A DNA stretch of 64,000 nt from Sedimentitalea xiamensis (GTDB lineage Bacteria; Pseudomonadota; Alphaproteobacteria; Rhodobacterales; Rhodobacteraceae). Location of the stretch: positions 62,001-126,000 of the forward strand of contig NZ_JASNJE010000002.1 in the NCBI RefSeq assembly GCF_030164465.1, in the 5' to 3' direction. Positions within the stretch are counted from its first letter, which is position 1, and every line of letters starts with the position of its first letter. Below, piece after piece: positions 1 to 64,000 of this stretch. The translations under genes and the position numbers were made by a program. The notes below the pieces were generated by a model. It had not been told where the DNA came from. It saw nothing but the letters and a program-made list of their open reading frames with translations, and made no database searches.

Positions 1-190
1 CTTCGACCGGCTCTGCATGCGCCCCGACGCCCAGGTTTTCATTGACCCAGTAGCGGAATTCCCGGCTGTCGTCCCGCGCCATGGCGTTCAGCCCCAAGGC
101 TTGGCCCGCGGATCGGTCCTCTGCTGCGAGTTCCTGCGCGAAGCCCCCCGCAACCAGGGCGCAAACGCAGATCAGGCCGGGATTTCGCAT
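1..190 (-). CDS. Secreted protein of unknown function, N-terminal part only
   Basis: The reading frame starts at an ATG at 190 and stays open to the left edge, so only about 63 residues are visible. A purine-rich GGGGG ribosome-binding site lies just upstream (about 195-200). The first 20 or so residues form a typical signal peptide: positively charged MRNP, then a hydrophobic LICVCALVAGGFA stretch. The protein is therefore probably exported. The mature part (for example FRYWVNENLG) contains nothing I recognise. The rest of the gene is outside the window, so no function is proposed. Confidence 0.6.
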   Translation of the reverse strand, partial: MRNPGLICVCALVAGGFAQELAAEDRSAGQALGLNAMARDDSREFRYWVNENLGVGAHAEPVE

Positions 191-331
191 GTGATCCCCC
201 TGGCGGGTTGAACTTGGTCGACCGGAATCCAACCCCGGACGAAACTTCAAGTCACGCAAAACAATAACCCGAAGCGCAATTCCCTGACGAAACTGTGCAT
301 TCCTGCAACGATTCCAGCGCGAGACCACCGT

Positions 332-1336
332 TCATGCCGGTTTGCGGCCTGCGCGGGGCTGTGGGCGGGTCGGGATTTCCTTCAGCAAACCGCCGACTCC
401 CATCGCCGAAATATCGGCGGCCGTCACCGGAACACCGCAGGCAATGCGGCTGAGAACCCAATCCGCGCCGTTGAGCGCCGGGGACCGCGCGCAGCCGGGC
501 AGACCGATGACCGGACGTCCCCCCATGCGGCCGAGGAACAGGAGATTGCCCGGATCGACGGGCATTCCGAACCGCTCCACCACCCCGCCCGCCCGGCGCA
601 ATGCGGCGGGCGCGACATCGTCCACGTCCGAAGTCGCCGAGCCGGTGAGGATCATCACCAGATCGCCGCGGATCCCGGCCAGGGCGCGGGCCAGATTGTC
701 GATGTCGTGGTCCACCGTCACGATATCCGACAAGTCCATGCCAAGCGCCGCGACCCGCCCTTCCATGGCGCGGATGCCCTTGTCATTGCCCGGTCCTCCG
801 TCGATGTCGGTGACGACGAGCCCCGCCGTTTCATAGACCGGGGGGGCGATGCGCAGCGCATTGGGCGCGCAGGCCGCGGCGCGGTCCACATCCGTTCCCG
901 GCACGCCGTAGGAAATGATCTTGATCGTCGCAACCATGCCGCCTTTCTGCATCTGCTGGAACGGCGGCACCGTGGCGATGGTGATCATCGGATGCACGCG
1001 GTTGAAACGCTCCAAAGCATCGACGTTCAGCACCGCGACACCCGGCGTATCGGCAATGAGATTGACCCGGCCGGTGAAAGGCGCCGTCACCGTCAGCCCC
1101 GCCGACGCCGGATCGGGCACCAGAACGGCGGCGAGTTTCGACGCGGCCGTGTTTTCATCGAGATCGCCCTGGGACAGCCGGGCGGCGATGACTTGCGTCA
1201 GCCCGGCGTCCCGCAGGGCGGCGACATGGTCCGCCGTCAAGACGACCCCCTTGCGCAACCGCGCGCCGGGCAGCTTCACGGAATGGGCCAGAACCGCGCC
1301 CTGGGCCTCCGATACGGCGACCGGGCCGAACTTCAT
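332..1336 (-). CDS. Molybdopterin-binding protein (MoeA/MogA-like)
   Basis: 334 residues. The C-terminal half is a MogA/MoaB-type molybdopterin-binding fold: LVVTDIDGG near residue 173, the substrate-loop motif TGSATSDVDD at 231-240 (family pattern TGG/S-x-S-x-x-x-x-D) and GLPGCARSP near 278. The N-terminal half resembles the MoeA entry region, but the protein is shorter than a full MoeA (about 400 residues). The start overlaps the stop of xdhC by 4 nt (ATGA), so the two are translationally coupled. A role in preparing or inserting molybdenum cofactor for a xanthine-oxidase-family hydroxylase is inferred from family and neighbours. No such hydroxylase is encoded in the window. Confidence 0.8.
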   Translation of the reverse strand: MKFGPVAVSEAQGAVLAHSVKLPGARLRKGVVLTADHVAALRDAGLTQVIAARLSQGDLDENTAASKLAAVLVPDPASAGLTVTAPFTGRVNLIADTPGVAVLNVDALERFNRVHPMITIATVPPFQQMQKGGMVATIKIISYGVPGTDVDRAAACAPNALRIAPPVYETAGLVVTDIDGGPGNDKGIRAMEGRVAALGMDLSDIVTVDHDIDNLARALAGIRGDLVMILTGSATSDVDDVAPAALRRAGGVVERFGMPVDPGNLLFLGRMGGRPVIGLPGCARSPALNGADWVLSRIACGVPVTAADISAMGVGGLLKEIPTRPQPRAGRKPA

Positions 1337-2304
1337 GAAACCCGTCCGCGCAGCACGCCCGTCATCTGCGCCAGGATCGACACCGCGATCTCCGCCGGCC
1401 CCGCAGCCCCGATGTCCAGGCCGACGGGTCCGTGAATGCGTGCGATCTGCGCCTCGGTGAAGCCTGCGGCCGTCATCCGGTCCACCCGTTTGGCGTGGGT
1501 CCGTGTGCTTCCCAGGGCCCCGATGTAGAAAACCTCGGCCGCCAAGGCGGCTTGGAGCGCGGGATCGTCAAGCTTCGGGTCATGGGTCAGCAGAACCAGC
1601 GCCGTGCGCGTATCCAGCCCGAGTTGCGCCACCGCCTCGTCGGGCCAGTCCCTCAGGATGGTTTCGCCGGGGAACCGATCGCTCGCGGCAAAAGCGTCGC
1701 GCGGATCTATCAGCACCGCGTCATAGCCTGCGATCCGGGCCATCGGCACCAGCGCCTGGGCGATATGGACCGCACCGACGACGATCAGGCGCAGGGGCGG
1801 ATTGTGCACCGCGACGAAGGTGACGCCATCCTCTTCGAAGCCGGACCGGTCCATCCGCATCCGGTCGGGGTATCCGCCCCTGACCAGCCGACGGTCTCCG
1901 GTGCGGGTGTTCACCTCGTAGGCCAGCGCCGTGCGCATCGCACGCGCCTGCACCAGGTCTTCCAGCATGTCGACCGGCAAGGCCGGGCCGACAGGCTCCA
2001 CGAAAATCCGGATGGTACCGCCGCAGGCCAGCCCGACGGCAAAGGCATCGTCATCGCTGACGCCGAATTCCAGCATCCTGTGGCGTCCGTCGTCGATGGC
2101 TTCGAGCGCCTCGACGATCACCGCGCCTTCGACGCAACCGCCGGACACGGATCCTTCGATCCGCCCGTCGCCCCCGACCGCCAGTTGCGCGCCGACCCTG
2201 CGCGGGGCGCTGCCCCAGGTCTGCACGACCGTGGCGAGGGCGGCGCCGACACCGTCGCGATGCCATTGCAGCGCGGTTTCGGGGCTGCTGTCAAATCGAT
2301 CCAT
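1333..2304 (-). CDS. XdhC/CoxI-family cofactor maturation protein
   Basis: 323 residues from the ATG at 2304, preferred over the ATG at 2310 because a GGGAGG Shine-Dalgarno sequence sits about 6 nt before 2304 but touches 2310. The N-terminal XdhC/CoxI domain has GSVSGGCVEG (about 51-60) and ACGG (about 93-96). A C-terminal Rossmann domain begins at LIVVGAVHIAQAL (about 173-185), with His where the usual GAGHVG loop is found, followed by a conserved GALGS motif. XdhC proteins bind molybdenum cofactor and protect or sulfurate it before insertion into xanthine dehydrogenase-like enzymes. It is cotranscribed with the downstream MoeA-like gene. Confidence 0.85.
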   Translation of the reverse strand: MDRFDSSPETALQWHRDGVGAALATVVQTWGSAPRRVGAQLAVGGDGRIEGSVSGGCVEGAVIVEALEAIDDGRHRMLEFGVSDDDAFAVGLACGGTIRIFVEPVGPALPVDMLEDLVQARAMRTALAYEVNTRTGDRRLVRGGYPDRMRMDRSGFEEDGVTFVAVHNPPLRLIVVGAVHIAQALVPMARIAGYDAVLIDPRDAFAASDRFPGETILRDWPDEAVAQLGLDTRTALVLLTHDPKLDDPALQAALAAEVFYIGALGSTRTHAKRVDRMTAAGFTEAQIARIHGPVGLDIGAAGPAEIAVSILAQMTGVLRGRVS

Positions 2305-2372
2305 GTCCATCCTCCCGGCACGGCAGTATCAAGCCAGGTGCAAATCCTGTCTGCCCCCCAAAAGGTATAAGA

Positions 2373-2404
2373 GCGGTCAGGTGGGAACACAAACACCTGA
2401 CCGC
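2373..2404 (-). terminator. Rho-independent-like hairpin after the yeeE pair
   Basis: A perfect 11-bp stem (2373-2383 with 2394-2404) closes a 10-nt loop between the yeeE stop (2459) and the xdhC start (2304). On the minus strand it is followed by a T-rich run (TCTTATACCTTTT). The position and strand fit a terminator for the yeeE transcript, separating it from xdhC. The T run is interrupted, so efficiency is uncertain. Confidence 0.6.
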
Positions 2405-2458
2405 CCAGGCCGCCCGATTTCCCGGACGGCCACAAGGGGATCGCATTTGGCTACGCCG

Positions 2459-3052
2459 TCATTCCGCCGGATGGCGATGTCCGGACGGGCGGCTGACAAG
2501 CCGTTCGGGCAAGGTGAAGGCGACGGCGATGAACGCGGCGCCAAGAAGTAGTCCGAGACTATCCCCCGGCAGCGCCGTCACCGCGTCAATACCCGATCCG
2601 GGAACCGCGCCAAGCGTGACCTTGCCGCCGAGAACCGGTTCCAGAACGCCGCTGGATTTCCACATCGGGTAGGTGACCATGTAGGCCGCGGCTCCAAGCA
2701 ATCCCCCGGCAATGAAGAACAGCGCATCCTTCCGGCCCGAAGCCGCCGCGACGACGCCGGTGCCGGGGCAGTATCCGGCGGCGGCCCAACCGGCTCCCAG
2801 CATCAAGCCGCCGATGAAGACACCCGCATAGGCCGACTTGACGGACATATGGCCCACATCGACGACGCCCAGCATCTGACCACCGAACATCAGGACGGAT
2901 CCGACCCCGATCGCCAGCAGGATGGTCTTGGCCAGATTGAGATTGGTCAGGTTCAGCATTTTTCCGATCAGCGAGGGATTGCTGGCCCCGACCCGGTCGA
3001 GAACCGCACCGAAGGCGGCACCGATCACGAGAGCGAGAAGAAGAGACGTCAT
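2459..3052 (-). CDS. YeeE/YedE-family membrane protein, second half-transporter
   Basis: 197 residues, mostly hydrophobic, with about five membrane segments. The family signature GYCPGTGVVAAASGRKDA (about 94-111) contains the conserved Cys that in YeeE/TsuA-type transporters relays thiosulfate or persulfide sulfur through the pore. E. coli YeeE is a single long chain; here, as in many alphaproteobacteria, the two halves are separate genes. The start overlaps the upstream half by 4 nt (3049-3052), which suggests coupled translation of a heteromer. Inner membrane; import of reduced sulfur is inferred from the family. Confidence 0.88.
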   Translation of the reverse strand: MTSLLLALVIGAAFGAVLDRVGASNPSLIGKMLNLTNLNLAKTILLAIGVGSVLMFGGQMLGVVDVGHMSVKSAYAGVFIGGLMLGAGWAAAGYCPGTGVVAAASGRKDALFFIAGGLLGAAAYMVTYPMWKSSGVLEPVLGGKVTLGAVPGSGIDAVTALPGDSLGLLLGAAFIAVAFTLPERLVSRPSGHRHPAE

Positions 3053-3594
3053 GCGATGGCCTCCTTTTTATACATCAGAAGCGCGACGGGAATGGCCGCG
3101 CCAAAGGCGCCGGCGGCGAAGATGTAACCCGACACCGCCGTCTGCATCATCCCCGACATCATATGTCCCGACGTGCAGCCTCCCGCCAGACGCGCGCCAT
3201 AGAGCACCACGAACCCTCCGAGAAAGGCGACGACGTAGCGTTTTACCGCGCTGTCGCCGAAGTTCCCCCGCCACAGGGCCGGACTGCTGCGTTCGGCCCT
3301 GGACAGGCCGCCCCTTGCGAGGCTCGACAGAAGCCCGCCGACAGCCATCGCCAGAACGAAAACGAAACCGTAGTTCAACGGATTGGCGACGGATTTCGCA
3401 TATTTGTCGAGATACGCATTGGTCGAGGCGAAACCGTCCGCTGTCTGCGTCACCAGGTCCGGATTGACCGCATTCGCGATGATGCCGTCCAGAATGACGA
3501 ATTGCGTGGATACTCCGATGGGTTTGACCAAGAGCACGGCGGCGAAGAACACCAAGCCGAGCAGCAGGCCACCGATTTTCCAGTTCAGAGCCAT
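3049..3594 (-). CDS. YeeE/YedE-family membrane protein, first half-transporter
   Basis: 181 residues from the ATG at 3594, preceded by a good GGAAAGGA ribosome-binding site. The frame extends upstream to 3675, but that segment carries the promoter and operators and is not membrane-like. The second conserved Cys motif of the family, GARLAGGCTSGHMMSG, lies near residue 140. There are about four or five hydrophobic segments. It forms a pair with the overlapping downstream half. Its promoter region holds an FNR-type box and an ATTC-N8-GAAT operator, so expression is probably controlled by oxygen and by reactive sulfur. Confidence 0.88.
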   Translation of the reverse strand: MALNWKIGGLLLGLVFFAAVLLVKPIGVSTQFVILDGIIANAVNPDLVTQTADGFASTNAYLDKYAKSVANPLNYGFVFVLAMAVGGLLSSLARGGLSRAERSSPALWRGNFGDSAVKRYVVAFLGGFVVLYGARLAGGCTSGHMMSGMMQTAVSGYIFAAGAFGAAIPVALLMYKKEAIA

Positions 3595-3613
3595 TGTCTG
3601 TCCTTTCCAATAA

Positions 3614-3631
3614 TATTCTGCTTTCAGAATA
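3614..3631 (-). promoter_or_regulatory. SqrR/BigR-type operator (ATTC-N8-GAAT)
   Basis: ATTC at 3615-3618 and GAAT at 3627-3630 with exactly eight bases between; the outer T and A extend the dyad by one pair. This is the signature described for the sulfide/persulfide-responsive ArsR-family repressors SqrR and BigR, whose known targets include YeeE-type genes. A -10-like TATTCT on the minus strand (3631-3626) falls inside it, so a bound repressor would block the promoter of the yeeE pair 20 nt downstream. Confidence 0.65.
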
Positions 3632-3652
3632 CGTAAATCGGTTCGCGATGTC

Positions 3653-3666
3653 TTGATCTGGATCAA
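3653..3666. promoter_or_regulatory. FNR/FnrL box (TTGAT-N4-ATCAA)
   Basis: A perfect palindrome TTGAT CTGG ATCAA, matching the FnrL consensus of Rhodobacteraceae. Its centre (3659.5) is about 41.5 nt upstream of the transcription start predicted from the -10-like element at 3626-3631, the classic activating position. It lies in the spacer between the coxE-like stop and the yeeE pair, and the nearest downstream gene is yeeE. Activation under low oxygen is inferred. Confidence 0.65.
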
Positions 3667-3739
3667 TTCGCCCATTGACCGAAACGCGGCACCGATCTGG
3701 CGCGACGGACCGTCATGCCGGACCGGGCAGGCGGTTGCG

Positions 3740-5008
3740 CTATCCGCCTCGCTGCAACTGCGCCATCAGACGCGCCTTTTCCCCGACATCGTCGGGGCGC
3801 GAGATGACATACGCGAGGTCCTGAAGCGACGCAACCGAATGCCCGGCGCGAAAGCTGTCCACATGCGGCAGCATCGCGGCGATCCCCCGTGCCTTGGGCG
3901 CGAAACCGTCCCAGCGCAACAGGGGGTTCAACCAGATCAGGCGCCGCGCCGACAAATGCAGGCGTTCGATCTGTCGCGCCAATGCATCCGGATCGTCCCG
4001 GTCCAGGCCGTCCGTGATCAGCAGGACGACCGCCCCCTGCCCCATGACCCGGCGCGACCAGTCCCGGTTGAACGCCTCGAGGCACTGGCCGATCCGGGTG
4101 CCGCCTTCCCAATCCTGCGCCTCCGCCCCGGCGGCGGCCAGCGCCGCGTCCACGTCGCGCTGATTGAGATGCCGGGTAATATTGGTGAGCCGGGTGCCGA
4201 AGGTGAAGGCATGCACTTTCGCCCATCCCGCCCCCTTCGCATTGCTGACCGCATGCAGGAAATGCAGGATGATCCGGCTGTATTGGCTCATCGAGCCCGA
4301 GATATCGCAGAGAACGACGAGGTTGGGCCAGCGCGGCCTGGGTTTGCGGCGGACGATGTCGTGCAGTTCGCCGCCCTGCCGCATGCTGGCGCGCAGCGTC
4401 CTGCGCCAATCGACCCGCTGCCCTTGCGGGCTGACCATGCCGCGCCGCGACGGGATCGGCTGCACCGGCAGGCTCAACCGGGCCAGCATGCGCTTGGCCT
4501 GTGCGACTTCCTCGGTGCTCATCTGTTCGAAATCGAGACGGCGCAGGCGTTCCTCGGACGACATGGTCATCGAGGCATCGACCTCGATCAGCGTCTCCTC
4601 CTCCGGGCCATCGCTGTCGCCTTCCGGCAGCTCCGGCGTGATCCCGTCAAGCAGCGCCTCGGCGGCGCGCTTTTCTGCGGCCTGCGCGCTGCGGTCCTCC
4701 TGCACCCCGCGAATGGCGGGAAGCATCATCGACATCATGTGCTCCATGAATCGCGGATCGCGCCAGTAGAGCCGGAAGATCTGCGCGAACACCGTGCGCT
4801 GCTCGGGCTTGTTCACGAAACAGGCATGCAGCGTCCAGTAGAAATCGCGCTTGTCGGTGAACCCCGCCGCCTCCACTGCCCTTATCGCGTCGATCACCCG
4901 GCCGCTGCCGATCGGAAGCCCGGCCTTGCGCAGGGCGCGGGCGAAATGGGTGATGTTGTGGACCAGCTTGGGGTCGTCGGGAATATCCAGCGGCGCGTAT
5001 TCGGGCAT
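3740..5008 (-). CDS. CoxE-like VWA-domain protein
   Basis: 422 residues. The C-terminal von Willebrand A domain carries a complete-looking metal-ion-dependent adhesion site: DISGS at 235-239, a GGTRIG segment near 295 and ITDGLDRDD near 325. CoxE works with the MoxR ATPase CoxD to mature the active site of CO dehydrogenases and related molybdenum hydroxylases. The coxD-like gene ends 83 nt upstream on the same strand, so an operon is likely. The structural subunits (coxMSL) are not in the window. Confidence 0.85.
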   Translation of the reverse strand: MPEYAPLDIPDDPKLVHNITHFARALRKAGLPIGSGRVIDAIRAVEAAGFTDKRDFYWTLHACFVNKPEQRTVFAQIFRLYWRDPRFMEHMMSMMLPAIRGVQEDRSAQAAEKRAAEALLDGITPELPEGDSDGPEEETLIEVDASMTMSSEERLRRLDFEQMSTEEVAQAKRMLARLSLPVQPIPSRRGMVSPQGQRVDWRRTLRASMRQGGELHDIVRRKPRPRWPNLVVLCDISGSMSQYSRIILHFLHAVSNAKGAGWAKVHAFTFGTRLTNITRHLNQRDVDAALAAAGAEAQDWEGGTRIGQCLEAFNRDWSRRVMGQGAVVLLITDGLDRDDPDALARQIERLHLSARRLIWLNPLLRWDGFAPKARGIAAMLPHVDSFRAGHSVASLQDLAYVISRPDDVGEKARLMAQLQRGG

Positions 5009-5018
5009 TCAGTCGTCA

Positions 5019-5065
5019 TGGGGGCGCTGCCCCCATACCCCCGGAGTATTTTTGCAAAGATGAAG
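5019..5065. repeat. GC-rich extragenic hairpin element of Rhodobacteraceae type
   Basis: In the gap between the coxD-like and coxE-like genes, a 7-bp stem (5019-5025 with 5029-5035, loop GCT) is followed by ACCCCCGGAGTATTTTTGC and AAAGATGAAG. From memory, near-identical strings (GGGGGC-x-GCCCCC, then CCCCGGAGTATTTTTG and AAG) occur in many copies between genes in roseobacters. I see only one copy here, so the repeat status rests on that recollection. Confidence 0.5.
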
Positions 5066-5091
5066 CATCAAAAAGGTCGCCCCGCGGCGGT

Positions 5092-6000
5092 TCATGCCAC
5101 CTCCAGCGTTGCCCTGGCCTCGTCGAGGATACGTTTCGCCTCCGAGCCCTGCAGCTTCTGGATGTCGTCCTGGTATTTCAGGATCGCGCCCAGCGTGTCG
5201 GCGATGACCTCGGGGCTGAGATTGATCACGTCCAGCGCCAGCAGGCACTTGGCCCAGTCGATGGTCTCGGCCACGCCGGGTTTCTTGAACAGGTCCTCGG
5301 TGCGCAAGCGCTGGACAAAGGCCACCACCTCGCGGCTCAGGGTTTCCGAAGCCTCGGGCGCGCGGGCGTGCAGGATCTCGATCTCGCGGTCGAAATCCGG
5401 GTAATCGACCCAGTGATAGAGACAGCGCCGCTTCAGCGCGTCATGCACCTCGCGGGTGCGGTTGCTGGTCAGGATCACGATCGGCGGCTCGGGCGCCCTG
5501 ATCGTGCCAAGCTCCGGGATCGTCACCTGGAAATCGCTGAGCGACTCCAGAAGAAAGGCTTCGAAAGGTTCGTCGGTGCGATCCAGTTCGTCGATCAGCA
5601 GAACCGGTGCGCCGTGTTCATCCGGGCGCAGCGCCTGAAGCAGCGGACGTTCGACGAGGTAGTCAGCACTGAACAATTCGCGGTTCAGCGCGTCGCGGTC
5701 GGCGTTCCCCGACGCCTCGGCGGTCCGGATCGCGATCATCTGCGCCGGGAAGTTCCATTCGTAGACGGCGCTAGAGGCATCGAGCCCTTCGTAGCACTGC
5801 AGACGGATCAGGCGCCGGTTCAGCCCGGCGGCCAGGGCCTTGGCGATCTCGGTCTTGCCGACGCCGGCTTCGCCTTCGAGAAACAGCGGCCGGCCCAGTT
5901 TCAGCGACAGGAAAACGACCGTCGCCAGCGCCCGACCGCAGACATAGCCCTGTTCCGACAGCATCTGCTGAACGGCATCGATGGATTGCGGTATCTGCAT
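5092..6000 (-). CDS. CoxD-like MoxR-family AAA+ ATPase
   Basis: 302 residues from the ATG at 6000, chosen because AGAGGAGATCAC precedes it; an in-frame ATG at 6021 has no such site. Walker A is GEAGVGKT (43-50), Walker B is LLIDELDR, and sensor 1 is ILTSNRTR. The MoxR type couples ATP hydrolysis to maturation of a partner with a VWA protein, here the coxE-like gene directly downstream. In Oligotropha the pair inserts the Cu-S part of the CO dehydrogenase cluster. Its true client in this organism cannot be read from the window. Confidence 0.87.
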   Translation of the reverse strand: MQIPQSIDAVQQMLSEQGYVCGRALATVVFLSLKLGRPLFLEGEAGVGKTEIAKALAAGLNRRLIRLQCYEGLDASSAVYEWNFPAQMIAIRTAEASGNADRDALNRELFSADYLVERPLLQALRPDEHGAPVLLIDELDRTDEPFEAFLLESLSDFQVTIPELGTIRAPEPPIVILTSNRTREVHDALKRRCLYHWVDYPDFDREIEILHARAPEASETLSREVVAFVQRLRTEDLFKKPGVAETIDWAKCLLALDVINLSPEVIADTLGAILKYQDDIQKLQGSEAKRILDEARATLEVA

Positions 6001-6062
6001 GTGATCTCCTCTGACGCCCAAAAGGTCACGAATTCGGCGGCGCCGTCAAGCGGCGGGCTGTG

Positions 6063-6080
6063 GGACCATGGTCTTAGACC
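6063..6080. promoter_or_regulatory. Overlapping palindromes in a divergent spacer
   Basis: GACCATGGTC (6064-6073, perfect) overlaps GGTCT-T-AGACC (6070-6080, perfect). The 243-nt spacer separates the coxD-like gene (minus) from the glycosyltransferase cassette (plus), so this is a candidate operator. No regulator is identified. Confidence 0.3.
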
Positions 6081-6243
6081 GCAGGTTGCCACGACGACGC
6101 CCGGACAGCGCCGGCGTTGACCGGTTCCCGTAGGAATGTCATGAATTATCAAGGTTTGCGGCGATAGAAATGCGCCGAGAGAGACCGCAGAGGCAGACCG
6201 GTTCAAGGCAGGGCCGACGCCGGCGCGCGGCGCGAGGGATGGA

Positions 6244-7272
6244 ATGCGGATCACTGCGATAACCTGCGTCAAGAACGAGGGCCCGTTTCTTCTGGAGTGG
6301 ATCGCGTTCAACGGATTGCTCGGGGTGACGGATTTCCTGTTCTATTCCAACGACTGCGACGATGGCACCGACGCCTTGCTCGACGCACTGGCGGCGCGCG
6401 GGATCGTGCGGCACCTTCCGAACCCGGCAAGAGGACGGAACTACCAGATGGAAGCGCTGAAACACGCGCGGGATCAGGACATTGTGTCTGAGGCCGACTG
6501 GGTCTGGGTGGCCGATGTCGACGAGTTTCTCAACATTCATTCGGGCGATCACACCATACCGGCGCTGATTGCCGCCTGTGGCGATCCCCATGCGATTTCC
6601 GTCAGTTTTCAGTTCTTCGCCAACGACGGCGTGGAGCATTATGCCGACGAACCCGTGATCGCGCAGTTCAGACGGTCGCACAACCCGGACATCTGGTGCG
6701 GCGAAACGGCGATCGAAGTCAAAACGCTGGTTCGGCGCGATTTCCCCTTGCAGTATTTCGGCGCTCACAGGCCATTTTTCAAAGGCAACCTTGCGCCTGC
6801 CGATCGGCCGGTCTGGACCGACGGATCCGGCCGCGCGGTGCCGCACAAGTTTCTGATGGCCGCCAATACGCGGCGTATCCGCCGGTTTCCCGCGCGGGGC
6901 GCGCGGACCCACGCCACGCTCAACCACTATGCCCTGCGATCGCTTGACAGCTATCTGGTCAAGACCGCACGGGGCGACGTGAATCGCGAGAACCGTGTCT
7001 TTGACGACACCTACTGGCGCGAACGCAACGATCCCGCCCATTCCGATACAAGCATCCACAGGTATTTGCCCGCCCTGACCGCCGCGTTGCGGGATTTTCA
7101 CGCGGACCGCGAAATTGCCGCTCTGCACCGGGAATGTGTCCGTCTGCACCGGGCCAGATGCGTCGAACTGGCAGGACGGCCTGCCTATCGGCGCATGCGC
7201 AGCCTGCTGACGTCGGCCAGCACGCTGCCCCCGCAGGAAGAGGCGATGCTCGCCGATCTGGGGCTGCTCTGA
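6244..7272 (+). CDS. Glycosyltransferase family 2-like protein
   Basis: 342 residues. It opens with ITCVKNEGPFLLEW (6-19) and a SNDCDDGT loop (35-42), then DVDEF at 91-95, the metal/nucleotide-sugar DxD-type motif of the GT-A fold. The pattern fits the Glyco_tranf_2_4 group. Near the C-terminus an NHYALRS motif is shared with the second glycosyltransferase domain at 7907-10252, so the two look paralogous. There is no membrane segment, so it is probably cytosolic. A GAGGGATGGA ribosome-binding site precedes it. Acceptor and sugar are unknown; the neighbours suggest a sulfated surface glycan or glycoconjugate. Confidence 0.8.
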   Translation: MRITAITCVKNEGPFLLEWIAFNGLLGVTDFLFYSNDCDDGTDALLDALAARGIVRHLPNPARGRNYQMEALKHARDQDIVSEADWVWVADVDEFLNIHSGDHTIPALIAACGDPHAISVSFQFFANDGVEHYADEPVIAQFRRSHNPDIWCGETAIEVKTLVRRDFPLQYFGAHRPFFKGNLAPADRPVWTDGSGRAVPHKFLMAANTRRIRRFPARGARTHATLNHYALRSLDSYLVKTARGDVNRENRVFDDTYWRERNDPAHSDTSIHRYLPALTAALRDFHADREIAALHRECVRLHRARCVELAGRPAYRRMRSLLTSASTLPPQEEAMLADLGLL

Positions 7273-7274
7273 TC

Positions 7275-7907
7275 GTGTTGCGGGTCGTCAACCTGGGGCT
7301 GCCGAAAACCGGCACCACGACATTGGCCAGGGCGTTGCGCCGCGCGGGCCTGAAGGTCGCCGACCGCAGAATCCGCAGGCGCAGCACATCGGATGCCGCG
7401 CTGAAGGGCCAGTTCGTGGCGGAACTCTTGTATCGCGGCTATTTTCAGTCCGGTGATCCGGGCGCGTTGCTGTCCGAAATCGACGCAATTTCGGAAATGA
7501 GCCTGCTGCGCGAGGATGACTCCCTTTGGCCGCAGATGGACTTTGCCCTGATCATGGCGCTGCGGGTGCACAATCCGGGGCTGAAGTTCCTGGCGTCCTG
7601 CCGCGATCCCTTTGAACTCTCGCAATCGATGCTGGCCTGGTCCGATCTGGGCATGAGCCGGCTGCCGAATTCGGCCATTCCCGGCCTGCCGCGCGACTAC
7701 GGGCAAACGACGAAGGAGCGGATGCAGTGGATCAGAGGGCACTATGCCGCGCTGGCCCGGTTCTTCGGGGATGACCCGGATTACCTGACCTACGATATTG
7801 CCGATCCCCTGGCGCGCGACCGGATCGGCGATTTCCTTGGACTGGAACTTCCCTGGTGGGGCCGGTTGAACGCGAACCCGGTGCGGGCCGGGGCATCTGC
7901 CACCTGA
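7275..7907 (+). CDS. Small sulfotransferase-family protein
   Basis: 210 residues from a GTG at 7275, two nucleotides after the preceding stop; TTG at 7278 is an alternative. The PAPS-binding loop NLGLPKTGTTTL lies at residues 6-17, the classic 5'-phosphosulfate loop. A CRDPFELSQSM segment near 115 fits the 3'-phosphate-binding region. PAPS-dependent transfer of sulfate to an unknown acceptor is inferred from the family. Its stop overlaps the next start (TGATG at 7905-7909), so it is one translational unit with both flanking glycosyltransferase genes. Confidence 0.75.
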   Translation: MLRVVNLGLPKTGTTTLARALRRAGLKVADRRIRRRSTSDAALKGQFVAELLYRGYFQSGDPGALLSEIDAISEMSLLREDDSLWPQMDFALIMALRVHNPGLKFLASCRDPFELSQSMLAWSDLGMSRLPNSAIPGLPRDYGQTTKERMQWIRGHYAALARFFGDDPDYLTYDIADPLARDRIGDFLGLELPWWGRLNANPVRAGASAT

Positions 7908-10252
7908 TGCGCATCCATCTTCATATCGGGCTGGACGCGCACCGGACTGCGCAGATGCAACGGGTGATGTCCGGTCAGCGCGACCAGATGGCGGAACGGG
8001 GCAACCTTTTTGCCCGCAGTCCGGGGGCAGAGGACCATGCCCGGCTTTTCATGGCGGTGACTGACCATGATCACATCGACCCCCTTCGGTTCGGACAGAA
8101 TCTTCTGGACCCGAACCGGCAACGCGGCCTGCGCGAGGCCCTGATTGCCGATCTCGACCGGGAAATCGCCCGGGCCAGGCCGGAAAACCTGATCCTGTCT
8201 TGCGCACAGCTTGGCACAGCATTGCACCGGGAAAGCGAACTGGACCGGCTGAAGACCTTGCTGAACCGGTTCTCGGATGACATTTCCATCGTCGCTCATG
8301 TCGATGAACCGGCGCGAATGCTCGCGCGCCACTACGCCGCTCAGGTCATGACCGGGCGCACGGTGCCGTTGAGCCGTGAGATCGAACTTGCGCAGAGGCC
8401 CGACTGGTGGCGGGCCTGTATCGACGCGGCGCCGGACATCGACCCATCGACCGGTGTGTTCGAGGAAAACCAGGGAGCGCCCTTCTGGCTGGACTACACC
8501 GCACTGGTCCGGTTCTGGGAATCCGCCTTCGGGCCGAACAGCCTGTCCCTGCGCCCGCTGGACCCCGCAAGATTCAAAACCGCACGGATTGCCGATGAAA
8601 TCCGCGAAAGTTTCGGTCTCATGCATGATCTGGCGGCCTCGATAATGCCCTCTGTCCCGCCTCTTCCCTCGGCGGAGGGGCTGGCGCGGGCGCGGCAGTT
8701 GAACGTATTGATCTGCCGGATGCTGGGCACGGGAAGACGCCGGCTTCCGCTTCCTCTCTGGCAGAGTTTTCTTCGGGAGATCCAGATCGACGGTGCGCCG
8801 CTGGCACCGGGCAGCCTGTGCGCCGTTTCCGAACGGTTTCGCGGACAGGTAGCGGACCTGGTCGGCGCTCACCCCGCGCTCGGCGAGGATACGTTTGCCC
8901 CGGATTTTCCGGACGACACCTGGCAGGAAGCCGACCCCGGGAACGGCTTTCGCGCCAGCCAGTATCTTCTGGGTTTCATGTATCGCATCGACAAGGCGCA
9001 GCGAGCCGGTTTGCCGCGCGGACACGAGCCCCAAATCCCTGTGGCCAATGGGGATTCAGGCGAACCGGGTCCCGAGGCATCGGCGGCCATCTTGCCGCCA
9101 CTGGCAGCCCGCAATCTCAGGCAGCTAAGATCCTCGCATATGGCGCCGCACAACCGCATGGGTGCGACGCGGGAAGACATCCTTGCGCCGGCCTTTGACC
9201 CGGTTCCGCCGCGGATCTTGCAAGATGGGTCTTCCGGTAAAGTGATCGTGGCCTGCATGAAGAACGAAGCCCCCTATATCCTGGAATGGGTGGCGTATCA
9301 CCGTTCCATCGGCGTCGATACGTTTGTGATCTACACGAACGACTGCGACGACGGCACATCCGAAATCCTGGAGCGCCTACAGGCGATGGGCGTGCTGCAC
9401 CATCGCAGCAACGACATCTGGAAGGGGAAATCTCCGCAGCAGCACGCGTTGAACCGGGCGCTGAAGGAACCGGTCGTCAGTTCCGCCGACTGGATCGTCC
9501 ATATCGACGTGGATGAGTTCATCAACGTCCGCGCGGGAAACGGAACATTGGATGATTTTCTCGCGCTTGTCCCCGACGCCAGCAACATCGCGATGACATG
9601 GCGTCTGTTCGGGCACAACGGGATCAGGCGGCTGGGCGATGAATTCGTCATCGACCAGTTCGACACCTGCGCACCGAAATACTGCCCCAAACCGCATACG
9701 GTCTGGGGCTTCAAGACAATGTTCCGCAATATCGGCGCCTATGAGAAGATGAGCTGCCACCGCCCCAACAAGCTGGATCCGGCGAAGAAAGACAATGTGC
9801 GTTGGGTCAACGGCTCGGGCGAGGACATGACGTCCGAGGTCGTGGATCGAGGCTGGCGCAATTCCAGGACTTCCGTCGGCTATGACCTTCTGCAACTGAA
9901 CCACTATGCCCTGCGCAGCGCCGACAGTTTCCTTGTCAAGCGGCAACGCGGACGTGCGCTGCATGTCGATCGGTCCATCGGCCTGAACTACTGGATTCGC
10001 ATGGACTGGTCCGGCCACCGGGACGTGACGATCAAGCGCAACATCCCCAGGGTCCGGGCGGAATACGACCGCCTGTTGCAGGACGACACCATACGGCACC
10101 TGCATCGGCAGGGATTGGAATGGCACCACGCGAAGGCCGAGGAGTTGCGCGGAATGCCCGAATTCGAAGACCTGTATCAACAGGCGCTCAGGGTCAGGCT
10201 GACCGACACCGAACGGGCCGCCTATGCGCTCGCGCTCGACATGGAAAGCTGA
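7907..10252 (+). CDS. Two-domain protein: sulfotransferase-like N-terminus plus GT2-like glycosyltransferase
   Basis: 781 residues; the start at 7907 overlaps the upstream stop. Residues 1-330 look like a sulfotransferase fold: the HIG at 6-8 aligns with the HIGPHKTGTT start of such proteins, but the phosphate-loop residues are replaced (LDAHRTAQM), so PAPS binding is doubtful. RFWESAFG near 202-209 and an RPLDPARF stretch fit that fold. A variable linker follows. The glycosyltransferase domain starts near 445 (CMKNEAPYILEW), with TNDCDDGT and DVDEF at 534-538, and NHYALRS near 617. I know no characterised homologue. Confidence 0.7.
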   Translation: MRIHLHIGLDAHRTAQMQRVMSGQRDQMAERGNLFARSPGAEDHARLFMAVTDHDHIDPLRFGQNLLDPNRQRGLREALIADLDREIARARPENLILSCAQLGTALHRESELDRLKTLLNRFSDDISIVAHVDEPARMLARHYAAQVMTGRTVPLSREIELAQRPDWWRACIDAAPDIDPSTGVFEENQGAPFWLDYTALVRFWESAFGPNSLSLRPLDPARFKTARIADEIRESFGLMHDLAASIMPSVPPLPSAEGLARARQLNVLICRMLGTGRRRLPLPLWQSFLREIQIDGAPLAPGSLCAVSERFRGQVADLVGAHPALGEDTFAPDFPDDTWQEADPGNGFRASQYLLGFMYRIDKAQRAGLPRGHEPQIPVANGDSGEPGPEASAAILPPLAARNLRQLRSSHMAPHNRMGATREDILAPAFDPVPPRILQDGSSGKVIVACMKNEAPYILEWVAYHRSIGVDTFVIYTNDCDDGTSEILERLQAMGVLHHRSNDIWKGKSPQQHALNRALKEPVVSSADWIVHIDVDEFINVRAGNGTLDDFLALVPDASNIAMTWRLFGHNGIRRLGDEFVIDQFDTCAPKYCPKPHTVWGFKTMFRNIGAYEKMSCHRPNKLDPAKKDNVRWVNGSGEDMTSEVVDRGWRNSRTSVGYDLLQLNHYALRSADSFLVKRQRGRALHVDRSIGLNYWIRMDWSGHRDVTIKRNIPRVRAEYDRLLQDDTIRHLHRQGLEWHHAKAEELRGMPEFEDLYQQALRVRLTDTERAAYALALDMES

Positions 10253-10316
10253 AGTAATTTCTGCCCTTGCGAACCTGCACTGATTGGCCGTTGCATGGCG
10301 GCAGGACCGGTTTCAT

Positions 10317-10351
10317 GCCCCGATGGGGCGGGAAGTTACCCGGCGCTTTTT
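10317..10351 (+). terminator. Possible terminator after the glycosyltransferase cassette
   Basis: A GCCCC-GAT-GGGGC hairpin (10317-10329) and an overlapping CGGG-N6-CCCG stem (10329-10342) are followed by GCGC and a TTTTT run (10347-10351). It lies 65 nt after the cassette stop in a convergent spacer. The stems are short, so this is tentative. Confidence 0.35.
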
Positions 10352-10458
10352 GTCCGTCTGCTGATGGCCCTGCCATGCCCAACAACATGCGCCGCACCCC
10401 ATGATTGATCCGGAATCAGGCGCCGTCAGACCACTCGGTGATTTTCGGAAAATGCGTT

Positions 10459-10908
10459 TCAGGACGGCACCCCATCGTTCGCAAGAAGGGAACGGCGGCG
10501 GTAGTGCCGCCATTTGTGAGCGATCCAGACGAAGGCCGCAACGACAGGCGTCAGCGACCCGGCATCGATGTCGATGTGTTCCAGCAGAACCGAATGGCGT
10601 CCGTCCGGGCGCGCTTGGACACCATGCACCATCTTGCGGATGCCCAGGCCGGATTCCTCGCTGCGCAGCTTGCGCGCGACCGGGTCAAAGACGACCACCT
10701 GCATCCTGTAGGGCCTTTCCGGGAACAGGCAAAAGACCGAAACCCCGACATCGATGACCTGACCCTGGACCACGGGTCCGGACGGCAGGTGAAGAAACCG
10801 CAACCAGGGCCCGCTGATCGCATCCAGCGTGTCCAGATCCGAAACCAGCGCGAACAGCCTGTCCGCATCGACCGCATAGCCATGCCTGAATGTAAGTGTC
10901 CTGCGCAT
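10459..10908 (-). CDS. SRPBCC-fold protein (polyketide cyclase/lipid-transport-like)
   Basis: 149 residues. The ATG at 10908 is preceded by TTGGAGAAACCGG. The sequence reads as a START/SRPBCC ligand-binding fold: an N-terminal beta strand with FRHGYAVDAD, an LFALVSDLDTL helix, and a long C-terminal helix ending in HKWRHYRRRS. Such proteins bind small hydrophobic ligands; no ligand can be named. It is convergent with the upstream cassette and divergent from pyrC, and appears to be transcribed alone. Confidence 0.65.
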   Translation of the reverse strand: MRRTLTFRHGYAVDADRLFALVSDLDTLDAISGPWLRFLHLPSGPVVQGQVIDVGVSVFCLFPERPYRMQVVVFDPVARKLRSEESGLGIRKMVHGVQARPDGRHSVLLEHIDIDAGSLTPVVAAFVWIAHKWRHYRRRSLLANDGVPS

Positions 10909-11016
10909 CCGGTTTCTCCAACCGGGGTCAGAGTGCAGCGCATCCCGCGGGTTTGAAACGGCGCAAATCGTCTCGCCCCTCTGGTCGGCGCGAACGGCCT
11001 GTGCTAGCGGAAGCGC

Positions 11017-12057
11017 ATGACACAGACCCTGAAGATCAAACGCCCCGACGACTGGCACCTGCACCTGCGGGACGACGCCATGCTGGCGGCGGTCCTGCCC
11101 GAAACCGCCCGCCATTTCGCCCGCGCGATCATCATGCCGAACCTCGTGCCCCCGGTCGTGACCGGGCAGCAGGCGGCCGCCTATCGCGACCGGATCATGG
11201 CCGCCCTGCCCGACGGAATGACGTTCGAGCCGCTGATGACGCTCTACCTGACCGAAGACACCGACCCGGACGACGTCGCCGCGGTCCATGCCAGCGGTCT
11301 GGTCCGGGCCGTGAAGCTCTATCCGGCGGGGGCGACCACCAATTCGGCAAGCGGCGTGTCGGATTTCGACAGCGTCCGCCCGGTGCTGGAACGCATGGCC
11401 GACATCGGCCTGCCGCTTTGCGTGCATGGCGAAGTCACGTCGGCCGACATCGACATTTTCGACCGCGAAGCGGTGTTCATCGACCGCATCCTGGATCCCA
11501 TCCGCCGGTCCACCCCCGGTTTGCGCGTGGTGATGGAACACATCACCACCTCGGGCGCGGTGGATTACGTCCTGTCCAGCACCGCCGATCTGGCGGCCAC
11601 GATCACGACCCATCACCTCGTCATCAATCGCAATCATATTCTCGTCGGCGGGATCAAACCCCACTATTATTGCCTTCCCGTCGCCAAGCGCGAAACCCAT
11701 CGCCTGGCGCTGGTCAAGGCGGCAACCTCCGGGGATCACAGGTTTTTCCTGGGCACCGACAGCGCCCCGCACACCGACGGTCTGAAGGAAAACGCCTGCG
11801 GCTGCGCCGGGTGCTTCACAGCCACCAACACCCTGTCGATCCTGGCCGAAGTCTTTGAACGCGAACAGGCGCTGGACAAGCTCGAAGGCTTTGCCTCGCT
11901 GTTCGGACCGGGTTTCTATCGCCTGCCGGTGAACACGGCGGACCTGACCCTGACGAAAGGCGCAGAGGTGCAGTATCCGGACAAGATCGGTGTCGGCACG
12001 GACACCGTCACCGTTTTCGATCCCGGTTTTCCACTGCACTGGTCCGTCGCCGACTAG
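11017..12057 (+). CDS. pyrC: Dihydroorotase, PyrC type
   Basis: 346 residues, the usual length of class II dihydroorotases. Zinc ligands HLHLR at 14-18, the lysine carbamylated in the family within VKLYPAG (Lys100), and the catalytic GTDSAPH segment near 247 are all present. It catalyses reversible cyclisation of carbamoyl aspartate to dihydroorotate in pyrimidine synthesis. pyrE follows 37 nt downstream, so the two probably form an operon. A GGAAG ribosome-binding site precedes the start. Confidence 0.97.
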
Positions 12058-12094
12058 CCCACCGCAACCCGCTGCAAATCGAACGGAGTCCCAG

Positions 12095-12775
12095 ATGATC
12101 CCCACCTCGTATCCCCCGGCCGAAGAAATGGCCCGCCTGACTGCCCGGATGCTGCTGGAAATCAAGGCCGTTCATCTGAATTCGGCGGAACCGTTCATCC
12201 TGGCCTCGGGTCTTCCCAGCCCGACCTATATCGATTGCCGCAAGCTGATCTCCTATCCGCGCATCCGGTCCACGCTGATGGATTTCCTGACGGTCACGGT
12301 CATGCGCAACGCGGGATTCGAGACCTTCGACAATATCGCGGGCGGCGAAACGGCGGGGATTCCCTTTGCGGCCCTGGTGGCCGAACGCATGGGGTTGCCG
12401 ATGACCTATGTGCGCAAGAAGCCCAAGGGTTACGGCCGCAACGCCCGCATCGAAGGCGTGATGGCCGAAGGCGACCGGGTGCTGCTGGTCGAGGATCTGA
12501 CCACGGACGGCGGGTCCAAGCTCAGCTTCGTCGATGCGATCCGCGACACCGGCGCCACCTGCGCGCATACCGCCGTGATCTTCTACTACGGCATCTTTCC
12601 GGAAACCGAAAAGACGCTCGGGGACCATGGGGTCGCCCTGCATCACCTGTGCACCTGGTGGGACGTGCTGGAGGAGGCGAAGCTATCCGGCGCCTTCGAT
12701 GCCCAGACCCTTGCGGAAGTCGAATCGTTCCTGACGAATCCCCGCGCCTGGCAGGAGGCGCGTCAGTCCTCCTGA
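12095..12775 (+). CDS. pyrE: Orotate phosphoribosyltransferase
   Basis: 226 residues from the ATG at 12095 (ACGGAGTC upstream). The frame is open further into pyrC, but that extension is not PyrE-like. The PRPP-binding motif [14 protein letters not shown] is clear, with [14 protein letters not shown] as the flexible catalytic loop. It joins orotate to PRPP to give OMP. It follows pyrC; a hairpin at 12807-12831 may end the transcript. Confidence 0.95.
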
Positions 12776-13135
12776 CGCAAAAAACCGCAACCTCCCGTCC
12801 CTCCACATGATTCGACCGTAGGTTGAATCATCTTTCGATCTTCTCCCGCGATAGAAGCGCGGATTTCATGCGGCGTGTGGCCGCTCTGCCTGCGGCTGAA
12901 AGCACACGGGCGGCGCAAACCCTCCTCGATGGCCACACAAGATGTTGACCGGCGCCCGCCGCATCATGCAACATGATGGGGCACCGGGATATGCACAGAC
13001 TATCCACAGAAAGATACAGTTTGCAGGGTCGGCAGACCCTGCGCTATGACCCGGCACCGGCAGCGCGACACGCACCGGCCAGAGACAAGAGCCTGCGGCA
13101 ACACGCGGCCACCTGGGGCGAATTGGGGGCACGAC
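12776..13135. other. 360-nt intergenic region between pyrE and dnaB
   Basis: No gene is seen. It contains the hairpin at 12807-12831 and a CATCATG-CAA-CATGATG dyad (12962-12978). A TTGACC -35-like hexamer lies near 12945. The promoter of dnaB must lie here, but no convincing -10 could be assigned. Confidence 0.5.
12807..12831 (+). terminator. Hairpin after pyrE containing two GANTC sites
   Basis: An 11-bp stem (12807-12817 with 12821-12831, one G-U pair) with a 3-nt loop, followed by CTTTCGATCTTCT. It begins 32 nt after the pyrE stop, so a terminator for pyrCE is the simplest reading. Both arms contain a GATTC/GAATC site, the target of CcrM-type methylases in alphaproteobacteria, so an operator function is also possible. 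Confidence 0.5.
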
Positions 13136-14629
13136 ATGAACGAGATCACCAGCTTCGACGGGAGCAGTCCCGAAACCGGAGCTACAGACGCGATGCCGCA
13201 TTCGGTCGAAGCCGAACAGCAACTGCTGGGCGCGATCCTGACCAACAACGACGTCTATGACCGGGTCGCCAGCATCATCGGTCCGCAGCATTTCCACGAC
13301 CCGGTACACGCCCGCATCTACGAGATCGCCGCCGCCCGGATCGCCAAGAACCAGCTTGCCTCGCCGGTCACGCTCAAGGCCTTCATGGAAGGCGACGAAG
13401 GGCTGAAGGAACTGGGCGGACCTGCTTACCTGGTCCGTCTCGCCGGGGCCGCGATCAGCGCCTTTGCGGTGCGCGATTATGCGCAGATGATCTATGACCT
13501 CGCGATCCGCCGGCAATTGATCGGTCTTGGCCGGGACATCAGCGACAAGGCGGCACGGGTGGATGTTTCCAGCGAACCGCGCGAACAGATCGTCGAGGCC
13601 GAACAGCAGCTTTACAAGCTGAGCGAGCAGGGCCAGACCGAAAGCGGGTTCCAGAGTTTCCTGCGCGCCGTCACCGACGCGGTGAACGTCGCCAACGCCG
13701 CCTACCAGCGCGAAGGCGGACTGGCGGGCGTGTCCACCGGGCTGATCGACATGGACAAGAAACTGGGAGGACTGCACCGTTCCGACCTTCTGATCCTTGC
13801 GGGACGGCCTTCGATGGGCAAGACATCGCTGGCCACCAATATCGCGTTCAATGTCGCCAAGGCGTATAAACGCGGCCTGCTGCCGGATGGCACCGAAGGC
13901 ACCGTGGACGGCGGCGTCGTCGGGTTCTATTCGCTGGAGATGAGCGCCGAACAGCTCGCCGCGCGCATCCTGTCGGAAGCCTCCGAAGTGCCGTCCGAAC
14001 AGATTCGCCGCGGCGACATGACCGAAGCGGAGTTCCGCCGCTTCGTGGATGCCGCCAAGTCGCTGGAAGCCTGCCCGCTCTACATCGACGACACGCCGGC
14101 GCTGCCGATCTCGCAACTGGCGGCGCGGGCACGGCGGCTGAAACGCACGCATGGGCTGGACGTTCTGATCATCGACTACCTGCAACTGGTCCGCGGCACC
14201 GGAAAGTCGGAAAACCGCGTCAACGAGATCAGCGAAATCACGATGGGGCTGAAGGCCATCGCCAAGGAACTCGATATTCCGGTGATCGCCCTGTCCCAGC
14301 TCAGCCGTCAGGTCGAAAACCGCGAGGACAAGCGCCCGCAATTGTCGGACCTGCGCGAATCCGGGTCGATCGAACAGGATGCCGACGTGGTGATGTTCGT
14401 GTTCCGCGAGGAATACTATGTCGAGCGCGAAAAGCCGTCCGACGACCGGCTCGACGAGATGGCGGCATGGCAGGACCGCATGGAAAAGCTGCACGGCAAG
14501 GCCGAAGTCGTCATCGGCAAACAGCGCCATGGCCCGATCGGCACCGTCGAACTGAGCTTCGAAGGCAAGTTCACCCGGTTCGGGAATCTCGTAAAACCCT
14601 GGCAGACCGGCGACAGCCAGGAGTTCTGA
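13136..14629 (+). CDS. dnaB: Replicative DNA helicase DnaB
   Basis: 497 residues from the ATG at 13136; the frame is open 90 nt further upstream, but PHSVEAEQQLLGAIL, the family N-terminus, comes soon after this start. The RecA-like C-terminal domain has Walker A GRPSMGKTSLA, Walker B DVLIIDYLQL and the SIEQDADVVMFVFRE segment. DnaB is the ring-shaped 5'-3' helicase at the replication fork, loaded at the origin. It is an essential chromosomal gene and ends about 120 nt before alr. Confidence 0.97.
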   Translation: MNEITSFDGSSPETGATDAMPHSVEAEQQLLGAILTNNDVYDRVASIIGPQHFHDPVHARIYEIAAARIAKNQLASPVTLKAFMEGDEGLKELGGPAYLVRLAGAAISAFAVRDYAQMIYDLAIRRQLIGLGRDISDKAARVDVSSEPREQIVEAEQQLYKLSEQGQTESGFQSFLRAVTDAVNVANAAYQREGGLAGVSTGLIDMDKKLGGLHRSDLLILAGRPSMGKTSLATNIAFNVAKAYKRGLLPDGTEGTVDGGVVGFYSLEMSAEQLAARILSEASEVPSEQIRRGDMTEAEFRRFVDAAKSLEACPLYIDDTPALPISQLAARARRLKRTHGLDVLIIDYLQLVRGTGKSENRVNEISEITMGLKAIAKELDIPVIALSQLSRQVENREDKRPQLSDLRESGSIEQDADVVMFVFREEYYVEREKPSDDRLDEMAAWQDRMEKLHGKAEVVIGKQRHGPIGTVELSFEGKFTRFGNLVKPWQTGDSQEF

Positions 14630-14748
14630 CCCCGCCGGTCCCGGTTGGCTTTCAGCGTTCGCATTTCGGGCGATTCCAACGGCCACGGCCAGCAACCCGA
14701 TACGGGATTGCCTCTTGACGCCCGCCGCGTCCATGTCATGAACGGCCC

Positions 14749-15783
14749 ATGAGCGCTGCAATACTGACCATTGACCTCTCCGCCATCGCCGACAACTGGC
14801 GCGCGCTTAACCGCCTGTCCACTTGCGAGACCAGCGCGGTCGTCAAGGCGGACGGCTACGGGCTGGGCGCGGCGCGGGTGGCGCGGGCTTTGGCCGAGGC
14901 CGGCGCGCGGCGGTTCTTTGTCGCCGTGGCAGAGGAAGGCGCGGTCGTGCGCCAGGCCCTGGGTCCCGGCCCGATGATCGGCATCTTCTCCGGGCATATG
15001 GACGGCGATACGGACCTGATTGCGGCGCATGATCTGACCCCGATGCTGAATTCGGCAGAACAGGTCCTGCATCACATGGAACGGATGCCCGCGCAGGCCT
15101 TCGGCTTCCAGCTGGACACCGGCATGAACCGGCTCGGCATGGAAGCCGCCGAATGGGCCGCCATTCGCGGGATCAGCCTGCCGGCATCCCCGGTTCTCGT
15201 GATGTCGCACCTTGCCTGCGCGGACGAACCGGACCACCCGATGAATGCCCGCCAGCTGCGCGAATTCGCCGGGATGACCGCGGACGTGGACGCGCCGCGA
15301 TCCCTGTCCGCGACGGGCGGGATCCTGCTGGGCAAGGACTATCATTTCGACCTGACGCGGCCCGGCGTCGGGCTCTATGGCGGTCTTCCCTTCGTGGATG
15401 CCAGACCGGCGGTCGCACTGGACCTTCCGGTGATCCAGATCCGGGATGTGTCCGCAGGTGAAACCGTCGGATACGGCAATACCTGGACCGCGCCGCGCGA
15501 TTGCCGCATTGCGACCGTCGCCGCAGGCTATGCGGACGGTCTGATCCGGGCCATGGGGCCGAACATCAGCCTTTACAGTGGAGACGTGCCCTGTCCCTTG
15601 GCCGGGCGCATCTCCATGGATCTGATCTCGGCCGACGTTACCGATCTGGCGCAGCCCCCCGAAACCCTGTCGATCCTCGGACCCGGGCAAGGCGTGGACG
15701 CCCTGGCCGACGCCGCCGGCACCATCGGCTACGAAATCCTGACCTCGCTCGGTCCCCGGTACCGGCGGGAGTATCGCGGATGA
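14749..15783 (+). CDS. alr: Alanine racemase
   Basis: 344 residues. The PLP lysine is Lys33 in [10 protein letters not shown], and [11 protein letters not shown] and AGRISMDL are further family motifs. It interconverts L- and D-alanine for peptidoglycan. The stop overlaps the mlaE start by 4 nt (ATGA at 15780-15783), so cell-wall and outer-membrane lipid genes are cotranscribed here. Confidence 0.96.
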
Positions 15784-16562
15784 ACCCACTGAGCCTTCTG
15801 GAACGGCTCGGCCGCGCCGTCCTGACTCTGCTGGCGGTCACGGGCCGGATGGCGCTGTTTGCGGCGCAGGCTTTCATGCATATCTTTCGACCGCCCTATT
15901 ATCCGCGCGAATTCGCAAATGCGCTGATGAATATCGGCTGGCTTTCGCTGCCGGTCGTCGGGCTGACGGCGATCTTCACCGGCGGCGCGCTGGCGTTGCA
16001 GATCTATTCCGGCGGCGCGCGGTTCAACGCCGAAGCGGTGGTGCCCCAGATCGTCGCCATCGGCATGGTGCGCGAACTGGGCCCGGTGCTCGTCGGGCTG
16101 ATGATCGCGGCCCGCGTCACTTCGTCCATAGCTGCGGAAATCGCCACGATGAAGGTGACGGAGCAGATCGACGCCCTGGTCACCCTGTCCACGCATCCGA
16201 TGAAATACCTTGTCGCGCCGCGCGTGCTCGCCGCCTTCATCACCCTCCCGATGCTGGTGGCGGTTGGCGATATCATCGGCATCGGCGGCGGATACGTGGT
16301 CGCGGTCCAGAACCTGGGTTTCAACGCGGCGGCCTATCTTCAGAACACGGTCGATTTCCTGGAATCCCGCGACATCGTGTCGTCGCTGGTCAAGGGCGCG
16401 GTGTTCGGCGTGATCGCCGCCCTCATGGGCTGCTACTACGGGATGCAGTCCGGGCGCGGAGCGCAGGGGGTCGGCAGCGCCACCAAGGACAGCGTCGAAG
16501 TGGCCGCCATCCTGATCCTCGCCGCCAATTTCGTGCTCACGGGGGTGTTCTTCTCGATATGA
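15780..16562 (+). CDS. mlaE: MlaE-family lipid ABC permease
   Basis: 260 residues with about five membrane segments. Family motifs include [17 protein letters not shown] and [11 protein letters not shown] with [10 protein letters not shown]. It is the membrane subunit of the Mla system that moves phospholipids between inner and outer membranes. The ATPase gene overlaps it by 4 nt downstream. No mlaD, mlaC or mlaB is in the window. Confidence 0.92.
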
Positions 16563-17305
16563 TCCGGATGGAGAACGTCAAGAAGGCCTTTGGCAGCAAA
16601 GAGGTCCTGCGCGGCATGACCCTGCACGTTCCCAAGGGCACCTCGATGGTGATCATCGGCGGTTCCGGCACCGGCAAGTCGGTGGCGCTGAAATGCATCC
16701 TCGGGCTGATTCAGCCGGATTCAGGCGCCATTCTCGTCGATGGCAAGGATGCGGCGAAAGGCGACCGCGACGCCTTCCTTGCGCGGTTCGGCATGCTGTT
16801 CCAGGGCGGCGCCCTGTTCGACAGCCTGCCGGTCTGGCAGAACGTGGCATTCCGGCTCTTGCGCGGTTCGCTCAAGCGCCCGCAGTCCGAAGCCCGCGAC
16901 ATCGCGGTCGAGAAACTGCGCCGCGTCGGACTGAAACCGGATGTCGCCGACCTGTTTCCCGCCGAACTGTCCGGCGGAATGCAGAAGCGTGTCGGTCTGG
17001 CGCGCGCCATCGCCGCCGAACCGGAGATCATCTTTTTCGACGAACCGACCACGGGACTCGACCCGATCATGGCGGGCGTCATCAACGACCTGATCCGCGA
17101 GATCGTGGTCGAAATGGGCGCGACGGCCATGACCATCACCCACGACATGACCAGCGTGCGCGCCATCGCCGACAATGTGGCGATGCTGCATGACGGGGTG
17201 ATCAAATGGACCGGACCGGTGGCAGGAATGGACGATTCGGGCGATCCCTACCTCGACCAGTTCATCCACGGCCGCGCCGAAGGGCCGATCGAAGCGGTGC
17301 GGTGA
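16559..17305 (+). CDS. mlaF: MlaF-family ABC ATPase
   Basis: 248 residues. Walker A GGSGTGKS (34-41), signature LSGGMQKRVGLARAI, Walker B IIFFDEPTTGLDP and the ITHDM switch histidine are intact. It powers the MlaE permease. It is the last gene of the alr-mlaE-mlaF unit and converges on the M23 lipoprotein gene with only 9 nt between the stops. Confidence 0.93.
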   Translation: MIRMENVKKAFGSKEVLRGMTLHVPKGTSMVIIGGSGTGKSVALKCILGLIQPDSGAILVDGKDAAKGDRDAFLARFGMLFQGGALFDSLPVWQNVAFRLLRGSLKRPQSEARDIAVEKLRRVGLKPDVADLFPAELSGGMQKRVGLARAIAAEPEIIFFDEPTTGLDPIMAGVINDLIREIVVEMGATAMTITHDMTSVRAIADNVAMLHDGVIKWTGPVAGMDDSGDPYLDQFIHGRAEGPIEAVR

Positions 17306-17314
17306 CGCGGCCGG

Positions 17315-18016
17315 TCACGGACAGGCGGCCGCGACATGAACGCTGCCCTGCACGGCCCGCCGCAGACCCGCCGACGTGCAGAACAGCGGGATCCGTTCCG
17401 GCCGGCCGTTGGCCTCGGCATAGGCCTCGTAGGTGCCCCGCCCATCCGGGATCAGGACCGGATTGTCCGGATCGGGCCGGAACACCGAGAAATGCACGTG
17501 CCGCCCGCATAGCGGCGTCGTGTCGCCTGCGGCGCAGGGGGTGAAGCCGACATCGCCCTCTATCCCGATCTGCTGCCCCGCATCGACCCAGTCCCCGGTC
17601 GACAGCCCCGCAGTGCCCGACACGCTGTTCTGGGCCATGTGGGCATACAGGCTCCATTCGTTGCAGCGCCCGGCGCCGCGGGCGCAGGCCCGGCAGCCGG
17701 ACTGGCCGCCGGGCGGCACAGAACCCGACGCCTGGCAATAATCCAGCGGGTGTTCTATCCAGACATAATTGTTGCGGTCGTTGGGGGCGGAACTGTCGCC
17801 GGTATCGCGGAAATACCGCACCCAGCCAGCCTTGGCCGCGACAAGCGGTTCATTGGCAAAGCTTGCCCGCATGTCGAACATCGGGGCGTCCGGAGTCGAA
17901 TGGGTCGTCTCGTCGTTGGTAATCAGAACCTCGGTGCCGTCGGCGTAGGGCAAACGGTAGGGACCCTCCGAACAGGCCGGCAAGGCCAGAAGTGCGCAGA
18001 TCAGGAACGGGCGCAT
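17315..18016 (-). CDS. M23-family peptidase-like lipoprotein
   Basis: 233 residues from the ATG at 18016, which has an excellent CAGGAGG site; the frame extends upstream without a better start. The signal peptide ends in the lipobox LPAC (Cys about 15), so it is a lipoprotein. The M23/LytM region includes WSLYAHMAQNSV and the GRHVHFSV metal motif (HxH). Several Cys residues in the middle (about 100-120) suggest disulfides. Probably a periplasmic peptidoglycan endopeptidase or regulator; the substrate is unknown. Confidence 0.8.
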   Translation of the reverse strand: MRPFLICALLALPACSEGPYRLPYADGTEVLITNDETTHSTPDAPMFDMRASFANEPLVAAKAGWVRYFRDTGDSSAPNDRNNYVWIEHPLDYCQASGSVPPGGQSGCRACARGAGRCNEWSLYAHMAQNSVSGTAGLSTGDWVDAGQQIGIEGDVGFTPCAAGDTTPLCGRHVHFSVFRPDPDNPVLIPDGRGTYEAYAEANGRPERIPLFCTSAGLRRAVQGSVHVAAACP

Positions 18017-18173
18017 GGGGAAACCTCCTGTCAAGCGATACCTTGCTAGCATGCGCCCGGTTTGCGGCAAAGCCCGCTATTCCCGACCTTCCGGTCGATG
18101 GCGCTTGCAAGGGCTTGCATGTGGCGGATTTCACGGTCACATCGCCTCAAGGCCCGCAAGAAAGGGGAATTCC

Positions 18174-18605
18174 GTGCTGCTGCGCCTCGCCAACCTGTCG
18201 CTTCTCCTGCTTTATCCCGTGGCCTGGTTCGCGCCGCTCCTGCGGGCCGGGATCGACCTGCCGCTGTTCGGCCTGACCGAGATCTCGGTGATCTCCGGCC
18301 TTCAGGCCCTGTGGGATACCGATGTGGCGCTGGCGTTGCTGGTGACGTTCCTCGCGGTCTTTGCGCCCTATCTCAAGACCATCGGCCTGGCGCTGATCCA
18401 GTTCGGGCTGATGCGGCGCAAGGTGCTGCCGGCGCTCGACATCCTCGGCAAGCTGGCGATGGCCGACATTTTCCTGATCGCGCTCTACATCGTGGTCGTC
18501 AAGGGCATCGGGCTGGCGACGGTGCAGACCGCCTGGGGGCTCTACCTGTTCACCGGCTGCGTTCTCGCCTCGATCCTGTTTAGCCATTTGACGGCCAAAC
18601 GCTGA
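18174..18605 (+). CDS. PqiA-family membrane protein (single domain)
   Basis: 143 residues from a GTG at 18174 preceded by AAAGGGGAAT. Four hydrophobic segments are seen: LSLLLLYPVAWFAPLL, ALALLVTFLAVFAPYL, MADIFLIALYIVVV and AWGLYLFTGCVLASILF. The arrangement fits one half of a paraquat-inducible protein A unit, a family linked to lipid transport by MCE/PqiB systems. No PqiB partner is seen, but mlaEF lies 0.9 kb upstream. Confidence 0.7.
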   Translation: MLLRLANLSLLLLYPVAWFAPLLRAGIDLPLFGLTEISVISGLQALWDTDVALALLVTFLAVFAPYLKTIGLALIQFGLMRRKVLPALDILGKLAMADIFLIALYIVVVKGIGLATVQTAWGLYLFTGCVLASILFSHLTAKR

Positions 18606-18621
18606 GCGGTCACAAGACATC

Positions 18622-19986
18622 ATGGCAAAATCCAAGACCTTCTCCTGTTCGGCCTGCGGGGCCTCGTTTTCCAAATGGTCCGGACGTTGCGAAGCCTGCG
18701 GCGACTGGAACACGATTTCCGAAGAAGCGCCGCTGTCCTCGGGGCCCGCGTCCAGGTCGCTGGGTGCGAAACGCGGCAGTCCGATCACCCTGACCGACCT
18801 GTCGACCGAAGAAGCGCCGCCGCCGCGCACCCTGTCGGGGATGGAGGAACTGGATCGCGTTCTGGGCGGCGGTCTGGTGCCCTCCTCGGCGATCCTCGTC
18901 GGGGGCGATCCGGGCATCGGCAAGTCAACCCTGTTGCTTCAGGCCGCCGCCAGGTTCGCGGCCGCCGGGCTCAAGACGCTATATGTCAGCGGCGAAGAAG
19001 CCAGCGCGCAGGTCAGGATGCGGGCGCAGAGGCTGGGGCTGGCCGCCGCGCCGGTCAAACTGGCCGCCGAAACCAACCTGCGCGATATCCTGACCACGCT
19101 GGACGTGGAACGCCCGCAGCTGGTCATCATCGACTCGATCCAGACCATGTGGGCGGACAATGTGGAAAGCGCGCCAGGCTCGGTCAGCCAGGTCCGCGCC
19201 GCCGCGCATGAACTGACGACCTTCGCCAAGCGCCGAGGCCTGTCGGTGGTGCTGGTCGGCCATGTCACCAAGGAAGGCCAGATCGCCGGCCCCCGCGTGG
19301 TAGAGCACATGGTCGACACGGTGCTCTATTTCGAAGGCGAACGAGGCCATCAGTTCCGAATCCTGCGCGCCGTCAAGAACCGCTTTGGCCCGGCGGACGA
19401 GATCGGCGTGTTCGAGATGACGGGAATGGGTCTGGCCGAAGTCTCCAACCCCTCGGCCCTGTTTCTGTCCGAACGCGGCCGTCCCACGCCGGGATCGGTG
19501 GTCTTTGCCGGAATCGAAGGCACGAGGCCGGTGCTGGTCGAATTGCAGGCGCTGGTCGCGCCCAGCCCACACAGCCAGCCGCGCCGCGCCGTGGTCGGCT
19601 GGGACAGCGGCCGGCTCGCAATGATCCTCGCCGTGCTCGAAGCCCGCTGCGGCATCCCTTTCGCCGGGCTGGACGTTTATCTCAACGTGGCGGGCGGGCT
19701 GAAGATTTCGGAACCCGCCGCGGATCTCGCGGTCGCCGCCGCGCTGCTCTCTGCGCGGGAAGACGCCGCTTTGCCGGCCGACACGGTGGTTTTCGGCGAA
19801 ATCAGCCTGTCGGGCGCCTTGCGCCCTGCCCCGCAGACAGAAAACAGGTTGAAAGAAGCGCGAAAACTTGGTTTTACCGCCGCTATCGCTCCAGCGGGTG
19901 GCAAAACCGGCACAAAAGACGGGCTTGCGTTAACGCGGGCTACAGACTTGACAGGATTTGTTGGCGAAGTGTTCGGGGCCGGGTAA
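18622..19986 (+). CDS. radA: DNA repair protein RadA
   Basis: 454 residues, standard length. The N-terminal C4 zinc finger uses Cys9, Cys12, Cys23 and Cys26. Walker A GGDPGIGKST is at 94-103, the RadA-specific KNRFG motif follows near residue 253, and a Lon-protease-like C-terminal domain ends the protein. RadA drives branch migration in recombination. It starts 16 nt after the pqiA-like stop and is followed by cvpA. Confidence 0.96.
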   Translation: MAKSKTFSCSACGASFSKWSGRCEACGDWNTISEEAPLSSGPASRSLGAKRGSPITLTDLSTEEAPPPRTLSGMEELDRVLGGGLVPSSAILVGGDPGIGKSTLLLQAAARFAAAGLKTLYVSGEEASAQVRMRAQRLGLAAAPVKLAAETNLRDILTTLDVERPQLVIIDSIQTMWADNVESAPGSVSQVRAAAHELTTFAKRRGLSVVLVGHVTKEGQIAGPRVVEHMVDTVLYFEGERGHQFRILRAVKNRFGPADEIGVFEMTGMGLAEVSNPSALFLSERGRPTPGSVVFAGIEGTRPVLVELQALVAPSPHSQPRRAVVGWDSGRLAMILAVLEARCGIPFAGLDVYLNVAGGLKISEPAADLAVAAALLSAREDAALPADTVVFGEISLSGALRPAPQTENRLKEARKLGFTAAIAPAGGKTGTKDGLALTRATDLTGFVGEVFGAG

Positions 19987-20031
19987 GATCGCTCGACCCG
20001 TCGGACGGCAGCAGTAGAACAGGCGAGGACT

Positions 20032-20586
20032 ATGGAAGGTTTCACAATTATCGACGGGGTGGTCGCCCTGATCATCGTTCTGTCTGCCTTGCTGGCCTAT
20101 TCGCGCGGCCTCGTGCGCGAGGTCATGGCGATTGCCGGCTGGATCGCCGCCGCCATCCTCGGTTTCCTCTTCGCGCCCAAGGTCGAACCGCTGATCAAGG
20201 AAATTCCGGTTCTGGGCGAACTCGTCGCCGATAGCTGCGAACTCAGCATCATCGCCGCCTTCGCCGCGGTCTTCGCCGTCGCCCTGATTCTGGTGTCGTT
20301 CTTCACGCCCTTGTTCTCGTCACTGGTTCAGCGGTCCGCGCTGGGGGGCGTCGATCAGGGACTCGGGTTCTTCTTCGGGGTGGCCCGCGGCGTCCTTCTG
20401 GTCGCCATCGCCTTCTTCGTCTACGAGACCGTCATAACCGGACAAACCTTCACGATCGTGGACGAAAGCCGGTCGGCCCAGGTCTTCGCGCGGCTGACCG
20501 ATGCGATCGAACAGCGCAATCCGGAACAGGCGCTCGGCTGGATCACACAGCAATACGAGAACCTGGTCAGTTCCTGCGGCGAGTGA
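20032..20586 (+). CDS. cvpA: CvpA-family membrane protein
   Basis: 184 residues with four hydrophobic segments: IDGVVALIIVLSALLAY, then AIAGWIAAAILGFLF, IIAAFAAVFAVALILVSFF and GFFFGVARGVLLVAIAFFV. CvpA (colicin V production) homologues affect envelope integrity. The GCGAGGACT site supports the ATG at 20032. It lies 45 nt after radA, with purF 1.1 kb downstream, in the usual alphaproteobacterial neighbourhood. Confidence 0.9.
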   Translation: MEGFTIIDGVVALIIVLSALLAYSRGLVREVMAIAGWIAAAILGFLFAPKVEPLIKEIPVLGELVADSCELSIIAAFAAVFAVALILVSFFTPLFSSLVQRSALGGVDQGLGFFFGVARGVLLVAIAFFVYETVITGQTFTIVDESRSAQVFARLTDAIEQRNPEQALGWITQQYENLVSSCGE

Positions 20587-20883
20587 GCCAAGGAATCAGC
20601 CTCCGGCGCCCGCGTTTTTCCCAAGATTCGCCCAGATTGAAATCCGAACGGCCACAGAATCGCCGTTCGTCCGCGACAATTTGACGGCAGGAACAACCCC
20701 GCTTGGTTAACAGAACCTTACCACGCGTTCGCAGAAACACCCCAATCCGGGGTGCTGCGGCCGTTTCTTGCGCATTCTGGAAAAAGTAGAACATTAACGC
20801 CCCAATAGTGACGAAAAAACGGCAAATTTTCGGTGCCAGCTTGTTGTCAGACAAACCGGACACTCTGACAAAGGACTTGCAAG
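20587..20883. other. 297-nt intergenic region before the Hint-domain gene
   Basis: No gene is seen. The region is more AT-rich than its surroundings near 20780-20880. It holds a TTAA-N7-TTAC string (20707-20721, one mismatch from the CtrA consensus TTAA-N7-TTAA) and the dyads at 20844-20871. It must carry the promoter of the Hint-domain gene. Confidence 0.45.
20844..20871 (+). promoter_or_regulatory. Nested inverted repeats in the Hint-gene leader
   Basis: TTGTCAGA (20844-20851) and TCTGACAA (20864-20871) form an 8-bp dyad 12 nt apart. The left arm is also part of a TTGTC-A-GACAA palindrome (20844-20854). The dyad ends 12 nt before the ATG and abuts the AGGAC ribosome-binding site, so it could act as an operator or occlude translation. 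Confidence 0.4.
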
Positions 20884-21513
20884 ATGCTTCTCAACCACGG
20901 CCAGGCTTTCGCCCAATTCCAGCCCACCGCCATCGTCGCACAGACCCCTGTTCTGCCATTGCCCAAGCGCGAGGAAACCAGCGCCTTTCGGGCCGGAACG
21001 CTGCTGGAAACGCCCTCCGGCTGGCGTTCGGTCGAGACGCTGAAAGAGGGCGACGAGGTCTATACGCTGGACGGCGGTTTCACCGAGATCACCGGCATCC
21101 GCACCCATGCCCTGGCGGCCGGAACCGCCCGCGCCATCCATGTGCCCGCCGGCGTTCTGAACAACTGCTCCGACCTTGTCCTGACCGCCGGGCAGCACGT
21201 CGCCGTGATCGAACCGGAATGCGAGACCCTGTTCCAGACGCCCTGCGTGCTGGCACCGGCAGCGGCCATGACCGGGTTTCGGGGCATTACCGCGCTGACC
21301 GGGTTGGGCGAGATGACGGCAACCGAACTGACCTTCGCCACCGAAGAAATCGTCTATGCCCAGACCGGCGCGCTGATCCATGTTCCGTCCGAAACGACCG
21401 ATCCCTTCTTCCGCACCCTGGGCTACGGCGAGACCCGCGCCCTGCTGACGATGCTGAACGGCGGGCATCTCGCGCTCGATCCCCACGGATATGCCCCGGC
21501 CCGGGCCGCCTGA
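20884..21513 (+). CDS. Stand-alone Hint-domain protein
   Basis: 209 residues. The Hint (Hedgehog/intein) module begins near residue 36 with FRAGTLLETPSGWRSVETL; it has GDEVYTLDGG and later TAGQHVAVIEPE. In self-splicing Hint domains the first residue is Cys or Ser. Here the loop is SAFRAGTLL with no Cys at that point, and there is no C-terminal HN-Cys/Ser. Catalytic splicing is therefore unlikely. Such short Hint proteins are common in Rhodobacteraceae and uncharacterised. A strong terminator follows. Confidence 0.75.
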   Translation: MLLNHGQAFAQFQPTAIVAQTPVLPLPKREETSAFRAGTLLETPSGWRSVETLKEGDEVYTLDGGFTEITGIRTHALAAGTARAIHVPAGVLNNCSDLVLTAGQHVAVIEPECETLFQTPCVLAPAAAMTGFRGITALTGLGEMTATELTFATEEIVYAQTGALIHVPSETTDPFFRTLGYGETRALLTMLNGGHLALDPHGYAPARAA

Positions 21514-21541
21514 TCCGATCCGATCCAAGACCCGCGCAAAT

Positions 21542-21573
21542 GGCCGCCTCGTTCGGAGGCGGCCTTTGACTTT
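21542..21573 (+). terminator. Intrinsic terminator after the Hint-domain gene
   Basis: A perfect 9-bp GC-rich stem (21542-21550 with 21556-21564, loop GTTCG) is followed by TTTGACTTT. It begins 28 nt after the Hint gene stop and separates that gene from purF. Confidence 0.8.
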
Positions 21574-21719
21574 ACCCGCATCCCGGGCACCGGCTTTTGG
21601 AACGTCCGATATGCAACGCTTTCATGACAGCGGCAGGTGACACCGGGCGACAGACGCACTATGTCATGTCCCGACCCTGCCAACGGATTCGGAGCTGCCA
21701 CGCCTTGGCCGACCTGCAC

Positions 21720-23177
21720 ATGCCGCCCGCTCACCCTTTTGACGACGACAAGCTTCGCGAAGAATGCGGGATTTTCGGCGTCATCGGCGTTCAGGATGCG
21801 TCGACTTTCGTCGCGCTCGGCCTGCACGCGCTGCAACATCGAGGCCAGGAAGCCGGCGGCATCGTCAGCCACGCCCCTGAAACCGGTTTCAACCAGGCCC
21901 GCCGCTTCGGCTATGTGCGCGACAATTTCACCAGCCAGAAGATCATGGAAACCCTGCCGGGCCCGATCTCGATCGGGCATGTGCGTTATTCCACCTCGGG
22001 CAGCAAGGGGCAGACCGCGATTCGCGACGTGCAACCGTTCTTTGGCGAATTCTCCATGGGCGGCGCGGCCATCGCGCATAATGGCAACATCACTAACGCC
22101 AACGCCCTGCGGCGCGAACTGATCGAACGCGGTTCGATCTTTCAAAGCTCGTCGGACAGCGAATGCATCATCCACCTGATGGCGCGATCCATGGGGCGGT
22201 CGATCCCCGACCGCATGGAGGAAGCCCTGCGCAAGGTCGAAGGCGCGTTTTCCGTGGTCGCGATGACCCGCACCAAGCTGATCGGCGTGCGCGATCCGCT
22301 CGGCGTGCGCCCGCTGGTCCTGGGCAAGATCGGCGACGGCTGGGCCTTGAGTTCGGAAACCTGTGCGCTGGACATCATCGGGGCCGAATTCGTCCGCGAA
22401 ATCCGGCCCGGTGAAATGGTGGTCATCAACGGCAACGGCGTGCAAAGCCATTTCCCGTTCCGCCCGCAGCCCTCGCGCTTCTGCATCTTCGAACATGTCT
22501 ATTTCAGCCGACCGGACAGCATCCTGGGCGGGCGCAGCGTCTATGAAACCCGTGAAAACATCGGCCGCGAACTGGCCAAGGAAAGCCCGGTCGATGCCGA
22601 TCTCGTCTGCCCGGTGCCCGACAGCGGCACCCCTGCGGCCATCGGCTATTCCCTGCAAAGCGGCATCCCCTACGCCATGGGGATCATCCGCAACCAGTAT
22701 ATGGGCCGCACCTTCATCGAACCGACCGAGCAGATCCGCAACATGGGCGTGCGGCTGAAGCTGAATGTCAACCGCGCGCTGATCAAGGACAAGCGGGTCA
22801 TTCTGGTCGATGATTCGGTGGTGCGTGGAACGACCAGCCGCAAGATCAAGGAAATGATCCTGGATGCCGGCGCGAAGGAAGTCCATTTCCGCATCGCGTC
22901 TCCGCCGACGGCCTGGCCCTGCTTTTACGGCGTGGACACGCCGCAGCGCGAAAAACTGCTGGCCGCGACCATGTCCGAAGAAGAGATGCGCGCGCATCTC
23001 GAAGTCGACAGCCTGAAGTTCATTTCGCTGGACGGGCTGTATCGCGCCGTCGGCGAAACGCAGGGGCGCAGCAAGGACTGTCCGCAGTATTGCGACGCCT
23101 GCTTTTCCGGGGAATACCCCGTTAAACCCGCCGACATGGTCGAACAGGGTTTCGTGATGAAAGCCGCCGCAGAATAG
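21720..23177 (+). CDS. purF: Amidophosphoribosyltransferase
   Basis: 485 residues from the ATG at 21720. The propeptide is short, and Cys16 in ECGIFG becomes the N-terminal nucleophile of the glutaminase domain after cleavage. The PRTase domain has VILVDDSVVRGTT as PRPP loop. It makes phosphoribosylamine, the first committed step of purine synthesis. An in-frame ATG at 21666 would add 18 residues; neither start has a strong ribosome-binding site, so the exact N-terminus is uncertain. Confidence 0.95.
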   Translation: MPPAHPFDDDKLREECGIFGVIGVQDASTFVALGLHALQHRGQEAGGIVSHAPETGFNQARRFGYVRDNFTSQKIMETLPGPISIGHVRYSTSGSKGQTAIRDVQPFFGEFSMGGAAIAHNGNITNANALRRELIERGSIFQSSSDSECIIHLMARSMGRSIPDRMEEALRKVEGAFSVVAMTRTKLIGVRDPLGVRPLVLGKIGDGWALSSETCALDIIGAEFVREIRPGEMVVINGNGVQSHFPFRPQPSRFCIFEHVYFSRPDSILGGRSVYETRENIGRELAKESPVDADLVCPVPDSGTPAAIGYSLQSGIPYAMGIIRNQYMGRTFIEPTEQIRNMGVRLKLNVNRALIKDKRVILVDDSVVRGTTSRKIKEMILDAGAKEVHFRIASPPTAWPCFYGVDTPQREKLLAATMSEEEMRAHLEVDSLKFISLDGLYRAVGETQGRSKDCPQYCDACFSGEYPVKPADMVEQGFVMKAAAE

Positions 23178-23193
23178 GCAGCGTGCCGGGGGA

Positions 23194-23931
23194 TTATCCC
23201 CTGGTGTCTGAAACCAGTTCCACGACATCCACCAGCGATGTGATCGCTGCCGAGACCAGCATCACCGCGAGACCGCACAGAAGATCCGGGTTTTCAGCCA
23301 GCGCGTGTGCGATGTTGCGCACAAAGACCAGCGTAACCTGATCAGTGTAGGTCTGAATGAAATCTACTATGAAAAGCGCGATTGCCACAGACAGGAAGAT
23401 CCAGCTGAACACCCATTGCAAAGAGAACGCCACGGCCCATCCAAGCGCCCCTACGACCGGCCACAGATCGAGCGTACTTCGATCCAGTCCTTGCACCACG
23501 CCGACAAACGCGAATCCAACCGCGTAGGCCAGGATGATCAGGGCGTGCAGGTTGTACTTGATCCAGCGCCAGAATTTCAGATGCCGTATTTCGTCCTCTT
23601 GGTATCCGATTTCCCGCAACAGAAATCCGGTGGCACCCTCGGTTGGCATACGGCGCGGGCTACCAAGTGAATCGATGATTTCGACCATTGGCGCTCCGGA
23701 TTGACGCGCCGTGCTGACAACTGACAATTGCTTTTGAAGCACAGTGACTTTCGCCGCGCGATACTGTTCCATCGAAGTTCCGCCGATCAGAACTTCGCAG
23801 AGAGCAAAGGGAAAATCGAACACTTCGTTCAAGCCCGAAAGTTCCTCATCGAAAATCAGGAATCGACGGTATTGCAGCCAGACCCCCAGGATCAGGATCA
23901 AGCCGGTGAGATAGATTGCGATTTCCGTCAC
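23194..23931 (-). CDS. Membrane protein of unknown function
   Basis: 245 residues from a GTG at 23931 preceded by AGGGGACC; a TTG at 23949 is the alternative. About five hydrophobic segments are seen (first near 5-20, then a pair around 125-190 and one near the C-terminus). A soluble stretch of about 90 residues between the first and second includes LLREIGYQEDE. The gene looks less GC-rich than its neighbours, which could mark recent acquisition. It lies tail to tail with purF (16 nt between stops). I recognise no family. Confidence 0.55.
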   Translation of the reverse strand: MTEIAIYLTGLILILGVWLQYRRFLIFDEELSGLNEVFDFPFALCEVLIGGTSMEQYRAAKVTVLQKQLSVVSTARQSGAPMVEIIDSLGSPRRMPTEGATGFLLREIGYQEDEIRHLKFWRWIKYNLHALIILAYAVGFAFVGVVQGLDRSTLDLWPVVGALGWAVAFSLQWVFSWIFLSVAIALFIVDFIQTYTDQVTLVFVRNIAHALAENPDLLCGLAVMLVSAAITSLVDVVELVSDTRG

Positions 23932-24165
23932 GTCCCGGTCCCCTGCCAATCAATGGTGAGGATGCTAGCGTATCGCGCCCAGTTGGGAACCCGATCCGTA
24001 AGAAGCTCCGGCCATCGATTGCCGAAGCGTCAATGGGCAAGAGGTTGCCGACGCGGCGAATCCGCTGCGGTATGCCCTCTTTCCCTCGTATTTTGGTCGT
24101 GATACTCGCCGCGAACCGAAATTGCTGCATCGCAGCATAATTCTCTCGCGATTATCGAGGCAACC

Positions 24166-24438
24166 ATGACAAGCAGGAACCGGGCGGCGAAAACGCCCGC
24201 GAACGTGGCCAAGATGGCCACCACCAAAAGTGCGCTCAACCGGAGCTCAACCGACCTGATCGGCCTGTTCGGTCCCCGCGACAACCTCGCCGCGCTTGTG
24301 CGCAAGCCGAACGGATCCATCCAGCGCGTGGAACGCGGCGACAGGCTGTCCGGCGGGCGCGTGCTCGCAATCGACGAATCCGGGGTGATGATGGAAAAGA
24401 ACGGCCGCACCTTCCGGCTGGACCTGCCCGCCAGCTGA
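24166..24438 (+). CDS. Small PilP-like domain protein
   Basis: 90 residues with GAGGCAACC as ribosome-binding site. The core from residue 31 (LIGLFGPRDNLAALVRKP) to the end (NGRTFRLDLP) has the beta-rich pattern of PilP-like proteins, where GDRLSGGRVLAID is a typical strand-turn-strand. The usual N-terminal membrane anchor is missing; the first 30 residues are basic and polar. Function unknown, no pilus genes nearby. The SDR gene starts 42 nt downstream. Confidence 0.6.
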   Translation: MTSRNRAAKTPANVAKMATTKSALNRSSTDLIGLFGPRDNLAALVRKPNGSIQRVERGDRLSGGRVLAIDESGVMMEKNGRTFRLDLPAS

Positions 24439-24480
24439 TCCGGGCTTGACCCGGTCGCCAACAGGGGCCAAACCGCCCAC

Positions 24481-25116
24481 ATGACACAGCTTGCCCTCAT
24501 TACCGGCGCCTCCCGTGGCCTTGGCGCAGCGCTCGCCGAGGCGCTGGCCCCGTCCCATCACATCGTCGCCGTCGCCCGCACGACGGGCGCGCTCGAAGAA
24601 CTCGACGACCGGATAAAGGCCGCAGGCGGAAGCGCGACTCTGGCCCCGATGGACATCACCGACCCGAAGGCGATGCAGACCCTGTGCCGCGGCATACACG
24701 ACCGCTGGGGAAAGCTGGACATCTGGCTGCACAGCGCGATCCATGCCGCGATGCTGTGTCCCGCGAATTTCGTCGATTCCAAGGATTGGGACAAATCCAT
24801 CGCGATCAATGCCACGGCAACCTCGGTCCTGATCCCCTATGTCGCGCCCCTGCTCGGGCCGGAAGGCCAGGCCGTTTTCTTTGACGATCCCCGCGCAGGC
24901 GACAAGTTCTTCGGCATCTACGGCGCCACGAAGGCCGCCCAGATCGCGCTCGCCAAAAGCTGGGCGGCGGAAACCGTGAAGACCGGACCGAAAGTGCGGG
25001 TCCTGACCCCGGCCCCGATGCCCACGGCGACGCGCGCGCGATTCTTTCCCGGCGAGGACCGCACGGCGCTGGCCCGTCCGGCAGAGGAAGCGGCCCGGCT
25101 TCTGGCATTGCTCTGA
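24481..25116 (+). CDS. Short-chain dehydrogenase/reductase
   Basis: 211 residues. The nucleotide-binding TGASRGLG is at 8-15 and the catalytic Tyr-x-x-x-Lys is YGATK near 142. The NNAG motif is replaced by HSAI, and the catalytic Ser region reads [14 protein letters not shown], so it is a divergent SDR. It is about 40 residues shorter than typical members. The substrate cannot be told from sequence. It precedes surE in the same direction with a 118-nt gap. Confidence 0.8.
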
Positions 25117-25234
25117 ACGCGGTTGTCACTGCGGGCCACCCACAACAGACCGGCGAAATTCGAGGGCCGCGGAAACGCGCTTGCTTGCCCGTGCTCAGGG
25201 CTGCGTCTATCAAGGGCCGAAAGGGCAGGATTTC

Positions 25235-26017
25235 ATGCGCATTCTGATCACCAATGATGACGGCATCAACGCAGCGGGACTCGAGATTCTGGACGCGATC
25301 GCGACGGATCTTGCCGGACCGGATGGCGAAGTCTGGACCGTGGCGCCGGCATTCGAGCAATCCGGCGTCGCCCACTGCATCAGCTATACCCATCCGATGA
25401 TGATCGCAAAGATGGGCGAACGCCGCTTTGCCGCCGAAGGCAGCCCGGCGGACTGCGTCATGGCGGGCCTGCATGACGTGATGAAGGATGCAGCCCCCGA
25501 TCTGGTTCTGTCGGGCGTCAACCGAGGCAACAATTCAGCCGAGAACGCGCTGTATTCCGGCACGCTCGGCGGCGCGATGGAAGCCGCGCTCCAGGGACTG
25601 CCGGCGATTGCCCTGTCGCAATATTACGGTCCGCGCAACTTCGGGCTCGACAACCCGTTTGACGCCGCCGCCGGTCATGGTGCCGATGTGATCCGGAAGA
25701 TCCTGACCTCCTGCCCGCAAGCGGACGAAGATTACCGGCTGTTCTTCAACGTCAACTTCCCGCCGGTCCCTGCCGGTGAAGTCAGGGGCATCCGCGTCAC
25801 ACCGCAGGGATTCCGGCGCGGGACGCGGTTTGGTGTCGAACCGCACAGTTCTCCGTCCGGACGGCGGTTTCTCTGGATCAAGGGCGGCAATCAGCAGATC
25901 AGGACCGAACCCGGCACCGACGCGGCGGTCAATCTGGATGGCTATGTCTCGGTCACGCCGATGCGGGCGGATCTGACGGCGCATGACGTTCTGGACGCGA
26001 TGAAAGCCATCGAATGA
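25235..26017 (+). CDS. surE: 5'/3'-nucleotidase SurE
   Basis: 260 residues from the ATG at 25235 (AGGGCAGGA upstream); an 18-codon upstream extension is less likely. The metal-site TNDDG is at 6-10, with SGVNRGNN and [11 protein letters not shown] as family motifs. SurE is a metal-dependent nucleotidase/acid phosphatase linked to stress survival. It overlaps pcm by 4 nt, the classic surE-pcm arrangement. Confidence 0.96.
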
Positions 26018-26661
26018 CCGGACCCGCCGCCGAAATCCAGATGCAGTTCCTGTTTGCCCTGCGGTCGCGCGGCGTCACCGACAAGAGAGTGCTCGGTGCA
26101 ATGGAGGCGATCGACCGCGGCAAGTTCGTGCGCGGCATCTTCGCCGACCGCGCCTATGAGGACATGCCGCTCCCCATCGCCTGCGGGCAGACGATCAGCC
26201 AGCCATCGGTGGTCGGCCTGATGACCCAGGCGCTCCAGATCACGCCGCGCGACAAGGTGCTCGAGGTCGGCACCGGATCGGGCTACCAAGCCGCCATCCT
26301 CGCCAAGCTGGCGCGCCGGGTCTACACGGTGGACCGCCACGCGCGGCTGGTGCGGGCCGCCAACGAGGTCTTTGCCGATATCGGCCTGACGAATATCACC
26401 GCCATGGTGGCGGACGGATCCTTTGGCCTGCCCGATCAGGCGCCTTTCGATCGCATCATCGTCACCGCGGCCGCCGAAGACCCCCCCGGGCCGCTCTTGG
26501 CGCAGTTGAAGATCGGGGGTATCATGATGGTTCCGGTCGGTCAGTCCAATGCGGTGCAGACGCTGATCCGGGTGCATCGGTCCGAAACCGGGTTCGATTA
26601 TGATGAAATCCGCCCCGTCCGGTTCGTTCCCCTGCTCGAAGGGCTCGGCAAGGACGGATGA
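26014..26661 (+). CDS. pcm: Protein-L-isoaspartate O-methyltransferase
   Basis: 215 residues. The SAM-binding motif [15 protein letters not shown] and the N-terminal [15 protein letters not shown] motif are complete. It repairs isoaspartyl residues in aged proteins. It overlaps surE and is followed after 58 nt by the nlpD-like gene, forming the conserved surE-pcm-nlpD set. Confidence 0.96.
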
Positions 26662-26719
26662 CAGGCACAGGATACGGAACCTCCCGATGAAACAGGGGGG
26701 ACAGAGCGAGGAACGAGAG

Positions 26720-27907
26720 ATGGAATTTTCTTCCCGGACAGGTTTGGCACGCATCGGCGGCGCGGTCGCCCTGGCGGCGCTCGTGGCGGGATGTTCGCAA
26801 CCGCTCGACTTTGACATGCGCGGCCAGATCGGCGCGTTCAACACCAGCGATGCGGCCAGGAACATCACGACGGAACGTCCCGAACCGGACAGCCGCGGCG
26901 TCATATCCTATCCGAATTACCAGATGGCCGTGGCGCGGCGCGGCGACACCGTGGCGGATGTGGCCAACCGGGTCGGGCTGTCGCCGGAAGCGGTCGCACG
27001 CTACAACGGGCTCGACCCGACAATCCCGTTGCGCGCCGGCGAAATCGTGGCGCTCCCCAGCCGCGTGGCGGAACCCTCGGCGGCGACCGGAGCGGTGGAT
27101 ATCGCCACTCTTGCCGGCAGCGCGATCGATTCCGCGCCCGATACCAGCCCGGTGCAGACCAGCACGCTCGAACCGGCGGCGACGCGGCCGGCCCCGACGG
27201 TCGTCAGCACACCGAACCCGGAACCCGTCCGCCACAAGGTGGCCCGGGGCGAAACCGCTTACACGATTTCGCGTCTCTACCAGGTTCCGGTCAAGTCACT
27301 GGCGGAATGGAACGGGCTGGATTCCGATTTCACGATCCGCGAAGGCCAATATCTGCTGATTCCCGTCGTCGGCGGCACCGCGCCGCAGAGGAGCGGCACG
27401 GCAGCGGCGGCCACCGCCGCCGCGGTGACAGAACCGGGCGCCGGATCGCCGACGCCGACGCCGCCAAGTGCGGCCACCCCCCTGCCCGATGAAAAGATCG
27501 ACCCGAAACCGCCGGAGCCTCCGAAGACCGATGTGGGACAACCGTCGATCAGCAGCAACGCCGTGATGGCCTTTCCGGTGCAAGGCAAGATCATCCGCAC
27601 CTATGCCAAGGGGAAGAACGACGGCATCGACATTTCGGCCGCTCCGGGAACGTCCGTGACCGCCGCCGCCGCCGGGTCGGTCGCCGCCATCACCGAAGAT
27701 GCCGACCAGATTCCCATCGTCGTGGTGCGCCATCCGGACAATCTGCTGACGGTCTATGCCAACGTCGACAAGATCACGGTCAAGAAAGGCGACCCGGTGC
27801 GGCGCGGACAGAAGCTGGCGCAGTTGCGCGGCGGCGACAATGCCTATGTGCATTTCGAGGTCCGCAACGGTTTTGACAGCGTCAATCCCATGCCCTATCT
27901 GGAATAG
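26720..27907 (+). CDS. nlpD: NlpD-like lipoprotein with two LysM domains and degenerate LytM
   Basis: 395 residues from the ATG at 26720 (GAGGAACGAGAG upstream). The lipobox is LVAGC (Cys about 24). Two LysM modules bind peptidoglycan: one around 66-110 (MAVARRGDTVADVANRVG), one around 172-215 (HKVARGETAYTISRLYQVP), with a Pro/Ala/Thr-rich linker after. The C-terminal LytM domain lacks the first catalytic His and Asp context (NDGIDI in place of HxGxD) and the YxHL His, keeping only VHFEVR. This is the pattern of NlpD/EnvC amidase activators rather than active peptidases. Confidence 0.88.
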   Translation: MEFSSRTGLARIGGAVALAALVAGCSQPLDFDMRGQIGAFNTSDAARNITTERPEPDSRGVISYPNYQMAVARRGDTVADVANRVGLSPEAVARYNGLDPTIPLRAGEIVALPSRVAEPSAATGAVDIATLAGSAIDSAPDTSPVQTSTLEPAATRPAPTVVSTPNPEPVRHKVARGETAYTISRLYQVPVKSLAEWNGLDSDFTIREGQYLLIPVVGGTAPQRSGTAAAATAAAVTEPGAGSPTPTPPSAATPLPDEKIDPKPPEPPKTDVGQPSISSNAVMAFPVQGKIIRTYAKGKNDGIDISAAPGTSVTAAAAGSVAAITEDADQIPIVVVRHPDNLLTVYANVDKITVKKGDPVRRGQKLAQLRGGDNAYVHFEVRNGFDSVNPMPYLE

Positions 27908-28028
27908 ACTTCGGCCAGGACTTCAAAGGCGTTGCGTTGACCCGTCCGGTCCGCTTCTGATCTGGTCACTTGACGGAGGCTGCGCCCGCCGCACACTGTG
28001 GTCGTTGTCAACCTCGGGAGGTTTCGAT

Positions 28029-28364
28029 ATGAAGTTCGTTTTGACCCTCGGCCTCATTCTCGGTCCCGCGACCGCCATGGCGGAAGACTGCCGTTGGGCA
28101 GGCGGTTCATTCCGCGGGGAGGACGGTGGCTTTCAAGCCCAGTTCGAAGTCAACGCGGACTGCACGGAAATGACGTTTCAGTCTTCCGGCAACGCCGGCA
28201 TTCAGGCACAGGATGTGCCGCAGACCTTTTCCCTGTCACCGGAAGGTCATGGTTGGGTGGCCGATATCAACGGCGTCAACGCAACGCTCGCCAAAGATGG
28301 CAACTACGTCAATTTCATCGGCAAAGGAATCGACACCCGCCTGCAGACGCGCCCGGTCGAGTAA
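28029..28364 (+). CDS. Small periplasmic protein of unknown function
   Basis: 111 residues from the ATG at 28029 with a GGGAGG ribosome-binding site. The signal peptide MKFVLTLGLILGPATAMA is followed by a likely cleavage before EDCRW. The mature part of about 93 residues is beta-rich looking, with two Cys (in EDCRW and NADCTEM) that could form a disulfide. No family recognised. It lies alone between nlpD and the convergent ATPase gene, with a TTGACG -35-like hexamer about 60 nt upstream. Confidence 0.65.
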   Translation: MKFVLTLGLILGPATAMAEDCRWAGGSFRGEDGGFQAQFEVNADCTEMTFQSSGNAGIQAQDVPQTFSLSPEGHGWVADINGVNATLAKDGNYVNFIGKGIDTRLQTRPVE

Positions 28365-28381
28365 TCGTTCCGGCCAGGCTG

Positions 28382-29224
28382 TCAGGTCAGCCCGATACCG
28401 TTGCGACCGGCCAGATCCGTGAAGAACTGCCAGGCGACACGACCTGACCTTGCGCCCCGTGTGGCCTGCCATTCGATTGCATCGGCCCGCAAGGTTTCCG
28501 GCGCGACCTCGATTCCGTATGCCGCGCAATAGCGATCGATCATCGACAGGTATTCGTCCTGCGAACAGGGATGGAATCCAAGCCACAGGCCGAAACGATC
28601 CGACAGCGACACTTTTTCCTCGACCGCTTCGGACGGGCTGATGGCGCTGCTGCGTTCGTTCTCGATCATGTCGCGCGGCATCAGGTGGCGGCGGTTGGAC
28701 GTGGCATAAAACGCCACATTGCCGGGCCGTCCTTCGATCCCTCCGTCCAGCACGGCCTTGAGGCTCTTGTAATGCTGGTCGTCATGGGAAAATGACAGAT
28801 CGTCGCAAAACAACAGGAAACGGTAGGGCGCGGTGCGCAGATGGTTCAGCAGCCGCCCGACGCTCGGCAAATCCTCGCGTTGCAGTTCGACCAGTTTCAG
28901 ATCCGCGAAATCCGCTTGAACCCTGGCATGTATCGCCTTGACGAGGCTGGACTTTCCCATTCCCCGCGCGCCCCAGAGCAAGGCGTTGTTCGCGGCGTAT
29001 CCGGCGGCAAAGCGGCGGGTGTTGTCCAGCAGCGTATCGCGCGACCGGTCAATTCCCACCAGCAGGTCCAGGTCCACCCGGTTGACCTGCGCGACCGGCG
29101 CGAGGCGGTCCGGTTCCACATGCCAGACAAACGCTGTCGCCACGTCGAAATCAGGGGCGGGCTGGGGCGGCGGCGATATCCGTTCCAGAGCCGCCGCGAT
29201 TCGATCCATCGGGTCGTCGATCAC
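28382..29224 (-). CDS. DUF815-type P-loop ATPase
   Basis: 280 residues. Walker A is WGARGMGKSSLV (near 84-95), Walker B-like LLFCDDLSF near 138, and ATSNRRHLMPR is a sensor-like motif. This pattern fits the DUF815 group of AAA-type ATPases, whose cellular role is unknown. The start overlaps the stop of tatC by 4 nt, so it is likely cotranscribed with tatABC, but a role in Tat export is not established. Confidence 0.82.
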   Translation of the reverse strand: MIDDPMDRIAAALERISPPPQPAPDFDVATAFVWHVEPDRLAPVAQVNRVDLDLLVGIDRSRDTLLDNTRRFAAGYAANNALLWGARGMGKSSLVKAIHARVQADFADLKLVELQREDLPSVGRLLNHLRTAPYRFLLFCDDLSFSHDDQHYKSLKAVLDGGIEGRPGNVAFYATSNRRHLMPRDMIENERSSAISPSEAVEEKVSLSDRFGLWLGFHPCSQDEYLSMIDRYCAAYGIEVAPETLRADAIEWQATRGARSGRVAWQFFTDLAGRNGIGLT

Positions 29225-30099
29225 TTGCCGTCTTCCTCCTCGAATTCGGCCATCATCGGATCGTCGAATTCTTCTTCATCGTCGTAATAGCCTTCGGCGC
29301 GCAGCTTTTCCTCGCGCTTTCTCTCGACCCGCCGCACGAGGAAGATCGAGACCTCATACAGCCCGTAGACCACGACGAACAGGATCACCTGCGTAATGAC
29401 ATCGGGCGGCGTGACCAGTGCCGCGAGCACGAGGATTCCCACGACGGCATATTTGCGCACGTTGCCGAGCCCCTCGGCGCTGACCAGACCGGCCTTGCCC
29501 ATCAAGGTCAAGAGCACTGGCAGCTGGAAACACAGGCCGAAGGCCACGATGAACTTGATCGTCAGGTTCAGATATTCCTGCGCGCTGCCCTGGAACACGA
29601 CGCTGAGCGGCGCGGCGCCCTCGGTGACGGCCTCGCCTTCGGCGCCGAACTGCTGGAATCCGAGGAAGAAATCATAGGCCAGCGGCGTCACGATGTAGAA
29701 GGCGAAACTCGCGCCGAGGATGAACATGAACGGCGAGGCGATTAGGAAAGGCAGGAACGCGCCCTTTTCCGACTTGTAGAGGCCCGGCGCCACGAAGCGC
29801 CACATCTGCAACCCGATATAGGGAAAGGCCAACAGGAACCCGCCCAGCAGCGAGACCTTGATGGCGACGAAGAACCCTTCCTGCGGGCTGATGAAGATCA
29901 GGTCGCAATCCTGTCCGCGTTCCGCCAGCACCTGGCAGAGCGGCGCGGTCAGGAAGTTGAAGATCGGGGTGGCCACGGTGAAGCAGATGACCATGCCGAC
30001 GATGAAGGCCACGACCGAATGGATCAGCCGGTTGCGCAGCTCCGCCAGATGTTCGATCAGCGGCGCGCTGCTGTCGTCGATCTCATCGGTATTGCTCAT
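29221..30099 (-). CDS. tatC: Twin-arginine translocase subunit TatC
   Basis: 292 residues with six membrane segments. The N-terminal cytosolic motif [16 protein letters not shown] and the [19 protein letters not shown] segment match TatC, the receptor for twin-arginine signal peptides. The charged C-terminus is long ([18 protein letters not shown]). The gene is downstream of tatA and tatB and overlaps tatB by 4 nt. Confidence 0.97.
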
Positions 30100-30581
30100 G
30101 TCTTGCCATCCGGTGTCGAAGAGGCCGCCGCAGCGGCTTCCATCTCGGCGGCCTTGGCCTGCGCTTCGGCCGCTTCTCGTGTCAGCCGGTCGGCGGCGGC
30201 GCGCGCGGTGGCCGCTTCGATCTTCTTGGCTTTTTCAGCCCGTTCCGCCGCCAGTTTCCCGGTTGCGCTGTTCGGGTCGTATTTCTTGCCGTCCAGCTTG
30301 GCCGGATTCAAACCGTCGGTCAGGTCGCGCGTTGCCTCCTTGACGCCGTCCATTGCGCTGGACACCGGATTTGTCGCGGCTTTCAGCCCCTTGGCCACGT
30401 CCCGCATGCCCGATTCCTCTGCCGCGTCATGCATCGCGGAACTGAATTCCCGCGCCATGCCCTTGGCCTTGCCGACGAACCGTCCGACATTGCGGAACAG
30501 AACCGGCAGATCCTTCGGGCCGACCACGATCAGCGCCACGATCCCGATGAGCAGCAGCTCTGTCCAGCCCAGGTCGAACAT
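30096..30581 (-). CDS. tatB: Twin-arginine translocase subunit TatB
   Basis: 161 residues. One N-terminal membrane helix ([20 protein letters not shown]), the GPKDLP hinge, and an amphipathic helix with [16 protein letters not shown], then an Ala/Glu/Lys-rich tail. TatB forms the signal-peptide receptor complex with TatC. It lies 6 nt after tatA and overlaps tatC. Confidence 0.95.
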
Positions 30582-30587
30582 TTGCGG

Positions 30588-30815
30588 TTACGCCTTGTCC
30601 TTGTCGGTTGCGGCATCGGTCTTGGGCGTGATGTCCTTGGCCGTTTCCGACGCATCGTCTTCCAGTTCCTTCTGGCCCTCGTTGATGCCCTTCTTGAACG
30701 ACGTGATGCCCTTGCCGACTTCGCCCATCAGCGAACTGATCTTGCCGCGGCCAAACAGAACCAGCACCACGACCGCGATCAGCAAAAGGCCGGGAAGGCC
30801 GATATTGTTCAACAT
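30588..30815 (-). CDS. tatA: Twin-arginine translocase subunit TatA
   Basis: 75 residues. A single N-terminal helix ([19 protein letters not shown]) is followed by an amphipathic helix and a charged tail, as in TatA pore proteins. The GAGGAGACGGAC ribosome-binding site is strong. First gene of the tatABC-ATPase unit, divergent from the WYL regulator. Confidence 0.95.
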
Positions 30816-31035
30816 GTCCGTCTCCTCAGACTGAAGGGCGCACCGCGAAACGGCGCGCGCATTTGGAAAGTCGCCAGACTTCTACGCAGCGCACAGGTCA
30901 AGGAAAAGCGGCAAACCTCGGATGAGCGCCCGAAAACCGGAGGATTTGTCGTGCAACCCTAAAGTCACCCAACACAACTGACATGTTTTTGGCGGTTTCT
31001 CTGGACAGTCCCCGGCTTCTGTGCCACCAGATCCC

Positions 31036-31707
31036 ATGCCCCGCACGGACCGACTGATCGACATTATCGCCATCCTGCGGGATGGGCGCCTGCATCGCGC
31101 CGGGGACCTTGCCGGCAGGCTTGGCGTGTCAATACGCACGATTTATCGGGACATGGACCGGCTGGCCGCGTCCGGCGTGCCGGTGCAGGGCACGCGCGGG
31201 ACGGGATACCGCGCAGCCGACCGGATCACCCTGCCGCCCCTGACCCTGACGCCGCAGGAACTCGATGCGCTCAACATCGGCGTCGCCATCGTCGCCGAAG
31301 CGGCCGATCCCTATCTCAAGGCCGCGGCTCTGGCCCTGACGGACAAGCTGGACGCCGTTCTGCCCGCCGAAACCGTTGCCGAGGCCGATGCCTGGAAAAC
31401 CGCGCTGACTCCGCTGGCCGACACCGCCCGCGGGCTGTCGCACATGGCCAGCCTGCGCAGCGCCATCAAGGGCAAGCAGAAGCTGCGCCTTACCTGCCGC
31501 GATCCCGGCGGAACCCGGACGACGCGCACGGTGCGCCCGCTGAAACTGGACAATTGGGGGCACGTCTGGATTCTGACGGCCTGGTGCGAACTCTGCGCGG
31601 ATTTCCGGGATTTCCGCATCGACCTGATCGACGCCGCCTCGCCGCTGCCGGAACTGTTCGTGGACGAGCCGGGCAAAAGGCTGCCGGACCGACCGCTCCG
31701 CGGCTAG
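31036..31707 (+). CDS. YafY-type WYL-domain transcriptional regulator
   Basis: 223 residues from the ATG at 31036; a GTG at 31021 is an alternative. An N-terminal helix-turn-helix (LAGRLGVSIRTIYRDMDRL) is followed by a WYL-type effector domain containing VRPLKLDNWGHVWILTAWCE. Such regulators sense small ligands, sometimes nucleic acids. Target unknown; it is divergent from tatA and could control itself. Its stop is shared with that of the ABC ATPase. Confidence 0.82.
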   Translation: MPRTDRLIDIIAILRDGRLHRAGDLAGRLGVSIRTIYRDMDRLAASGVPVQGTRGTGYRAADRITLPPLTLTPQELDALNIGVAIVAEAADPYLKAAALALTDKLDAVLPAETVAEADAWKTALTPLADTARGLSHMASLRSAIKGKQKLRLTCRDPGGTRTTRTVRPLKLDNWGHVWILTAWCELCADFRDFRIDLIDAASPLPELFVDEPGKRLPDRPLRG

Positions 31708-32864
31708 CGCGAGGTCGGAAAGACAAAGCAGCGGTCGCGGCGGATCGTCAGCCACATCACCCTGCCCTCGGCGGGCAGGAAGACGTTGGGCACCGTCACC
31801 TTCAGGATCTTGTCGTCGAAATCCATGCGGAACTCGACCAGGCTCTCGTGGCCCATGAACCGGGCCCGCACCACGGTGCCCCGCGCCGCCACGCCATCGG
31901 TCGGGGTCGGCAGCGGCCCGACACCGGCCCGGTCGAAATCGATCTTCACATGCTGCGGACGGAACACGATGTCCACATTCGTGCCATCGGGCACACCGGG
32001 CGCGAGGAACTGGCCGAACGGGGTTTGCGCAAGCGCCCCGTTGACCTGCGCGTTCAGCACATTGGCATCGCTGAAAAACGACACCGCGGCACGGTCCACC
32101 GGACGGGTATAGACGTTGTAGGGCGCGCCCTGCTGGACGATCCTGCCGTCGCGCATCAGCGCGATCTCATCGGCCATGCGCATCGCTTCTTCGGGTTCAT
32201 GAGTCACCAGCAGGACCGCCGTGTCCTCTTCCTTGAGCAGGCCCAGAGTTTCGTCCCGGATGCCGTCGCGCAGCCGGTTGTCCAGCCCCGAGAAAGGTTC
32301 GTCCATCAGCATGATCCTTGGCCGGGGCGCGAGAGCGCGGGCCAGGGCGACACGCTGCTGTTCGCCGCCGGAAAGCTGATGCGGGTAGCCATCGATGAAT
32401 TGCAGCAGGTCGACCCTTTCGAGCAGTTCCACCACACGCGCCCGTTTCTCGTCCTTGCCGCCCCGGAGCCCGTAGGCCACGTTTCCGGCCACGCTCAGAT
32501 GCGGGAACAATGCGAAATCCTGGAACATCAGGCCGATCTGACGCCGCTCGGGCGGCACACGGAAGACCGTGTCGCAGATCAGCTTGCCATCGACCCAGAT
32601 TTCGCCGCTGTCCTGCATCTCGACACCGGCGATCATCCGGAGCGTCGTCGACTTGCCGCATCCCGACGGCCCCAGCAGGCACGTCACCTGACCCGGCATG
32701 ATGCTGAGCGAAACGTCATCCACTACGGGACGGCCGTCGAACTGGCGCACCAGGTGACGGATTTCAAGCCGCGGAACACGCGACGCCAGCGTATTTCCGG
32801 ATGAACTGCGCTGGGTTTCGGTTTGCACCGCCGGGCCTCGTCTACGTTTTCCGATCAAATCCAT
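31704..32864 (-). CDS. Iron(III)-type ABC transporter ATP-binding protein, orphan
   Basis: 386 residues. Walker A LLGPSGCGKSTT, Q-loop LMFQDFALFPH, signature LSGGEQQRVALARALA, Walker B IMLMDEPFSGLD and the VTHEPEEA switch are complete. A C-terminal TOBE-like region (from about 285) includes VDIVFRPQHVKID. The set fits FbpC/AfuC ferric-iron or related importers. No permease or binding protein adjoins it. The start at 32864 has no clear ribosome-binding site. Confidence 0.85.
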   Translation of the reverse strand: MDLIGKRRRGPAVQTETQRSSSGNTLASRVPRLEIRHLVRQFDGRPVVDDVSLSIMPGQVTCLLGPSGCGKSTTLRMIAGVEMQDSGEIWVDGKLICDTVFRVPPERRQIGLMFQDFALFPHLSVAGNVAYGLRGGKDEKRARVVELLERVDLLQFIDGYPHQLSGGEQQRVALARALAPRPRIMLMDEPFSGLDNRLRDGIRDETLGLLKEEDTAVLLVTHEPEEAMRMADEIALMRDGRIVQQGAPYNVYTRPVDRAAVSFFSDANVLNAQVNGALAQTPFGQFLAPGVPDGTNVDIVFRPQHVKIDFDRAGVGPLPTPTDGVAARGTVVRARFMGHESLVEFRMDFDDKILKVTVPNVFLPAEGRVMWLTIRRDRCFVFPTSR

Positions 32865-32915
32865 CGGGCTTTGGCGCAGATAGCAACCCGACCGGCCCTG
32901 TGCAAGCGGTCGCCG

Positions 32916-33869
32916 TCATCGCGGGGCGAAGACCGACCACCCGGTTCGATCCGCCAGCAGTTCCAGCGCACGGGACGCCAGATGCGAATTGCCAAGCGCG
33001 TTCAGCCCCGGCGACCAGCAGCCGATGGAGGCCTGCCCCGGCGCGACCGCCAGAATACCGCCGCCCACGCCGCTCTTTCCGGGCAAGCCAACCCGGAACG
33101 CGAATTCGCCGGATCCGTCGTAGAGCCCGCAGGTCAGCATCAGGGCGTTGATCTGGCGCGCCATGCGCGCCTTGATCACCCGCGCCCCGCCGGGGGACAG
33201 GCATCCATCGAAGGCCAGGAACCGGCCGGCCAGCGCCAGTTGCCGCGCCGTCATCGCGATCGCGCAGTGGTGGAAATAGACGCCCAGCGTCCGCTCGGGC
33301 GCCCCCTGAAGCGTGCCGAAGCCGCGCATGAAATTGGCCAGCGCGACATTGCGGAACCCGGTTTCCTGTTCCGACCGGGCGACCGCCGGGTCGATGGCGA
33401 TGTCCTCCTGCCCGGCGACGAAACGGATGAACTGAAGGATCTGACCCAGCGCCTCTTTCGGCGCATACTGCCCCAGGATGCTGTCGGTCACGGCGATTGC
33501 GCCCGCGTTGATGAACGGATTGCGCGGCAGGCCCTTCTCATATTCCAGTTGCACGATCGAATTGAACGGATCGCCGGACGGTTCACGCCCGACCCTGCTC
33601 CACAGGCGTTCGCCCTGGTTTCCAAGCGCCACGGCCAGGGTAAAGACCTTGGAAATGCTCTGGATCGAGAATGGCGTATCCGCGTCGCCGACCGAGATGA
33701 CATCGCCTTCCGCCGTGGCCAGCGTGATGGCGAACTGCGCCGGATCGACACGCGCGAGTTGGGGGATGTAATCCGCCACGCTGCCGCGGAATGGTTCCTG
33801 CGCCATCGTTTCCGCGATGTCGGCCAGGATCGCGCGCAGGCTGTCGGAGGAAGGCTTCTGCTGTGTCAT
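32916..33869 (-). CDS. glsA: Glutaminase A
   Basis: 317 residues from the ATG at 33869; the frame extends upstream without family similarity. The serine-lysine dyad is in SIQSISKVF near 67-75, with INAGAIAV and KSGVGGG as further conserved motifs of the beta-lactamase-like glutaminases. It hydrolyses glutamine to glutamate and ammonia. It follows the SDR gene on the same strand with a 90-nt gap. Confidence 0.95.
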
Positions 33870-33959
33870 GATGAAATTGGTTCCCGACCGACATGTCCGC
33901 GCGATCGACTGCCGTGAAACGACGCGGGCCGGCCCGTGGCGGACCGGACCCGTTTCCAC

Positions 33960-34739
33960 CTACATGGTCAGGTTGGTCGCACCGCCATCCAGCAGGATGT
34001 TCTGGCCAACGATGAACCCGGCGTGCTGGCTGCACAGGAAAGCGCAGACCGCGCCGAATTCCTGCCGCGTGCCATAGCGCCCGGCCGGAATGGTCGCCGC
34101 GCGCCGGTCGCGGGCTTCCTGAAGCGAGATCCCTTCCGCCTTCACAACATTCCCGTCCAGCGCATCCGCCCGGTCCGTCGCGTGAATGCCGGGCAGCAGG
34201 TTGTTGATGTTGACCCCCTTGCCCGCCACCTGCCGCGCCGTGCCCGCGACATAGCCGGTCAAACCGGTGCGGGCGGAATTGGACAGGCCCAGAACCGCGA
34301 TCGGCGCCCGCACCGACTGGCTGGTGATGTTCACCACCCTGCCCCATCCCCGGTCCATCATCCCCGGCATCAGCGCCTTCATCAGCGCGATGGGGGCCAG
34401 CATGTTGGCGTCCAGCGCCTTGATGAAATCGTCCCTGTCCCAGTCCGACCACATGCCCGGCGGCGGCCCGCCCGCGTTGTTGACCAGGATATCGGCCGCG
34501 CCCGCCGCCGCGATGACCGCATCCTGCCCTTCGGGCGTCGCCACGTCGGCGGCGACCGTCACCACATCGACCCCATAGGTATCACGGATGGCCTGCGCGG
34601 AGGTTTCAAGCGCATCCGCCCCGCGCGCATTCATCACCAGATTGACGCCTGCCCCGGCCAGAGCCTCCGCACAGCCAAGCCCCAGGCCCTTGCTGCTGGC
34701 GCAGACCAGCGCCCGTTTCCCGGTTATTCCCAGATCCAT
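33960..34739 (-). CDS. SDR-fold protein lacking the canonical Tyr-x-x-x-Lys
   Basis: 259 residues from the ATG at 34739 (GGGAGGACGAAC upstream). The dinucleotide-binding region CASSKGLGLG (12-21) and NNAGG are present, and the catalytic Ser position is in NITSQS. Where SDRs have YxxxK, this protein reads LSNSAR, so both catalytic Tyr and Lys are missing. Annotated relatives are called 3-oxoacyl-ACP reductase-like, but that activity is doubtful without the dyad. The gene is divergent from prfC. Confidence 0.75.
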   Translation of the reverse strand: MDLGITGKRALVCASSKGLGLGCAEALAGAGVNLVMNARGADALETSAQAIRDTYGVDVVTVAADVATPEGQDAVIAAAGAADILVNNAGGPPPGMWSDWDRDDFIKALDANMLAPIALMKALMPGMMDRGWGRVVNITSQSVRAPIAVLGLSNSARTGLTGYVAGTARQVAGKGVNINNLLPGIHATDRADALDGNVVKAEGISLQEARDRRAATIPAGRYGTRQEFGAVCAFLCSQHAGFIVGQNILLDGGATNLTM

Positions 34740-35021
34740 GTTCGTCCTCCCGATGTCATGTCCCGTCCCGATTAACACCGCTGGCGAGGTCGATGCCAGC
34801 GTTTAACCGCTGAATTGCTCGGAACGCTTGCCGCTTGCGCCAGACAAGCCGCGAATGACGGCTCTGACCGGTTCCGCTTTCGGGAACGTGTCACCCCCCC
34901 TGTTCGCGGCGCACCCCGATCCGGTCCGGTCGGTCCGCCACCGATCCGGAGTTGGCCGACGCGGGAACACGACCGCCTGAATTTCTTGCGCTTGCGCCAA
35001 ACCTTACCTATACGCCCGGTC

Positions 35022-36629
35022 ATGCTGGACACCGTTTCAAATCGCCCCGACCTTCCGCCGGAAATCGCCCGGCGTCGCACCTTTGCGATCATCTCCCACC
35101 CGGATGCGGGAAAGACGACCTTGACCGAGAAGTTCCTGCTTTTCGGCGGCGCGATCCAGATGGCCGGGCAAGTCCGCGCCAAGGGTGAAGCGCGGCGCAC
35201 GCGGTCCGATTTCATGCAAATGGAAAAGGACCGGGGGATTTCCGTTTCCGCATCGGCGATGTCTTTCGATTTCAACGAGTTCCGGTTCAATCTTGTGGAC
35301 ACGCCCGGCCACTCGGACTTTTCCGAAGACACCTACCGGACGCTCACCGCGGTAGATGCCGCCGTGATGGTGATCGACGGGGCCAAGGGTGTGGAAAGCC
35401 AGACTCGGAAACTTTTCGAAGTCTGCCGCCTGCGCGATCTGCCGATCCTGACCTTCTGCAACAAGATGGACAGGGAAAGCAGGGATGTCTTTGAAATCAT
35501 TGACGAGATACAGGAAAATCTCGCCATTGACGTGACGCCGGCAAGCTGGCCCATCGGTCAGGGCCGGGATTTCGTCGGCTGCTATGACATCCTGCGGGAC
35601 CGGCTGGAACTGATGGACCGGGCAGACCGCAACAAGGTGGCGCAAAGCATTGAAATAAAGGGATTGAACGATCCGGAGCTTGCGAAACACGTGCCTTCGA
35701 ACCTGTTGGACCGATTGCGCGAGGAACTGGAGATGGCCCGCGAGTTGCTGCCCGCGCTGAATCCGCAGGCGGTTCTGGAAGGGCACATGACCCCGATCTG
35801 GTTCGGTTCCGCGATCAACAGTTTCGGCGTCAAGGAGCTGATGGCCGGCATCGGGATGTACGGGCCGCAACCGCAGATCCAATCGGCCGAGCCGCGCAAC
35901 ATTCTTCCAGAAGAAACAAAGGTTTCCGGGTTTGTCTTCAAGGTTCAGGCGAACATGGATCCGAAGCACCGTGACCGCGTGGCTTTCGTGCGGTTGGCGT
36001 CGGGCCACTTTAAACGCGGCATGAAGCTGACCCATGTGCGCACCAGGAAACCGATGGCGATCACCAATCCTGTGCTGTTCCTCGCCAGTGACCGCGAACT
36101 GGCGGAAGAGGCCTGGGCTGGCGACATCATCGGCATTCCCAACCACGGGCAATTGCGCATCGGCGACTCCCTGACCGAAGGGGAAATCCTGCGCGTCACC
36201 GGCATCCCCAGCTTCGCGCCGGAACTTCTCCAGGGCGTGCGGGCGGGCGATCCGTTGAAATCCAAGCACCTGGAAAAGGCGCTGATGCAATTTGCCGAAG
36301 AAGGCGCCGCCAAGGTATTCAAACCGTCCATCGGCTCCGGCTTCGTGGTTGGAGTCGTCGGCCAGTTGCAGTTCGAAGTCCTGGCCAGCCGGATCGAACT
36401 GGAATACGGCCTGCCGGTGCGCTTCGAAGCCTCTCAGTTCAAGTCGGCCAGATGGGTGAATGGCGACCGGCAAGCCGTCGAGAAATTCATCGATGCCAAC
36501 AAGCAGCACATAGCCCATGACAATGACGGCGACATCGTCTACCTCACCCGCCTGCAATGGGACATCGATCGCGTCGAACGCGACTATCCGGATGTGAAAC
36601 TGACGGCGACCAAGGAAATGATGGTCTGA
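35022..36629 (+). CDS. prfC: Peptide chain release factor 3
   Basis: 535 residues from the ATG at 35022. GTPase motifs are ISHPDAGKTTLTE (G1), DTPGHSDFSED (G3) and CNKMD (G4); the C-terminal release-factor domain follows with GFVVGVVGQLQFEVL. RF3 recycles RF1/RF2 from the ribosome. The upstream extension of the frame (from 34815) has no RF3 similarity. It is convergent with the amidase gene (6 nt between stops). Confidence 0.96.
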   Translation: MLDTVSNRPDLPPEIARRRTFAIISHPDAGKTTLTEKFLLFGGAIQMAGQVRAKGEARRTRSDFMQMEKDRGISVSASAMSFDFNEFRFNLVDTPGHSDFSEDTYRTLTAVDAAVMVIDGAKGVESQTRKLFEVCRLRDLPILTFCNKMDRESRDVFEIIDEIQENLAIDVTPASWPIGQGRDFVGCYDILRDRLELMDRADRNKVAQSIEIKGLNDPELAKHVPSNLLDRLREELEMARELLPALNPQAVLEGHMTPIWFGSAINSFGVKELMAGIGMYGPQPQIQSAEPRNILPEETKVSGFVFKVQANMDPKHRDRVAFVRLASGHFKRGMKLTHVRTRKPMAITNPVLFLASDRELAEEAWAGDIIGIPNHGQLRIGDSLTEGEILRVTGIPSFAPELLQGVRAGDPLKSKHLEKALMQFAEEGAAKVFKPSIGSGFVVGVVGQLQFEVLASRIELEYGLPVRFEASQFKSARWVNGDRQAVEKFIDANKQHIAHDNDGDIVYLTRLQWDIDRVERDYPDVKLTATKEMMV

Positions 36630-36635
36630 ACCGTG

Positions 36636-37403
36636 TCAGACGGGTTTCAGGAAATCCGAAAAGACCCAACCGATAAATCCCTGACGTGTCCTGACCCGCC
36701 ACCAGGCATCAACCACGCCCAGACGTTCCACGACAGTGCGTTCCGGCAGCGATCCGACCCGCTTGCCGTTCGGCGCATCGCGGAAATTCAGGGTCGATGG
36801 CCAGACACCCGACACCCGATACTTCGGAGGTTTCATTTCCTGCGGAATCTCATCCACCGGAATTTCCGGAAGGTCGCGATCCATGACCGCCGCGATTTCC
36901 GCGCGCATCACGTCGCCCACTTCCTTATGCCCCACGGTGCTGGAATCAAAGGCGCGCCGCACGATGTCCCACTTGTTCTTCTGCTTGATATGGAGGTTCG
37001 GCCAGACTTCGGCATGGGTCAGGATCGTGACCGGCGTGACCATGATCCCGTAGGTCTCGGCCAGATCCGCGACAACCTCGATCATCTTGTTCCACTGTTT
37101 TTCCGTCATCGGGAACTTGCCCGGATCGAACGGGCTTTCCCGCGCCCCGGCCATGCAACACATGGACACGCCGATCGCCCCGGTGTTGGCATTGAGCGTA
37201 TGGCTCGCCTGCTTCATGCCGGATCCCTTGGCGTTGGCGGCAATCGACTTGTCGCCGCGCACCAGATCACCGTCCCCTTCGATCAGGATGTGATAGGCCG
37301 CCTTGTCCGTGGAATTCGCCTTGTGTCCGCCGGCTGTCCAGTGAACATGAATACGCTGCATGTCAGCCTTTGGCTTCCATGACTTCGGAACAACATCTGC
37401 CAT
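36636..37403 (-). CDS. N-acetylmuramoyl-L-alanine amidase with SH3 domain
   Basis: 255 residues; the ATG at 37403 has GGAAGAGGATC upstream. The amidase_2/PGRP fold shows the zinc His in IHVHWTAGG (about 18-26), YHILI and the second His in ILTHAEV. A C-terminal SH3-like cell-wall-binding domain (about 195-255) contains LNFRDAPNGKRVGSLPE and GFIGWVFSDFL. No signal peptide is visible, so export would need a holin or another route, as for phage endolysins. No phage genes surround it. Confidence 0.82.
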   Translation of the reverse strand: MADVVPKSWKPKADMQRIHVHWTAGGHKANSTDKAAYHILIEGDGDLVRGDKSIAANAKGSGMKQASHTLNANTGAIGVSMCCMAGARESPFDPGKFPMTEKQWNKMIEVVADLAETYGIMVTPVTILTHAEVWPNLHIKQKNKWDIVRRAFDSSTVGHKEVGDVMRAEIAAVMDRDLPEIPVDEIPQEMKPPKYRVSGVWPSTLNFRDAPNGKRVGSLPERTVVERLGVVDAWWRVRTRQGFIGWVFSDFLKPV

Positions 37404-37508
37404 GATCCTCTTCCTTGAAACTCTTCAAATAATGGCAAAACACTATCACAATTTGCCGCTTCAATCCATTCCTGTTGCAACAGCCACGCAAAATGGCTGT
37501 ATCGACAG

Positions 37509-38534
37509 ATGACGGCTGCCGGCGCATCCACGGACACCGCGCCACCGCGTTGGGGAATCGTCGCGACAATCAAGGCGTCGCCCTTGGAAACACTGGAGTT
37601 TGCAGCCTTTCACCTGCACCTTGGCGCGCATCGGCTCTATCTTTACCTGGATGCGCCGGAACCGCGCGCCCACGCGTTCCTGAAGGCGCATCCGAAAGTG
37701 CGGGTTGCCACATGTGACGCAACGCATTGGCGCAGAATTGGCGAACCGAGGCCACGCAAGCATCAGGTCAGGCAGGTGTTGAACGCAACACATGCCTACG
37801 GGCGTGCCGGCGATGTCGACTGGCTGGCGCATATCGACGTGGATGAATTCTTGTGGTGCGAACGCTCTATCGGGTCTCGGCTCGCCGATCTGCCTCGCGA
37901 TGCGACAAGCGCCCGGGTCCGTCCCGTCGAGGCGCTGGCCGGCGACGGCACGGCCTTCAAGGCCTTCATTCCCGGTGGCGCGGATCGGGATACCGTCGTC
38001 CGGGAACTTTATCCGGACTACGGGGCATATGTGAAAGGCGGTTTTCTCAGCCATCTGGCCGGCAAGGTCTTTGTCCGGACAGGTCTTCCGGATATCAGCC
38101 TGCGGATACACAATGTCTATCAGGGCGGAGACGAGAACCCGAACGAAGTCCCGTTGGACGACGTGGATCTGTGCCATTTTCATGTCCGCAATTGGGATCA
38201 GTGGATTTCGGCCTACCGGTTCCGTCTTCTGAAAGGCTCCTATCGCATGAACCCGGCCAAGGTCCCGTCGCAGGCCGACGGCGCCGCACCGACGCTGCAT
38301 CGGTTGCTGAGAACCGTTGAACGCGACCGGGGGAGGCAGGGTCTTCGCGACTTCTTCGAGACGCTCTGCGCCGACACGCAGGACCATCGCGACCGCCTCG
38401 CAGCCAAAGGCCTGTTACGTTTGCGCGACCTGAATCTCGCGGAAAAACGGCGCAGGCATTTTCCGACGTTCGACCCGGGCGCGCGGATTTCCGGACGGGG
38501 CGATATTGCGCCCTGCGACAAAGGCATTGTTTGA
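37509..38534 (+). CDS. Glycosyltransferase family 2-like protein
   Basis: 341 residues. The GT-A core starts with GIVATIKASPLETLEFAAF (residues 16-34), and DVDEF lies near 114-118. It resembles the two glycosyltransferases at 6244-10252 in plan but lacks their SNDCDDGT and NHYALRS motifs, so it is a more distant relative. HFHVRNWDQW takes the place of the NHYALRS block. No membrane segment; acceptor unknown. It is divergent from the amidase and 123 nt before the helicase gene. The start has no strong ribosome-binding site. Confidence 0.72.
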   Translation: MTAAGASTDTAPPRWGIVATIKASPLETLEFAAFHLHLGAHRLYLYLDAPEPRAHAFLKAHPKVRVATCDATHWRRIGEPRPRKHQVRQVLNATHAYGRAGDVDWLAHIDVDEFLWCERSIGSRLADLPRDATSARVRPVEALAGDGTAFKAFIPGGADRDTVVRELYPDYGAYVKGGFLSHLAGKVFVRTGLPDISLRIHNVYQGGDENPNEVPLDDVDLCHFHVRNWDQWISAYRFRLLKGSYRMNPAKVPSQADGAAPTLHRLLRTVERDRGRQGLRDFFETLCADTQDHRDRLAAKGLLRLRDLNLAEKRRRHFPTFDPGARISGRGDIAPCDKGIV

Positions 38535-38657
38535 CCCCCGCCCGCCTTTTTGCTAAGGCGCTGGAACGAGCCAACATGCGCAGAAGCGCAGGACCAGTGG
38601 GGTCCGGCTCCGATCAGACGTGCGGGCCAGAAAAGTGTCCGCAAGACACGGACACAC

Positions 38658-40124
38658 ATGGCAAAATTTTCTGAACTGAACCTGAATCCCAAGGTGCTCA
38701 AGGCTATTGAAGAAGCCGGCTACGAATCTCCCACACCGATCCAGGAGGGCGCAATCCCCCCGGCGCTCGAGGGCAAGGACGTTCTGGGCATCGCCCAGAC
38801 CGGCACCGGCAAGACCGCCAGCTTCACGCTGCCGATGATCACCATGCTGGCCCGCGGCCGCGCCCGCGCCCGGATGCCACGCAGCCTGGTGCTCTGCCCG
38901 ACCCGCGAACTGGCCGCGCAGGTGGCGGAGAATTTCGACACCTATGCCAAGCACGTCAAGCTGACCAAGGCGCTGCTGATCGGCGGCGTGTCCTTCAACG
39001 AACAGGACAAGCTGATCGACAAGGGCGTCGACGTGCTGATCGCCACGCCGGGCCGTCTGCTCGACCATTTCGAGCGCGGCAAGCTGCTGCTCACCGGTGT
39101 TCAGGTGATGGTGGTGGACGAGGCCGACCGGATGCTCGACATGGGCTTCATTCCCGATATCGAGCGGATTTTCAGCCTCACGCCCTTTACCCGGCAGACC
39201 CTGTTCTTCTCGGCCACCATGGCGCCCGAGATCGAACGGATCACCAACACTTTCCTGTCAGCGCCCGTGCGGGTGGAAGTTGCCCGCCAGGCGACGACCG
39301 GCGAGAACATCAAACAGGGCGTGGTGATGTTCAAGGGCAGCCGGAAGGATCGCGAGGCCAGCGAGAAGCGCAAGGTGCTCCGCGCGCTGATCGACGGTGA
39401 AGGCGAAAAATGCACCAACGCCATCATCTTCTGCAACCGCAAGACGGATGTGGATATCGTTGCCAAGAGCCTCAAGAAATACGGCTATGACGCCGCGCCG
39501 ATCCATGGCGATCTCGACCAGAGTCAGCGCACCCGCACACTGGACGGATTCCGCGACGGCACCCTGCGCTTCCTGGTTGCTTCCGATGTGGCCGCGCGGG
39601 GGCTCGACGTCCCGTCGGTGAGCCATGTGTTCAATTTCGACGTGCCCGGCCATGCCGAGGATTACGTGCACCGGATCGGCCGCACCGGCCGGGCCGGCCG
39701 CGCCGGCACCGCGATGATGATCTGCGTGCCGCGCGACGAAAAGAACCTCGCCGACATCGAACGGCTTGTGCAGAAGGAAATTCCCCGTCTGGACAATCCG
39801 ATGAAAACCGAAAGCGAGGATCAGACCGCAGCGGAGACACCGGACGCCAAGGACGAGAAATCCGGCCCGTCTCGCAGCCGCAGCCGCGGATCGAGGAAAA
39901 AAGCCGCGGAGAAACCCGTGGAAGCCGCGGCCGAACCCGTTGCCGAAACCGATCCGTCTTCGGAATCAGCCGGGATCGCCGCGCCGAAATCGGCATTGCC
40001 CGAACGGGGCTCGCGCCGGCGGTCTTCGGACCGGGCTTCGGGCGGCGGCGCGGCTGTCGTGGGCATGGGGGATCACCTGCCGAGCTTCATCGCGCTGAGC
40101 TTCGAGGAACGGCGGGCCGACTGA
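38658..40124 (+). CDS. DEAD-box RNA helicase, RhlE-like
   Basis: 488 residues from the ATG at 38658. All motifs are present: the Q motif PTPIQEGAIP, AQTGTGKT (motif I), PTRELA, VDEADRMLD (II), FSATM (III), ARGLDVPSV and HRIGRTGRAGR (VI). A charged, low-complexity tail of about 110 residues (basic SRSRSRGSRKK and Ala/Glu stretches) probably binds RNA. It remodels structured RNA in ribosome assembly or decay. Confidence 0.93.
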   Translation: MAKFSELNLNPKVLKAIEEAGYESPTPIQEGAIPPALEGKDVLGIAQTGTGKTASFTLPMITMLARGRARARMPRSLVLCPTRELAAQVAENFDTYAKHVKLTKALLIGGVSFNEQDKLIDKGVDVLIATPGRLLDHFERGKLLLTGVQVMVVDEADRMLDMGFIPDIERIFSLTPFTRQTLFFSATMAPEIERITNTFLSAPVRVEVARQATTGENIKQGVVMFKGSRKDREASEKRKVLRALIDGEGEKCTNAIIFCNRKTDVDIVAKSLKKYGYDAAPIHGDLDQSQRTRTLDGFRDGTLRFLVASDVAARGLDVPSVSHVFNFDVPGHAEDYVHRIGRTGRAGRAGTAMMICVPRDEKNLADIERLVQKEIPRLDNPMKTESEDQTAAETPDAKDEKSGPSRSRSRGSRKKAAEKPVEAAAEPVAETDPSSESAGIAAPKSALPERGSRRRSSDRASGGGAAVVGMGDHLPSFIALSFEERRAD

Positions 40125-40468
40125 AAAGGCGAAAGCCGCTTTCCGATCCTGAACGCCGGGGAAGATTGTCTTCTCAATCTCTCCCACCGGCGTCGGCGCA
40201 CGCTGCTGCCGCCGGACGATTGCCCCCGCGCCTTGCTGCCAATGATCCCGCATCTGACCCGGTCAGCGCTGCATCGGCGCCCCGAACGAACGGAGGCATC
40301 ATCCGTCGGGTCCGGAACGCGCCACCGTTTCACGTTCGCGCCGGACCGTCCGGACGGGTCTCGGTTTCCGAAAATCTCGGTTCGTCTCCGGGATACGAGC
40401 GCCGCGGGAAGGATGACCACGCGATGCACGGCCCCGGACTTCCGGACGCGGATCGGGGAGCGGATGTT
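40125..40468. other. 344-nt convergent intergenic region
   Basis: It lies between the helicase stop and the hpaH stop. No coding region stands out on either strand. A weak AGATTG/CAATCT dyad occurs near 40165-40180, without a T run. I see nothing else. It is unusually long for a convergent spacer in this window. Confidence 0.4.
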
Positions 40469-41269
40469 CTATGCAAACGCGATTGCGACGCTGCCAAACC
40501 CGGAAAAATCCGCGTGAATTCTCGTGCCGGAGGGACATTCCACCGGGCGGATGAAGCTGCCGGACAGAATGATCTGGCCGGGTGCGATGACTTGGTCGTA
40601 GCTCGCCATGCGCCGGGCAAGCCAGGCGACGCTTTCCAACGGATCGTTCAGCACGCCGGCCCCCAGGCCCGTTTCCTCGACCTCTCCGTTCCGGGACACG
40701 ATGCTTCCCACCCATCGCAGGTCAAAGGCGTCAACAGCGTGGCGTTGCGAACCAAGCACGACCCCCGCATTCGCCGCATTGTCGCTGATCGTGTCAAAGA
40801 CGCTCCGTGTCCGGGCGCTCTCGGGATCCACGCGCCGGACGCGTGTATCGAGTATCTCGATGGCCGGCGCGACGAAATCCGTTGCCGCCGCCACGTCGTC
40901 GCGGGTCACGTCCCTCCCACACAACGGCGCCTTCATCACGAAGGCGATCTCGGCCTCGATCCGCGGCTGGATGAACCGGTTTGCGGGCACCGTCGCGCCG
41001 TCTTCGAACAGCATGTCGTCGAACAGGATTCCACTGTCGGGAATGTCGATGTTCAAGGCATTTTGCATCGCTCTGGAGGTCAGGCCGATCTTCCAGCCGA
41101 TGATCCCGCGTCCGGCGGCCGTCTTTTCGCGCCGGATCGCATTCTGGATCGCATAGGCATCGTCCATCGTCATTTCGGGATGGCGCAGGCTCAGCAGGCC
41201 GACCTGGTTGCCGGTGGCTTCTGCCCGCAGAAGATCGGCGGCGGCCTTGGCGTGATCTTGCGGGGTCAT
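40469..41269 (-). CDS. hpaH: 2-oxo-hept-3-ene-1,7-dioate hydratase
   Basis: 266 residues, equal to known HpaH. Family motifs of the MhpD/FAH-related hydratases are IGWKIGLTSRAMQ and the metal-site RIEAEIAFVM with EILDTR. It adds water to 2-oxohept-3-enedioate in homoprotocatechuate degradation. Last gene of the hpaFEDGH unit and overlapping hpaG by 4 nt. The aldolase gene hpaI that usually follows is not present. Confidence 0.85.
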   Translation of the reverse strand: MTPQDHAKAAADLLRAEATGNQVGLLSLRHPEMTMDDAYAIQNAIRREKTAAGRGIIGWKIGLTSRAMQNALNIDIPDSGILFDDMLFEDGATVPANRFIQPRIEAEIAFVMKAPLCGRDVTRDDVAAATDFVAPAIEILDTRVRRVDPESARTRSVFDTISDNAANAGVVLGSQRHAVDAFDLRWVGSIVSRNGEVEETGLGAGVLNDPLESVAWLARRMASYDQVIAPGQIILSGSFIRPVECPSGTRIHADFSGFGSVAIAFA

Positions 41270-42120
41270 GGTTTCTCGTCCTCGACGATATTGCGCAGGG
41301 TCCCGATGCCGTTCACCTCGACCTCGACCACGTCGCCGGGGGCAAGATAGCGCGGCGGATCAAACCGGGCCCCTGCTCCGGTGGGCGTTCCGGTGACGAT
41401 GATGTCGCCGGGTTGCAGGGTCATGAAGGTCGAGATGTATTCGATCTCGCGCCGAATCGGAAACATCATGCGCGACAGCATGTCGTCCTGGCGGATTTCT
41501 CCGTTCACGCGAGTGACGATGCGGGCCGCGTCCAGTTGACCGGGATCGGTGAACGGCACCAGCCAGGGTCCCATGGAACCGGAACGGTCCCAGTTCTTGC
41601 CCTGGGTGACATTGAACTTCGCGTGCCGCACCCAATCGCGGATGGTGCCTTCGTTGCAGATCGTCAGGGCAGCGATATGGTCATAGGCGTCGTCCTGCGA
41701 AATGCGCCGCCCGCCTTTTCCGATCACGATGGCCACTTCGCCTTCATAATCGAGCGCGCGGCTCTCCGGCGGCCGGATCAGCGGCCGGTCGTGGCCGGTG
41801 AAGCCGCTGGCGAACCGGGGAAAGAGCGACATGTATCGCGGCTGGTCGCTGCCGTCCCTGTATTCGGCGTTGCGATCCGGGAAATTGACGCCGACGCAGA
41901 GGATGCGGGGCGCGTTGGGCAACACCATGTCATAGGTGATATCCCGGTGGGTCACCGGCAGGCCGCCGGCAATCCGGGCCAACCGATCCAGCCCGCCTGC
42001 TCGCACGGCATCGAGCAGCGTCGGCCATTGGGGGCAATGGTCATTCAGGGCGATCATGCCCTCCTCCGTGACGGCGCCGAAAAACGTCAGGCCATTGGAA
42101 GAATAGGTTGCGAACCGCAT
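41266..42120 (-). CDS. hpaG: Single-domain fumarylacetoacetate-hydrolase-family protein (HpaG-type)
   Basis: 284 residues. The FAH core shows ILCVGVNFPDRNAEY, the metal ligands in DYEGEVAIVIGK and TGTPTGAGARFDPP near the C-terminus. E. coli HpaG (decarboxylase/isomerase) has two fused FAH domains of about 430 residues; here one domain is encoded, so the isomerase step may fall to HpaF and this enzyme to the decarboxylation. The pathway role is inferred from position between hpaD and hpaH. Confidence 0.78.
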   Translation of the reverse strand: MRFATYSSNGLTFFGAVTEEGMIALNDHCPQWPTLLDAVRAGGLDRLARIAGGLPVTHRDITYDMVLPNAPRILCVGVNFPDRNAEYRDGSDQPRYMSLFPRFASGFTGHDRPLIRPPESRALDYEGEVAIVIGKGGRRISQDDAYDHIAALTICNEGTIRDWVRHAKFNVTQGKNWDRSGSMGPWLVPFTDPGQLDAARIVTRVNGEIRQDDMLSRMMFPIRREIEYISTFMTLQPGDIIVTGTPTGAGARFDPPRYLAPGDVVEVEVNGIGTLRNIVEDEKP

Positions 42121-42132
42121 GGCAGTCTCCGG

Positions 42133-43116
42133 CTAGGGCGCGATGATGGGGCTGACGGCAAGACCGGATTCGCGCAGGTCCACTCCGACGAACCGGGTTC
42201 CGTGCCTGAACCAGCTTTCAGGAGCCGGCGCGCCCCAAAGCGTCTGGCGTTGTGGGTCTTTCAGATCCCACTTGATCGGTTCCAGGTCGGGATCGACCGT
42301 TTGATAGTCCGAACAATAGATTTCGATCCGATGGCCGTCAGGGTCCAGGATATAGAGGAAAAAGGCATTGGAAATGCCGTGGCGGCCAGGTCCGCGTTCG
42401 ATGTTCTTCATGTAGCCCGTGGTCGACATCAGATCGAGCAGATCGATGATGTTAAGCGGTGTCGGCACCCAGAACGCCACGTGATGCATTCTTGGACCGG
42501 TCCCGTTGGTGAACGCCATGTCGTGCACGCCACCCTTGCGGTGCATCCATGCGGCCCAGAGTTTCTTGCTTTCTTCGTCTTCCGTGTATTCGGTCACGCG
42601 AAAGCCGAAATCGGAATAGAACGCGACGGACGCATCCACATCCGGCGAAAAACAGTTGAAGTGATCGATGCGCAGCGGTTTCACCCCGTGGTAGAGCGCG
42701 TATTTCTGATGGATCGTCTCGAGCCGGTCCATCTTGTGATAGAATTCCAGTGGAATGCCGATGTTGTCGGCCGTCAGCAGCGTGCGCCCCTGGTATGGCC
42801 GCTCCACCCAGGAGGTCGGCCGGCCCTTGGCCGTGAAATAGGCTTCGGCGCGGTCCAGGTCGGCTTCGTCAAAGACCTTGAACCCCATCACCTCGACAGT
42901 GCCGGGCTGGTCGGATTTTTGCAGGATGACGCTGTGATGCCCGCGTTCTTCCATGGCGCGCAGATAGATGTGGCTGTCGTTTTCATCGCTGATCTGAAAG
43001 CCCAGGATGTCGGCGTAGAACGTTCGGGATGCGGCGAGATCCTTGACGTTCAGACACACGTGGCTGAGGCGGATCGTGTTGAAATCGGGATAGAGATTTG
43101 GTGCGGGAACGGGCAT
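42133..43116 (-). CDS. hpaD: 3,4-dihydroxyphenylacetate 2,3-dioxygenase
   Basis: 327 residues of the vicinal-oxygen-chelate extradiol type, similar in plan to the Brevibacterium and Arthrobacter enzymes. Metal ligands are readable as His152 (RIDHFNC), His212 (MHHVAFW) and Glu265 (HRIEIYC); His198 fits the second-sphere catalytic His. It opens the homoprotocatechuate ring using Fe(II) or Mn(II). AGGAGAC precedes the start. Confidence 0.92.
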   Translation of the reverse strand: MPVPAPNLYPDFNTIRLSHVCLNVKDLAASRTFYADILGFQISDENDSHIYLRAMEERGHHSVILQKSDQPGTVEVMGFKVFDEADLDRAEAYFTAKGRPTSWVERPYQGRTLLTADNIGIPLEFYHKMDRLETIHQKYALYHGVKPLRIDHFNCFSPDVDASVAFYSDFGFRVTEYTEDEESKKLWAAWMHRKGGVHDMAFTNGTGPRMHHVAFWVPTPLNIIDLLDLMSTTGYMKNIERGPGRHGISNAFFLYILDPDGHRIEIYCSDYQTVDPDLEPIKWDLKDPQRQTLWGAPAPESWFRHGTRFVGVDLRESGLAVSPIIAP

Positions 43117-43223
43117 CGATGTCTCCTAGTGAACGGGGCAGACGGTTCTGGGCCGGCCCGCGCCGGATCTTTGCGGTTGATCGGTCGGGATCTGGAATGT
43201 CGCGGCGGCAGCGGTCGATTGCA

Positions 43224-44735
43224 TCAACCCGCTCCCAGCCTGGTGATCTTGTGATGTCCGGTGGCAAAGCCGATGTGCTTTTGCTCCATGTAGAATTCGA
43301 AAGACCAGTCGCCCCCGTCCCGGCCGATGCCGCTGGCCTTGACCCCGCCGAACGGCGTCGGCAGGTGGCGCACGTTTTCCGAGTTGACCCAGATCATTCC
43401 GGCCTCGAGCCTGTCCGAGAACCGCAGGGCGCGGGTCAGATCGTTGGTCCAGACATAGCCGGTAAGGCCATAGGGGGTGTCGTTGGCGATCCGCAACGCT
43501 TCTTCTTCGGTTCCGAACGGGATCGACGTCAGGACCGGACCAAAGATTTCTTCCTGGGCGATGCGCATCCGGGTCGTGGCATCGGTGAAAAGCGTGGGGC
43601 GAACGAAATAGCCGTCTTCGCCGACCGTCTCGCCGCCGGCGGCGATGGTCGCACCGTCAGCCTTGGCGATCTCGAAATAGCCGGTCACTTTCCGGAAATG
43701 TTCTTCGCTGACCAGCGGGCCGATTTCGGTGGCCGGATCCAGCGGATGACCCACCTTGATCCTGTTCACCCGTTCGATCAGCCTGGCTTCGAACCGATCC
43801 TTGATCGTGTCCTGCACCAACAGGCGCGAGGACGAGGTGCAGCGTTCACCGTTGATCGAATAGATCATGAAGATCACGGCATCCAGCGCCCGGTCGAGAT
43901 CGGCGTCGTCAAAGACGATGACCGGGTTCTTGCCGCCGAGTTCGAGGTGATTGCGCTTCAGCGTGTCGGCACCCTGCCGGGTGATCAGGCTGCCGGTCCG
44001 GCTTTCCCCGACGAAGGCGATGGCCTTGATGACCGGATGTTCGCACAGCGCCTTTCCCGCGTCCTCGCCGAACCCGTTCACCGTGTTCAGCACGCCGGGC
44101 GGCAGCCCGGCCTGTTCGGCGATCTCGACCAGCAGCCGCGCTGTCAGCGGAGACGCTTCCGCGGGCTTGTGAACGACGGTGCAGCCCGCTGCGAGCGCCG
44201 GCGCGATTTTCCAGGTCGACAGCATGAACGGGGTGTTCCACGGGGTGATAACCCCCACGGGGCCAATGGGAACGCGCGTCGTCACGTTCATCAAGGTCGG
44301 TGATCTGAGATGCTTGCCATCGCGCGCCTGCACCACCTGGTCGGCGAAATAGCGGAAATTCTCGGCGCCGCGAAGCGCCGCCTTGGACATGAACTTGTGG
44401 GCCTGCCCGGTGTCCCAGCATTCGCAGAGCGCAATCTCCTCGGCGCGCGCCTCGATCCCTTCGGCGATACGGTTCAGGATCTGTCGCCGCTCTGTGGCCG
44501 GGAGATCGCGCCAATCGGCAAAAGCCTGCGCGGCGGCCCTGGCGGCAGCATCCACGTCCGACGCCCCGCCGCGCGCCACATCGCAGATGGCGCTCCTGTC
44601 CACCGGCGAAACGGATTGGAACACACCGTGTTCACCGGGAACATCCCGGCCCGCGATCCGGTTCAGGATGCCGGTTTCGCGAAACCGCGCGAGATGCCCG
44701 TTCAGCCGTTCCAGATTGGTATTCAGCTTGCTCAT
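43224..44735 (-). CDS. hpaE: 5-carboxymethyl-2-hydroxymuconate semialdehyde dehydrogenase
   Basis: 503 residues, aldehyde dehydrogenase superfamily. The catalytic Glu is in HLELGGKNP and the nucleophile Cys in NGERCTSSSR; the NAD-site segment GPVGVITPWNTP is complete. It oxidises the ring-opened semialdehyde from HpaD. Start overlaps hpaF stop by 4 nt; hpaD follows after 107 nt. Confidence 0.92.
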   Translation of the reverse strand: MSKLNTNLERLNGHLARFRETGILNRIAGRDVPGEHGVFQSVSPVDRSAICDVARGGASDVDAAARAAAQAFADWRDLPATERRQILNRIAEGIEARAEEIALCECWDTGQAHKFMSKAALRGAENFRYFADQVVQARDGKHLRSPTLMNVTTRVPIGPVGVITPWNTPFMLSTWKIAPALAAGCTVVHKPAEASPLTARLLVEIAEQAGLPPGVLNTVNGFGEDAGKALCEHPVIKAIAFVGESRTGSLITRQGADTLKRNHLELGGKNPVIVFDDADLDRALDAVIFMIYSINGERCTSSSRLLVQDTIKDRFEARLIERVNRIKVGHPLDPATEIGPLVSEEHFRKVTGYFEIAKADGATIAAGGETVGEDGYFVRPTLFTDATTRMRIAQEEIFGPVLTSIPFGTEEEALRIANDTPYGLTGYVWTNDLTRALRFSDRLEAGMIWVNSENVRHLPTPFGGVKASGIGRDGGDWSFEFYMEQKHIGFATGHHKITRLGAG

Positions 44736-45124
44736 TCGGGGTCTCCCGAAAGGTAATTTCGGATGGAACTGGCCTTTGGGCTGAGCGCGGGATCGATGTC
44801 GCGCATTTCCATCGACAGCATGAAAGACGATCCGGCCATGACATGGGCGCAGAAATCCTCGGCGCAGGCAAAGATGTGCCGGACCGCCTTTTCCTTCGCG
44901 TCCATCGGACGGCCGGCGCGCAGCCGGATCGAAATGTCCAGGAATGCATGCCGTGCGTTACCGTCGGCGATCGCGACATGGTCGCAGGCGGTCGCCCGCA
45001 CCCGGATTCCGGCGACCGGAAATATCCCGGTTTCAATCGCCGCGACGCGGATCGCGTCGCAAAAGCCGCCCATATCCAGACGCTCTGCGAGGTTCGGCGA
45101 ATAATCGATGTGTATATGCGGCAT
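44732..45124 (-). CDS. hpaF: 5-carboxymethyl-2-hydroxymuconate delta-isomerase
   Basis: 130 residues, the size of HpaF/CHMI. The start MPHIHIDYSPNL carries the N-terminal Pro at position 2 that acts as general base in the tautomerase superfamily. First gene of the hpa operon, with a 23-nt leader predicted from the mirrored promoter at 45147-45183. GGAG lies about 8 nt upstream. Confidence 0.9.
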   Translation of the reverse strand: MPHIHIDYSPNLAERLDMGGFCDAIRVAAIETGIFPVAGIRVRATACDHVAIADGNARHAFLDISIRLRAGRPMDAKEKAVRHIFACAEDFCAHVMAGSSFMLSMEMRDIDPALSPKASSIRNYLSGDPE

Positions 45125-45146
45125 CGCGAAGCTCCGGATTCCTTTT

Positions 45147-45183
45147 AATTGACATGTTAACTTTATTGCTTAACATGTCAATT
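45147..45183. promoter_or_regulatory. HpaR operator with two mirrored promoters
   Basis: A perfect 14-bp inverted repeat (45147-45160 and 45170-45183, 9-nt spacer). Each arm contains TTGACA, a consensus -35 for the strand it reads, and the opposite arm supplies TAACAT at -10 with a 16-nt spacer. This gives divergent promoters for hpaR (start about 45183) and hpaF (start about 45147). A MarR-type dimer such as HpaR bound here would cover both. Confidence 0.75.
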
Positions 45184-45633
45184 ATGAACTCCATCGGTCC
45201 TCCGTCCCTTCGCAAGACGTCGCGGTCATTGCCGATCGCCTTGCTGCGCGCACGCGAGGTTGTCATGGAGCCCGTGCGCGAGATGCTCGGCAGCACCGGG
45301 GTTTCGGAACAGAAATGGCGCGTCTTGCGGGTGCTTGATGAAGACGGCCCGCAAGAGCAAACGGCGATTGCACGGAATGCCTGCCTGCTGTTGCCCAGCT
45401 TGACACGCATTCTGAAAGCCATGGAACGCGACGGGCTCATAACACGCACCGAGGACCGCCTTGACCGGAGAAGATCGATCGTCGAAATCGCCGACAAAGG
45501 GCGCAAGATCGTTCTCGACCATACCGAGGCCAGCAACGCCCTGTCCCAGCGCCTGACGGACGAATTCGGCGAGGACGAATTGCGACAGTTGCTGGATCTC
45601 TTGAACCGGCTGCAGGACATTTCGCTGCGATAG
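45184..45633 (+). CDS. hpaR: HpaR, MarR-family repressor of homoprotocatechuate catabolism
   Basis: 149 residues from the ATG at 45184. SLPIALLRAREVVMEPVREML and the winged-helix VSEQKWRVLRVL with PSLTRILKAMERDGL match HpaR. There is no ribosome-binding site, and the start codon coincides with the predicted transcript start, so a leaderless mRNA is likely; ATGs at 45154 and 45175 are alternatives. HpaR represses its own gene and the hpa operon until 4-hydroxyphenylacetate or homoprotocatechuate binds. Confidence 0.88.
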   Translation: MNSIGPPSLRKTSRSLPIALLRAREVVMEPVREMLGSTGVSEQKWRVLRVLDEDGPQEQTAIARNACLLLPSLTRILKAMERDGLITRTEDRLDRRRSIVEIADKGRKIVLDHTEASNALSQRLTDEFGEDELRQLLDLLNRLQDISLR

Positions 45634-45689
45634 GCCGGCCTTGATCCCGGCCTGGCTGGCGGCACGTTCCAGCCGCGCGTCGCGCCACG

Positions 45690-46136
45690 CTAGGCGGACC
45701 CGTTCGGTTCTTTGCCGCCCACCGCCTCGGTCAATGCCGCGATGCCGCGAAGCAGCGCCAGGCGGTCAGGTTCCGACAGGTCGTTCAGGATCGCCTCCGC
45801 GCGGGCTTCGACCCGGGGAAACAGCTCTGCGAACAGGGCCCGCCCGGCATCGGTGCAGCGGTAGATCCGTTGGCGCTTGTCATGCTCTGCGATCCGACCG
45901 ACGACGAGATCCTTTTCCTCCAATCGTTTGGACGCACGGCTGATCTGAACCTTGTCCAGCGTCGCGCGCCGCTTGAGATCGGCGGATGTCACTTCCTTTT
46001 CGTCCGCAAGCAACGCCAGAAGCCGCCATTCCTCCCGCGACAATCCGTATTCGCGACCGTAGACCTCGACGAGCTTCTGCGAAAAGGCTTCGGCGGCGAT
46101 GGCCAGCCGATACGGAAAATAGGTCTCAAGCCTCAT
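45690..46136 (-). CDS. MarR-family regulator of the homogentisate operon (probable)
   Basis: 148 residues. The winged helix includes LSREEWRLLALLADEKEVTSADL with DKVQISRASKRLEEKDLV. Last gene of the homogentisate operon, 32 nt after fahA on the same strand. By position it may regulate that operon; another MarR gene sits divergent at the other end (53022), so which one does so is open. Confidence 0.82.
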   Translation of the reverse strand: MRLETYFPYRLAIAAEAFSQKLVEVYGREYGLSREEWRLLALLADEKEVTSADLKRRATLDKVQISRASKRLEEKDLVVGRIAEHDKRQRIYRCTDAGRALFAELFPRVEARAEAILNDLSEPDRLALLRGIAALTEAVGGKEPNGSA

Positions 46137-46168
46137 CGGTTCTCCTTCTCAAGCCGCGCCTGCGCCGC

Positions 46169-47413
46169 TCACACGGCTCGCGCGGGCAGAAGCTTTCCGG
46201 AACAGGCGCCGAAGCCGATGCGGTAACCGTCTCCCTGCGCGTGGCCGCGCAGGGTCAGGGTGTCGCCGTCTTCCAGGAAGGTGCGGGTCTCGCCGGTATC
46301 CAGCGTCAGGGGTTCCCGGCCGCCCCAGCTCAGTTCCAGGAGGCTGCCGCGGTTCTCCTTTTCCGGTCCCGAGATCGTGCCCGACCCCAGAAGATCACCG
46401 ACCCGCATCGGACAACCGGACGAGGTGTGATGCGCAAGTTGCTGCGCAGCGGAATAGTACATCTCGTTGTAGTTGGTGCGGGAGATCACGGTTTCGTCCT
46501 TGCCGGCGGGGGCGAGACCGACCTCCAGTTCGATATCATAGAGCATCGGCCCCGGTTCCCGCAGGTAGGGCAAAAGCTCTTTCTCGCGCACCGGTGTCGA
46601 TGTGCGAAAGGTTTCGAGCGCCGCTTTGGTGACGATCCAGGGGCTGATAGAAGTGGCGGTCGCCTTGGACTGAAACGGACCCAAGGGCTGATATTCCCAC
46701 GCCTGGATGTCCCGCGCCGACCAGTCGTTCAACAGGACGTAGCCAAAGATCATGTCGTCCGCCTGCTGCACGGAAACAGGCCGGTCAGAAGGCTGCCCGA
46801 CGATGGCGCCCATTTCCAGTTCCAGGTCGAACCGTCTGGACGGCGCAAGGACCGGCATCTCCATGTCCGGGGCTTTCAACTGGCCGTTTGGCCGCGTCAC
46901 CTCCGTGCCGCTGACGACGACGGACGACGCGCGCCCGTTGTAACCGATCGGGATGTGCAGCCAGTTGGGCGGCAGGGCGTTGGCCGGGTCGCGGAACAGA
47001 GAACCCACGTTGAAGGCATGATGACGCCCGGCATAGAAATCCGTGTATTCGGATACAGAGAACGGCATTTCGAGCCTGGTGCCCGCCATCGGAACGAGAA
47101 ACCCTTGCAGGTCGGATTGTCCCGCGGCGCCTTCGGACAGGTTTTCCGTCAGGAACGCCCGGAACGCCGCCCATGTATCGGCCCCAAGCGCCATGAAATC
47201 GTTCCATACGCCCGACCGGAACGTGCCCGCCGGCAGGTCAAGTTTGCCGGCCGCTTCCAGTGCGCTGACGTCGAGAATCCGGTCGCCGATCGCGACACCC
47301 GCGTGCAGGTCGCCGGATCCGGTGCGAAAAGCTCCGTAGGGCAGGTTGTTCAGCGGAAAATCGGTTTCGGCGGTGTTCGCGGAAGCGATCCAGGAACGAA
47401 GCAGAGCAGTCAT
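46169..47413 (-). CDS. fahA: Fumarylacetoacetase
   Basis: 414 residues, full FAH length. Motifs DFYAGRHHAFNVG, LELEMGAIVG, GYVLLNDWSARDIQ and DLLGSGTISGPEKENRG match the eukaryote-like fumarylacetoacetase. It splits fumarylacetoacetate to fumarate and acetoacetate, the last step of homogentisate degradation. Starts 6 nt after maiA stop (47420). Confidence 0.96.
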   Translation of the reverse strand: MTALLRSWIASANTAETDFPLNNLPYGAFRTGSGDLHAGVAIGDRILDVSALEAAGKLDLPAGTFRSGVWNDFMALGADTWAAFRAFLTENLSEGAAGQSDLQGFLVPMAGTRLEMPFSVSEYTDFYAGRHHAFNVGSLFRDPANALPPNWLHIPIGYNGRASSVVVSGTEVTRPNGQLKAPDMEMPVLAPSRRFDLELEMGAIVGQPSDRPVSVQQADDMIFGYVLLNDWSARDIQAWEYQPLGPFQSKATATSISPWIVTKAALETFRTSTPVREKELLPYLREPGPMLYDIELEVGLAPAGKDETVISRTNYNEMYYSAAQQLAHHTSSGCPMRVGDLLGSGTISGPEKENRGSLLELSWGGREPLTLDTGETRTFLEDGDTLTLRGHAQGDGYRIGFGACSGKLLPARAV

Positions 47414-47419
47414 GTGAAA

Positions 47420-48058
47420 TTATCCTTTGGTTGCGTCAGGCTGGTTCTCGGGTCGCGCGGCGTGGAATGCCGGCAACTCCAAGGCTTCGGCCTCTATTTC
47501 AAGAAGACGGGAAAACGGGGTCATATCGACGCCCCATCGATGCGCGTTGTAAAGTTGCGGGACAAGGCAGAGATCGGCGATCTGCGGCGCATCGGCAAAG
47601 CAGAACCGCGGTCCCTGCGGCAAGAGCGCCTGGAACGCGGCAAGACCTTCGGTCATCCAGTGGCGCATCCACGCGGTGGCGTCGTCGGCGGTGGCGCCGA
47701 ATTGGGATTTCAGCCGGTTCACCACCTTCAGGTTGTTGACCGGATGAACGTCCATGGCGATGACATGCGCCGCGGCGAGCACCTGCGCGCGTTTCAAGGG
47801 ATCGCTCGGGATCAACTCGGGTTCGGGCACGAGATGATCGAGGTAGTCGAGAATGGCCATCGACTGGGCCAGGACCGTCCCGTCCGCCAGCACGAGCGCG
47901 GGCACCCCCTGCCCCGGATTGAGCGCCCGGAACGCGTCCGAGCGCTGATCGCCCGCAACGAGGTTCACGGGGACGGTCTCAAAGCTCAGCCCCTTGAGGT
48001 TCAGCGCAATACGCACCCTGTAGGAGGTGGTGGATCGCCAGTAGGAATAGAGTTTCAT
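47420..48058 (-). CDS. maiA: Maleylacetoacetate isomerase (zeta glutathione transferase)
   Basis: 212 residues. The thioredoxin-fold start YSYWRSTTSYRVRIALNLKG and the later VPALVLADGTVLAQSMAILDYL are typical of zeta GSTs. It isomerises maleylacetoacetate with glutathione. It lies between hmgA (55-nt gap) and fahA. Confidence 0.94.
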   Translation of the reverse strand: MKLYSYWRSTTSYRVRIALNLKGLSFETVPVNLVAGDQRSDAFRALNPGQGVPALVLADGTVLAQSMAILDYLDHLVPEPELIPSDPLKRAQVLAAAHVIAMDVHPVNNLKVVNRLKSQFGATADDATAWMRHWMTEGLAAFQALLPQGPRFCFADAPQIADLCLVPQLYNAHRWGVDMTPFSRLLEIEAEALELPAFHAARPENQPDATKG

Positions 48059-48113
48059 CTTCAGTCCTCACCGCATCGGGCGCCGCCCGCCAAGGCCGGG
48101 CGGCGCGATACGG

Positions 48114-49469
48114 TCATTTCTTGCCGGGCGTGCCGTCGAACTTCTTTTCCAGGTCCGACCAGCAGTCGATGTAATCGTCCTGCAACGGCGCTTCCTTGCC
48201 GGCGAATTCGGTCAGGTGTTGCGGAAACCGTGTCTCGAACATGAAGGACATCGTGTTGTCCAGCTTGTCCGGCCCCAGATTGGCGTTCGACGCCTTTTCA
48301 AAGGCTTCGCGATCGGGTCCGTGTGGCAGCATCATGTTGTGAAGGCTCATTCCGCCGGGCACGAACCCCTGCGGCTTGGCGTCATACTGCCCGTAGATGT
48401 TGCCCATCAGTTCGGACATCACGTTCTTGTGGTACCAGGGCGGGCGAAAGGTGTTCTCCATGACCATCCAACGTTCGCGGAACAGGACAAAATCGATGTT
48501 GGCCGTTCCGGGCTGACCGGATGGCGCCGTCAGAACCGTGAAGATCGACGGGTCGGGGTGATCGAACAGGATCGCGCCGACCGGGCAATAGTTGCGCAGG
48601 TCGTATTTCACCGGGGCGTAGTTGCCATGCCAGGCCACGACATCGAGCGGGGAATGGCCGATGCGCGTCGCATGGAACTGACCGCACCATTTGATCGTCA
48701 CCGTCGACGGAGCTTCGCGATCCTCGAATGCCGCGACCGGAGACTTGAAATCGCGCGGGTTCGCCATGCAGTTCGCGCCGATCGGCCCACGGCCCGGAAG
48801 CTCGAACTTCTGGCCGTAGTTTTCGCAGACGAAACCGCGCGCCGGCCCGTCGAGAACTTCGACGCGATAGACCAGCCCGCGCGGCAGAATCGCGATTTCC
48901 TTGGGTTCGAGGTCGATGATGCCCAATTCGGTCGCGAACCGCAGCCGGCCTTCCTGCGGCACCACCAGAAGCTCGCTGTCCGCGGAATAGAAATAGCTGT
49001 CGACCATGCTTTCGGTGACCAGATAGATGTGGCTTGCCATGCCGACCTGGGTGTTCACATCGCCCGCGGTGGTCATCGTCCGCATGCCTGTCAGCCAGGT
49101 CTGCCCCTGGTCCGAGTGCGGAACGGGGTCCCAGCGGTACTGGCCCAGACTGATCACGTCGTCGACCACGTGCGGCGCCGATTTCCAGTATGGAAGATCG
49201 ATCCTTTCGTAACGGTGGGAATGTTTCACCGATGGCCGGATCCGGTAGCACCAGGTGCGTTCGTTCTGATGCGCGGGCGCCGTGAACGCTGTGCCCGAAA
49301 GCTGTTCGCCATAAAGGCCATAGTTGCATTTCTGCGGGCTGTTCATGCCCTGCGGCAGGGCGCCGGGAAGCGCTTCGGTCTCGAAATCGTTGCCGAACCC
49401 CGGCATGTAGCCCGGTGTTGTCGTGGCGCCGTCTGCCTGCACCATCGGCTGGATGTCCATATCGTTCAT
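48114..49469 (-). CDS. hmgA: Homogentisate 1,2-dioxygenase
   Basis: 451 residues, normal length. [16 protein letters not shown] near the N-terminus and [26 protein letters not shown] and [10 protein letters not shown] contain the His/Glu iron ligands. It cleaves homogentisate to maleylacetoacetate with O2. It is preceded by the VOC protein with a 37-nt gap. Confidence 0.97.
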
Positions 49470-49506
49470 CTGGTGTCTCCGTGAAAAATCCGAGCGGCAT
49501 GCGCTC

Positions 49507-50052
49507 CTAGGTCTGTTTGTTCAGTTCCTTGGCGTGCAGCCAGTCGGCATGTTTCGGCGCGCGTTTGGTCCGGGTCCATTCATCGAGCATCGCCCATTTC
49601 ACTTCGTCCATCCGCGCCAGCATCGCGTCCTCGTCAGGGTCCGGGCAGGCCAGTTCGACCCGGTGGCCGTTGGGATCGAAGAAATAGATCGAATGAAAGA
49701 TGGAATGGTCGGTGACGCCAAGCACCTCGACGCCATTGGCTTCCAGATGCTCCTTGAAGGCAATCAGCGTGGCGCGGTCCTTGACCTTGAAGGCGATGTG
49801 CTGAACCCAGATCGGCGTGTTCGGGTCCCGTCCCATCTCGGGTTTGGTCGGCAGTTCGAAAAAGGCCAGGACATTGCCGTCACCTGCATCGAGGAACAGG
49901 TGCATGTAGGGATCTGGCTCGTGCGTCGACGGCACGTGGTCTTCTGCAATCGCCAGGATGAAATCCATGTTCAGCATCTTGCCATACCAGTCGACCGTTT
50001 CCTTGGCGTCTTTGCACCGATAGGCGACGTGGTGAATTTTTTCGATCTTCAT
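49507..50052 (-). CDS. VOC-family protein in the homogentisate operon
   Basis: 181 residues from the ATG at 50052 (AGGAAAGGAC upstream); the ATG at 50076 is a less likely start. A glyoxalase/dioxygenase fold: [13 protein letters not shown] with His as ligand, WVQHIAFKV and [11 protein letters not shown] with Glu. All metal ligands appear intact. Substrate unknown; the position suggests it handles an intermediate or a by-product of the pathway. Confidence 0.75.
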
Positions 50053-50072
50053 CGTGAAAGTCCTTTCCTGGA

Positions 50073-50261
50073 TCATTTGACTGCGACCGAAAGCGCGGCT
50101 TTCAGGACGGCGCTGTCGCCGATGTGGTTGGCCAGGACGAGAATGAGCCGCGCGTTGATGGCGTCGCTTTCTTCCTTCGTGCGCCCATCGTGAATTGCGA
50201 GCAGGTCTTCGTAGAAATCGTCCGGACCATCGATGTTCGGTGTCAGTGTCAGTTCGCTCAT
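50073..50261 (-). CDS. DUF2783 small protein, possible MhaB-like coupling protein
   Basis: 62 residues. PNIDGPDDFYEDLLAIH and NARLILVLANHIGD match DUF2783. It overlaps the monooxygenase stop by 4 nt (ATGA at 50258-50261). The 3-hydroxyphenylacetate 6-hydroxylase of Pseudomonas putida U (MhaAB) consists of a roughly 60-kDa flavoprotein and a small coupling protein; size and position here fit that pair. The correspondence is inference. Confidence 0.72.
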   Translation of the reverse strand: MSELTLTPNIDGPDDFYEDLLAIHDGRTKEESDAINARLILVLANHIGDSAVLKAALSVAVK

Positions 50262-51892
50262 GTCTGTGCCTCCTGCCCGATTGCGCGCCGAAGTGCCTGC
50301 CGGATCAGATTGTCGTCAAAACCGGGGCGGCGCGCGGCGACGTGCTGATCCGGGCGGATCAGGTAGACCGCGGACGGCGCATCGCCCAGGTAGCGCGCCG
50401 CCAGCTGTCCGGTGGGATCGTCCTTGGCCGACAGCGCGACCCGCCGCACGACGATGCCGCCTTCTTCCAGGGTGTCCGGCGCTTCCGCGTCGATCGTCAG
50501 CAGCACGAAATCGTCGCCCAATCGCGACAACAGGAAACCGTCGTCCAAAGGCGCATCGGGACAGGCCGATCCCGGCCGTGTCCGGGCCGGCCCATCCAGC
50601 GCATCCGCGGAATTCAGTGGCGAGCCGTCATAGACGCAGGGTACCGACAGGCGGCCGGAATTCACCATCGGCCGCGCAAAGGCATGCCTTTCGCTCAGGT
50701 GCAGAACCGCATCGCGGAAGATGCGGCTGATGTCGGATTTCGGCGTGATGAAATCGGTCGACCGCGTGGAATTCCGGATGTTCTCGTCCGCGCCGTGGAT
50801 GCGTTCGTCGTTGTAGGTATCCAGCAGACTGTCCGGCGCCAGGCCATTGATCACGAGACCCAGCTTCCAGCCCAGGTTGTCCACGTCCTGCATGCCGGAA
50901 TTGGCGCCGCGCGCGCCGAAGGGCGACACCTGGTGCGCCGCGTCACCCGCGAAAATGACCCGGCCGGCGCGGAACCGATCCATCCGCTTGCACTGGAACG
51001 TGTAGATCGAGGACCAGACCATCTCGTATTCCACGTCCGGCCCCAGCATCGCGTCAAGCCGCGCGCGGATGTTTTCCTCTTTCAGCTCTTCCTTGCGGTC
51101 CACGTCCCAGCCGATCTGGAAATCGACGCGCCAGACATCGTCGGGCTGCTTGTGCAGCAATGTCGATGCCCCGGCGGACTTGAACGGCGGATCGAACCAG
51201 AACCAGCGTTCGGTCGGGAAATTGCCGTTCACCATCTTGATGTCGGCGATCAGGAAACTGTCCCGGAACACCCGTCCGGTGAAATCCAACCCGAGCATCC
51301 CGCGCAGCGGCGAATTCGCGCCATCGCACCCGATGAGCCAGTCGGCTTCGATCCGGTAGGGACCTTCGGGGGTCAGAATGTCTATCGCGACATGGTCGTC
51401 CCTGACATCGACATGTTCGACCCGGTTCTTGCCCCGGATTTCGATCGGAGCGCCCCTGGCTTGCAGGTTGCGCAGTTCATCAATCATGAACTGTTCGAAA
51501 TACGGCTGCTGCATGTTGATGAAGGCGGGATACTTGTGCCCCTCTTCGGGCAGCAGATTGAACTCGAACACCTTGCGGTCTTCGTGGAACACCTTTCCGA
51601 GATTCCAGACGACGCCTTTCTTCAGCATCGGTTCGCCACAGCCGTAGCGGTCCGCGATCTCAAGGCAGCGCTTTGCGAAGCAGATCGCCCGGCTGCCCAT
51701 CCCGACCCCTTCGTGATCGTCCAGGACGACCACAGGAATGCCCTGCCGGCCCAGATCCAGGGCGGTGGCGACCCCGATCGGACCGCCTCCCATCACCACG
51801 ACCGGATGCCGGACGGGCCTGTCCTGATCCTGATCGCCGGACCTTTCGTAGGGATATGCCTTGAAAGCCAGTCTATACCTGTCGTCAAACAT
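50258..51892 (-). CDS. FAD-dependent aromatic hydroxylase (MhpA/MhaA-like)
   Basis: 544 residues, about 60 kDa. GGGPIGVATALDLGRQGIPV (about 35-54) is the FAD dinucleotide motif; DWLIGCDGANSPLR is the DG motif; VIFAGDAAHQVSPFGARGAN binds the FAD ribityl. It belongs to the PheA/TfdB/MhpA class of single-chain NAD(P)H hydroxylases. With hmgA-maiA-fahA downstream it most plausibly makes homogentisate from 3-hydroxyphenylacetate. The small DUF2783 gene is coupled to it. Confidence 0.82.
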   Translation of the reverse strand: MFDDRYRLAFKAYPYERSGDQDQDRPVRHPVVVMGGGPIGVATALDLGRQGIPVVVLDDHEGVGMGSRAICFAKRCLEIADRYGCGEPMLKKGVVWNLGKVFHEDRKVFEFNLLPEEGHKYPAFINMQQPYFEQFMIDELRNLQARGAPIEIRGKNRVEHVDVRDDHVAIDILTPEGPYRIEADWLIGCDGANSPLRGMLGLDFTGRVFRDSFLIADIKMVNGNFPTERWFWFDPPFKSAGASTLLHKQPDDVWRVDFQIGWDVDRKEELKEENIRARLDAMLGPDVEYEMVWSSIYTFQCKRMDRFRAGRVIFAGDAAHQVSPFGARGANSGMQDVDNLGWKLGLVINGLAPDSLLDTYNDERIHGADENIRNSTRSTDFITPKSDISRIFRDAVLHLSERHAFARPMVNSGRLSVPCVYDGSPLNSADALDGPARTRPGSACPDAPLDDGFLLSRLGDDFVLLTIDAEAPDTLEEGGIVVRRVALSAKDDPTGQLAARYLGDAPSAVYLIRPDQHVAARRPGFDDNLIRQALRRAIGQEAQT

Positions 51893-51913
51893 GGGTTCTC
51901 CTCCCCCTCGCGT

Positions 51914-52864
51914 TCAGCCCTGAAGCTGTTCCCACATCTCCAGATCGCGCTTGTCGGTCCAGATCCGCGGCGTGTCGATGCCGCGGGCTTCGTCATAGGC
52001 ACGGGCGACATTGAACGGCAGGCAATGTTCGTAGATCGCATAGTCCTTGAATTTCGGGTCGCAGGCCGCGCGCACCGCGTCCCACGCGTCTTTCAGGCTG
52101 CCGCCGCGCGCCGCGACGCGGGCCGCGGGGCGATAGGTGCTGTCGACGAAATCGCGGGTGTTCTCGATCGCCGCATTGACCATGTCCTGTCCGACCAGCG
52201 CATCGCCGCGGCCTGGCGCGATGGCATCCACCTCGAACCACTTGATCGCGTCCAGCGTATCGCCCCAATCCGCGAAATGGCCGTCCCCGCAATAGCAGGC
52301 GCTGTGATATTCGACGATGTCGCCCGTGAACATGACATTCTGATCCGGCACGTGGATGACGATGTCCCCCGCCGTATGCGCCCGGCCCAGGTGCATGAGA
52401 TCGACGCGCCGATTGCCGAGATAGACGGTCATGCTGTCGTTGAACGTCGTGGTCGGCCAGGTGAGGCCGGGAATGCTCTCGTGCCCTTCGAACAGGCGCG
52501 GGAAGCGCTGGAACTCGCTGTCCCAGTCTTCCTGTCCGCGTTCCACAACCATGGCGCGGGCCATGTCGGACATGATGATCTGATCCGCGCCGAACGCGCT
52601 GGCGCCCAGCACGCGCACCGCGTGATAGTGGGTCAGCACCACATGGCTGATCGGCTTGTCCGTCACTTCCCGGACCTTTTCGATCACCTTGCCGGCCAGT
52701 TTGGGCGTGGCTTGCGCCTCGACGATCATGACGCTGTCGTCACCGATGATCACCCCGGAATTCGGATCGCCCTCGGCGGTGAAGGCCCAAAGCCCCTCGC
52801 CCACCTCTGTAAAGCTGATCTTCTTCTCGCCCATGTCACCCTGGGACGCGAATGCTTTTGCCAT
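51914..52864 (-). CDS. MBL-fold hydrolase with an altered metal site
   Basis: 316 residues from the ATG at 52864 (AAAGGATTTTT upstream). The beta-lactamase-fold loop reads LTHYHAVRV: the second metal-site Asp-His of HxHxDH is missing. HLGRAHTAGD and TGDIVEYHS supply later ligands. The C-terminal part (about 240-316) is unusual for the fold and ends with IWTDKRDLEMWEQL. First gene of the homogentisate operon. Substrate unknown; an ester or lactone of a hydroxyphenylacetate is conceivable. Confidence 0.75.
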   Translation of the reverse strand: MAKAFASQGDMGEKKISFTEVGEGLWAFTAEGDPNSGVIIGDDSVMIVEAQATPKLAGKVIEKVREVTDKPISHVVLTHYHAVRVLGASAFGADQIIMSDMARAMVVERGQEDWDSEFQRFPRLFEGHESIPGLTWPTTTFNDSMTVYLGNRRVDLMHLGRAHTAGDIVIHVPDQNVMFTGDIVEYHSACYCGDGHFADWGDTLDAIKWFEVDAIAPGRGDALVGQDMVNAAIENTRDFVDSTYRPAARVAARGGSLKDAWDAVRAACDPKFKDYAIYEHCLPFNVARAYDEARGIDTPRIWTDKRDLEMWEQLQG

Positions 52865-52948
52865 GACCAAAAATCCTTTGCTTCTTCCTGATGTTCCTGC
52901 CGGCGCGGGAGTCCTCGGAATCCGGCACACGGATGAATCGTTTTGTTC

Positions 52949-53001
52949 GCAACGTTTTTCGTTGCAAATGCAACGAAAGTCAATATGGTTTCTGTTGCAA
53001 C
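52949..53001. promoter_or_regulatory. Cluster of GTTGC/GCAAC operator half-sites
   Basis: A 9-4-9 perfect dyad TTTCGTTGC-AAAT-GCAACGAAA lies at 52957-52978. Another half-site GCAACG (52949-52954) pairs with CGTTGC (52960-52965), and a palindrome GTTGCAAC lies at 52994-53001. All are in the spacer between the MBL-fold gene and the divergent MarR gene, so they probably bind that MarR protein. Confidence 0.65.
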
Positions 53002-53021
53002 CAATGATTTTGAGCATCGCC

Positions 53022-53582
53022 ATGCCCATGACGCATTTCGATCTGACGGGTTTCCTGCCCTACCAACTGGCGGTTCTGTCCGAACGCGTCAGCAAGGCAT
53101 TGTCTTCCGTCTACACCGAACAGCACGGGCTATCCGTCGCCGATTGGCGCGTTCTGGTTCACACGGCAAAGGAAGGCTCTGTTTCGGTGCGAGATATCCA
53201 TCGCACCGTGAACCTGGAAAAGCCGCGTGTGAGCCGTTCGGTCTCGAAACTGCAAGACCGGGGATACCTTGCCAAGCAAGCCGACGAGACGGACAAGAGG
53301 CTGGTCAAGATATCGCTGACGGAAAGAGGCAATGCGGTTCTGGACGAAATTCTGTCAAAGGCGCTGGCCTTTGAAACCGAACTGACGAGCGCCCTGTCGC
53401 AGAAAGATCTGGATCGGATTTTCCGGATTGCAGGGCGGCTGCACCAGAAGCTCGACTCCATGGGAACCGACCCCACGGGAAACGGCACAGTCGCGACCGC
53501 CGATGACACCGGAACCGGCGCCGCGCGAAAAGCATCCGGTCCAAGTCCGGCGGGGCTTTCCGAGACCGACGAAGGAAACTGA
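53022..53582 (+). CDS. MarR-family regulator, divergent from the homogentisate operon
   Basis: 186 residues from the ATG at 53022; 53028 and 53004 are alternatives. The winged helix includes LSVADWRVLVHTAKEG and LEKPRVSRSVSKLQDRGYL, then DKRLVKISLTERG. The last 40 residues are Gly/Thr/Ser-rich and unlike a MarR C-terminus; they run next to the truncated tctC relic. It probably controls the MBL-fold to fahA operon through the site cluster at 52949-53001. Confidence 0.83.
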   Translation: MPMTHFDLTGFLPYQLAVLSERVSKALSSVYTEQHGLSVADWRVLVHTAKEGSVSVRDIHRTVNLEKPRVSRSVSKLQDRGYLAKQADETDKRLVKISLTERGNAVLDEILSKALAFETELTSALSQKDLDRIFRIAGRLHQKLDSMGTDPTGNGTVATADDTGTGAARKASGPSPAGLSETDEGN

Positions 53583-53589
53583 AACCGCA

Positions 53590-53779
53590 CCGCCGATTGC
53601 AGGGCCGCCGGTGCAGCGGGAACGGCGTCGACGATCATCCGGCTCAGCACGTCTTCCAGATCGCCCGGAGGCTAGGGAACAACGACAGAAACCGGTTTCT
53701 CGGGGTATTCGGTCAGTGCCGTGCCGCCTGAAAGGGTCTGAAGCACAGCCACTGCCGCCGTTCTCAGAAGGGATGTCAT
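53590..53779 (-). pseudogene. Remnant of a TctC-type tricarboxylate-receptor gene
   Basis: From an ATG at 53779 with an intact GGAGGGG ribosome-binding site, the frame encodes 35 residues: a signal-like N-terminus and then TEYPEKPVSVVVP, the start of mature TctC receptors. A TAG follows, probably from a Trp TGG codon. The same frame continues as PPGDLEDVLSRMIVDAV, which also matches TctC. The similarity then fades, and the remaining 250 or so residues are gone, replaced by the 3' end of the MarR gene. Confidence 0.65.
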
Positions 53780-53797
53780 GGGGTTCCCCTCCCGTTC

Positions 53798-53816
53798 TGG
53801 TTCATTATTTGAACCA
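53798..53816. promoter_or_regulatory. Probable IclR-family operator
   Basis: TGGTTCA and TGAACCA form a perfect 7-bp dyad with a 5-nt spacer between the tctC relic and the iclR gene. IclR-family regulators commonly bind such dyads in divergent spacers. It lies about 95 nt upstream of the iclR start codon. Confidence 0.5.
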
Positions 53817-53910
53817 TTGGTTTGTATTTTTACTTTCTTCATTTTCCGTTTCTGTCAAAATCGTTTCCGGATCAGACAGGGCGAAACGCGCCGGCAGGAG
53901 ACGGAAAACA

Positions 53911-54732
53911 ATGACGCAGGGTTCAGCAACTGTCGAAAAGGCGTTGGGATTGCTGGATTTTTTCAACGACCGGAACCCGTCGCTCGGGTTGAGCGAACTG
54001 GCGCGCATGGGCGGCCACAACAAGGCCACGGCGCTTCGATTTCTGACCGCGCTCGAATCAAAAGGTTTCGTGGAACGGGACGCGTCCAGCCGGACCTACC
54101 ACATCGGACCGGCCTTTCTTCGCTTCGCCAAAATACGGGCAACCAGTTTTCCCTGGACCGAGGCGGTTTCCGAAACCCTGCGCTGGCTTGTGGACGAAAC
54201 AGGAGAGACCTCGCACGCGTCGGTGCTGGCCGGTGCGGCGCTTGTCAATATCGGCCAGGTCGAAAGCCGCCGGTCCAACAGGGTGATCATCGATCCGGGA
54301 GAAGCTTTGCCGTTTCATGCGACAGCTTCCGGCCTCACCTTCCTCGCCTTTGCCGAACCGGGCTTCGTGGAGCGTGTCCTTTCAAGGGAACTTCGGGCGC
54401 ACACACCCGACACGGACCTTTCACCGGCTCGCATCAGGGAAAAGCTGGCGACCATCCGGTCGTCCGGATGGGGCCGCGCCGAAGGCACCTATGAAGAGGA
54501 TGTCATCGGGTTTGCCGCCCCCTATTTCGACGCCGACAGGGCGGTTTGCGGCGCTGTCGCCGTCGCGATGCCAAGCGCACGCGTCACCAAGGCATCCGAA
54601 ACAATCGTGGTGTCGGCGGTAAAGTCCGCGGCGCGCAAACTGACGGCCGCCCGCGGCGGGCCGACGCCCGATCCCGAAATCGAAAACACGTCCCAGCCGG
54701 ACCCCAAGAAAGAGGACCCTTCCGATGCGTGA
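53911..54732 (+). CDS. IclR-family transcriptional regulator
   Basis: 273 residues from the ATG at 53911 (CAGGAGACGG upstream); the frame is open further upstream without similarity. The N-terminal helix-turn-helix includes LGLSELARMGGHNKATALRFL; the effector domain includes ETGETSHASVLAG and GWGRAEGTYEEDVIGFAAPYFD. Its 3' end overlaps the aminotransferase start by 8 nt. It is divergent from the tctC relic, which it may once have controlled. Confidence 0.87.
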   Translation: MTQGSATVEKALGLLDFFNDRNPSLGLSELARMGGHNKATALRFLTALESKGFVERDASSRTYHIGPAFLRFAKIRATSFPWTEAVSETLRWLVDETGETSHASVLAGAALVNIGQVESRRSNRVIIDPGEALPFHATASGLTFLAFAEPGFVERVLSRELRAHTPDTDLSPARIREKLATIRSSGWGRAEGTYEEDVIGFAAPYFDADRAVCGAVAVAMPSARVTKASETIVVSAVKSAARKLTAARGGPTPDPEIENTSQPDPKKEDPSDA

Positions 54733-56089
54733 TCACAACTTCCTGATCGAAAACAACACCAAGCACCTGTGGCAACCGATGGCGCATCCGGCCGAAGCCA
54801 GGGCCAACCCGCCGAAGATCATCGTCGGCGCCGAAGGCGTGCGCATCACGGATGTCCATGGCCAGTCGGTGATCGACGCGGTCGGTGGCCTCTGGAACGC
54901 GAACCTCGGCTATTCCTGCGAACCGATCAAACGGGCGATCGCAGATCAGTTGCAGGTGCTGCCCTACTATTCGTCCTTCCGCGGTTCGATGCCGGGTCCG
55001 GCCATCGAACTCGCCGCCAAACTGCGGGAATGGTTCGAACCGGACGGGCTTGTCCGGGTGTTTTTCACCTCCGGCGGGTCCGACAGTGTGGATACCTCTT
55101 TGAAGCTGGCCCGCCAGTATCACAAGATCCGGGGCGAACACGGCCGCACGAAGTTCATCTCCTTCAAGAAAGGCTATCACGGCACCCATTGGGGCGGCGC
55201 ATCGGTCAACGGAAACAAGAACTTCCGTCACAATTATGAACCCCTGCTGCCGGGCTGCATTCACATTCCGGCCCCCTACCCTTATCGTAACCCTTTCGGT
55301 GAAACCGATCCGGCGCGGCTTGCGGACCTGATCGCGGCCATTCTCGAAGACGAAATCGCGTTCAACGGCGCCGATACGATTGCCGCCTTCATCATGGAGC
55401 CGATCCTCGGCGCGGGCGGGGTGATTCCGCCCCATCCGTCGCTGATGCCGAAGATCCGCGAGATCTGCGACCGCAATGGCATCCTGTTGATCGCGGATGA
55501 AATCATCACCGCCTTCGGGCGCACCGGCGCCTGGACAGGCTCGCGGCTCTGGGGCGTGCAACCGGACATGGCCTGCTTCGCCAAGGCGATCACCAATTCC
55601 TATTTCCCCTTCGGCGTGGTCATGATCGCCGAAAGGATGGTGGACGCCTTCGAGTCCTCGGACGCCAGATCCGCGAACATCGCCACGGGCTACACCTATT
55701 CCGGTCATCCGGTCGGCGCGGCCGCCGGTCTGGCCACCCTCGCCGAAACCCGGCGCCTGAACGTGCCGGTCAATGCCGCGGCGCGGGGCGCGCAGCTCTT
55801 TGAAGGCGCAAAGGCGCTGATGGCGAAACACGAGTTGATCGGCGACGTCCGGGGCGGTCACGGGCTGATGATAGGCATCGAATGCGTTTCCGACCGCGCC
55901 ACCAAGACGCCGGCCACTGGCCCCGCCATGGGCATTGTCTCGGAAACCACCTATCAGAACGGCGTCATGATCCGGGTTTCCGGTCCGAACATCATCCTCT
56001 CCCCACCCCTGGTGATTTCCGGGGAGGACTGCACCGCCATCCTGGACGCGCTGGACGCGGGTTTCAGCGCCGCCGCCGCACTGGCCTAG
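54725..56089 (+). CDS. Class III aminotransferase (PLP)
   Basis: 454 residues. The PLP site is readable: FTSGGSDSVDTSLKLA phosphate loop, KGYHGTHWGG, Asp in LLIADEIITAFGRTG, and the PLP lysine in MACFAKAITNSYFP. It resembles omega-amino acid:pyruvate aminotransferases. The amino donor is not readable from sequence. It overlaps iclR and is followed after 57 nt by the UPF0261 gene, so the three form one unit. Confidence 0.85.
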   Translation: MRDHNFLIENNTKHLWQPMAHPAEARANPPKIIVGAEGVRITDVHGQSVIDAVGGLWNANLGYSCEPIKRAIADQLQVLPYYSSFRGSMPGPAIELAAKLREWFEPDGLVRVFFTSGGSDSVDTSLKLARQYHKIRGEHGRTKFISFKKGYHGTHWGGASVNGNKNFRHNYEPLLPGCIHIPAPYPYRNPFGETDPARLADLIAAILEDEIAFNGADTIAAFIMEPILGAGGVIPPHPSLMPKIREICDRNGILLIADEIITAFGRTGAWTGSRLWGVQPDMACFAKAITNSYFPFGVVMIAERMVDAFESSDARSANIATGYTYSGHPVGAAAGLATLAETRRLNVPVNAAARGAQLFEGAKALMAKHELIGDVRGGHGLMIGIECVSDRATKTPATGPAMGIVSETTYQNGVMIRVSGPNIILSPPLVISGEDCTAILDALDAGFSAAAALA

Positions 56090-56146
56090 GAAGATCACCG
56101 GTTGCGGCGGCTTCGGTCGCCCCGACCGACAGGGAGGAAACACACG

Positions 56147-57409
56147 ATGGACAGGACAATTCTGCTCCTGGGCACCGGCGACACGAAATCGGATGAAATG
56201 CAGTTCCTCGCCGATTGCATCAAGGCGCAGGGCGGAACGGTGGTCGTGATGGATGTCGGCGTGATCGGCGATCCGACTTGCCAGGTCGATATCTCCCGCC
56301 ACGACGTCGCCAGGGCCGCCAGGACCGACAATGCGGCCATCGTCGCCCTCGGCGACGAAAACAAGGCGATGACCAAGACCTCCGAAGGTGCGGCCACGCT
56401 CGCCAGGGCTTTGTGCGAGGAAGGCAGGGTTCACGGGGTGCTGATCCTGGGCGGCACCATGGGAACGGACCTTGCCCTGGATGTCTGCGAAGCCCTGCCC
56501 CTGGGCTTTCCCAAGGTCATCCTGACAACGGTCGCGTTTTCCCCGCTTCTGCCGCCGGACCGGATCAGTCCCGACGTCATGATGGTCCTCTGGGCCGGCG
56601 GTCTCTATGGGCTGAACACCGTGTGCCGCATGTCGCTGTCACAGGCCGCGGGCGCGGTTCTGGGCGCGGCGCGCGCCGCGGGCGCGGTTCTGGGCGCGGC
56701 GCGCGCCGCGGTCACGGCGGCGGTCGGGAAACCGACGATCGGCATGACGTCTCTTGGCAGCGCCTCGTTGAAATACATGAAACGCCTGAAGCCCGCCCTT
56801 GAAGCGCGTGGATTCGAACTGGCCGTGTTTCACACCACCGGCATGGGCGGACGGGCCTTTGAGACCCTGGCGGCGCGAGGGGCCTTTGCCTGCGTCATGG
56901 ATTTTTCGCTGGTCGAGGTGTCCAATGATCTGCTCGGCTCGGTCGTGAGCGCGGGACGGGACCGGATGACCGCCGCCGGCGCCGCCGGAATTCCGCAGAT
57001 CATCGCGCCCGGCGGTGTCAGCCTGATCGACATGCGCACATGGGCTGAGCCGCCCGCCGGACTCGGAACGCGCGAGGTTCATGCGCACAACCGGTTGATC
57101 GCATGCGCCTTGATGAACACGGACGAAAAGATCCTGGCGGCCAGGGCGATTGCGGCCAAGGCAAACGCGGCAAAGGGCGCGACACGGGTCGTGATGCCAA
57201 TGGGCGGCATCGACGAATGGGACCGTCCGGGCGGCCCCTTCCACGACCCGGAGGGATTGCAGGCATTCGCGAAGACCCTCCGGGATTCCACCGCATCCGA
57301 CCGGTTCGAGATCATCGAGGCGCATATCAACGATGCCGCCTTCGCGGATCGCGTGCTGGCGATACTCGATGCATGGCTCGCGGACGGCACCGTGGCCCGC
57401 CCCGGCTGA
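56147..57409 (+). CDS. UPF0261 (Tm-1-like) protein with a 10-residue tandem duplication
   Basis: 420 residues from the ATG at 56147 (AGGGAGGAA upstream). ILLLGTGDTKSDEM near the N-terminus and the LILGGTMGTDLALDV motif match UPF0261/Tm-1, a two-domain ATP-binding family whose plant member inhibits viral replication. Bacterial members often accompany a TIM-barrel partner, which is not found here. Residues AAGAVLGAAR occur twice in tandem around 167-186. Function unknown. Confidence 0.8.
   Translation: MDRTILLLGTGDTKSDEMQFLADCIKAQGGTVVVMDVGVIGDPTCQVDISRHDVARAARTDNAAIVALGDENKAMTKTSEGAATLARALCEEGRVHGVLILGGTMGTDLALDVCEALPLGFPKVILTTVAFSPLLPPDRISPDVMMVLWAGGLYGLNTVCRMSLSQAAGAVLGAARAAGAVLGAARAAVTAAVGKPTIGMTSLGSASLKYMKRLKPALEARGFELAVFHTTGMGGRAFETLAARGAFACVMDFSLVEVSNDLLGSVVSAGRDRMTAAGAAGIPQIIAPGGVSLIDMRTWAEPPAGLGTREVHAHNRLIACALMNTDEKILAARAIAAKANAAKGATRVVMPMGGIDEWDRPGGPFHDPEGLQAFAKTLRDSTASDRFEIIEAHINDAAFADRVLAILDAWLADGTVARPG
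56645..56710 (+). repeat. 30-bp direct tandem duplication in the UPF0261 gene
   Basis: Two identical 30-bp copies (56645-56674 and 56675-56704) plus six bases of a third. The duplication keeps the frame and adds one extra AAGAVLGAAR unit. The repeat is very GC-rich (GCCGCGGGCGCGG), which favours replication slippage; an assembly artefact is possible. Confidence 0.9.
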
Positions 57410-57612
57410 TCGAACGACCCGGACCGCAGGATATCCGGTTCCGGGACCGGATGCTTCCAAAACGATGGGCGGGGCCTCGTGGCGGTCGCGGCGGGTGTCC
57501 GGCCTCCGGCGCGCTCGCGGTGCTTTGCCGCGCGCCATGCGGAGGCCGGAAGGCAAAGGTTCGGCGGCGGCGGTCAAAATACCCGCCGGAGCCGGCTGTC
57601 ATTGGCGGCGGT

Positions 57613-58077
57613 TCAGCGTGCAGCCTCGTCTTCGGCGGTGATTTCAGCCTGAATCTGGCGTTCGCGGTCCGGCCATTGCGATTTGATCCAGGCCAGCACG
57701 TCCCGAATTTCGGCCTCGGAGTGGGTTTCGGCGAAGCCGGGCATGTCGCTCTCATAGCCGCCCCCGATCACCGCCGAGGCCCCGCGCAGGGTGATGTCCA
57801 GCAGAACCCGGTCCGGATGATGCCATGTGTGTCCCGTCCTGTCGTGAGGCGGCGCCGGCAGACGGCCATCAGGTCCCGGCGAACGCCAATCCGCCTGCCC
57901 TTCCAGGTCCGCGCCATGACAGGATGCGCAGGCCTCGGCATAGATGGCCGCCCCGCGCGCCAGGTCCGGCGCGTATGCGCCTCCCTCGGGCAGGCTGCGG
58001 GCGTCAGGCAGCAGCAGCCAGACGCCTGCCGCCGCCGCGACCAGCGCCGCGACGCCGAGAACCGCCCACGCCCTCAC
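57613..58077 (-). CDS. Membrane-anchored class I cytochrome c
   Basis: 154 residues. An uncleaved N-terminal hydrophobic anchor ([19 protein letters not shown]), a heme-binding CASCH (about 50-54) and an MPGF segment with the likely Met ligand. The protein is periplasmic. It overlaps the P-type ATPase stop by 4 nt and is thus part of the copper island; electron transfer linked to copper oxidation is a guess. Confidence 0.85.
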
Positions 58078-60512
58078 AGCTCCAGCCTCCGCAGCCGCAA
58101 TGAATTGCCGATGACGGACACCGACGAAAGGCTCATCGCAGCGGCGGCGACCATCGGCGACAGCAGGACTCCGAAGACCGGAAACAGGATCCCGGCGGCC
58201 ACCGGCACGCCGGCAGCGTTATAGACAAAGGCAAAGAACAGGTTCTGGCGGATGTTGCGCATGGTCGCATGCGCCAGCCTGCGCGCACGGACGATGGCGC
58301 GGAGATCGCCGCGCACCAGCGTCACCCCGGCGCTTTCCACCGCGACATCCGCCCCGGTGCCCATCGCGATCCCCACATCGGCCTTCGCAAGCGCGGGCGC
58401 ATCGTTGACACCGTCCCCGGCCATGGCGACGGCACGCCCTTCGGCCTGGAAATCCGCGATCAGGGCGGCCTTGTCCTCTGGCGACACATTGGCGCGAATC
58501 TCGTCGATTCCCAGTTCCCGGCCGACCGCCTCTGCCGTCCGCTGGCTGTCGCCGGTGGCCATGACGATCTTCAAACCGGCCTCCTGCAGAGCGCGGATCG
58601 CGACCGCGGCAGTCTCCTTGATCTGGTCGGATACGGCGACGATCCCGATGAGCTTGCCGTCCGACGCCAAAAACATCGCGGTCTTTCCCGCATCCTGGAA
58701 TTCATCGAGCCGCGCCTGCGCCGGTGCCGGATCGATCCCCAGATCGGTCATCAGGCCGGCGTTGCCCAGCGCCGTGCTTTGGCCGTCGATCACGCCGCGC
58801 ACCCCCTTGCCGGTCACGGCATCGAAATCCGCCGCGGTCAGGTGCGCGACCCCGCGGGATTCGGCCGCTCCCAATATGGCTTCGGCCAGCGGATGTTCAG
58901 AGCCGCGCTCCAGAGCAGCCGCGAGGGCGAGGATATGATCCTCGTCGTGATCTTGCAGCGCGACGACATCGGTCAGGCTCGGGCGTCCCTGCGTCAGCGT
59001 GCCGGTCTTGTCGAGCACCAGCACATCGACCGCCGCGAACCGTTCGAGCGCCTCGGCGTCGCGGATCAGCACCCCCGCCTGCGCGCCCCGCCCGGTCGCC
59101 ACCATGATCGACATGGGCGTCGCCAGGCCCAGCGCACAGGGACAGGCGATGATCAGCACGCTGACGGCCGCAACCACCGCATAGCCCAGCGGCGGCGGCG
59201 GTCCGAAAGCCATCCAGGCGACGAAGGCGGCGACGGCGGCAACGATCACCGCCGGCACGAAATAGCCCGCGACCTTGTCCGCGAGCGCCTGGATAGGCGC
59301 ACGCGATCGCTGCGCCTGGGCGACCATGGCGACAATCCTGCTCAGCACCGTGTCGGCACCGACCGCGCCTGCCTTCATCACGAAGGACCCGGTCTTGTTC
59401 AGGGTCCCTCCGGTCACGGGATCCCCGACGGTCTTTTCCACCGGAATCGGTTCGCCGGTCAGCATGCTTTCATCGACGGAGGAACGCCCCTCCACGACGG
59501 TTCCGTCCACCGGCACCGCCTCTCCCGGTCGCACCCGAAGGCGGTCATCCCTGCGCAGGGCGTCAAGCGGCACGTCCTCTTCGCCGGTGTCGGTGACGCG
59601 CCGCGCGGTCTTTGGCGCGAGATCCATCAGCGCGCGGATCGCGTCGCCGGTTCGGTCGCGGGCGGTCAGTTCCATCACCTGCCCGACCAGAACCAGGATC
59701 AGGATCACCGCCGACGCCTCGAAATAGAGCGGCGGACCATGATCGTCTTGCAGGCTGTCGGGAAATATCCCCGGCAACAGCAACGACACAAGGCTGAACC
59801 CGTAGGCCGCGCCGGTGCCGATCGCGATCAGGGTCCACATGTTGAGGTTGCCGGTCACGATGGACGACCAGCCGCGCTTGAAGAACGGCCGCGCCACCCA
59901 GACCACGACGGGCGTCGCCAGCAGGAATTGCAGCCAGCGCACGGTGCCATGACCCAACCAGTCCGCGGTCGGAAGGCCAAGCATCCCGCCCATCTCAAGC
60001 ACCATCACCGCAAGCGCCAGCGGCGCGCCGAACCAGAGCCGGCGCCGGAAATCGACCAGTTCCGGGTTCGGCCCGGATCCGGCGGAAGGCATCGTCGGTT
60101 CCAGCGCCATTCCGCAGATCGGGCATTCTCCGGGTCCATCCTGCACGATCTCGGGATGCATCGGACAGGTATAGAGCATGCCTTCGGGCATCGGCTCCGG
60201 CGCGGTCCTGTCCGCCGAATAGTCATCCGGCGCGGCCACGAACCTGTCCTGGCAACGCGCCGAACAGAAATAGATTGGCTGACCCGCATGTTTCGTCACG
60301 TGCCGTGCGGTCGCGCGGTTCACGGTCATGCCGCAGACCGGGTCCTTGGCCTCGATATAGGCGTCCGGATCCGCCCGGAACCTGGATCGGCACCCGTCAT
60401 GGCAGAAATGATAGACATGCCCGTCATGCTCAAGACCGGGCTTGCCGGCCTCCGGATCGACGGTCATTCCGCAGACTGGATCGCGAATAACGGTATCGGC
60501 AATATCTGGCAT
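58074..60512 (-). CDS. Copper-type P1B ATPase with three N-terminal metal-binding modules
   Basis: 812 residues from the ATG at 60512 (AGAGGGAGTCCC upstream). Two YHS/TRASH-like modules (DPVCGMTV repeated, near 10 and 56, with CHDGC and CSARC) and a heavy-metal-binding YTCPMHPE...CPICGM module (about 112-137) come first. The pump core has CPC in [28 protein letters not shown] and GDGVND. It exports Cu(I) or a similar ion. It is preceded by the DUF305 gene and followed by the cytochrome. Confidence 0.92.
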
Positions 60513-60571
60513 GGACGGGACTCCCTCTGGGAGCGACTCTAGGGGTTCCAGTCGCTGGAAGGTCAAGCCCG

Positions 60572-61048
60572 TTATTGCCCGTCGATCTCGGGGGTCGCGG
60601 GTGCTCCACCCTGAAGGTCGGCGATCAGGGCTTCCATCTCGGCGATTTCCAGCCGTTGCGCCTCGATGATCTCGTCCGCCAGCCGCCGTACGCGGGGATC
60701 GGATATGCCGGCCCGCTCGCTGGTCAGGATGGCGATCGAATGGTGCGGGATCATCGCCCGCATCCAGGATACGTCCTGCACCGTGACCTGGGACCGGACG
60801 AGGGACAGCGAAACCGCAAAGATCAGGAGGCTCGCCCCGACGATGGCCAGGTTGAGCCGCCGGTTCCGATACATTTCCCGCATGAACAGCAGCATGATCA
60901 CCGCCATGACCGCGCCCATGCCAACCGCCATATAGACGCGGATTTCGCTGAACCGGACATGGGAAAAAGCGTAGCTGTTCAGATACATGAGGCCAAACAT
61001 CACGATCGTCGAGGTGGCGATCATGGCAAGAAATCGGGGATAGGTCAT
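60572..61048 (-). CDS. DUF305 protein with N-terminal membrane segments
   Basis: 158 residues from the ATG at 61048 (AAGGAGACAAAG upstream); the open frame extends to 61225 but overlaps the divergent merR gene. Three hydrophobic segments fill residues 1-75, then the DUF305 domain with [17 protein letters not shown] (His pair as likely metal ligands). DUF305 proteins often sit beside copper ATPases. First gene of the copper operon. Confidence 0.85.
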
Positions 61049-61098
61049 TCTTTGTCTCCTTCTTTCTGCTGCGGATCGATGGCCGGCAATGGGCGCCG

Positions 61099-61123
61099 GA
61101 ACATTCCCAAGACTAGAATGTTC
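61099..61123. promoter_or_regulatory. Inverted repeat at the copper-island divergent promoter
   Basis: GAACATTC (61099-61106) and GAATGTTC (61116-61123), a perfect 8-bp dyad with 9 nt between, in the spacer between the DUF305 and cueR-like genes. A TTGACA -35-like hexamer for the merR-type gene follows immediately (61124-61129). The likely binder is the adjacent CueR-type regulator, though its sites usually lie between -35 and -10. Confidence 0.5.
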
Positions 61124-61175
61124 TTGACATTTCTTCAACCGGACGCCCCTAGTGAAGCAATCGGGAGATAACGTC

Positions 61176-61574
61176 ATGAACATCAAGGATGTGGCCGCGG
61201 CCAGTGGTCTGCCCGCCAAGACCATCAGATATTACGAGGAGATCGGGCTTGTCCGCGCCGCACGGGGCGCGAACGGCTATCGTCATTTCTCGGAGAGGGA
61301 CGTCCGGATGCTGTCGTTCCTGAGCCGGGCAAGATCGCTTGGGTTCAGCATCGACGACTGCCGCAGTCTCCTGTCGCTCTACGGCGACCGCGAACGCGCA
61401 AGCGCGGACGTCAAGCGGATCGCCCGCGATCACCTCGGACGGATCGCGGTCAAGATTTCGGAACTCGAAGCGATGCGCAACACCCTGGAAACCCTCGTGA
61501 CCCGCTGCCACGGCGACGACCGGCCCGACTGTCCGATTCTTGAAGACCTCGCCGGGGCAGTCGAACCGGGCTGA
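61176..61574 (+). CDS. cueR: CueR/HmrR-type MerR-family regulator
   Basis: 132 residues from the ATG at 61176 (CGGGAG upstream); a GTG at 61152 is possible but lacks a site. The MerR helix-turn-helix starts MNIKDVAAASGLPAKTIRYY. The metal loop is CHGDDRPDCPIL, the C-x7-C copper signature of CueR. It would activate the divergent DUF305-P1B ATPase-cytochrome operon on Cu(I). Confidence 0.88.
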   Translation: MNIKDVAAASGLPAKTIRYYEEIGLVRAARGANGYRHFSERDVRMLSFLSRARSLGFSIDDCRSLLSLYGDRERASADVKRIARDHLGRIAVKISELEAMRNTLETLVTRCHGDDRPDCPILEDLAGAVEPG

Positions 61575-61674
61575 CAGAACCCGCCTGGCGTGCCCGGACC
61601 GCAATCCGTCACGGCGCGACGGTTCGCCTGGATCGGGTCCGACATGGCAGCGACAGTGCAAACCGAACCCATCG

Positions 61675-62748
61675 TCACATACAGTCCCGCGCGGCGTCTT
61701 CGACCAGTTTCACCAGCGTCGGGTAATGCCGGACCCTTGCCGCCGATTGGGCCGAAACCGCGGAGCCACGGATCACGCGGCCCTTGATGCCATGAAAGAT
61801 CGCCGCCATCCGGAAGAAATTGAACGCGACGTAGAAGTCGTAGTTCGGGATGCAGTCCCGTCCGGTGGCGGAACAGTATTGCGCGACATAATCCGCTTCC
61901 GAAGGAATGTTCAGCCGGGCGAGGTCGGCGTCTCTCAGGCCCGCCACGATATCCGGCGGCATCCGGTACATCATCGCATGATAGGTGAAATCCCCCAGCG
62001 GACTGCCCAGCGTGGACAGTTCCCAGTCCAGCACTGCGATCACGCGCGGCTCGGTCGGGTGGAAGATCAGGTTGTCGCAGCGAAAATCGCCATGAACGAT
62101 GCGCGTATCGCCGCCTTCGGGGATGGCCGCAGGCAACCATTCGATCAGACGGTCCATGCCCGGATCGCGCCCGGCATCGGAATCGGCAAGGTAGGACCGG
62201 CTCCACCGGCTGATCTGCCGTTCAAAGTAGTTTCCGTGGCGGCCATAGTCGCCCAGCCCGGCCTGATCCGGGTCGATGAGATGCAGGCGCGCCAGTGTTG
62301 CGTTCATCGCCGCGAAATAGCGCGGGCGCTCGCCGGTCGGCACATCGGGAAAGGTCGCATCCCAGAAAATGCGGCCTTCCACCATGTCCATGACATAGAA
62401 ACTGCTGCCGATCACGGTCTCGTCGGCACAGAACCCATGCACCCGGGCCACCGGGAAATCCAATGCGGCAAGGGCCGTCAGCACACGGGCTTCGCGATCC
62501 ACCGCATGCGCGCCCTTCGCCAGCGGCCCCGGCGGCTTTCGGCGCAACACATAGGTCTTTCGCGGGGTGACAAGCTGATAGGTCGGGTTCGACTGCCCGC
62601 CCTTGAACTGGCGCACCGACATGGGTCCGGCGAAACCGTCCACATGCGCCGCCATCCAGCGCTCCAGCGCCGGTTCATCCAGCGCGAACCCCGCGCGCAC
62701 CGGTGTCGTGCCGGTGTTCGCCGCAGTGCCCGTGGGGGTCGCGGTCAT
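61675..62748 (-). CDS. Phosphotransferase-family protein (ACAD10-like)
   Basis: 357 residues from the ATG at 62748, which overlaps the acyl-CoA dehydrogenase stop by 4 nt; the longer frame to 62799 runs into that gene. The kinase-like core has YVLRRKPPG, the Brenner motif IVHGDFRCDNLIFH and the VLDWELSTLG metal site. Bacterial members often pair with an acyl-CoA dehydrogenase, as in human ACAD10/11, which act on 4-hydroxy fatty acids. Confidence 0.87.
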   Translation of the reverse strand: MTATPTGTAANTGTTPVRAGFALDEPALERWMAAHVDGFAGPMSVRQFKGGQSNPTYQLVTPRKTYVLRRKPPGPLAKGAHAVDREARVLTALAALDFPVARVHGFCADETVIGSSFYVMDMVEGRIFWDATFPDVPTGERPRYFAAMNATLARLHLIDPDQAGLGDYGRHGNYFERQISRWSRSYLADSDAGRDPGMDRLIEWLPAAIPEGGDTRIVHGDFRCDNLIFHPTEPRVIAVLDWELSTLGSPLGDFTYHAMMYRMPPDIVAGLRDADLARLNIPSEADYVAQYCSATGRDCIPNYDFYVAFNFFRMAAIFHGIKGRVIRGSAVSAQSAARVRHYPTLVKLVEDAARDCM

Positions 62749-63935
62749 GCCATGGTCTCGCGTTTCCAGTCGCGCTTGATCTTCTTGGCGAGACTCCATT
62801 TGTGAACTTCCGTCGGACCGTCATAGATCCGAAAGGCGCGGATTTCGCGAAAAACCTGCTCCACGATCGTATCCGCCGTCACCCCCTGCCCGCCCATGCA
62901 TTGCACGCTCCGGTCCGCCACCCGCATCAGGGCCTCGGACACCGCGACCTTGGCCATCGAGCTTTCCGCCCCGCCCGGCGCGCCGCTGTCGAGCACATCG
63001 GCGCACCAGTAGATCATCAGTTCGGCCTGTTTCAGATCCATCAGGTTTTCGGCCAGCATGAAACCCACGCCTTCATGATCGATCAGGGGCTTGCCAAAGG
63101 CCATGCGGCGGTTGGCATAATCCGTCGCGATCTCATGCGCCCGCACACAGGCCCCCAGCCAGCGCATGCAATGGCTCAGACGCGCCGGCGCCAGGCGGAC
63201 CTGCGCGTATTTGAACCCTTCACCGGACTCGCCCAGCATCTGATCCGCCGGGATGCGCAGATTGTCGATGGTGATCACCGCATGGCCGCCGGGCATGGAA
63301 CTGTCGATGGTGTCCATGACCCGTTCGATCCGGATCGCAGGATCGGGCAGATCGACCAGGAACATGCAGGCCCCGTCGTCGGATTTGGCCATGACGATCC
63401 CCATGCCGGCCCCGTCCGCCCCTGTTATATAGGTCTTGCGGCCATTCACGACCCAATGATTGCCGTCTATCCGGCAAGTGGTCAGCATCATCGACGGGTC
63501 CGACCCCGCGCCGCCGTCCTCGGCCGGTTCGGTCATGAAAAAGGCGGTGCGCATGCTGCCGTCCACCATCCGCGTCAGGAAACGTTCCTTCAGTTCCGGC
63601 GACGCCACCTTGCCCAGAAGGAACATGTTGCCCTCGTCGGGGGCGCAGGTGTGACAGGCCAGCGGCCCGAGCGGCGACAGGCCCGACCGGATCAGCACGG
63701 CGGCGGTTTCGCGCTGTGTCAGGTGGCCCCCATCGTCGAGGATATGCGGTGTCATCACGCCGGCCGCGCGGGCCAGCGCCTTCAGCTCGTCGGCCAGTTC
63801 TTCGGACGGGCCATGTCCCCCGAGACGCGGATCGCGCTCATAGGGCGCGACCGTTTCGCGGACAAAGGTTTCGACCCTGTCGGCAATGTCGAGCACGCGG
63901 GCGGATATGCCTTCTCTTTGCAGCAGTTTACTCAT
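62745..63935 (-). CDS. Acyl-CoA dehydrogenase-family protein
   Basis: 396 residues, FAD enzyme of the ACAD fold. AFFMTEPAEDGGAGSDP (FAD loop), RKTYITGADGAGMG and the C-terminal QCMGGQGVT motif are seen. AGGATGG precedes the start at 63935. The pairing with the phosphotransferase suggests catabolism of hydroxylated fatty acids. Confidence 0.9.
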   Translation of the reverse strand: MSKLLQREGISARVLDIADRVETFVRETVAPYERDPRLGGHGPSEELADELKALARAAGVMTPHILDDGGHLTQRETAAVLIRSGLSPLGPLACHTCAPDEGNMFLLGKVASPELKERFLTRMVDGSMRTAFFMTEPAEDGGAGSDPSMMLTTCRIDGNHWVVNGRKTYITGADGAGMGIVMAKSDDGACMFLVDLPDPAIRIERVMDTIDSSMPGGHAVITIDNLRIPADQMLGESGEGFKYAQVRLAPARLSHCMRWLGACVRAHEIATDYANRRMAFGKPLIDHEGVGFMLAENLMDLKQAELMIYWCADVLDSGAPGGAESSMAKVAVSEALMRVADRSVQCMGGQGVTADTIVEQVFREIRAFRIYDGPTEVHKWSLAKKIKRDWKRETMA

Positions 63936-64000
63936 GTCTGGTCCATCCTGATTTTGGCCGCCGGTCGCCCTGCCGGACCGGGGCGGTGAATTGAAAGGGG

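Follow-up and report, generated by a model that had tools for sequence, protein, structure and literature searches.

A predicted composite FnrL and SqrR/BigR-type promoter upstream of split yeeE genes in Sedimentitalea xiamensis

In sediments and marine particles, oxygen levels change in step with those of sulfide. Whether a single bacterial promoter might read both signals is the question raised by a short intergenic gap in Sedimentitalea xiamensis, where a perfect FNR-type box and a perfect dyad resembling the operator of persulfide-sensing repressors lie together ahead of two putative sulfur importer genes. The two halves of such an arrangement are already known separately, since yeeE can be controlled by BigR and heme and oxidase genes by FnrL, and no report of a combined FnrL and SqrR/BigR-type promoter was found in the literature searched, where subscription papers were thinly covered.

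Two palindromic sites between coxE and yeeE1

The window, i.e., the whole stretch of 64,000 nucleotides analysed, is part of a 4.75 Mb draft genome (G000, the source genome in our locus labels). On its minus strand it carries, in order, a coxD/MoxR-like AAA ATPase gene (5092..6000; AAA_5), a coxE-like gene for a VWA protein (3740..5008; PF05762), yeeE1 (3049..3594), yeeE2 (2459..3052), an xdhC/coxI-type gene for a molybdoenzyme maturation factor (1333..2310; PF13478, PF02625) and a gene for a molybdopterin-binding (MoCF_biosynth) protein (332..1336; PF00994). The start of yeeE2 overlaps the end of yeeE1, and xdhC is possibly cotranscribed with the pair. The two half-size YeeE/YedE proteins correspond to the C-terminal (yeeE1, PmpA-like; positions 177-307 of the Sulf_transp model PF04143) and N-terminal (yeeE2, PmpB-like; positions 8-110) halves of YeeE, which is the split seen in PmpAB. 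However, at 181 and 197 amino acids, respectively, they are larger than the PmpAB halves, which are described as having about 130 residues and four helices (PMC11582611), and we thus term them PmpAB-like only.

Both sites sit in the gap between coxE (end 3740) and yeeE1 (start 3594), and since yeeE1 is encoded on the minus strand, the dyad lies downstream of the FNR box. The latter, at 3653..3666 (centre 3659.5), is TTGATCTGGATCAA, or TTGATCCAGATCAA in the minus-strand reading, and the dyad, at 3615-3630, is ATTCTGCTTTCAGAAT, a candidate SqrR/BigR/SoxR-type operator enclosed in an extended dyad, TATTCTG-N4-CAGAATA, with perfect 7-bp arms (3614..3631). A first-pass annotation of this DNA had claimed a perfect TTGAT-N4-ATCAA and a perfect ATTC-N8-GAAT at these positions, and both proved to be present and perfect. 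Its placement of a -10-like element inside the dyad likewise held, the minus-strand hexamer being TATTCT at 3631-3626, and its predicted transcription start at 3618 on the minus strand is reproduced by subtracting 41.5 from the box centre, as expected for class II geometry. A Shine-Dalgarno-like GGAAAGGA follows at 3601..3608 on the same strand. A search for RNA elements over window positions 1-7000 gave zero Rfam matches above the gathering score.

TTGAT-N4-ATCAA is the canonical FnrL target (PMC2908626), and the box is shared with the FnrL regulons of Rhodobacter sphaeroides and R. capsulatus; the R. sphaeroides targets include hemA, coxI, coxII and aa3 oxidase genes, whereas neither an SqrR operator nor yeeE is mentioned in the accessible parts of these reports (PMC2908626, PMC4634722). 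ATTC-N8-GAAT is the deduced recognition sequence of SqrR of R. capsulatus and is common to YgaV of E. coli, the site of which covers the ygaVP promoter (PMC9774250). YgaV-regulated genes of E. coli seldom coincide with those regulated by FNR or ArcAB (PMC9774250), in contrast to the locus described here, where both sites fall on one promoter. A close parallel is the yeeE-yedE-pdo2 operon regulated by BigR in Acinetobacter baumannii and also found in Serratia (PMC7315123), in which YeeE/YedE genes are controlled by a dithiol ArsR persulfide sensor, as is predicted here. The present locus differs from it in that the genes lie between coxE-like and xdhC-like genes, the window holds no match to the ArsR model PF01022, and the promoter contains an FNR box.

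Perfect FNR boxes are expected by chance only 0.05 times in the window. Perfect dyads are expected 1.11 times, so that the dyad is at chance level within the window and the case for it rests on comparison across relatives.

Conservation and spacing upstream of yeeE1

Of 121 relatives, 15 had a match to yeeE1, as did 49 of 394 family genomes. In the 14 stretches recovered from relatives, some of which end at contig ends, yeeE2 was beside yeeE1 in 14/14, coxE was present in 10/14 and xdhC in 9/14. We assembled 119 upstream regions, comprising 39 loci from the relatives and family scans (without 12 weaker of the 50 family-scan matches, for which there were no loci) and, from a further scan, the 80 best of 323 matches. 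Regions sharing 85% identity or more across their final 100 bp were dropped, leaving 101 non-redundant ones; six loci with an extrapolated start that is not a start codon (L083, L149, L161, L164, L207 and L222) were kept, with positions shifted.

The first-pass annotation had suggested looking for the two sites ahead of yeeE in related genomes, and the outcome was strongly positive. Already among the first 15 relatives with yeeE1, 14 had an FNR box (≤2 mismatches) and 11 a dyad (≤1 mismatch). In the 101 regions, the FNR box was perfect in 16, within one mismatch in 68 and within two in 82, compared to 0.05, 1.19 and 11.67 in shuffles, and the dyad was perfect in 72 and within one mismatch in 85 (0.585 and 11.43 in shuffles). 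Half-sites at adjacent spacings were nearly absent: TTGAT-N3-ATCAA occurred once and the N5 form never (≤1 mismatch), and ATTC-N7-GAAT and ATTC-N9-GAAT gave no perfect match and 12 and 5 matches within one mismatch, respectively. That two short palindromes coincide here by chance, for which the expected number of dyads per window would speak, is refuted by this conservation and appears extremely improbable, as an FNR box (≤1 mismatch) and a perfect dyad occurred together in 55 of the 101 regions and in none of 200 shuffle sets. These joint counts, together with the near-empty adjacent spacers, indicate that the two pairs of half-sites are conserved jointly and at fixed spacing. Under relaxed thresholds (FNR ≤2, dyad ≤1 mismatch), 73 regions had both sites, 9 had only the FNR box, 12 had only the dyad and 7 had no site; the 28/101 regions that lack one or both sites even then count against the reading of a shared promoter.

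The architecture also occurs in Ruegeria pomeroyi (L162), where an FNR box with two mismatches lies at -76, a perfect dyad at -39 and a dyad with one mismatch at -64. Some promoters departed from this pattern. At L081, an FNR box without a dyad is accompanied by a G+C-rich inverted repeat ahead of the start codon, and at L078 by the palindrome ATCATAT-N3-ATATGAT. In L235 (G009, contig C2), a relative with no yeeE1 match, the interval from coxE to xdhC still has the FNR box along with two dyads, followed by a different small gene. A perfect ATTC-N14-GAAT was not rare, being present in 9/101 upstream regions, above the other off-spacers, and this counts against the composite reading.

Promoter geometry was examined in those 68 regions where an FNR box with ≤1 mismatch served as the anchor; in 62 of them, the box begins between -70 and -80 relative to the ATG. 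Relative to the box start, perfect dyads began at +36 (2), +37 (27) and +38 to +41 (13), with the exact +37 position accounting for 27 of 43 proximal perfect dyads, and elsewhere at +12 (20), -19 to -21 (10) and +19, +43 and +56 (1 each). The column consensus at +36 to +41 is TATTCT; a dyad at +37 thus places this hexamer where a class II promoter, with its activator at -41.5, needs the -10 element, a role we assign to it by prediction. In the window the dyad offset is 36, one base shorter than the mode, and the hexamer offset is 35, where the dyads of 27/68 anchored regions imply 36. The +12 dyad, of which the window has no copy, overlaps the end of the FNR 14-mer by two bases (ATCATTC), so that simultaneous occupancy by both proteins would not be easy.

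A different promoter for yeeE1, TTTACG-16-TATTAT (3637-3610), would move the FNR box to about -56 and put the dyad in the spacer of its -35 and -10 elements. It was the sole consensus promoter reported in 3560-3760 (9/12; 0.1 in shuffles), yet a start near 3603 would cost the transcript most of the Shine-Dalgarno sequence at 3601-3608, the conserved column at offsets 36-41 from the FNR start reads TATTCT, and in the regions printed the GAAT half is often followed by GTGA or ATGA instead of TATTAT. We consider this promoter quite unlikely, and retain the class II arrangement with the dyad over the -10 hexamer. As a promoter architecture, the reading given in the first-pass annotation is well supported.

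Candidate regulators and further genes with the site pair

That reading needs both kinds of regulator, and would have failed in a genome without FnrL and SqrR/BigR genes; both kinds are encoded, as FnrL and as a pair of dithiol ArsR proteins. The FnrL gene (L048) scored 463.5 bits against the NCBIfam FnrL model (cut-off 300), and its product has the N-terminal cluster of Fe-S cysteines, CSDCPIRHRAVCARC. Eight proteins in the genome match HTH_Crp_2 above the Pfam cut-off, and the box might mainly serve an NO-responsive Dnr/NnrR-type or RedB-like paralogue, or several CRP/FNR proteins, rather than FnrL. Dnr and Anr boxes are indistinguishable (PMC5398030), and in a 2010 comparative study, where an XdhC/CoxI-type maturation factor is among the units with FNR/FixK/DNR-type boxes, the set RSP1934, a candidate counterpart of the present one, was assigned to FixK and not to FNR (PMC2908626). 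Against this, the box has the exact FnrL consensus, and TTGATctggATCAA is listed under the FnrL ChIP peak of R. sphaeroides coxI (PMC2908626). Use of the box by such paralogues seems unlikely, and FnrL is the favoured activator.

Eight proteins of the genome, none encoded in the window, match PF01022. Six of these were read, and two have the paired cysteines of the SqrR/BigR/SoxR group (ILCHL...LFC). The first, on contig C16, has BigR as its best NCBI model, scoring 111 bits against the NCBIfam BigR equivalog, the best among the models listed and below the cut-off of 155; we thus call it BigR-type and not BigR. The second, on contig C10, is SoxR-like, judging from the protein and its neighbouring genes. 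Strict C16 orthologues (at least 77% identity; the next match is at 71%) occur in 18 of 121 relatives, including 11/15 with yeeE versus 7/106 without (Fisher 2.7e-8, with relatedness ignored). Two further expectations were rejected. The dyad at yeeE is not a marker of the C16 orthologue, which is present in 8/11 genomes with the dyad versus 3/4 without (15 genomes; no correlation), and autoregulation found no support, with a perfect dyad in 0/30 ArsR genes (18 strict orthologues and 12 at 65-72%) within 400 bp upstream.

The pairing itself exceeds chance in the source genome. There, perfect FNR boxes number 19 and perfect dyads 37, and three of the dyads lie within 75 bp of a box, at yeeE, ctaD and hemA, compared to 0.022 expected (three or more, P = 1.8e-6; two or more, with the doubted ctaD pair removed, P = 2.4e-4). 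We also searched other genomes with DNA patterns only, requiring an FNR box followed by a dyad 10-40 bp downstream and using no protein information. This gave 17 composite matches in 10/61 relatives and 89 in 76/394 family genomes, versus 20 matches in 19/394 genomes for a decoy with a nine-base (N9) dyad spacer; a reversed-pattern control gave 0 matches and carries no weight, as it contains stop-like words. The downstream gene was read for 80 of these matches; the remaining nine were placed by coordinates, and each was yeeE1. While 37 matches had no coherent gene, and several of these apparently lie inside coding sequence, 52 could be assigned, mainly to yeeE1 (16), ctaD (13), TsoY-family genes (7) and sulfide-quinone-reductase-like FAD oxidoreductases (6). 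Further targets were cydA, ctaC and a multihaem cytochrome (2 each) and, once each, hemA, a YgaP-like membrane protein, a cytochrome c that we read as SoxX-like, and a yeeE-less locus with coxE and xdhC. Pfam and NCBIfam models were run on target representatives only, the remaining assignments being made by sequence resemblance; two of the FAD proteins scored 215 and 107 bits against the selenoprotein SQR model, far under its cut-off of 525. The TsoY-family-like genes behind composite promoters are at L236, L248, L250, L284, L293, L306 and L309, the family model having been run on L248. As the search was blind to proteins, the enrichment of sulfur and respiratory genes among its targets independently supports what the dyad is taken to be.

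At hemA of the source genome (5-aminolevulinate synthase), a perfect dyad follows an FNR box by 72 bp (contig C66:191582-191669; L032:4583-4670). Across the 30 hemA loci examined, from among 54 matches listed, nine had a perfect dyad, eight of them 72-73 bp after the FNR box, and perfect N7 and N9 dyads numbered 0 and 0. The ctaD pair fared differently. A perfect dyad follows an FNR box in the source genome (contig C42:15876-15933; L031), and the perfect pair recurs in 12 other genomes; in 30 ctaD upstream regions (from 36 matches, 30 of which had loci), however, the dyad was perfect in 2 and within one mismatch in 8. Instead, ATTCTARAA occurred 42 bp after the FNR start in 9/30, with the GAAT half perfect in only 2. 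We read this as a probable promoter element and not a conserved operator, and ctaD is excluded from our claim as a conserved composite target.

Which of the two dithiol ArsR proteins would bind the dyad is less clear from these data than the class to which the repressor belongs. The dyad could be genuine and bound by the C10 SoxR-like protein rather than the C16 BigR-type one, or by both. SoxR is a member of the same dithiol ArsR group (PMC12423496), and a perfect dyad, ATTCACAATCGTGAAT, is found some 2.3 kb away from the gene for the SoxR-like protein (L065:6577-6592, G000 contig C10), ahead of an outward-reading gene of its cluster. In addition, C16-type genes have no dyad of their own, and the yeeE dyad is kept without a strict C16 orthologue in genomes G007, G012 (with one mismatch; this genome is 82% complete) and G020. 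On the other hand, composite matches track the C16 orthologue, being present in 13/18 genomes with it versus 7/55 without (73 family genomes; ctaD and unassigned matches counted), as do perfect hemA dyads, with the orthologue in 8/9 genomes that have the dyad versus 2/21 that do not; relatedness is ignored in these comparisons too. We regard binding by the C10 protein as possible, and the lesser expectation. The kind of repressor (SqrR/BigR/SoxR group) is well supported by these comparisons, the individual ArsR protein is not.

A predicted gate for oxygen and sulfur

Taken with the encoded regulators, the sites suggest the following course of events. When oxygen is low, FnrL would bind TTGAT-N4-ATCAA at about -41.5 and activate transcription through class II contacts. 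A repressor from the SqrR/BigR/SoxR group of dithiol ArsR proteins, bound to ATTC-N8-GAAT over the -10 element, would keep the polymerase out, and this block would be lifted once its two cysteines become linked by persulfide or polysulfide. The outcome would be an AND gate for low oxygen and sulfane sulfur, with yeeE1 probably expressed only where low oxygen and reactive sulfur coincide, and the product would be a PmpAB-like sulfur importer adjoining molybdoenzyme maturation genes. We consider it likely, from the sequence comparisons above, that a composite FnrL and dithiol-ArsR promoter of this kind drives yeeE1-yeeE2, and possibly xdhC, in this manner.

A broader proposal, for and against which we find the balance roughly even, is that of an oxygen/persulfide regulon in Rhodobacteraceae, in which FnrL and an SqrR/BigR-type repressor would share promoters at yeeE, hemA, genes for sulfide-oxidoreductase-like flavoproteins, TsoY-family genes and cydA-type oxidase genes, and in which the distal site overlapping the 3' end of the FNR box (20 counts in 68 regions) would lead to direct mutual exclusion of the two proteins in many species. 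SqrR is heme-responsive; if the repressor at these promoters were so too, its site at hemA would complete a loop of feedback control.

XdhC/CoxDE-type genes serve enzymes that require a sulfur ligand at molybdenum, and supply of sulfur to molybdoenzymes would thus be a reasonable candidate purpose for the importer, whose position beside molybdoenzyme maturation genes hints at the destination of the imported sulfur. If true, the architecture, common to dozens of species, would be a direct integration point for oxygen and sulfur signals.
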